Origin: a virus
IMG/VR virus record: IMGVR_UViG_3300046002_001035
Coordinates: 1 to 23,217 of that record
DNA length: 23,217 bases
Strand: one strand, 5' to 3'
Shown piece by piece: positions 1 through 23,217 of this stretch. Under the pieces are notes generated by a model. It saw only the letters and a list, made by a program, of their open reading frames with translations. It had not been told where the DNA came from and made no database searches. Each line of letters opens with the position of its first letter. The first letter of the stretch is position 1. The translations under genes were made by a program, and so were the position numbers.

Positions 1-2
1 AG

Positions 3-1925
3 AGACAAGCGGCGAATCAAAATGAAAGCGTGATGCCTGGCATGACAGGTGATCGTCAATTGTTGCCTATGGTTGGTCAAAGTTTATTAAAAGGTGCAGC
101 AGGACTTGGCGATGTAGTGGTTGGTTTGCCAGAAGATATAAAACGACTATATAAGTATTTCACCACACAAGGCGCACCAGTCCCTCAAAAATACCAACCA
201 GTAACCGACATTGCAAAAGAACGTGGTTACATTGTTCCTGAGAATGAGCCAGGCTCAAATCCTATATTAAAAGGAATTGATTTTACTGCTCAATTAGCAG
301 GTGGCGGCGGCATTAACCCTTATACCATTGGTCGAGCAGCATTAACTTCTGGGTTGCCTGCTGTGGCTCGCAATGTTGGTGGTCAATTAGCTCGAACTGG
401 CGCTCAAGGCGCTGTTGGCAGCACAGCATTACAAAGTATGCAAGCTCTTGGAATAGACAATCCTTTAGTTTTAGGATTGGGAACAATGTTGCCAATGGGA
501 GTAACAGGTGCAGCAATGTCTTTGCGACCATCTACCGCAACTATTGCAAACGAATCATTAAAAGGCGCAACACCTGAACAACTTAGATTGGCTCAAGCAT
601 TACAAAATCAATCTTTTGGCGCTGGTGCGCCTGTAACAGCTGCTGAAGCAATTTCTCAAACTACTGGTGGCAGTCCTTTGTCAAATATTCAACGTATTGT
701 TGAATCTTCTCCAAAAGGCGCTTCGGTAATGTCACCATTTATGGCTGACAGACCTGCGGGTAATGCCCAATATTTACAAAAAGTATTGATGGATGTATCG
801 CCAGTTGCGCCACAAAGCGCTATTCCTCGTGCTTTGCAATCAACCGCTGAAAATGTTATTGGCGGTGCAGAATCTGCTTTAACTCAAAAAGTTAGTCCGT
901 ATTATCGTGCAGCAGGCGCTCAATCCATTCCTGATACAGATTTAGCTACGCTTAAAGCAAATCCAAAAATTGCTGAAGCAATTGATTATGTTATTTCTAC
1001 GCCTAAATATGGCGTAAAAGGCGCTGATCCTAAATCGGTTGAAACGTTAGTCGCTGCAAAACAATTTTTAAACGATCAATATTCTGAATTTTCTAACCCT
1101 ACATCTGCTCAAAAAAATGCGGCTAGAATTACTACTCTTGCAGACAAGGAGTTAGCTGATTTTCTTAAAGTTTTTTCTCCTGAATATAAGAAAGGCAGCG
1201 ATATTTACGAAGGCGCACAACGCAATCAGATTCAACCGCTGAAGCAAGGCGGTGTTGGCATATTGGCTGAACAAACTGGAACGCCAGCAGAACTACTTGT
1301 AAAGCAGCGTGAACAATTGATGCCTGCTAATCCTGTAGCGCTATTTCCTGCCGATATCAAAAGAACCGTTGAATTGTTACGCCGGAAAGATCCTGCTTTA
1401 GTGCCTGCGTGGACTTCGCAAAACCTTGAAGGCATTTTTAATGAAACTGCTCAAAACTTGCAAGGTGGCGCTAATCAAGCCGGTGGTGCTAAATTTATTA
1501 CAGCCATCACAGGAAATCCGCAGCAAAGGCAAAATTTAAAAACTTTAATTACTGAATCGGTAAGTCCAGAAGCGTGGAAAGGATTTGATAATTTTGCTCA
1601 AGTTATGGAAGCGCAAGGTAAACGTCAGGGTCAAGGTTCTTTAACAGCATCAAATATTGAAGCGCAAAAAGAGTTAAAAGGCGGCGGTTTTGGTGCTATA
1701 CCGAAATCAATTTTTAAACCATCAACAGTAACTGGGTGGTATGAAGATTGGCGGTTGGGCAAAAATACTCAGGAATTGGCAAGGCTTTTGACAAACCCTG
1801 AAGGTGTTAAGTTGTTTGTTGAATTATCAAAAACTAAGCCACAATCTGCAAAAGCGCAAGCACTTGCAAACACACTTGCTGGCGGCAATGTTGCTACTAG
1901 TCCGTTAGAAAAAGAGGAACAATAA
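3..1925 (+). CDS. Large virion protein, probable internal/ejection protein (5' end outside window)
   Basis: The frame is open from the first bases of the window, and the first possible starts (GTG at 30, ATG at 33) lack a good ribosome binding site, so the gene most likely begins upstream and at least 640 residues are visible. The protein is rich in Ala, Gly, Gln and Pro. It has long stretches of small hydrophobic residues in its first 180 codons and helix-rich sequence after that. I see no catalytic motif. It lies just before the tail-appendage genes and the lysis cassette, where podovirus-like phages often keep internal virion or DNA-ejection proteins. The role is inferred from size, composition and position; a tail-associated structural protein is the main alternative. 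Confidence 0.6.
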   Translation, partial: RQAANQNESVMPGMTGDRQLLPMVGQSLLKGAAGLGDVVVGLPEDIKRLYKYFTTQGAPVPQKYQPVTDIAKERGYIVPENEPGSNPILKGIDFTAQLAGGGGINPYTIGRAALTSGLPAVARNVGGQLARTGAQGAVGSTALQSMQALGIDNPLVLGLGTMLPMGVTGAAMSLRPSTATIANESLKGATPEQLRLAQALQNQSFGAGAPVTAAEAISQTTGGSPLSNIQRIVESSPKGASVMSPFMADRPAGNAQYLQKVLMDVSPVAPQSAIPRALQSTAENVIGGAESALTQKVSPYYRAAGAQSIPDTDLATLKANPKIAEAIDYVISTPKYGVKGADPKSVETLVAAKQFLNDQYSEFSNPTSAQKNAARITTLADKELADFLKVFSPEYKKGSDIYEGAQRNQIQPLKQGGVGILAEQTGTPAELLVKQREQLMPANPVALFPADIKRTVELLRRKDPALVPAWTSQNLEGIFNETAQNLQGGANQAGGAKFITAITGNPQQRQNLKTLITESVSPEAWKGFDNFAQVMEAQGKRQGQGSLTASNIEAQKELKGGGFGAIPKSIFKPSTVTGWYEDWRLGKNTQELARLLTNPEGVKLFVELSKTKPQSAKAQALANTLAGGNVATSPLEKEEQ

Positions 1926-1927
1926 TC

Positions 1928-2494
1928 ATGAGCTACAACGGTTCAGGGACGTTCGTAATTAACTCAACTGGTCAGCCAGTTGTCACAGGCACGGTCATTT
2001 CATCAACAGCGTTCAATGCGCTGACCGCTGACTTGGCAACTGGTTTGTCAACTGCGATGACTAAAGACGGTCAAACGGCAGCAACAGCTAACATTCCTAT
2101 GGGGACGTTTAAGTTCACAGGGTTGGGGGCGGGTTCTGCTGCAACTGATTCTGCTAACATTTCGCAAGTCCAAAGTTCGTTTGGCTCGTTTTTGACTGCG
2201 GCAGGCACAGACACAATTACAGCGTCTGTTAGCCCATCGTTAACTGCTTATGCTGTTGGTCAAACATTTAAGTTTATTGCTGCTGCGACAAATACAGGCG
2301 CAGTCACAATTAACATCAGTTCTCTTGGTGCTAAATCCATTCTTAAAAACGGTGCAACGGCACTTTCTGCGGGTGAATTAGTTAGCGGGTCAATGTATCA
2401 AATTGTTTATGATGGTACACAATTTCAACTTATCGGGGCTGGCGGCGTTACAGCTGGCAAAGCAATCGCTTTTTCAATCATTTTTGGACTATAA
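1928..2494 (+). CDS. Tail fibre/appendage protein with phage tail-fibre-type N-terminus
   Basis: A 188-residue protein that starts two bases after the previous stop, behind an AGAGGAA ribosome binding site. The N-terminus (MSYNGSGTF, then NSTGQPVVTGTVISSTAFNA at about residues 12-31) and the following stretch with TANIPMG and FTGLGAGSAATDSANISQVQ match the start of many phage tail-fibre proteins. About residues 95-175 are a beta-rich repeat-like domain (FIAAATNTGAVTINISSLGA) that also recurs in phage fibres. It is short for a full fibre and has no obvious receptor-binding tip, so it may be an adaptor or base with the tip carried by a neighbour. Family resemblance is from memory; the function is inferred. 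Confidence 0.7.
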   Translation: MSYNGSGTFVINSTGQPVVTGTVISSTAFNALTADLATGLSTAMTKDGQTAATANIPMGTFKFTGLGAGSAATDSANISQVQSSFGSFLTAAGTDTITASVSPSLTAYAVGQTFKFIAAATNTGAVTINISSLGAKSILKNGATALSAGELVSGSMYQIVYDGTQFQLIGAGGVTAGKAIAFSIIFGL

Positions 2495-2497
2495 ATC

Positions 2498-2872
2498 ATG
2501 GCCGCACCTAATATTGTTAACGTCAGCGCAATTTATGGCAAAGTCGTAACTGCCGATTTAACTTCAACATCTGCAATTTCAGTTTTAAGCAATGCTGCCT
2601 CAAGCGGCAAAGTGTTTAAAGTTGATTCGCTTATTGTGGCTAATATTGATACAACAAACGCCGTAAATATTACAATTAACCATTATTCTGCTGCGGCGCT
2701 TGGAGGAACGGCTACTCCAATTGCATCCACAATTTCTATTCCATCTAATGCAAGTTTGATTGTGATTGATAAAACAACCATGATCTACCTTGAAGAAAAT
2801 ATGTCAATTGGCGCTGTGGCTGGCACGGCAAGCAAATTGAAAGTCATTTGTTCTTATGAGGACATTTCGTAA
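2498..2872 (+). CDS. Conserved small virion/appendage protein
   Basis: A 124-residue protein rich in Ser, Ala, Thr and Ile with a beta-sandwich-like pattern. The start MAAPNIVNVSAIYGKVV, the central VFKVDSLIVANIDTTNAVNI and the end LEENMSIGAVAG...VICSYEDIS resemble a small protein common in marine and freshwater phage structural regions. Its start is three bases after the preceding stop, and its TAA shares one base with the next ATG (TAATG), so translation with the neighbours is probably coupled. No enzymatic motif is visible. Role as a minor virion or fibre-associated protein is inferred from position. Confidence 0.6.
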   Translation: MAAPNIVNVSAIYGKVVTADLTSTSAISVLSNAASSGKVFKVDSLIVANIDTTNAVNITINHYSAAALGGTATPIASTISIPSNASLIVIDKTTMIYLEENMSIGAVAGTASKLKVICSYEDIS

Positions 2873-3711
2873 TGGCATTAGGAAACCAAGGGCAAATAGG
2901 CCCGTATCGTGCGCCAACAAGCGGAATGTTGCGTTTGTCTACTTTGCAACAAAGCGGCCCATATTCCATTGAATATCTTATTGTTGCGGGTGGTGGTGGG
3001 AGTGGAACTGGCTCTGGAGGCGGAGGTGGTGGTGGCGGTATTTTGACTGGTTCTAATATTTACATTACTCCTAACACTTCTTACGTTGTTACTGTTGGTG
3101 CAGGTGGCGCCGCGGCTTCCGGTTCAAGCGGATCAAATTCTTCGATTGGCAGCATTGCAACCGCTTCCGGCGGGGGTTGCGGCGGTTTTTCTAGCACAAA
3201 CGCCACTAGTGGTGGTTCGGGCGGTGGTGGTGGCGCATTTTCTCCATCAACGGCGGGCGGTGCGGGAACATCTGGACAAGGTTATGCGGGCGGTACGGGA
3301 TTACAAACCGATCCGTCAACATCACGAGGCGGCGGCGGTGGCGGCGCGGGCAGCGTTGGCGCAACGGGAACGGCAAGCGGCAATGGGGGATCGGGCGCTG
3401 CTAGTAGTATTAGCGGATCGTCTGTGACGTATGCGGGCGGCGGTGGATCGGGTTCGGAAAATTATGCGGCAGGAACGGGCGGCTCGGGCGGCGGTGGAAA
3501 TGGCGCAGCATTTCCTGCAACTAGTAACACGGCAGGAACGGCAAATTCTGGCGGTGGTGGCGGCGGCGGGTACACCGTTGCAAAAGCGGGGGGTTCGGGA
3601 GTTGTAATTATTCGATACGTTGGATCACAACGCGGATCGGGTGGGACGGTTACTAGCTCAGGTGGGTATACCATCCATACGTTTACATCCTCGGCAAATT
3701 ACAACGCTTAA
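2872..3711 (+). CDS. Glycine-rich tail appendage/adhesin-like protein
   Basis: A 279-residue protein. Residues 1-35 resemble a short attachment segment, IEYLIVAGGGGSGTG opens a very long glycine/serine/alanine-rich domain (about residues 34-245), and it ends with SGVVIIRYVGS and a short GGYTIHTFTSSANYNA tail. The pattern of IEYLIVAGGGG, glycine runs, VVIIRY and HTFTSS is typical of the glycine-rich domain found in phage appendage proteins, and polyglycine helix bundles form receptor-binding tips in some phage adhesins (T-even gp38 type). This makes it the best candidate for a host-range determinant here. Local GC is higher than in the neighbouring genes because of the GGN codons. The receptor-binding role is an inference. 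Confidence 0.65.
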   Translation: MALGNQGQIGPYRAPTSGMLRLSTLQQSGPYSIEYLIVAGGGGSGTGSGGGGGGGGILTGSNIYITPNTSYVVTVGAGGAAASGSSGSNSSIGSIATASGGGCGGFSSTNATSGGSGGGGGAFSPSTAGGAGTSGQGYAGGTGLQTDPSTSRGGGGGGAGSVGATGTASGNGGSGAASSISGSSVTYAGGGGSGSENYAAGTGGSGGGGNGAAFPATSNTAGTANSGGGGGGGYTVAKAGGSGVVIIRYVGSQRGSGGTVTSSGGYTIHTFTSSANYNA

Positions 3712-3722
3712 TAGGAATTATT

Positions 3723-4121
3723 ATGAGTTATTTTGCAAACGTACCAACACTTACAAACGGCAAAGGCATTGTTGACAATGTTATTGCTGCTGAACAAGAT
3801 TTTATTGATTCAGGATCGGTTGGCGATCCAAGTTTGTGGTGGCAAACTTCGTACAACACTTATGGCAATGTTCATTATGGTCAAGACGGGCAACCAGATG
3901 GCGGAGTAGCGTTAAGAGCAAATTACGCAGGAATTGGTTTTACTCTTGATACAACTGTTGTTCAAGATGGTGTCGTTGGTGTGTTTTATGCACCACAACC
4001 TTATCCGTCATGGGTTTTAAATACGCAAACTTATGAATGGGATGCACCTGTTCCAATGCCGACAACTGGTGGCCCGTATCAATGGGACGAAACAACACAA
4101 TCTTGGGTAGAAGTTGCTTAA
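3723..4121 (+). CDS. Conserved phage appendage protein
   Basis: A 132-residue protein behind an AATAGGAATTATT leader with an AGGA ribosome binding site. It has the block AEQDFIDSGSVGDPSLWWQT (residues 24-43), then YNTYGNVHYGQDGQPDGG and a Trp/Pro-rich C-terminus (PQPYPSWVLN, YEWDAPVPMP, YQWDETTQSWVEV). Proteins with this block order occur widely among cyanophage, pelagiphage and freshwater phage structural genes with no firm function. Its position at the end of the appendage cluster suggests a small virion protein. The two-part Trp-rich end looks like repeats that could bind a surface ligand, but that is speculation. Confidence 0.6.
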   Translation: MSYFANVPTLTNGKGIVDNVIAAEQDFIDSGSVGDPSLWWQTSYNTYGNVHYGQDGQPDGGVALRANYAGIGFTLDTTVVQDGVVGVFYAPQPYPSWVLNTQTYEWDAPVPMPTTGGPYQWDETTQSWVEVA

Positions 4122-4214
4122 CTTTATTGCTATATTGGTTCTTTCTCCATTGATACTGCTTTGCAGTCTATGGCTGATACCGTGGGCAATTTTTGCAATG
4201 CTGAAGGGTAAATA

Positions 4215-4469
4215 ATGGATTGGCAGAATTTCATCAACATAGGTGCGGGTGCTGGCTTAGGCGTTGTAGGTTGGTTCGCTCGCCAGTTGTGGGATTCTGT
4301 CAAAGAATTAAAGTCTGACATTGCAGACTTAAAACTTCATGTGAGCGATGCCTACGTTAAAAAGTCAGAAATGGACACGCTCAAATCCGAAATGGACAAG
4401 CGTTTTGATCGTGTTGAAATGTTGCTTGACCGTTTGTTCGATAAACTTGAATCAAAGGTAGACAAATGA
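4215..4469 (+). CDS. Small membrane-anchored coiled-coil protein, lysis cassette
   Basis: An 84-residue protein with one hydrophobic segment near the N-terminus (about residues 6-22, rich in Gly, Ala and Val, ending WFARQLW). A charged heptad-like region follows to the end (VKELKSDIADLKLHVSD, then EMDTLKSEMDKRFDRVEMLL). Such one-TM coiled-coil proteins are common directly before phage holin genes. The ribosome binding site GAAGGG precedes the ATG, and its TGA overlaps the next ATG in an ATGA. It could be an accessory holin or a membrane tether; I cannot choose between these from sequence. Confidence 0.6.
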   Translation: MDWQNFINIGAGAGLGVVGWFARQLWDSVKELKSDIADLKLHVSDAYVKKSEMDTLKSEMDKRFDRVEMLLDRLFDKLESKVDK

Positions 4470-4537
4470 TTGATTATTTGAAATCAGAGTGGCAAGCCTT
4501 TACAGCGTGGTTGTGGCGCATGGTTGAGAAGTTCTAA
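4466..4537 (+). CDS. 23-residue ORF coupled to both neighbours in the lysis cassette
   Basis: The ORF begins in an ATGA overlap with the preceding coiled-coil gene and ends in a TAATG overlap with the holin candidate. The product is MIDYLKSEWQAFTAWLWRMV followed by EKF: amphipathic, with four aromatic residues in its second half. The exact fit of both junctions argues that it is translated. It may act mainly as a translational bridge that carries ribosomes from the upstream gene to the holin start, or the peptide may itself meet the membrane. It is short enough that most gene finders would miss it. Confidence 0.5.
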   Translation: MIDYLKSEWQAFTAWLWRMVEKF

Positions 4538-4728
4538 TGGATCGGTGGAAGAATCGACGCAGAATGGCATGGTTGTCTATGCTTGCTGCTTTGGTCTTTC
4601 CCCTGCTTATCCTTGTGTCTGAGTCTCCTACCCTTGGCACTATCGCTATGCCCTTTTACATCTTTGTCAGCGCCGTTGTAGGCTCGTATATGGGCTTTGC
4701 AACGATGGATGATAACTGGCGCAAATAA
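4537..4728 (+). CDS. Holin candidate, two transmembrane segments
   Basis: A 63-residue protein. The short basic N-terminus (MDRWKNRRR) is followed by two hydrophobic segments at about residues 11-28 and 34-54, joined by a short loop with SESPTLG, then a small charged tail (MDDNWRK). This size and topology fit a class II-type holin that makes the inner-membrane lesion. It is overlapped on both sides (TAATG at each end), directly before Rz/Rz1 and two genes before the endolysin. The call rests on topology and context; holin families share little sequence, so a different small membrane protein cannot be excluded. Confidence 0.6.
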   Translation: MDRWKNRRRMAWLSMLAALVFPLLILVSESPTLGTIAMPFYIFVSAVVGSYMGFATMDDNWRK

Positions 4729-5138
4729 TGTTCCCATTATTCCCAAGTGCTTTGTGGATGAAAATTGGTGCAATTCTTGCGCTATGTGCGCTAATGTACT
4801 TTTTGGGGTGGAACAATGAACACAAGAAATTCGTTGCTTTTCAGGCTGAGATTGCTGCATTGGGTAAAGCACAGGAAACCATTAACGCTGCAAAGGTGAA
4901 AGAGCATGAAACTATATCGGCTTCAATCTCAAATCAATATGAAGCTCGTTTGTCTGCTGTTCATAGTTATTACGCTGACAGGGTGCAGCCAAATCCCAGT
5001 AGCGGTAACTTGCCCACCGTTTCCAAGCCCACCAGTTGCCTTAATGCAACCACCTCCGACACAATTTCTGCTCGACAATGTGCTGAAACCACGCTCCAAC
5101 TGACTGAATTACAAAACTGGGTGCGGAGTATTAAATAA
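4728..5138 (+). CDS. Rz: Rz-like inner-membrane spanin subunit
   Basis: A 136-residue protein with one N-terminal membrane anchor (about residues 9-28, WMKIGAILALCALMYFLGW). A long helical periplasmic region follows (EHKKFVAFQAEIAALGKAQ, then KVKEHETISASISNQYEAR), as in i-spanins that pair with an outer-membrane Rz1 and fuse the two membranes at the end of lysis. The strongest support is a proline-rich lipoprotein gene nested inside it in the +1 frame, the classic Rz/Rz1 arrangement. It starts in a TAATG overlap with the holin candidate and ends in another TAATG with the next gene. Confidence 0.8.
   Translation: MFPLFPSALWMKIGAILALCALMYFLGWNNEHKKFVAFQAEIAALGKAQETINAAKVKEHETISASISNQYEARLSAVHSYYADRVQPNPSSGNLPTVSKPTSCLNATTSDTISARQCAETTLQLTELQNWVRSIK
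4939..5103 (+). CDS. Rz1: Rz1-like outer-membrane lipoprotein spanin subunit, embedded in Rz
   Basis: A 54-residue product lies wholly within Rz in the +1 frame. From the ATG at 4939 it reads MKLVCLLFIVITLTGC, a lipoprotein signal with lipobox LTGC and the lipidated Cys at residue 16. The mature part of 39 residues holds ten prolines (TCPPFPSPP, MQPPPTQ), close to lambda Rz1 in size and proline content. An upstream in-frame ATG at 4906 would add 11 residues and place charged residues before the signal, so 4939 is preferred. It should sit in the outer membrane and meet the C-terminus of Rz. Confidence 0.8.
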   Translation: MKLVCLLFIVITLTGCSQIPVAVTCPPFPSPPVALMQPPPTQFLLDNVLKPRSN

Positions 5139-5800
5139 TGGTAACGGCTAAAAAACCTGCGGTTAAACGAGCGCCAGTTAAACGGGTTACAAAACGTGCG
5201 CCAGATAGGAACTTAGATTTTACCGACAAAGTGGTTGATCTTATCAAGTGGGTGGATAGCCCGTTTAAGCTAATCTCGGTGGTGCTAATCGCATTTGTTG
5301 CGTTTGCTGGTTACTTTGCTTGGGATTCACGGCAGGTCATTCTTGGTGCAATCAGTAGCAAAAAAACAGAGTTAAAAGAACCTTTGTTGGTTGAAGCTAT
5401 TGTTAAGTCTTTGATTTACGACCTAAGCGCAGATGTGGTGATTGTGAACTCAGTCAATCTTCAGTCAAATAGTCGCACAACCATTTTGGCAATGAGCAAT
5501 CAAGGGCGAGAGAAGTCGCTTGAAGGTGCAATCAATGCCTTGTTTACTAGCGCACCTGAGCATAACCGTGCGGTCATTACGATGTTTCAAGGCGAAGTAG
5601 CTTGCGATCCGTTTGTGCCAAGCTCAAAGCTCGGGGAGTACGCTGTCAAGCATGGCGTGACGTATATGTGCCGTGGCTCAGTACCGCCAGAACAAGGACG
5701 GTTTGTAGGCTACATAGCGGTAGGCTTTAAAATACCACCCAAAGACATTTCACAGGCAAAGACTCGTATTAACTTAGCAAGCACGGAGATGAGTAAATGA
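5138..5800 (+). CDS. Membrane protein of unknown function between spanins and endolysin
   Basis: A 220-residue protein. The N-terminus (residues 5-24) is strongly basic with Lys/Arg-Pro-Ala repeats, a transmembrane segment lies at about 44-62 (KLISVVLIAFVAFAGYFAW), and about 150 residues of soluble alpha/beta sequence follow. The middle contains ADVVIVNSVNLQSNSRTTIL and two cysteines (ACDPF and YMCRGS). Single-span topology puts either a basic tail in the cytoplasm and the domain in the periplasm, or the reverse; the positive-inside rule favours the first. It is coupled to Rz by TAATG and to the endolysin by ATGA, which suggests a lysis-related job such as timing or lysis control. That is inference only. 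Confidence 0.6.
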   Translation: MVTAKKPAVKRAPVKRVTKRAPDRNLDFTDKVVDLIKWVDSPFKLISVVLIAFVAFAGYFAWDSRQVILGAISSKKTELKEPLLVEAIVKSLIYDLSADVVIVNSVNLQSNSRTTILAMSNQGREKSLEGAINALFTSAPEHNRAVITMFQGEVACDPFVPSSKLGEYAVKHGVTYMCRGSVPPEQGRFVGYIAVGFKIPPKDISQAKTRINLASTEMSK

Positions 5801-6309
5801 TTAGTAATTGGCAAAAATCGTTTGAGTTAATGCTCAAGTCAGAAGGTGGTTACGTTAACAATCCCGCTGATCCTGGCGGTATGACTAACCTTGGCGTAAC
5901 CAAAGCAACATGGGAAAACTGGGTGGGTCGTGAGTCAGACGAAGCTGAAATGCGTGGGTTGACACCGGAAAAGGTTGAGCCGTTGTACAAAAAGAAGTAT
6001 TGGGACGCTGTGCGTGGTGACGAGCTGCCACCAGGGATTTCATACCTTTGCTTTGATTTTGCGGTGAACGCTGGGGCGGGTCGCTCGATAAAGACCCTCC
6101 AAAGCGCCGTGGGTGTAACGCCAGATGGTGGGTTTGGCCCGATGACAATGGCAGCTGTGCAGGCCGTTGACCCTGTTGATCTAATTGAGCGATTTAGCCA
6201 AGCCAAAGAGGACTTCTATCGGTCTTTGACTACCTTTGCAACGTTTGGCAAAGGATGGCTAAATCGGGTTGCTGATGTAAAAGTTAAAGCAAATTCAATG
6301 CTTGCATAA
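5797..6309 (+). CDS. Endolysin, GH108-type N-acetylmuramidase
   Basis: A 170-residue protein. Residues 12-37 carry the GH108 signature, LKSEGGYVNNPADPGGMTN followed by LGVTKATW; Glu16 in EGGY is the expected catalytic acid. Residues 71-95 (DAVRGDELPPGISYLCFDFAV) and the stretch after them match the usual GH108 plus C-terminal peptidoglycan-binding arrangement (TLQSAVGVTPDGGFGPMT). The family cleaves glycan strands of murein. No signal peptide or N-terminal anchor is visible, so release by a holin is expected, which fits the cassette. It starts in an ATGA overlap with the membrane protein gene. Confidence 0.88.
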   Translation: MISNWQKSFELMLKSEGGYVNNPADPGGMTNLGVTKATWENWVGRESDEAEMRGLTPEKVEPLYKKKYWDAVRGDELPPGISYLCFDFAVNAGAGRSIKTLQSAVGVTPDGGFGPMTMAAVQAVDPVDLIERFSQAKEDFYRSLTTFATFGKGWLNRVADVKVKANSMLA

Positions 6310-6318
6310 AAAATTAAA

Positions 6319-6513
6319 TTATTTAGCTAGTTTTTTTACGCAGTATTCACAATATCCTCCCAAAAGATCACTACAGACTTGACCACATCCATCACAAATT
6401 AGTTCTTTTGGAAATGTTTGCGGTTTTGGTTTTGCCCAACGAATAAAAAGTAATGCAGCCACGGCTAAGGCAGCGGAAGCATAAAACACAAACATCCAAT
6501 CCCATAGCGTCAT
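6319..6513 (-). CDS. Small membrane protein with a zinc-ribbon-like tail
   Basis: A 64-residue protein. A hydrophobic segment covers about residues 5-25 (DWMFVFYASAALAVAALLF), and a cysteine-rich tail has Cys40, Cys43, Cys47, Cys55 and Cys58 spaced like a small zinc ribbon (CDGCGQVC and YCEYC). I chose the ATG at 6513 rather than the TTG two codons earlier because it forms a TGATG overlap with the upstream stop and sits behind a good AGGAGG. It is the last gene of the minus-strand operon and converges on the endolysin with nine bases between the two stops. The function is unknown. Confidence 0.65.
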   Translation of the reverse strand: MTLWDWMFVFYASAALAVAALLFIRWAKPKPQTFPKELICDGCGQVCSDLLGGYCEYCVKKLAK

Positions 6514-6791
6514 CACCAACCTCCTACACCCATGAGTACCGTTTGCTCTTTTGCGGCTCTCTGTGAGGCTATACGCATGGCTGGCGATAGCCTGTATGCC
6601 GGCCTGTCAAACTTGTCGATCTTCTTTTCAACGTGCGTTAAGAATTTTTCAAGCAAAGCACGTTCACCAGTTGGGGCAATCCCGCCTAATTCGTGCGAAC
6701 ACATTGCAAGCGTAGAGGGTCGAGAGTCTGGCAACAAACCTTTGTGGCGCAGTTTGTCAGCAGCGGCTAGGTATAAATTAGATAAAGTCAT
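6513..6791 (-). CDS. Hypothetical protein, minus-strand operon
   Basis: A 92-residue protein from the ATG at 6791 (MTLSNLYLAAADKLRHKGLL). A longer reading from 6830 would overlap the upstream gene by over 50 bases, while 6791 gives a 14-base overlap in line with the rest of the operon. The sequence is mostly helical and basic, with CSHELGGIAPTGERALLEKF in the middle and PAMRIASQRAAKEQ near the end. No family is recognised. Translation is coupled on both sides, so it is probably made in a fixed ratio with its neighbours. Confidence 0.55.
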   Translation of the reverse strand: MTLSNLYLAAADKLRHKGLLPDSRPSTLAMCSHELGGIAPTGERALLEKFLTHVEKKIDKFDRPAYRLSPAMRIASQRAAKEQTVLMGVGGW

Positions 6792-7017
6792 TGTTGTCCC
6801 CAAGTAATTGCGTGGCACGATTAAGACCAACTTCTGTTTGAATCATTCGACGCAACCTGACAATTGTTTCAGCGTTTAGCAACATTCCCTCCATCAATGC
6901 TTTGTTAGATTCTTGCAACTGGCGTATCAGCTGCGCTGCCTCGGTTTGTTCTTGGTGCGTCATAAAAAACCCATTCTCAAGGTTTCTCAGGATTTGTTTT
7001 GGGCTAAGTGGGTTCAT
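6778..7017 (-). CDS. Hypothetical helical protein, minus-strand operon
   Basis: A 79-residue protein, largely charged and helical: about residues 20-62 (EQTEAAQLIRQLQESNKAL, then NAETIVRLRRMIQTEVG) could form a coiled coil. It starts in an ATGA overlap with the upstream gene. No enzymatic or metal-binding motif is visible. Proteins of this type are frequent in phage accessory operons, and some are dimeric adaptors, but nothing here points to a partner. Confidence 0.55.
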   Translation of the reverse strand: MNPLSPKQILRNLENGFFMTHQEQTEAAQLIRQLQESNKALMEGMLLNAETIVRLRRMIQTEVGLNRATQLLGDNNDFI

Positions 7018-7226
7018 TTGTGTGTCTTATCCAATGCGTAAAGGGCTGTATACAAGTGCGGATGCGTTGTGTCGTTGAGTAGCACACCTTTATCCCCAAT
7101 GTATCCTGTGGGCTTTAATTTAGCTAGATTGTCAGCAGCCTGGCGAAAGGCACAAGGGTTGTATTCAGCGTTGCAGCGACCACCGCAAGCCTCTTTAAAC
7201 AGATGGATATAGTCGGCCTTGTTCAT
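7014..7226 (-). CDS. Hypothetical protein, minus-strand operon
   Basis: A 70-residue protein that starts and ends in ATGA overlaps. It has two cysteine pairs in GGRCNAEYNPCAF (residues 15-27, with another Cys just before), and a C-terminal half rich in His, Thr and Tyr (DTTHPHLYTALYALDKTHK). The cysteine spacing might bind a metal, but the pattern is not one I recognise. I cannot assign a family. Confidence 0.55.
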   Translation of the reverse strand: MNKADYIHLFKEACGGRCNAEYNPCAFRQAADNLAKLKPTGYIGDKGVLLNDTTHPHLYTALYALDKTHK

Positions 7227-7495
7227 AAGCGCAGTCCAAACGGGTTATGAGCGTGTTTAACAACTAGGTTTTCGTAATTATCTGAAGATCCCGTAGCAGT
7301 CGGTGCTTGTCGAATAGTGACATAAACACAAGGTGAGCCACGCCTACCATCCCCACGTTTCTCGATCTTGTTGTTGCGCTGAAGTTTGGCAAGTTGAGTG
7401 TAGATGCTGATTTTTTCAAGGCCACAGTAATCAGCAATATCAACTGTTGTTTTAGGCTCGATGCAATACCGCAATATCTTTTGTTCTGTTGACAT
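7223..7495 (-). CDS. Winged-helix DNA-binding protein, first gene of minus operon
   Basis: A 90-residue protein with a clear winged helix: helix-turn-helix at about residues 15-40 (TTVDIADYCGLEKISIYTQL) and a basic wing at 43-60 (KIEKRGDGRRGSPCVYVTI). It should bind DNA, and as the first gene of its operon it may regulate its own promoter, which carries the dyad shared with two early promoters. The ATG at 7495 follows a GGGA ribosome binding site. Its TGA overlaps the next ATG. Activator or repressor action cannot be told from sequence. Confidence 0.7.
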   Translation of the reverse strand: MSTEQKILRYCIEPKTTVDIADYCGLEKISIYTQLAKLQRNNKIEKRGDGRRGSPCVYVTIRQAPTATGSSDNYENLVVKHAHNPFGLRL

Positions 7496-7512
7496 ATATT
7501 CCCTTTAAAAGG

Positions 7513-7543
7513 ATACATTAAGCTATCTAAACACAACATTCAA
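7513..7543 (-). promoter_or_regulatory. Promoter with overlapping operator dyad for the minus operon
   Basis: On the minus strand TTGAAT (7543-7538), 17 bases and TAATGT (7520-7515) make a reasonable sigma70-type promoter 20 bases before the winged-helix gene. The -10 lies inside AGATA-GCTTAA-TGTAT (7528-7513), an imperfect version of the dyad AGATA-N6-TATCT found at 8428-8443 and 11075-11090. Confidence 0.6.
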
Positions 7544-7916
7544 GAAGTATTAACTAAGTGATAACCCTTACTCTGTTTATTTAAATAATAGATACCCTAC
7601 CCTTATACCCACCCACCGTAGTAGTTGAGGATAAATCCTTTACGACAGACCTGTACCTTGTTAGGTTTATGGCAGGCGGCTCACCCCACCCGTAGATTTC
7701 CTAAATTACTAGCAGTCCTTGCAAGTAATAAAGATCAACACCTACAGTAAATGGTTTTACTAGATTTCTCTAGTCTGTCTATATCCTGTTCGATTTCTCT
7801 ACTGGGGCGTGCGGGTCACACGGGATAAAGCTGTATAACAAATGTATAACTGACCTGTTTTGGGTACGAGTGGTCACTCTATTAGCTGATGCGCCCTGAC
7901 AGTTATCTTGAGCAAT
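7544..7916. other. Non-coding region with several dyads and an 11-bp spaced repeat
   Basis: I see no supported gene here. It contains a perfect AT-rich palindrome TTATTTAAATAA (7577-7588), a hairpin at 7705-7729, the dyad ACTAGA-TTTC-TCTAGT (7759-7774), two copies of GATTTCTCTA or close to it (about 7763 and 7791), TGTATAAC twice with an 11-base period (7832-7839 and 7843-7850), and GAGTG-GT-CACTC (7868-7879). The density of symmetric sites suggests a control region, a small RNA locus or a replication/partition site, but none of these is demonstrated. Confidence 0.45.
7705..7729. repeat. Intergenic hairpin
   Basis: ATTACT and AGTAAT pair as six base pairs. After an A-A mismatch, GCA pairs with TGC around a five-base loop. 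The symmetric form means it could fold in RNA of either strand. There is no T-tract, so it is not a plain terminator. Confidence 0.45.
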
Positions 7917-8030
7917 AAAAAAGCCGCTTAAATCTGTATCTTGGTGAAGGAATTCCACTACCGGCTTCAAGGCGAAAGTGGAATCAAGATACAGACTTAA
8001 ACGGCTTAATTGTCCTTCACGACAACAATT
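7917..8030 (-). ncRNA. Structured RNA or long-stem terminator with a possible loop-bulge contact
   Basis: Arms of 23 bases at 8007-7985 and 7943-7921 pair fully in minus-strand RNA: the two positions that differ are G-U wobbles there, but C-A and A-C mismatches in plus-strand RNA. Inside is an 8-bp stem (7984-7977 with 7959-7952) around a 17-base loop, and an 8-base bulge UCCUUCAC (7951-7944). Six U residues follow (7922-7917). Just upstream, a UUGUC/GACAA hairpin (8025-8010) shows GUGAAG in its loop, complementary to the bulge. At minimum this is a terminator for the repressor transcript; the extra architecture suggests a stable RNA product. Confidence 0.5.
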
Positions 8031-8133
8031 TGATTATGTATCTGTCTTTCCAGATTGTCAAGCCCTGAAGCTAGGCTAGTGAAACACGACCCTTATCATT
8101 GATGAGTTTCTGCTTGCTAAAGGCTTAATAAGT

Positions 8134-8349
8134 CTAATGCAACTCAGGCCAGATTTGTTGCCAGTTGGGGATTTCTTTTCTTGACCATTTACCGTTTGAT
8201 TTCTTTTCAAGCTCGGCAGCTAACAACACTAACTTATCACCAGGCAAACCATTGTTGCGCCATTGCGATACAGCTGGCGGACTGACACGGCAGAGCTTGG
8301 CTACAGCAAATGTGCCACCTAATGTTTGGATGATTTCTGTTGTATTCAT
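8134..8349 (-). CDS. Cro/YdaS-like repressor
   Basis: A 71-residue protein with a helix-turn-helix at about residues 13-32 (TFAVAKLCRVSPPAVSQWRN) followed by NGLPGDKLVLLAAELEK, the pattern of Cro/YdaS-like phage regulators. It is divergent from the ERF operon, the classic Cro position, and likely controls early promoters on one or both sides. Candidate targets are the AACTCAA/TTGAGTT dyad in the divergent gap and the AGATA-N6-TATCT dyads. The charged C-terminus (KSNGKWSRKEIPNWQQIW) is not part of the DNA-binding core. No CI-like partner or integrase is visible, so lysogeny cannot be claimed. Confidence 0.75.
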   Translation of the reverse strand: MNTTEIIQTLGGTFAVAKLCRVSPPAVSQWRNNGLPGDKLVLLAAELEKKSNGKWSRKEIPNWQQIWPELH

Positions 8350-8355
8350 GTAGCA

Positions 8356-8385
8356 ATCTTAACATTGGTTGTCAAAGAAACTCAA
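8356..8385 (-). promoter_or_regulatory. Candidate promoter for the Cro-like gene
   Basis: On the minus strand TTGAGT (8385-8380) and TAAGAT (8361-8356) are 18 bases apart. The implied transcript starts within a few bases of the ATG at 8349, so the mRNA would be nearly leaderless. The -35 lies in the left arm of the AACTCAA/TTGAGTT dyad (8379-8406), a possible autoregulatory operator. TTGACA at 8375-8370 is an alternative -35, but its matching -10 would run into the start codon. Confidence 0.4.
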
Positions 8386-8406
8386 ATAAATATTTAACCT
8401 TGAGTT
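8379..8406. promoter_or_regulatory. Operator-like dyad in the divergent control region
   Basis: AACTCAA (8379-8385) and TTGAGTT (8400-8406) are perfect 7-base inverted arms with an AT-rich 14-base centre. The dyad lies between the two divergent promoters and covers the -35 of the repressor gene, a natural place for Cro-like autoregulation. Confidence 0.4.
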
Positions 8407-8412
8407 TTCCGC

Positions 8413-8443
8413 TTGCGTTCTGTATTTAGATACCTTAATATCT
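8413..8443 (+). promoter_or_regulatory. Early promoter with operator dyad for the ERF-SSB operon
   Basis: TTGCGT (8413-8418), 17 bases and TAATAT (8436-8441) precede the ERF gene. The -10 lies inside AGATA-CCTTAA-TATCT (8428-8443), a perfect dyad shared with the promoter at 11075-11090. A small hairpin (CTGAC/GTCAG, 8449-8464) lies in the predicted leader. Confidence 0.6.
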
Positions 8444-8484
8444 ATTTACTGACATACCCGTCAGGACAACATACAGGTGCATAA

Positions 8485-9051
8485 ATGAAAGAACTAGCAA
8501 AATCATTAGTCACGGCTCAAGCAGCAATGTCACACGCAGCCAAAGATAGTAAAAACCCACACTTTAAATCTGCATACTCAAGTCTGGCATCAGTCATTGA
8601 TGCTGTGCGGCCTGCTCTGTCGGCTAACGGTTTAGCTTTTGTGCAGATGTTGCATACGGCAGACGGTGGCGTAGCTGTTGAAACCGTACTTATCCATGAA
8701 TCAGGCGAACAACTTAGCTGCGGCACGTTGTTTATCCCTGCAAGCAAACAAGATGCCCAAGGTTACGGTTCAGCAATTTCGTATGCAAAACGCTACAGTT
8801 TGCAAAGTGCGCTTGGCATTGCGTCAGAAGATGATGACGGTAACTCAGCAGTTAAATCAGCGCCAGTTAAGGTTGTTGAGAAACCCAAAGGTATCGAGTT
8901 GGACAATACCGTGGCTCAAATGGCATCAGCGGTCAGTTACGAAAGCCTGAAGGACATATTTAGGGCAGCATGGACTATTTGCCTTAAAGAGCAACAGATT
9001 CCGTTGAAAGCTGCATACGATCAATTCAAAGCAAACTGGGAACAACAATAA
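8485..9051 (+). CDS. erf: ERF-family single-strand annealing recombinase
   Basis: A 188-residue protein. The N-terminal two-thirds match the ERF family: KNPHFKSAYSSLASVIDAVR (about residues 23-42), LAFVQMLHT, then YGSAISYAKRYSLQSALGIA and EDDDG (about 93-118). ERF proteins bind single-stranded DNA as rings and anneal complementary strands in phage recombination and end-joining. The C-terminal 60 residues vary between phages. It shares one base with the SSB gene (TAATGG), and the exonuclease lies downstream in the same unit, giving a three-part recombination module. Start: ATG behind AGGTGCATAA, a context repeated at 11124 and 11399. Confidence 0.88.
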   Translation: MKELAKSLVTAQAAMSHAAKDSKNPHFKSAYSSLASVIDAVRPALSANGLAFVQMLHTADGGVAVETVLIHESGEQLSCGTLFIPASKQDAQGYGSAISYAKRYSLQSALGIASEDDDGNSAVKSAPVKVVEKPKGIELDNTVAQMASAVSYESLKDIFRAAWTICLKEQQIPLKAAYDQFKANWEQQ

Positions 9052-9485
9052 TGGCAAACGATCTTAACCGCTGCGAGTTTATTGGGCGCTTGGGCAAAGA
9101 CCCTGAAGTACGTTACACCGCTGACTCTAATGCAATCTGTAATTTCTCAATTGCGGTTGGTTATAAGACCGCAACCAAGGAAACGACAGAATGGGTCAGG
9201 ATCACGGCGTTTGGCAAGTTGGCAGGAATATGTGCCGATTACCTAAAAAAAGGCTCACAGGTCTTTATAGCGGGTCGTATGACTACTCGCAAGTGGCAAA
9301 ACAAAGATGGCGTGGATCAATACACAACTGAGGTGGTTGCCGACCAAATGCAAATGCTTGGTGGTCGGCCTGCTGAAGATGCACCGCCAGCTGCCGTGCC
9401 TATACCTAAACTTGATGCATACAGGTCAATCAAAGAAGGCGTAATTGTCCCGATGGAATCTGACTTTAACGATCCACCTTTTTGA
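9051..9485 (+). CDS. ssb: Single-stranded DNA-binding protein
   Basis: A 144-residue protein with the bacterial-type OB fold in residues 3-105: LNRCEFIGRLGKDPEVRY, NFSIAV, WVRITAFGKLAGICADYLKK, SQVFIAGRMTTRKWQ and TTEVVADQMQML. A short linker follows, and the acidic C-terminal tail ends DFNDPPF, the tip with which SSB proteins recruit repair and replication partners. It should form a tetramer and coat single strands for ERF and the exonuclease. Its TGA overlaps the start of a small ORF (TGATG). Confidence 0.95.
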   Translation: MANDLNRCEFIGRLGKDPEVRYTADSNAICNFSIAVGYKTATKETTEWVRITAFGKLAGICADYLKKGSQVFIAGRMTTRKWQNKDGVDQYTTEVVADQMQMLGGRPAEDAPPAAVPIPKLDAYRSIKEGVIVPMESDFNDPPF

Positions 9486-9631
9486 TGACGCAAACCGAAG
9501 AAGCAATACTGATTTCATGGAGATTGCAGCAATGGTACGAAGGCATGGTTCTTGACAACAGAGCCGTGCAAGACCTACAGGATGCAATCGAGATGCTTAA
9601 AACTTTAGCGAAACAGGTGCAAGTTAAATAA
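9485..9631 (+). CDS. Small 48-residue ORF coupled to ssb
   Basis: It starts in a TGATG overlap with ssb and encodes MTQTEEAILISWRLQQWYEG followed by a helical, acidic-then-basic tail (AVQDLQDAIEMLKTLAKQVQ). The one-base overlap and the amphipathic helix support a real gene. No family is recognised. It probably stood directly before the exonuclease gene until the homing endonuclease gene arrived between them. Confidence 0.55.
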   Translation: MTQTEEAILISWRLQQWYEGMVLDNRAVQDLQDAIEMLKTLAKQVQVK

Positions 9632-9733
9632 AGTAAAATATAACAAAGGCTACCCTTAGCGGGGGAAAAAATGATTCGTTACCATTCTGCCTTTGTTTTT
9701 CAGTAACGATTTCCACCGTAACGGGGTGCGATC
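9632..9733 (+). promoter_or_regulatory. Leader of the first homing endonuclease gene with promoter-like sequence and alternative hairpins
   Basis: AGTAAAATATAAC (9632-9644) looks like a -10 region. AACAAAGGC (9642-9650) and GCCTTTGTT (9689-9697) form a 9-bp stem followed by TTT, resembling a weak terminator with a 38-base loop. CGTTAC (9677-9682) can pair with GTAACG at 9703-9708 or at 9718-9723, the latter next to the GGGG ribosome binding site. A tiny ORF with its own GGGGG site (9671-9706, MIRYHSAFVFQ) spans the switch. Confidence 0.4.
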
Positions 9734-10213
9734 ATGATTTCTCAAGACGTTTTACTTCAATTATTTGATTACAAAGATGGAAAATTGCTGCACAAGATAA
9801 CGCACAAAAATAGCGTTAAAGCAGGGTCTATTGTAGGTACAAAAGACAAAGATGGTTATCTTAAAACTTTAATTAAAAGAAAACCTTATAGAGTGCATCG
9901 TCTTATTTGGATTATGCATTACGGATATGAACCAAAAATTTTGGATCATATAAATTGCGTACCTGATGACAATAGAATTGAAAATTTGAGGGAAGCAACT
10001 CATTCTCAAAACAATTTAAATAGGCGTATGCACCAAAAAAACAAAAGTGGATTTAAAGGCGTTTCTTTTGTTGCACAAAGGCAATTGTACCGAGCAAGTA
10101 TATTTATAAATGGCATAAAGTACGTTTTTGGTCATTACAAAACAGCTGAAGAAGCGTATGCCATTTATTGTGAAGAAGTTAAAAATCGTTGCGGTCAATT
10201 TGGGAGAATTTAA
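9734..10213 (+). CDS. HNH homing endonuclease with AP2-like DNA-binding domain
   Basis: A 159-residue protein. The HNH core runs from about residues 54-95: VHRLIWIMHYGYEP, ILDHINCVPDDNRIENLREA and NNLN, with His55, Asp71-His72 and Asn80/Asn94 as likely catalytic or metal residues. An AP2-like domain follows at about 105-145 (SGFKGVSFVAQRQLYRASIF and YKTAEEAYAIY). This is the common free-standing phage HNH-AP2 layout: it nicks or cuts an allele lacking the gene so that the gene is copied in. It sits between the ssb-linked small ORF and the exonuclease gene and ends in a TAATG overlap with the latter. The gene is AT-richer than its neighbours, in line with separate arrival. Confidence 0.88.
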   Translation: MISQDVLLQLFDYKDGKLLHKITHKNSVKAGSIVGTKDKDGYLKTLIKRKPYRVHRLIWIMHYGYEPKILDHINCVPDDNRIENLREATHSQNNLNRRMHQKNKSGFKGVSFVAQRQLYRASIFINGIKYVFGHYKTAEEAYAIYCEEVKNRCGQFGRI

Positions 10214-10947
10214 TGTTAATTAAAACAAACGAAAAAGAAGGCGGTCACTTTTACGCATCTGACGGATCACCAGCGTACAAGATCATTGGCAAGAACGGCA
10301 AAGAACGCAACACAACGGTTCGTGACGCACGGGAACTCAATTTAGTACCGTCGGTAACTACGGTTTTGGGATTGGTTGCAAAGCCTGGCTTATCGAACTG
10401 GCTGCAACAACAAGTGTTACTGGCGGCTTTGACGTTGCCACGCATTGCTGGCGAAACAGAAGAAAACTGGCTAGAACGGGTTATGTCCGATTCTAAATCT
10501 ACAGGCCGTGACGCTATGGATCGTGGCACACAAATGCATGGGGTGCTTGAGCGTTTTTACCGTGGCGAACAAGACGATTACCCTGTTTACGTTAACCAGG
10601 TTGATGCGTCGATCAGAATCCACTTTGGGCATGACCAAACTTGGGAAGCAGAACGCTCATTTGCATACGAGGGATTTGGCGGCAAAGTTGATTTGATTGC
10701 TGAAAACATCGTGATCGACTTTAAGAGCAAAGATAAGCTCGAGAAGGTTGCGCCGTACCATGAGCAACTGATGCAATTGGCGGCTTACCGTGTCGGCCTT
10801 GGCAAACCAACAGCCAGATGCGCCAACGTGTTCTTTACCGCTGACGGTGACGTAAAGCTAATTGAACACTCAGAGGATGATCTTGCAGCGGCTTGGGATT
10901 GCTTTCAATACTTGCTAGCGTTTTATAAGCGCAAGAACAACTTATAA
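10213..10947 (+). CDS. PD-(D/E)XK exonuclease, RecB/Cas4-like
   Basis: A 244-residue protein from the ATG at 10213, which forms TAATG with the upstream stop and follows GGGAGA; a longer TTG start at 10189 is less likely. The nuclease motifs are in order: GTQMHGVLERF (His109), GFGGKVDLIAENIVIDFKSK (Asp160, Asp169, Lys171) and PYHEQLMQLAAY (Tyr182, Gln185), as in RecB-type nucleases that use two metal ions. Beside ERF and SSB it most likely resects double-stranded ends to give 3' tails for annealing, the role of lambda Exo. It is the last gene before a strong terminator. Confidence 0.82.
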   Translation: MLIKTNEKEGGHFYASDGSPAYKIIGKNGKERNTTVRDARELNLVPSVTTVLGLVAKPGLSNWLQQQVLLAALTLPRIAGETEENWLERVMSDSKSTGRDAMDRGTQMHGVLERFYRGEQDDYPVYVNQVDASIRIHFGHDQTWEAERSFAYEGFGGKVDLIAENIVIDFKSKDKLEKVAPYHEQLMQLAAYRVGLGKPTARCANVFFTADGDVKLIEHSEDDLAAAWDCFQYLLAFYKRKNNL

Positions 10948-10984
10948 TTAACTGTCGGTGTTGTTCACTCCTTGTTCCATCGAC

Positions 10985-11006
10985 CGCCCCGTAATTGGGG
11001 CGTTTT
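10985..11006 (+). terminator. Intrinsic terminator of the recombination operon
   Basis: CGCCCC and GGGGCG pair around GTAATT and are followed by TTTT. It lies 37 bases after the exonuclease stop and separates this operon from the next promoter at about 11060. Confidence 0.8.
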
Positions 11007-11059
11007 GTTGTAAAAATTCAAATAAATTAAAAATAATTGCAAAACTAGGGTTAACACTT

Positions 11060-11090
11060 ATGTTTTTATTGTTTAGATAGCTTAATATCT
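11060..11090 (+). promoter_or_regulatory. Second early promoter region with operator dyad
   Basis: TAATAT (11083-11088) can serve as the -10 and lies within AGATA-GCTTAA-TATCT (11075-11090), a perfect dyad identical in form to that at 8428-8443. The region 17 bases upstream (ATGTTT) is a poor -35, so an activator may be needed. Confidence 0.5.
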
Positions 11091-11133
11091 GTACATGGCA
11101 ACAACGCCACAAACCACGAAAAAAGGTACATAA

Positions 11134-11364
11134 ATGAATAACGAAATGTTCGGTTGTAATCCAGACAAATTTATTGAAAGCGTTAAAAATTCGATTACAT
11201 ACAAATTTAGCGGTGCATACATGGTTGCAATGGGCCTTATGTCAGATGCTCAAGAATTAATTGCGGCAGATGCAAAAGAGCAAGCCCGTCAAACTTTAAA
11301 TTTAGCAAAATACATCATTGGCGAAATTAGTGATGGTAATTTGATTGGTACTGTGCAACGTTAA
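11134..11364 (+). CDS. Hypothetical early protein
   Basis: A 76-residue, mainly helical protein (SAYMVAMGLMSDAQ-like segment at about residues 28-42, EQARQTLNLAKYIIGEI at about 51-67). It is the first gene of the second early unit, behind AAAAAAGGTACATAA, almost the same initiation context as the ERF gene and the next ORF. No family is recognised. Being the first product of an early operon it could act on host takeover, but the sequence gives no direct hint. Confidence 0.65.
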   Translation: MNNEMFGCNPDKFIESVKNSITYKFSGAYMVAMGLMSDAQELIAADAKEQARQTLNLAKYIIGEISDGNLIGTVQR

Positions 11365-11370
11365 TTAAAC

Positions 11371-11384
11371 GGGGCGCAAGCCCC
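11371..11384 (+). other. GNRA-capped hairpin between early genes
   Basis: GGGGC and GCCCC pair around a GCAA tetraloop just after the first early gene. No T-tract follows, so it more likely stabilises or processes the mRNA than ends it. Confidence 0.5.
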
Positions 11385-11409
11385 ATTACTACGACAAAAG
11401 GTACATAAA

Positions 11410-11559
11410 ATGAGCAAATTAATTCAAGCGTTTATGGCAAACCCCAACGACAAGACACGAGCCAGATTGCAGGCTTACTTGTACAAACACCAAATGGCGG
11501 TTTGCCTGGCTACGCCAGCAGAGCAGCAAATCCTTAAACAACACGGTTTTAAGGGGTAA
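11410..11559 (+). CDS. Small 49-residue early ORF
   Basis: ATG at 11410 behind AAAGGTACATAAA, which repeats the initiation context of the gene before it. The product begins MSKLIQAFMANPNDKTRARL and continues with a helical AYLYKHQMAVCLATPAEQQI; it is basic and about 49 residues long. A helix-rich DNA-binding or adaptor role is possible but not supported by a known motif. The repeated start context is the main reason to accept it. Confidence 0.6.
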   Translation: MSKLIQAFMANPNDKTRARLQAYLYKHQMAVCLATPAEQQILKQHGFKG

Positions 11560-11562
11560 GCG

Positions 11563-11826
11563 ATGAAATACTCATATATTCAAATGACAGACGAGGGCAA
11601 ACGTCAGCTGATGCGTGAACTTAGCCGTGAGCTAACCGACAAAAAGATTGCAGAGCTTATGGATCAATTTGCTGATGGCGTAAAAACAGACAGCAACGGC
11701 GAACCGTACATCAAGATTGACCGTGACGAGGTGCTGATGTGTGCTGTTCCGTTGTACACACATTTCATTAACATTAACCACATTGAAACCGTGACAGCAA
11801 ACGAGGAGGATGGCAGCGATGAATAA
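11563..11826 (+). CDS. Hypothetical early protein
   Basis: An 87-residue protein behind AAGGGGTAAGCG. The N-terminal half is helical and charged (EGKRQLMRELSRELTDKKIA), the middle reads PYIKIDRDEVLMCAVPLYTH, and the tail is acidic. It ends with an 8-base overlap on the next gene, whose ribosome binding site GAGGAGG lies in its last codons. No family is recognised. Confidence 0.6.
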   Translation: MKYSYIQMTDEGKRQLMRELSRELTDKKIAELMDQFADGVKTDSNGEPYIKIDRDEVLMCAVPLYTHFININHIETVTANEEDGSDE

Positions 11827-12016
11827 GCGTAACTGGCCCTTTTTGACTGACCTTGGCGATCCCAACTGGACAGGTCGTACCACTCGCACAATGCGTAACC
11901 AGACACGTTATTCGGCAGCTGATGAACGCATACCGCCTATTGCTTGGGTAATTGGCCTGTTGATGCTGGCGCTTGTGTTTGGTTTCTTTCCACTTTTATC
12001 ATTGGTTATGTTATGA
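11819..12016 (+). CDS. Small one-TM membrane protein
   Basis: A 65-residue protein. The ATG at 11819 has a GAGGAGG at good spacing; the in-frame ATG at 11810 directly abuts that site and is less likely. The first 42 residues are soluble and basic (NWTGRTTRTMRNQTR), and a hydrophobic segment runs from about 43 to the end (WVIGLLMLALVFGFFPLLS). It probably sits in the inner membrane. Small early membrane proteins of phages often act in superinfection exclusion, but this is only a class-level guess. Confidence 0.6.
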   Translation: MNKRNWPFLTDLGDPNWTGRTTRTMRNQTRYSAADERIPPIAWVIGLLMLALVFGFFPLLSLVML

Positions 12017-12303
12017 ACAAGAAATTTCGTAAATTATTAGAAAATCACGGCGTTGATTTGGCTGTTGGCAGCATTGAATATTGGCAAAACGAGATTGAAA
12101 TGGCTTTGCTCGAGATGTGCGACGAGGCCGTGGCAGAAGAACGCAAAGGTTGCGCTGAAGATTATTTAAAAATCATGCGGGATGCTGTTGCTAGAGAACG
12201 TCAGGCGTGTTTTGAGCTTGTGTACAACCACGAAGATACTTATCACCACTTTGGTTTGTGCAAACGTGCTGCCGAACTAATTAAACAAAGGGATTTGACA
12301 TGA
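12013..12303 (+). CDS. Hypothetical helical early protein
   Basis: A 96-residue protein starting in an ATGA overlap; upstream in-frame extensions would overlap the membrane protein by over 70 bases. It is acidic and helical (NEIEMALLEMCDEAVAEERK, then MRDAVARERQACFELVY) with scattered cysteines (four in total) and a HEDTYHHFG stretch. A metal site is possible but not clear. It ends in an ATGA overlap with the next gene. Confidence 0.6.
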   Translation: MNKKFRKLLENHGVDLAVGSIEYWQNEIEMALLEMCDEAVAEERKGCAEDYLKIMRDAVARERQACFELVYNHEDTYHHFGLCKRAAELIKQRDLT

Positions 12304-12485
12304 CTGACCAACGATTAGTTAAGCAACTTGATTTATATGAACGTGCTTACCTTGTGCTGACCATGTGGGCAGAGGATTACAGCAACGTCGACGAGGATCA
12401 TCAAAAAGTCATTGATGATCTGCAACGAGAAATCAAACGCATCACTAAAGAGTTGGAAGCAAATGCAACATGGGCGCAAAGGTGA
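12300..12485 (+). CDS. Small coiled-coil-like protein
   Basis: A 61-residue, mostly helical protein (QRLVKQLDLYERAYLVLTMW, then HQKVIDDLQREIKRITKELE). The second helix has a heptad pattern. It starts in an ATGA overlap with the gene before and is followed after four bases by the next ATG. No family is recognised; dimerisation is likely from the heptads. Confidence 0.55.
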   Translation: MTDQRLVKQLDLYERAYLVLTMWAEDYSNVDEDHQKVIDDLQREIKRITKELEANATWAQR

Positions 12486-12489
12486 CGAA

Positions 12490-12762
12490 ATGACTGACAA
12501 AAACCCCGCAGCGTTACGCTTGGCTGAAGATATAGCAACAGATGCTGCCCTTGAAATTCGCCGCTTGCATGAAGAAAACGAAACACTTAAAAAATGTTTA
12601 TTCCAAATGCAAAACGCAGCGATTGAGTTAGCCAAGCCTGACCAAGATGCTGTTGCGGTATGGGAATTACAAGAAGGAGGATGGGACACCATTGCAGACG
12701 CAGATTGGATGGAAACATTACCAATTGGAACAAAACTATACGCACTGGGACAATCAAAATGA
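12490..12762 (+). CDS. Small protein with Ead/Ea22-like C-terminal module
   Basis: A 90-residue protein from MTDKNPAALRLAEDIAT; a start at 12412 would overlap the previous gene by over 70 bases. A helical front part (IRRLHEENETLKKCLFQMQN) leads to IELAKPDQD and then VAVWELQEGGWDTIADADWM and IGTKLYA. The motif of a short linker, a Val-Ala-Val-Trp strand and an ending GTKLYA is common in small phage proteins of the Ead/Ea22 kind, whose role is unknown. Its linker DNA is repeated in the next gene. It ends in an ATGA overlap. Confidence 0.55.
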   Translation: MTDKNPAALRLAEDIATDAALEIRRLHEENETLKKCLFQMQNAAIELAKPDQDAVAVWELQEGGWDTIADADWMETLPIGTKLYALGQSK

Positions 12763-12895
12763 ATTGTGAACTAATACAAAGAATTACAAATTATTTATCA
12801 GCCGGAGGTTTGGTTAACCCTGAGTTAATGGAGCATGAAAAAGTGCGTGACCTGCTGATTGATTGTCGTGATGAGTTAGCCAAGCCTGAGCAAGA
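12625..12895 (+). repeat. Direct repeat pair of 23 bases in adjacent genes
   Basis: The bases at 12625-12647 and 12873-12895 match at 22 of 23 positions and start GAGTTAGCCAAGCCTGA in both. They encode ELAKPDQ in one gene and ELAKPEQ in the next, so the repeat lies in a shared linker with 248 bases between copies. Confidence 0.7.
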
Positions 12896-13109
12896 GCCAA
12901 ATTTTTGCAAAGACTGCGGTAAGGGATTGCTTGGCAAAGATCACATTCACACTTGCAGCCCACAGGTTAAGCGTCAGTGGGTCGGGCTGACGGATGATGA
13001 GGTGCTAACAACTTGGCTTAGTCCGGATGCTTGCAAAGTGCCTCAATGCGATAAATATCATCATTTTTATGTTGCCATTGAATCCAAACTGAAGGAGAAA
13101 AACACATGA
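12759..13109 (+). CDS. Protein with a CxxC...HxHxC zinc-finger-like motif
   Basis: A 116-residue protein starting in an ATGA overlap. The N-terminal helices (CELIQRITNYLSAGGL, then KVRDLLIDCRDELAKPEQE) are followed by CKDCGKGLLGKDHIHTC (Cys50, Cys53, His62, His64, Cys66), a likely zinc site, and then VKRQWVGLTDDEVLTTWLSP. The C-terminal half has two more cysteines (CKVPQC). It shares the ELAKPEQ linker with the preceding gene, so the two may be built from exchanged modules. The function is unknown. Confidence 0.6.
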   Translation: MNCELIQRITNYLSAGGLVNPELMEHEKVRDLLIDCRDELAKPEQEPNFCKDCGKGLLGKDHIHTCSPQVKRQWVGLTDDEVLTTWLSPDACKVPQCDKYHHFYVAIESKLKEKNT

Positions 13110-13777
13110 CTCCGCTAGTAAAGGAAATGGTTAAGCTAGTATCTGTTGCTAACCTGGACCCGACTGAAATGCATTGGTTCGATGTGACAGGTGCGATCAA
13201 AGAATACATTGGCTACGACCAACGCAAGTATTTATTGCATCCTGCGCCGTACAAAAACATGATGTTATGCGGTCGCACTGCAACAGGTGATTTTATGGTA
13301 TCCGTGATGGCAAAGCCTGAAGCAACAATCGTAACAGGTTGGATTACGAAGCCTGACGGGTACAAGGTGCTTGGTTCTTTTCTGTTTGCCGAACATAACG
13401 GTGAGATTAAAGTCGGTGAGGTTGACAAACCAATCAACGAGAAAGACCGTTCAATGATGTGTGCAATTGTGACAATGTTTTACGCATCACTGGACATGAA
13501 AACGCAAGCGTATGTACCAACGCCACACAAGGCAAATGTCAGTCGAGCCAAGCGTGGACTAAAGCCTTTGTACGACTGGCACACGGTAGTGATTGAGCCG
13601 CCAAAGCCCACGCAAGAGCATCAAGGCGGCACACACGCAAGCCCACGCAGGCATCAAGCCAGAGGACACTGGCGCACTTACCCATCGGGCAAGCGTGGAT
13701 GGGTTAAAGAGTGTTGGCGGGGTGACGCGAGTAAAGGGACTGTTTTTAAAGATTATCAAATTAAGGAGAACACATGA
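13106..13777 (+). CDS. Conserved phage protein of unknown function
   Basis: A 223-residue protein starting in an ATGA overlap. About residues 1-155 form an alpha/beta domain (WFDVTGAIKEYIGYDQRKYL, GDFMVSVMAKPEATIVTGW). The C-terminus is distinct: LYDWHTVVIEPPKPT, then THASPRRHQARGHWRTYPSG, KRGWVKECWRGDASKG and DYQI, a block I know from many phage proteins of Gram-negative hosts. The basic, His/Trp-rich block may bind nucleic acid, but no activity is established. It ends in an ATGA overlap with the next gene. Confidence 0.65.
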   Translation: MTPLVKEMVKLVSVANLDPTEMHWFDVTGAIKEYIGYDQRKYLLHPAPYKNMMLCGRTATGDFMVSVMAKPEATIVTGWITKPDGYKVLGSFLFAEHNGEIKVGEVDKPINEKDRSMMCAIVTMFYASLDMKTQAYVPTPHKANVSRAKRGLKPLYDWHTVVIEPPKPTQEHQGGTHASPRRHQARGHWRTYPSGKRGWVKECWRGDASKGTVFKDYQIKENT

Positions 13778-14070
13778 ACCAAGTCGCTCGCAACACAGAT
13801 CCTGCAACGAGTTGGGCTGCTGCTGACTCTGCAAAGGCTTTAGCGGCTCAACACGCCACAATTATTATCCAAGCCTTATGCAAGTATGGCCCACAAGGAA
13901 AAGACGGTATAGCGCAGATTACAGGGCTTGATGGTAATCAGGTTGCCAGGCGCCTAAGTGAGCTACAGCGCAATCATGAGATCTTATTAACTGGTCGCAA
14001 CGTGCAAAGCAAAAGTGGTCGGGCCGAACGGGAATGGAAAGTAATGCCTAAACAGATGGGACTAATATGA
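13774..14070 (+). CDS. Winged-helix protein
   Basis: A 98-residue protein with TDPATSWAAADSA near the N-terminus and a winged helix at about 30-75: ALCKYGPQGKDGIAQITGL, DGNQVARRLSELQRNHEIL, then a basic wing with SGRAEREW. This type is frequent among phage early proteins and usually binds DNA. It starts and ends in ATGA overlaps. Whether it regulates phage or host genes is not shown. Confidence 0.68.
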   Translation: MNQVARNTDPATSWAAADSAKALAAQHATIIIQALCKYGPQGKDGIAQITGLDGNQVARRLSELQRNHEILLTGRNVQSKSGRAEREWKVMPKQMGLI

Positions 14071-14699
14071 GTTACATCATTGGCAATTTACCGCCAATTA
14101 AGTGTTTTGTTCGGCGTGAGTATTTGTACAACTTTGAGAAAGGCCACGGTGAGCTTGAGCCTTGCATCTGGGTAAGCATTAAGGCAATCCGTGGGCAAGT
14201 GTTTAGAATTGAAAGCCTGTTGCCACGCTACGGCGCACTTTACGACAAACTGCCTATCCAGGCTTATGTTTGGAATACTAAACATGGGGATCTGGATTAC
14301 GACATATTGCAGCTATGGGATTGTATGGCCTACAGGTTTACGGTCCACGAAAAGATCGGCTTGCGTAACCTTGGGGTCAAATTCTTAGGCAAAGACAAAG
14401 AATGGCACTTTGGCAAATACTTGTTTACAGTAGACTTTTGTGCCGATGGTATGGATGTAGACACAGGATTTACTGAAGTTGCTGAAGAACACAAATCATT
14501 TAATTTTATCCGGCTAGATAATGGGCAGTTTGCAGCGCAGCCTAACAATCGATGCCTTTGGTATGACCAATCGCTAATACCGGCTAAGACGGACTTCCCA
14601 GATTTTCAGGCATCACGCCACATTTGGACAGTAGACGGGTCACGCAAATGGTCAGCCGGCGATGATTGGTTTTACGACATTGGGGAACGAAGTGAGTGA
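14067..14699 (+). CDS. Conserved phage protein of unknown function
   Basis: A 210-residue protein starting in an ATGA overlap. The pattern CFVRREYLYNFEKGHGELEP, PCIWVSIKAIRGQVFRIESL, YGALYDKLPIQAYVW, LQLWDCMAYRFTV, EEHKSFNFIRLDNGQFAAQP and NNRCLWYDQSLIPA is found in many marine and freshwater phages. It is tryptophan- and tyrosine-rich and mostly beta/alpha; no nuclease or kinase motif is seen. Because it is so widely kept it likely has a core role, but I cannot name it. The last codons overlap the next start. Confidence 0.7.
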   Translation: MSYIIGNLPPIKCFVRREYLYNFEKGHGELEPCIWVSIKAIRGQVFRIESLLPRYGALYDKLPIQAYVWNTKHGDLDYDILQLWDCMAYRFTVHEKIGLRNLGVKFLGKDKEWHFGKYLFTVDFCADGMDVDTGFTEVAEEHKSFNFIRLDNGQFAAQPNNRCLWYDQSLIPAKTDFPDFQASRHIWTVDGSRKWSAGDDWFYDIGERSE

Positions 14700-15021
14700 A
14701 TACAGCCCACACCCAGCGATTGAGTACATTTGGGACAACGCACCCCATTACGCCAAGGCCAAAGGAGAATTAGCGCAGCTAGAGGCGTTTAAATCAAGCC
14801 TAAAGGCAATTCTGATGAAGAAGTCAGGCGAAACCGCTGTGTCGGCCCAAGAGCGAGAGGCTTATGCCCACCAAGATTATCAAAACCTTTGTGATGCAAT
14901 AGGTCAGGCCACGGAAAAGGCAGAGCTTTTAAAATGGAGGCTGACAAGCGCACAATTACGCTTTGATGCCTGGCGCAGCGAACAAGCTAGTAACCGTCAA
15001 ATGGATAAAATGACCAAATGA
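14692..15021 (+). CDS. Conserved helical phage protein, GTG start
   Basis: A 109-residue protein. I chose the GTG at 14692 (product MSEYSPHPAIEYIWDNAPHY) because GGGGAA precedes it and the overlap with the upstream gene is only eight bases; the ATG at 14662 adds ten residues with no better site. It is almost all helix (YAKAKGELAQLEAFKSSLKA, AEKAELLKWRLTSAQLRFDA), with a conserved-looking EREAYAHQDYQNL. Similar short helical proteins precede NinG/RusA-type genes in other phages. The function is unknown. Confidence 0.65.
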   Translation: MSEYSPHPAIEYIWDNAPHYAKAKGELAQLEAFKSSLKAILMKKSGETAVSAQEREAYAHQDYQNLCDAIGQATEKAELLKWRLTSAQLRFDAWRSEQASNRQMDKMTK

Positions 15022-15191
15022 AAGATTATTCTGAAAGCCTAATTAAACTTAAAGCAATGATTCATCAATACCAAAAACTTGTATTGCAGGGCAAATATGA
15101 AGCAGCCGCTGACATTGCAGTAGATATGCAAATCGTTTTGGTTGATCTTCAAGAATGGACAGAGGCTCAAGTTGACCAAAGCGCAACGTAA
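15018..15191 (+). CDS. Small 57-residue helical ORF
   Basis: It starts in an ATGA overlap with the preceding gene and encodes MKDYSESLIKLKAMIHQYQK followed by YEAAADIAVDMQIVLVDLQE: a helix-rich, probably dimeric protein. Junction and codon use match the neighbours. It ends 46 bases before the second homing endonuclease gene and its last codons overlap the possible -35 of that gene. Confidence 0.6.
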   Translation: MKDYSESLIKLKAMIHQYQKLVLQGKYEAAADIAVDMQIVLVDLQEWTEAQVDQSAT

Positions 15192-15197
15192 GCATAG

Positions 15198-15237
15198 TAT
15201 AATACCTATGGTTGTCACAACATCATAGGGGGCGGTC
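15198..15237 (+). promoter_or_regulatory. Promoter and hairpin in the leader of the second homing endonuclease gene
   Basis: TATAAT (15198-15203) is a consensus -10; TTGACC (15172-15177) is upstream but 20 bases away. CCTATG-GTTG (15205-15214) pairs with CAAC and CATAGG (15218-15229) around TCA, with two extra bases in the right arm. The ribosome binding bases GGGGG overlap the right arm. Transcription from the -10 would start near 15210, inside the left arm, so only read-through RNA could form the full hairpin. Confidence 0.5.
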
Positions 15238-15786
15238 ATGGAAATATGGAAAGATATTCCTAATTTTGATAATTTGTATCAAATATCTAATTTAGGGAAT
15301 ATTAAGGTAAAAGCTCGTGAAATAAAAAAATATTACGAAGTTTCTAAAACTGTAGTTGTACAAAAATACAAAGAACGATTATTAAATCCCCACGTTGATC
15401 GAGATGGGCATATGCGTGTACACATAGGGATAAATAAAAAAAATTACCACCTGTTAGTCCATCGTTTAGTTTTACTAACGTTTGTCGGTGAACCACCTGA
15501 TGGTACAGAATGTTGTCATAACAATGGAATCGCCAATGACAATCGGTTAGAAAATTTAAGATGGGATACACATTTTAATAACAATCAAGACAGAAAGCGT
15601 CACGGTAATTATGCAAGCGGCAAAAATCACCCAATGTACGGCAAACCAATGTCAGAAGAATTAAAGAAAAAATTATTAAAATTAAATTTGGGTAAAAAAA
15701 CGTCACAACAAACAAAAGAAAAAATGTCAATTGCTCACAAGTTAGCATGGGAAAAGCGCCGTGTATCGCAACAAAAAACTGCTTGA
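15238..15786 (+). CDS. HNH homing endonuclease with NUMOD4 and NUMOD3
   Basis: A 182-residue protein. NUMOD4 at about residues 2-30 (EIWKDIPNFDNLYQISNLGN), the HNH core at about 70-116 (YHLLVHRLVLLTFVGEP, CCHNNGIANDNRLENLRWD, NNN; likely His75, His94, Asn102) and NUMOD3 at about 127-146 (SGKNHPMYGKPMSEELKKKL), then a basic helical tail. This is the layout of free-standing phage homing endonucleases related to I-HmuI-type enzymes. The gene overlaps the next one by 26 bases, so its last codons also encode the start region of a DUF1364-like gene. It is AT-rich with long A runs, unlike the neighbours. Confidence 0.9.
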   Translation: MEIWKDIPNFDNLYQISNLGNIKVKAREIKKYYEVSKTVVVQKYKERLLNPHVDRDGHMRVHIGINKKNYHLLVHRLVLLTFVGEPPDGTECCHNNGIANDNRLENLRWDTHFNNNQDRKRHGNYASGKNHPMYGKPMSEELKKKLLKLNLGKKTSQQTKEKMSIAHKLAWEKRRVSQQKTA

Positions 15787-16042
15787 ATCAGTAAGGCAAT
15801 TTGCTTGTCAACATTGCCAAATTGAAGACGGAACGGTGGTTGCTGCACATTCCAATCAATTGCGTGATGGTAAAGGCAAGGGAATTAAAGCGCCCGATTA
15901 CCGTATAGCGGCGCTATGCTTTCGTTGTCACATGGAATTAGACCAAGGTAATAAGTTAAGCAAACAAGAACGTATTGATATGTGGGATAACGCACATAGG
16001 AAAACTATTGGGTTGTTATTTGAAACTGGTGTAGTTAAATGA
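15761..16042 (+). CDS. DUF1364-like HNH nuclease
   Basis: A 93-residue protein with a GTG start behind GGGAAAAG. RNKKLLESVRQF opens it, then CQHCQIEDGTVVAAHSNQLR (Cys16-Cys19, His30) and YRIAALCFRCHMELDQG (Cys53-Cys56-His57) give the zinc-supported HNH-like fold of DUF1364 proteins, which sit in the nin-like region of lambdoid phages and are related to NinG/Ref-type nucleases. It precedes RusA with an ATGA overlap, a familiar pairing, so a role in processing recombination or replication intermediates is likely. A GTG start may have become the best one after the homing gene arrived. Confidence 0.75.
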   Translation: MYRNKKLLESVRQFACQHCQIEDGTVVAAHSNQLRDGKGKGIKAPDYRIAALCFRCHMELDQGNKLSKQERIDMWDNAHRKTIGLLFETGVVK

Positions 16043-16389
16043 TTGCTACCCTCCAGCTGCCGTTGCCACCATCCATGAATACGTATTGGCGCAACTTCAG
16101 AGGCAGGACAATACTTAGTCAGGGCGGCAGAAATTACAAACAAGCGGTGCAAGAGTACGTTACGGTCAACAAAGTGCCTAGTTTTGGCGCAAACAGGCTT
16201 ATGGCAATTATTACTATCTTTCCAAGGGATAAGCGCAGCATTGATTTAGACAATAGGCTAAAAGGCTTATTTGACGCTTTGCAAGATGCAGGCGTGTTTG
16301 ACGATGACGGACAGTTTGACAAAATAGAGATTGCAAGGGGGTCGATTAAATCAGGCGGCGGTTGTACAATTGTTATAGCTATCTTGTGA
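16039..16389 (+). CDS. rusA: RusA-family Holliday junction resolvase
   Basis: A 116-residue protein. LPLPPSMNTYWRNFRGR at the N-terminus and PRDKRSIDLDNRLKGLFDAL followed by DAGVFDDDGQ (Asp69, Asp71, Asp88-90) match RusA, whose aspartates bind Mg2+ and cut four-way junctions symmetrically. It starts in an ATGA overlap with the DUF1364-like gene. In phages RusA resolves branched DNA before packaging, which fits its position shortly before the terminase genes. Confidence 0.93.
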   Translation: MIATLQLPLPPSMNTYWRNFRGRTILSQGGRNYKQAVQEYVTVNKVPSFGANRLMAIITIFPRDKRSIDLDNRLKGLFDALQDAGVFDDDGQFDKIEIARGSIKSGGGCTIVIAIL

Positions 16390-16396
16390 GGTCACT

Positions 16397-16753
16397 ATGG
16401 ACTATCCTGCCGTTTTCGTGTCTACCTTGTTCCACAGCGGGACAAATGCACACTTTCAACATCTAATGACCGATAGCTACGCAAAGCACGTTGCGCTGGC
16501 TGAGTATTACGATGGCATTGTTGATTTGACAGACAAATGGGCCGAAGCTTATCAAGGGTCTTATGAAATCATTAAATCCTATCCAAAGGATTTTCATTTA
16601 GCTACTGACCCCGTAAAATACATGACGAGCGTCAAAGCATTTGTTAAAGACATTCGAACCGAGTTGCCACAAGATTCAGAACTATCTAACATTGTTGATG
16701 AAATTGCAGGATTGATTGACTCAACCCTCTACAAACTAAAGGCGTTCAAATGA
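16397..16753 (+). CDS. Conserved helical phage protein, DUF5856-like
   Basis: A 118-residue all-helical protein. NAHFQHLMTDSYAKHVALAE, YYDGIVDLTDKWAEAYQG, DFHLATDPVKYMTSVKAFVK and LSNIVDEIAGLIDSTLYKLK show regular helices with His, Glu and Asp at positions that recall a ferritin/Dps-like four-helix bundle. I believe this is the DUF5856 type known from cyanophages, but I am not certain. Whether it binds iron is unknown. Its TGA overlaps the next ATG. Confidence 0.65.
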   Translation: MDYPAVFVSTLFHSGTNAHFQHLMTDSYAKHVALAEYYDGIVDLTDKWAEAYQGSYEIIKSYPKDFHLATDPVKYMTSVKAFVKDIRTELPQDSELSNIVDEIAGLIDSTLYKLKAFK

Positions 16754-16905
16754 ATAAGCCTGGACTCTACGCCAATATTCTTGCAAAACAAGAACGCATC
16801 AAAGCAGGCAGCGGCGAAAAGATGAGAAAGCCAGGCGATCCAGGCGCACCTACGGCTAAAGACTTTAAAGAATCAGCTAAGACAGCTAAAGACGAGAAGA
16901 AATGA
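16750..16905 (+). CDS. Small basic conserved phage protein (51 residues)
   Basis: It begins and ends in ATGA overlaps. The product, starting MNKPGLYANILAKQERIKAG and then SGEKMRKPGDPGAPTAKDF, is of a kind I know from many unrelated phages, always small, basic and Gly/Lys/Ala-rich. It is linked here to the next basic gene, which is also widely conserved. No activity is known; nucleic acid or virion binding is plausible from charge. Confidence 0.75.
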   Translation: MNKPGLYANILAKQERIKAGSGEKMRKPGDPGAPTAKDFKESAKTAKDEKK

Positions 16906-17186
16906 CAGCGGCTTGGCAACGCAAAGAGGGGCAAAACGCTGCTGGCGGTCTAAATGCCAAGGGTCGAGCAAGTGCCAAAGCAGAAGGCATGAACCTCAAG
17001 CCACCAGTAAAGTCAGGCGATAACCCACGCAGAGCCAGTTTTCTCGCACGCATGGGTAATATGCCAGGACCAATGGAAAAAGACGGAAAACCGACTAGGT
17101 TAGCGTTAGCCTTAAAAGCATGGGGCGCATCAAGCAAAGAAGATGCAAGGGCAAAAGCTAAGAATATCAGCGAACGCAATAAGTAA
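16902..17186 (+). CDS. Basic conserved phage protein, DUF6321-like
   Basis: A 94-residue protein starting in an ATGA overlap. AWQRKEGQNAAGGLNAKGRA, RRASFLARMGNMPGPMEKDG and KPTRLALALKAWG match a family seen across T7-like and other phages, which I recall as DUF6321. It is strongly basic with Gly/Pro turns and no catalytic motif. Together with the 51-residue gene it forms a conserved pair just before terS; some relatives have been seen in virions, though I cannot confirm this. Confidence 0.7.
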   Translation: MTAAWQRKEGQNAAGGLNAKGRASAKAEGMNLKPPVKSGDNPRRASFLARMGNMPGPMEKDGKPTRLALALKAWGASSKEDARAKAKNISERNK

Positions 17187-17230
17187 GCTAAACTCAACCA
17201 ATCTTAAATCTAAGACCATTGAGAAAAGAT

Positions 17231-17542
17231 ATGGCAATTGAAAAACAATCTAAGCCTATCAAAGGCGGCAGAAGGGAAAACGCAGGCAGACCTGTTGGTA
17301 TTCCTAACAAAAGCACAACTAAAGCTAGAGAGGCTATAGCGGCTTTTGTAGACGGTAATTCAGACAAACTTCAGCTATGGCTAGATCAAATAGCAATTGA
17401 TGAACGATATGGCCCAAAAACAGCGTTTGAATGTTTCATGGCTGTCGCTGAATACCATGTTCCAAAACTTGCACGAACCGAACACACTGGCGCTAACGAT
17501 GGCCCGATTGAATTGGTGGTGAAGTGGCAAGACGGGAAGTAA
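17231..17542 (+). CDS. terS: Terminase small subunit
   Basis: A 103-residue protein from the ATG at 17231; an upstream TTG at 17219 is less likely. The start KPIKGGRRENAGRPVGIPNK is the usual basic, Gly/Arg-rich opening of many small terminases. It is followed by helices (KAREAIAAFVDGNSDKLQLW, AFECFMAVAEYHVPKLART) that would form the oligomer core. It should recognise the packaging site and load the large subunit. It overlaps terL by 19 bases. The 44-base gap before it holds no clear promoter. Confidence 0.85.
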   Translation: MAIEKQSKPIKGGRRENAGRPVGIPNKSTTKAREAIAAFVDGNSDKLQLWLDQIAIDERYGPKTAFECFMAVAEYHVPKLARTEHTGANDGPIELVVKWQDGK

Positions 17543-18861
17543 CGCTGCCCTACAGTCCACGGGATGCGTTCAAACCGTTTCATAACCGCACCGAGCGTTG
17601 GGCTTGCCTAGTTGCACACCGACGAGCCGGAAAGACAGTCGCAGCCATCAACGACATTGTTCGGGCTGCGCTCATGTGCAAAAGCACAAACCCACTATTC
17701 GCTTACATTGCGCCATTCCGCAGCCAGGCTAAGTCTGTGGCTTGGGATTACCTTAAACACTTTGCCCAGCCTGTGCTTGCGTCATCCAACGAGGCCGAAC
17801 TGACCATTGAGCTTATAACTGGCGGCAAGATTCGCTTGTTTGGGGCTGATAACGCAGATGCCATGCGTGGCTTGGGCTTTGATGGTGTGTTCATGGATGA
17901 GTATGGTGACTTTAGGCCTAGCGTGTGGGGTAACGTTATCCGACCTACATTGTCAGACAAGCAGGGTTGGGCTGTGTTCGCTGGTACGCCAAAGGGTAAG
18001 AACCAGTTTTGGCAGATATTTGAAACAGCTAAGAAAACGCCTGACGAGTGGTTTCACCTTGTCCTAAAGGCAAGTGAGTCTGGACTCTTGCCTGACACAG
18101 AGCTACGGGCAGCTGCCGCACAGATTAGCGATGACCAGTTCCTACAAGAGTACGAGTGTTCGTTTGAGGCGGCAATCCTTGGCGCTTTCTATGGCGAAGA
18201 TATACGCAAGATCACAGATGCCGGTCAGGTTAGGCGTGTTGATTACGATCCGCACCTACCCACATACACGGCTTGGGACTTAGGCTATCGTGATGACACG
18301 GCTATTTGGTGGTATCAGGTGGTACGCAACGAAATCCACATTATTGATTATTTTGCAATAAGTGGTGCAAACATTGCAGAAATAGCTAAAATAGTCGTAG
18401 AAAAGCCGTATAAATACGCAAAACATTACCTACCGCACGATGCAAGGGCTAAAACATTAGCAGCAGCGGGTAAGTCAGTCATTGAGCAGTTGAGTGAGTA
18501 TCTAGGGATTAACAACATGGCGATTGTGCCTGACTTGTCGGTGCAAGACGGGATTCAGGCGGTCAGACAGATGTTGCCGCAATGTTGGTTTGACAGCGAA
18601 CGAACGCACGATGGGCTAGAGGCTTTACGGCAATATCAGCGGGAATACGACGAGGACAAGAAAGCGTTTAGGCAAACGCCCAGGCATGATTGGACAAGCC
18701 ACCCAGCAGATGCGTTCCGAATGTTGGCGATTGCTTGGAGGTTAGAGCCAAAGGTTAAGCAGCCAGATATGGTCAAACCGTTGATTGTCGGGCCTGAGAA
18801 CACAGTAACTTTGAATGATATGTGGGCAACCCACACAACAAACCGGAGTAGAAGATTATGA
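17524..18861 (+). CDS. terL: Terminase large subunit
   Basis: A 445-residue protein with a GTG start inside terS. The ATPase half has Walker A AHRRAGKT (residues 31-38), Walker B DGVFMDE (120-126) and the coupling motif FAGTPKG (152-158). The nuclease half has YTAWDLGYRDDTA (Asp252 and Asp257/258), YLPHDAR (Asp306) and SHPADAF (392-398, Asp396), the acidic set of the RNase H-like fold. It drives DNA into the prohead through the portal and cuts it. All key residues are present. The terS-terL-portal order is standard, but here three genes lie between terL and portal. Confidence 0.97.
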   Translation: MARREVTLPYSPRDAFKPFHNRTERWACLVAHRRAGKTVAAINDIVRAALMCKSTNPLFAYIAPFRSQAKSVAWDYLKHFAQPVLASSNEAELTIELITGGKIRLFGADNADAMRGLGFDGVFMDEYGDFRPSVWGNVIRPTLSDKQGWAVFAGTPKGKNQFWQIFETAKKTPDEWFHLVLKASESGLLPDTELRAAAAQISDDQFLQEYECSFEAAILGAFYGEDIRKITDAGQVRRVDYDPHLPTYTAWDLGYRDDTAIWWYQVVRNEIHIIDYFAISGANIAEIAKIVVEKPYKYAKHYLPHDARAKTLAAAGKSVIEQLSEYLGINNMAIVPDLSVQDGIQAVRQMLPQCWFDSERTHDGLEALRQYQREYDEDKKAFRQTPRHDWTSHPADAFRMLAIAWRLEPKVKQPDMVKPLIVGPENTVTLNDMWATHTTNRSRRL

Positions 18862-19172
18862 GTGGCGTACAACATCCCTACGAGTATCAATACGAACACG
18901 TTGCAGCAGGACAAACCGCACAAGTCTTAGGCGGCACAGGCGCAGTTGGTGATTACCTAGCCCGTTTAATTTGTACCGTAGCAACATCTGCAACGGGCAA
19001 CGTTGTTTTGTTTGACGGTGCAGGCGTTTCACATACCGTTTTGCCAGCGTTGTGCGGCACAGGTATTAACACTTACAACATTGAGATAGGCTCTATTTCT
19101 AAATTTGGATCGTGGAGAATCACGACAGGCGCAGGCGTGGAAGTGTTAGCAATTGGCATCTTTAGCGCATGA
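18858..19172 (+). CDS. Small beta-rich protein, possibly virion-associated
   Basis: A 104-residue protein that starts in an ATGA overlap with terL and ends in an ATGA overlap with the glycosyltransferase gene. It is rich in Gly, Thr, Ala and Val: HVAAGQTAQVLGGTGAVGDY, LICTVATSATGNVVLFDGAG, and GSWRITTGAGVEVLAIGIF. The sequence resembles small head or fibre-decoration proteins of other phages. The function is unassigned; its place in the morphogenesis cluster suggests a virion component. Confidence 0.6.
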   Translation: MSGVQHPYEYQYEHVAAGQTAQVLGGTGAVGDYLARLICTVATSATGNVVLFDGAGVSHTVLPALCGTGINTYNIEIGSISKFGSWRITTGAGVEVLAIGIFSA

Positions 19173-19759
19173 TCGTAGCAAGCGTATTGCGGTCAGGTGG
19201 CGATTTCAAGCCTGAACACGTTTATGCCTTGCAAAAGATGTGCGCCAAGTATCTGCCACCGCATGAGTTTGTGTGTCTGTCGGACATGGAATTAGAGTGC
19301 AAAACCATCTCTTTGTTGCATGACTGGGTTGGTTGGTGGGCAAAAATGGAGTTGTTTCGGTTACCAAGTGCGCTGTACTTTGACCTAGACACGGTGTTGA
19401 CTGATGACTGCACAGCAATGATTGAGGCGGCAAAGCAGCACGATTTTGTAATTATGCGTGACGTTTACAGGGGTCAGTACAACCAAAAAGCCATGCAGTC
19501 AAGCATGATGTATTGGTCGAAACCTGTTGATTTGTACGACAAGTTTGCTGCATTACAGATGTATACGGCGGGTGGCGATCAAAGCTACATTGAACACTTT
19601 ATGCGGGACAAAGTGACGTACTGGCAGGACATATGTGATGGGATTGTGAGCTTTAAGGCTGATGTGTTGCCCAAAGGGTTAGACAATGCCAAGGTGGTGA
19701 TATTCCACGGCAAGCCTAGACCGTGGGAACAAACAAGGATACCGTATGAAATTGGTTGA
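19169..19759 (+). CDS. Glycosyltransferase, GT-A type with DxD motif
   Basis: A 196-residue protein. MIVASVLRSGGDFKPEHVYA opens a nucleotide-sugar-binding fold, GWWAKMELFRLPSALYFDLD (residues 55-74, with DLD at 72-74) gives the metal-binding DxD, and GGDQ (135-138) and FHGKPRPWE (179-187) close the active site, a set I know from phage-encoded GT8-like proteins. It should move a sugar from a nucleotide donor to an acceptor I cannot define. It overlaps the FkbM methyltransferase gene by 14 bases, so the two likely act together, perhaps decorating virion proteins or altering a host glycan. Confidence 0.8.
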   Translation: MIVASVLRSGGDFKPEHVYALQKMCAKYLPPHEFVCLSDMELECKTISLLHDWVGWWAKMELFRLPSALYFDLDTVLTDDCTAMIEAAKQHDFVIMRDVYRGQYNQKAMQSSMMYWSKPVDLYDKFAALQMYTAGGDQSYIEHFMRDKVTYWQDICDGIVSFKADVLPKGLDNAKVVIFHGKPRPWEQTRIPYEIG

Positions 19760-20357
19760 AGGCTGGCAAGTTCCCGATATTGACGAGTGCTGCATTAACG
19801 CACTCTTGGTCGAGCTACCAGACTTAAATGTGAGCTATACCCACATGAACCAGTTCCGCACAGTCATTCAGGCCGGTGGCAATATCGGTGTTTATCCCGC
19901 AACGATGGCAGGGCAATTTGATCGTGTCATTACAGTCGAGCCTGACCTGGTTAACTATCAGGCGTTGCTACTAAATGTCGCAGGCCACGCCAACATTGAA
20001 CACCATTGGGCTGCATTTGGCGAGAAACAAGGCACAGCGTCAGTCGATCACCCATACCCTGAGAACATTGGGGCGCATCAGTTGAAGGCCGGTAATGACG
20101 TTCGGGTGCTGACAATTGACTCTTTGTGCGTAGATAACTGCGATTTCATTCAGTTAGACATTGAAGGCTACGAGCATTTAGCATTGCTTGGGGCTGAAAG
20201 AACCATTAAAAAGACGTATCCGGTTATCACTCTTGAGTTGAAAGGCTTGGGCAGTCGTTATGGATACACCGACGAGGACACAATCGGATTACTCCAAGGT
20301 TGGGGCTATGAGATTGTCGGACGGGTAAACCGTGACGTAATTTTTGCGAGATACTAA
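19746..20357 (+). CDS. FkbM-family SAM-dependent methyltransferase
   Basis: A 203-residue protein. The SAM-binding motif VIQAGGNIGVYPATMAGQF (about residues 40-58), VEPDLVNY (64-71) and FIQLDIEGYEHLALLGAE (134-151) match the FkbM family, which O-methylates sugars or related small groups. The usual motif reads VxDVGANIG; here Gln-Ala-Gly-Gly replaces Asp-Val-Gly-Ala, a mild change. The gene lies directly after the glycosyltransferase with an overlap, so methylation of the added sugar is the simplest joint role. A one-base gap separates its stop from the portal ATG. Confidence 0.85.
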   Translation: MKLVEGWQVPDIDECCINALLVELPDLNVSYTHMNQFRTVIQAGGNIGVYPATMAGQFDRVITVEPDLVNYQALLLNVAGHANIEHHWAAFGEKQGTASVDHPYPENIGAHQLKAGNDVRVLTIDSLCVDNCDFIQLDIEGYEHLALLGAERTIKKTYPVITLELKGLGSRYGYTDEDTIGLLQGWGYEIVGRVNRDVIFARY

Positions 20358-20358
20358 G

Positions 20359-22704
20359 ATGGAAGCATTGACTGGCGTTCAAAAGTGGCTAAACGTAATC
20401 AGCCAATACGACAACGAGTTTAAGAAGTGGGAGGCTCGTACTCAAAAGATAGTTAAACGCTATCGTGATGACAACCGTAACCAAAACACAAACGAAACCG
20501 CTAAATTTAATATTCTGTGGTCTAACGTACAAACGCTAATCCCTGCGGTGTATGCCAGGCTACCAAAGGCTGACGTATCTCGACGCTTTGGTGATAATGA
20601 CCCAGTTGCCCGTGTTGCGAGTCAATTGATCGAACGTGCCTTGGACTTTGAGATTGAGCATTACACCGATTTCAGATCGACCATGAAACACGCAGTTGAG
20701 GACAGGTTCTTGGGTGGTCGAGGCGTGGCATGGGTGCGTTACGAGCCGCACGTTCGGGCGCAAGATATTCCTGAAGATGGTTTGCAAGTGACCGAAGATG
20801 TGGACGAGGTTGACAGCACAGGTCAACAAGTCAAAACCGCTATGACGCTTGATGGCGCTATGGGCGAAGAAATCGAGCCACAAGAGGAAATTGAGTACGA
20901 GTGTGCGCCTACCGATTATGTTCATTGGAAGGACTTTGGACATTCCGTTGCACGGACATGGGAAGAAGTCACTAGCGTTTGGCGCTGGGTGTACATGACA
21001 CAAGACAGCCTGATTGAACGATTTGGCGAGGAAATGGCTAAATCTATCCCGTTAGATGCAGGGCCGGAAACCAATAAACAATATTCAACTCAATCCAAAG
21101 ATTTCACACGGGCTAAGATTTGCGAAATTTGGGACAAAGAAAGCGGCAAGGTGTACTGGATCAGCAAGAGTTGCCCAAACATTCTTGACGAGCGTGATGA
21201 TCCGCTTGAGCTTGAGAACTTCTTTCCTTGCGCTAAACCTTTGTACGCCACGATGACGAGCGACACGCTTGTGCCTGTGCCTGACTTTGTGCTGTATCAA
21301 GACCAAGCGACAGACTTAGACATTTTGACTGACCGCATTGACGGGTTGGTTAAGGCATTGCGTGTGCGTGGGGTCTATGACGCATCACAACCCACATTGC
21401 AGCGCCTTTTGACTGAGGGCGATAACAACACATTGATTCCAGTCGATAAGTGGATGGCGTTTTCTGAAAAGGGCGGTTTAAAAGGGTCGATTGACTTGTT
21501 GCCAATTGATGTGTTGGCGGCAACGCTCATGCAATGTTATCGAGCGATGAATGAAATCAAAAACCAAATCTATGAAATTACAGGTATTAGTGACATTATT
21601 CGGGGACAGGGACAAGCCTCTGAAACCGCTACGGCACAACAGATTAAGGGTCAGTATGCAGGACTGCGCTTGCGCTCGATGCAAGAAGATGTTGCCTTGT
21701 TTGCGAGTGAGCTATTCCAGTTAAAAGCCCAAGTCATTTGCACTAAGTTTCAGCCTACAACAATCCTTATGTACGCTGCCGCACAAGGTATGCAGCCGGC
21801 AGATCAGGCGCTAATCCCGCAAGCGTTGCAACTAATCCAAGACAAACCGCTACGCTCGTTCCGCATCCAAGTAGATTCAGATAGCCTGGTGCAGATTGAT
21901 GAAAACCAAAACAAACGTGAGCGAGTTGAGTTTTTACAAGCGATGGGTGGGTTCTTGACGCAAGCGTTGCCAATGGGTCAACAAGCGCCAGAGTTAGTGC
22001 CTATGCTGATCGAATTGGTTAAGTTCGGCGTTGCTGCATATAAGAAGGCCGCACCGATTGAGGGTACGATTGACCAAGCTATGCAACAGTTGCAGATGAA
22101 ACAGCAGCAAATGGCGCAGCAGACACCACCGCCAAACCCTGAAGTTCTGAAAATGCAGGCAGAGCAGCAATTTGAGCAAATGAAAATGCAAGCTCAAGCA
22201 CAGACTGAGCAGATGAAAATGCAGGCTACGGCGCAGGCTGAACAAATGCGTGTGCAAGCAGATGGGCAAATTGCTCAAGCCAAAGCGCAAGCTGAGATGC
22301 AAATTGCACAAATGAAGATGCAAGCGGACGCAGCATTAGAGTTGCAAAAATACGAACATATGCAAATGATGAAACAGGCTGAGTTGCAAGCTGCCGAACA
22401 GTTGGAAAAGTGGAAATCAGAGCTAGAGTCGGCAACCAAGATCATGGTGGCTAGGATTGGGGCAAACCCAGGCTTAGACTTGCCGTTACTTGAGGCGCAA
22501 GAGGCTGCAAGCACTAAGATTGCCGCAGAACTGGGTGACAATGTGACGCAAGCGATGAACCGTATGGTTCAGATGCACGACAACATGAGCAATATGCACA
22601 ACACCGCAATGGATAAAATCAACGGTGTGATGACTGTTATTGCAGCGCCTAAGAAGATTATCCGTGGCGCAGACGGGAGAGCCGCTGGGGTTGAGCTTGC
22701 ATGA
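20359..22704 (+). CDS. Portal protein
   Basis: A 781-residue protein from the ATG at 20359; a TTG at 20344 would add five residues. NETAKFNILWSNVQTLIPAV and YARLPKADVSRRFGDND (about residues 47-83), KHAVEDRFLGGRGVAWVRYE (about 110-130), TDYVHWKDFGHSVARTWEEV and the later NQIYEITGISDIIRGQG with ETATAQQIKGQYAG (about 400-440) mark a phage portal of the large P22-like size class. It forms the dodecameric ring where terminase docks. The last 190 residues carry a Gln/Met/Ala-rich stretch of 11-residue repeats that may build a long coiled-coil barrel. Confidence 0.9.
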   Translation: MEALTGVQKWLNVISQYDNEFKKWEARTQKIVKRYRDDNRNQNTNETAKFNILWSNVQTLIPAVYARLPKADVSRRFGDNDPVARVASQLIERALDFEIEHYTDFRSTMKHAVEDRFLGGRGVAWVRYEPHVRAQDIPEDGLQVTEDVDEVDSTGQQVKTAMTLDGAMGEEIEPQEEIEYECAPTDYVHWKDFGHSVARTWEEVTSVWRWVYMTQDSLIERFGEEMAKSIPLDAGPETNKQYSTQSKDFTRAKICEIWDKESGKVYWISKSCPNILDERDDPLELENFFPCAKPLYATMTSDTLVPVPDFVLYQDQATDLDILTDRIDGLVKALRVRGVYDASQPTLQRLLTEGDNNTLIPVDKWMAFSEKGGLKGSIDLLPIDVLAATLMQCYRAMNEIKNQIYEITGISDIIRGQGQASETATAQQIKGQYAGLRLRSMQEDVALFASELFQLKAQVICTKFQPTTILMYAAAQGMQPADQALIPQALQLIQDKPLRSFRIQVDSDSLVQIDENQNKRERVEFLQAMGGFLTQALPMGQQAPELVPMLIELVKFGVAAYKKAAPIEGTIDQAMQQLQMKQQQMAQQTPPPNPEVLKMQAEQQFEQMKMQAQAQTEQMKMQATAQAEQMRVQADGQIAQAKAQAEMQIAQMKMQADAALELQKYEHMQMMKQAELQAAEQLEKWKSELESATKIMVARIGANPGLDLPLLEAQEAASTKIAAELGDNVTQAMNRMVQMHDNMSNMHNTAMDKINGVMTVIAAPKKIIRGADGRAAGVELA
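22141..22437 (+). repeat. Array of nine 33-bp units coding 11-residue repeats in the portal
   Basis: Residues 595-693 divide cleanly into nine 11-residue units: EVLKMQAEQQF, EQMKMQAQAQT, EQMKMQATAQA, EQMRVQADGQI, AQAKAQAEMQI, AQMKMQADAAL, ELQKYEHMQMM, KQAELQAAEQL and EKWKSELESAT. The first six are close copies. Such hendecads favour a right-handed or straight coiled coil. Confidence 0.75.
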
Positions 22705-23060
22705 ACGGGTATTGGGACACCGGAACGTGGGACGATGCGACATGGGACTATGTACCCGTCCTAATTGACGTTGACACCCACGATGGCGTTGACCGCAAGA
22801 GAAAGGAAGAAGAACACCGCAAGGCAGAAGCAGCAAAGGCAAAAGCAAGGCGGGATGAAGTTATTGCATTATTTGAACAAATAGTAGAGGGTAAACCAAG
22901 GATTGCAGAGGAAATTGCAGAACCGTTTGTCATTGAGGCTACAGCCCAAGCGCCGGCGGTAATTAATTACGATGCAATGTTGGCTGATTTAGATCGGGTA
23001 AACCGGATTTACAACGAACACATAGAAATGGATGATGAGGACGTTATAGCTCTGTTATGA
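22701..23060 (+). CDS. Hypothetical protein after portal
   Basis: A 119-residue protein starting in an ATGA overlap. A Trp/Asp-rich N-terminus (NGYWDTGTWDDATWDYVPV) is followed by a charged helix (RKRKEEEHRKAEAAKAKARR, about residues 32-51) and an acidic C-terminus (EHIEMDDEDVIALL). Repeats of WD-like turns with a lysine-rich helix are common in small phage proteins near the portal. A scaffolding or head-completion role can be suggested from position only. It ends in an ATGA overlap with the next gene. Confidence 0.6.
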   Translation: MNGYWDTGTWDDATWDYVPVLIDVDTHDGVDRKRKEEEHRKAEAAKAKARRDEVIALFEQIVEGKPRIAEEIAEPFVIEATAQAPAVINYDAMLADLDRVNRIYNEHIEMDDEDVIALL

Positions 23061-23217
23061 AAAAAACCTACATATACGTTAATGGCGAACTGGTTGAGAA
23101 AGGCTCAAAAGAGCATTACGAGAGCCTTGGCCCAATGGTGATGCCAGACATTCAACCCTACAAATCCATGATTGACGGGTCAATGATTACGAGCCGGTCA
23201 ATACATCGGGAACACTT
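23057..23217 (+). CDS. Conserved phage protein after portal (3' end outside window)
   Basis: It starts in an ATGA overlap and runs past the window edge; 53 complete codons are visible (MKKTYIYVNGELVEKGSKEH, then LGPMVMPDIQPYKSMIDGSM, then ITSRSIHREH). The pattern of a short YIYVNGELVEKG start and MIDGSMITSRSIHREH is known to me from many phages, in which the protein continues for a few dozen residues and lies near head genes. The function is unknown. Confidence 0.7.
   Translation, partial: MKKTYIYVNGELVEKGSKEHYESLGPMVMPDIQPYKSMIDGSMITSRSIHREH

Follow-up and report, generated by a model that had tools for sequence, protein, structure and literature searches.

A stretch of ~640 bases without a convincing gene, lying between the gene of a Cro-like repressor and a series of small minus-strand genes, raises the question of what is made from this part of the phage genome: the end of the repressor message, or a separate RNA. 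The virus record in which it lies, IMGVR_UViG_3300046002_001035, was analysed over its whole length of 23,217 bases (hereafter, the window); the presence of terminase, portal, endolysin, Erf and SSB genes marks it as a tailed phage. Part of the gap is occupied by a structured element, whose features are listed in Table 1.

A sequence-only reading of the locus had proposed a minus-strand RNA in which base pairing is under selection, and the fold of the region agrees with it. The minus strand of 7905-8035 folds with -51.9 kcal/mol (z = -7.8), a value that none of 200 dinucleotide shuffles equalled, and the plus strand of the same segment folds less well (-43.5, z = -6.2). The 23-bp fully paired stem described earlier is borne out as P2, an unbroken series of 23 pairs between 8007-7985 and 7943-7921. 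Two of its pairs, G-U in the minus-strand RNA, would turn into C-A and A-C on the plus strand, exactly as had been pointed out, and the run of six U at the end of the stem is also present. The 8-base bulge is UCCUUCAC (7951-7944). Its proposed complementarity to the loop GUGAAG of the hairpin just upstream proved to be longer than stated, comprising 8 nt (GUGAAGGA with UCCUUCAC), six of these pairs being supplied by the loop. Both 8-mers are unique within the window. The selection for pairing suggested by the fold is further supported by compensatory change in relatives and by an asymmetry of wobble pairs, both described below.

Table 1. Features of the structured element and its surroundings (positions in the window)
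Feature	Position	Strand	Basis or remark
Cro-like repressor gene (context only)	8134..8349	minus	Pfam P22_Cro; PHROG transcriptional repressor; upstream of the element
-35 hexamer TTGACA	8056..8061	minus	TTGACA/TTGGCA in many relatives
-10 hexamer CATAAT	8033..8038	minus	fixed offset in relatives
Predicted transcript, ~110 nt	7917..8026	minus	start from -10 spacing; end from stem and U tract
P1 hairpin	8009..8026	minus	GUUGUC 8026-8021, loop GUGAAG 8020-8015, GACAAU 8014-8009
Pseudoknot strand 1 (P1 loop GUGAAG)	8015..8020	minus	complementarity reaches 8013
P2 5' strand, 23 nt	7985..8007	minus	fold and covariation in relatives
P3 inner hairpin	7952..7984	minus	fold; length and sequence vary among relatives
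Pseudoknot strand 2, CUUCAC	7944..7949	minus	abuts P2 3' strand; 8-nt complementarity 7951-7944
P2 3' strand, 23 nt	7921..7943	minus	fold and covariation in relatives
U tract, six U, terminator-like end	7917..7922	minus	sequence; invariant T in relatives
Second, large structured RNA	7590..7902 (ends approximate)	minus	compensatory change in relatives; starts ~14 nt past the U tract

Relatives were collected in several ways. About 100 IMG/VR loci were gathered by way of the repressor and of a 90-residue protein that follows it; between phages with flanks of mostly 80-95% similarity, the element is very divergent in sequence and unchanged in architecture. A pattern scan of IMG/VR, relying mainly on the outer stem and the U tract and blind to the contact, returned 62 loci. 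The identical pattern applied to 84,980 bacterial and archaeal species (one genome per species) gave six matches; none of them has P1 and the contact, all were taken as chance, and a bacterial source of the element was rejected. In the contact-blind set, the P1 loop and the strand adjacent to P2 are perfectly complementary over 6 nt or more in 42 of 42 distinct viral elements, in 41 at exactly the expected position and in one shifted by a single base. No such complementarity is present in the six bacterial chance matches, and of 1566 combinations with partners exchanged between elements only 7 match. Among relatives the 6-base contact takes at least 17 different sequences, each of them Watson-Crick paired. 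The loop-bulge pseudoknot contact, formerly suggested as a possibility, is genuine: it is kept in all 42 distinct viral relatives, and homologues breaking the pairing, which had been named as one observation that would speak against it, did not appear among them.

An alignment of 33 distinct cores (A1, inner hairpin excluded) was assembled with use of the contact, and the unbiased test of the contact is the contact-blind set of 42 elements. Within the 33 cores all contact cells (100%) are Watson-Crick pairs; both sides have changed in 53 cells, no cell is broken or altered on one side only, and the covariation of the contact is 0.779 versus 0.195; the aligned sequences share ancestry, and the changed cells are not independent events. 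Over the whole structure, 95.6% of cells are paired, compared with 83.4% after shuffling and at most 47% when the structure is slid along the alignment, and 121 cells are changed on both sides versus 28.5 in shuffles. The P2 stem has 96.4% of its cells paired and 12 of 23 pairs changed on both sides, and the P1 helix 87.9% and three pairs, respectively. Columns 71-75, corresponding to the U tract, are invariant T. Invariant columns are located mainly at paired positions and in the U tract; unpaired parts vary, with few conserved bases among them. An RNA family with a covarying pseudoknot is well supported by these sequences.

The strand of the RNA could be deduced from P2, where 73 G-U wobble pairs on the minus strand stand against 5 A-C; the minus strand is therefore the RNA strand. 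An explanation at the level of DNA, such as a cruciform or an operator, is disfavoured by the same 73:5 asymmetry. The contact is free of wobble pairs and thus carries no strand information. When 1.78 Mb of the loci fetched were searched for the bare architecture without fixing the stem length, almost no unrelated matches were obtained. The structured element is real, beyond chance, and stronger than first claimed, since contact and stem are conserved with compensatory change and the architecture scan gave almost only family members.

The elements fall into two classes. In class 1, the contact strand is flush with the P2 3' strand. In class 2 (L005, L074, L197 and others), P2 is unrelated in sequence to that of class 1 and mostly 22-23 bp long, an extra hairpin separates the contact from the P2 3' strand, and the linkers are 9-12 nt long; the contact is kept in 12 of 12 members, which were found without use of its 3' strand. 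P2 is nearly always 22-23 bp in the architecture scan (20 to 23 after scan trimming in class 1), and the inner loops, of ~13-63 nt, differ by dozens of nucleotides while the length of P2 stays. The P1 loop occurs in two forms, with 8 nt (C-6-A) or with 6 nt and a closing C-G pair. When this closing pair is opened, both forms give a 6-bp pseudoknot stem with one C across the deep groove, and the classical rule for H-type pseudoknots accommodates a 6-bp stem with a single C spanning the deep groove. Among isolate phages and plasmids the only members are MW202674 (class 1) and MW202520 (class 2), both Manatee Spring entries. Both classes are represented on the minus strand of one contig (L177, class 1 at 101-188 and class 2 at 754-799), the two elements being ~570 bases apart. 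In two other loci (L076, L078), the element is replaced by a different terminator-ended RNA with a 12-bp GCCCUAAUAAGG stem, located between the repressor and the large RNA; no clear pseudoknot was seen by eye in this replacement.

The element is preceded by a predicted promoter, TTGACA-17-CATAAT (8061-8033, 11 of 12 matches), from whose -10 box the usual spacing would place the start at ~8026, the first base of P1. In 23 upstream contexts with <70% identity, the hexamer 18 bases before the pseudoknot strand reaches a mean of 4.22 of 6 matches to a -10 box, against 2.06 averaged over offsets. The fixed distance of the -10 box in these 23 unlike contexts, many of them without the repressor, points to an autonomous ~110-nt unit with its own predicted promoter, more than to the end of the repressor transcript. 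The earlier designation as a terminator of the repressor transcript is not sustained for the same reason; the element also occurs in phages without the Cro-like repressor, and its genomic contexts are varied. As in intrinsic terminators, the stem is followed directly by the U tract (23 bp and U6, with invariant T in 33 cores). A simple terminator scan did not list the element, because it permits loops of 3-8 nt only. Between the repressor stop and the promoter (8040-8130, minus strand), relatives carry additional hairpins whose arms vary jointly when inspected by eye (GAAAC/GTTTC; AGGTT-agctttag-ACCT; AGCCT/GGGCT; AGTTC/GAACT), and an inverted repeat was likewise seen inside the promoter spacer of relatives (ATCTggaaagacAGAT, CATCGgaaagaCGGTG, GCTTGgaaagaCAAGC).

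Directly behind the U tract lies either a structured RNA or a gene, neither of which was mentioned in the sequence-only reading. Most class 1 elements have a large covarying RNA within ~10-30 nt of the U tract; compensatory change was found in 21 of its 31 predicted pairs (12 diverse loci). In L065, this RNA is Rfam Betaproteobacteria-1 (RF02932), in the same place and on the same strand. The window's own large RNA (7590-7902) has no Rfam match, nor do the other large RNAs behind the U tract apart from that of L065, and in a few class 1 members, for example L147, no obvious structured RNA follows the element. In class 2, a ribosome-binding site and start codon are located 12-26 nt from the first T of the tract. 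No promoter was recognised, by eye, between the U tract and the downstream RNA or gene, so that transcription of what lies downstream most likely relies on read-through that starts at the element's promoter. The large RNA 7590-7902 is likely the output of such read-through, and the element probably governs the production of the downstream RNA or gene. It is chiefly this putative dependence that suggests a leader or attenuator. The large RNA of the window and those of L139, L141, L153, L164, L166, L238 and others show strong compensatory change and form a mosaic of exchangeable domains. In L015, L052 and L073 the element is separated from the 3' part of the large RNA by an inserted small gene, whose ribosome site comes right after the U tract.

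The element could represent a new family of phage leader RNAs, in which a pseudoknot braces an intrinsic terminator (attenuator) located close to the promoter; a probability of about 0.5 is assigned to this reading. It is built on the structure, its conservation, the promoter spacing and the downstream arrangement seen across the relatives, from which termination, read-through and gating by the contact could proceed as follows. RNA polymerase would start at the first base of P1, as the position of the -10 box suggests. P1 would fold during transcription, followed by the inner hairpin; the strand emerging after the latter would pair with the P1 loop to form an H-type pseudoknot, and the P2 3' strand would then zip into the 22-23-bp stem that ends at the U tract. 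Most transcripts would stop there and yield a stable RNA of ~110-150 nt, with its 5' end within a helix and the terminator as its 3' end. The remaining transcripts would read through into the large structured RNA (class 1) or the gene (class 2), the contact tuning the choice between stopping and reading through.

How the contact could exert such an effect was considered for class 1, in which the docked P1 and pseudoknot would strain the base of P2 or hold the terminator base open. In a rigid-helix search, the gap to be spanned was 48 A when all 23 bp of P2 are formed and 32 A at 19 bp, with four basal pairs open. With ideal straight helices assumed, the linkers are too short for the stack of P1 and contact to dock beside a fully closed 23-bp P2, and in this model the docked contact may keep the terminator base open in class 1. 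Steric exclusion as a general rule was rejected: it fits class 1 but fails for class 2, with its 9-12-nt linkers. No ligand pocket, alternative antiterminator pairing or leader peptide was found for the element. A more specific version, regarded as rather doubtful, is a two-part cassette in which the promoter starts at P1, the pseudoknot acts as a clasp that mechanically opens or closes the terminator base, and the large RNA is made on read-through only; according to it, the clasp sequence would be free to vary if both strands change jointly.

The next best reading, possible but on balance unlikely, is a stand-alone small RNA acting in trans. It would always end at the U tract and be stabilised by its 5'-terminal pseudoknot, its target would be a host or phage protein or RNA, and downstream sequences would be transcribed through incidental leakage. 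The element's own predicted promoter and its defined predicted 5' and 3' ends suit such a role, as do the varied genomic contexts and a U tract resembling that of Hfq-bound RNAs. However, few unpaired bases are conserved, and 7-mers complementary to a loop occur at 0.08 per kb in the phage to which that loop belongs versus 0.09 in other phages. Loop complements show no enrichment in the locus of the respective element or over the 450 nt that follow it (phage loci, partial contigs), which disfavours an antisense role within the phage. The class 2 genes, which start 12-26 nt after the tract begins and have no recognised promoter in the interval, suit a leader instead.

RNase III prefers roughly two helical turns, and P2 could accordingly be viewed as part of a module that serves the processing or stability of a single long RNA, in which the two-turn stem of 22-23 bp would be the RNase III substrate, the 5' pseudoknot would shield the end and the U tract would be of minor importance. 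A stem of 23 bp does exceed what termination needs and is near the preferred length, and this length is kept in two classes unrelated in sequence. Processing leaves the practically invariant position and length of the U tract unexplained, however, and RNase III does not need a flush contact; this role is considered improbable.

Still less credible is a role like that of HK022 put, an antitermination RNA that acts while nascent: the element would bind RNA polymerase and let it pass later terminators. Like put, the element would be a phage early-region leader RNA that folds while it is made and affects transcription (PMC9378689), and it is a structured RNA that lies next to a Cro-like gene, close to or at the predicted beginning of an early phage transcript. 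In contrast, put RNA consists of ~70 nt with two stem-loops, lacks a terminator of its own and antiterminates at a distance (PMC9378689), whereas the element has ~110 nt and a conserved U tract at its end; no motif common to both was seen, and an assignment to put was rejected on this difference in architecture. Finally, a simple Rho-independent terminator that ends the repressor transcript and has a functionless loop-bulge complementarity, for which the stem and U tract behind the repressor gene would speak, is next to untenable, its strict form being refuted by a contact kept in 42 of 42 elements with many compensatory changes, and the predicted promoter between repressor and element as well as the phages lacking this repressor also weighing against it.

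Compared with known systems, the preferred leader reading is closest to Rho-independent terminators and attenuators, which share the stem running directly into a U tract and, putatively, the placement between a promoter and a downstream RNA or gene. The element differs from them in its 22-23-bp stem, its inner hairpins and the pseudoknot to a 5' hairpin at the predicted +1, and from attenuators also in that no leader peptide, ligand or alternative antiterminator was found. The SAM-II metZ leader of Sinorhizobium is described as a pseudoknot riboswitch with a terminator that releases a small RNA (PMC9373788), and it is similar in that a leader pseudoknot is tied to termination able to yield a small RNA. 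The element is distinguished by the lack of a conserved ligand pocket, its variation falling nearly all in helices whose pairing is preserved, and by a contact that links the loop of the 5' hairpin with the terminator stem on its apical side. A riboswitch was rejected: the unpaired parts vary, and no conserved unpaired ligand core is present.

In the Pistol ribozyme, ~6 bp are formed between the hairpin loop of the 5' stem and an internal loop in the stem that follows. The likeness to the element is one of topology only, the element having a long P2 and a U tract; Pistol and other self-cleaving ribozymes were rejected, with no Rfam ribozyme match and no conserved catalytic nucleotides seen. 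Betaproteobacteria-1 RNA (RF02932) is the downstream neighbour in some members (L065) and not the element itself. Searches of Rfam 15 with the element, strict and lax, gave no score at or above a gathering threshold; the lax matches were at chance level, mostly to microRNA hairpin models whose gathering scores they missed by far. The earlier statement that it matches no known RNA family stands, no credible Rfam match having been obtained. No prior account of the motif was found in the literature on skipping-rope, Betaproteobacteria-1 RNA, structured phage RNAs and pseudoknot attenuators, the 224 motifs of Weinberg 2017 being outside the scope of that search. By these comparisons, the element would act like an attenuator or terminator, with features absent from all families compared.

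The element thus represents a structured RNA family not listed before, in phages that are known chiefly through metagenomes, and presents an exceptionally clean covarying pseudoknot joined to a terminator-like stem. If the leader reading is true, it would be an RNA switch ahead of phage genes and large structured RNAs, and its promoter, start and control element would offer a handle on the role of these large RNAs, including Betaproteobacteria-1. Elsewhere in the window, at 9643-9708 on the plus strand, an Rfam int-alpA RNA (RF02996, score above the gathering threshold) is located immediately before an HNH endonuclease gene.
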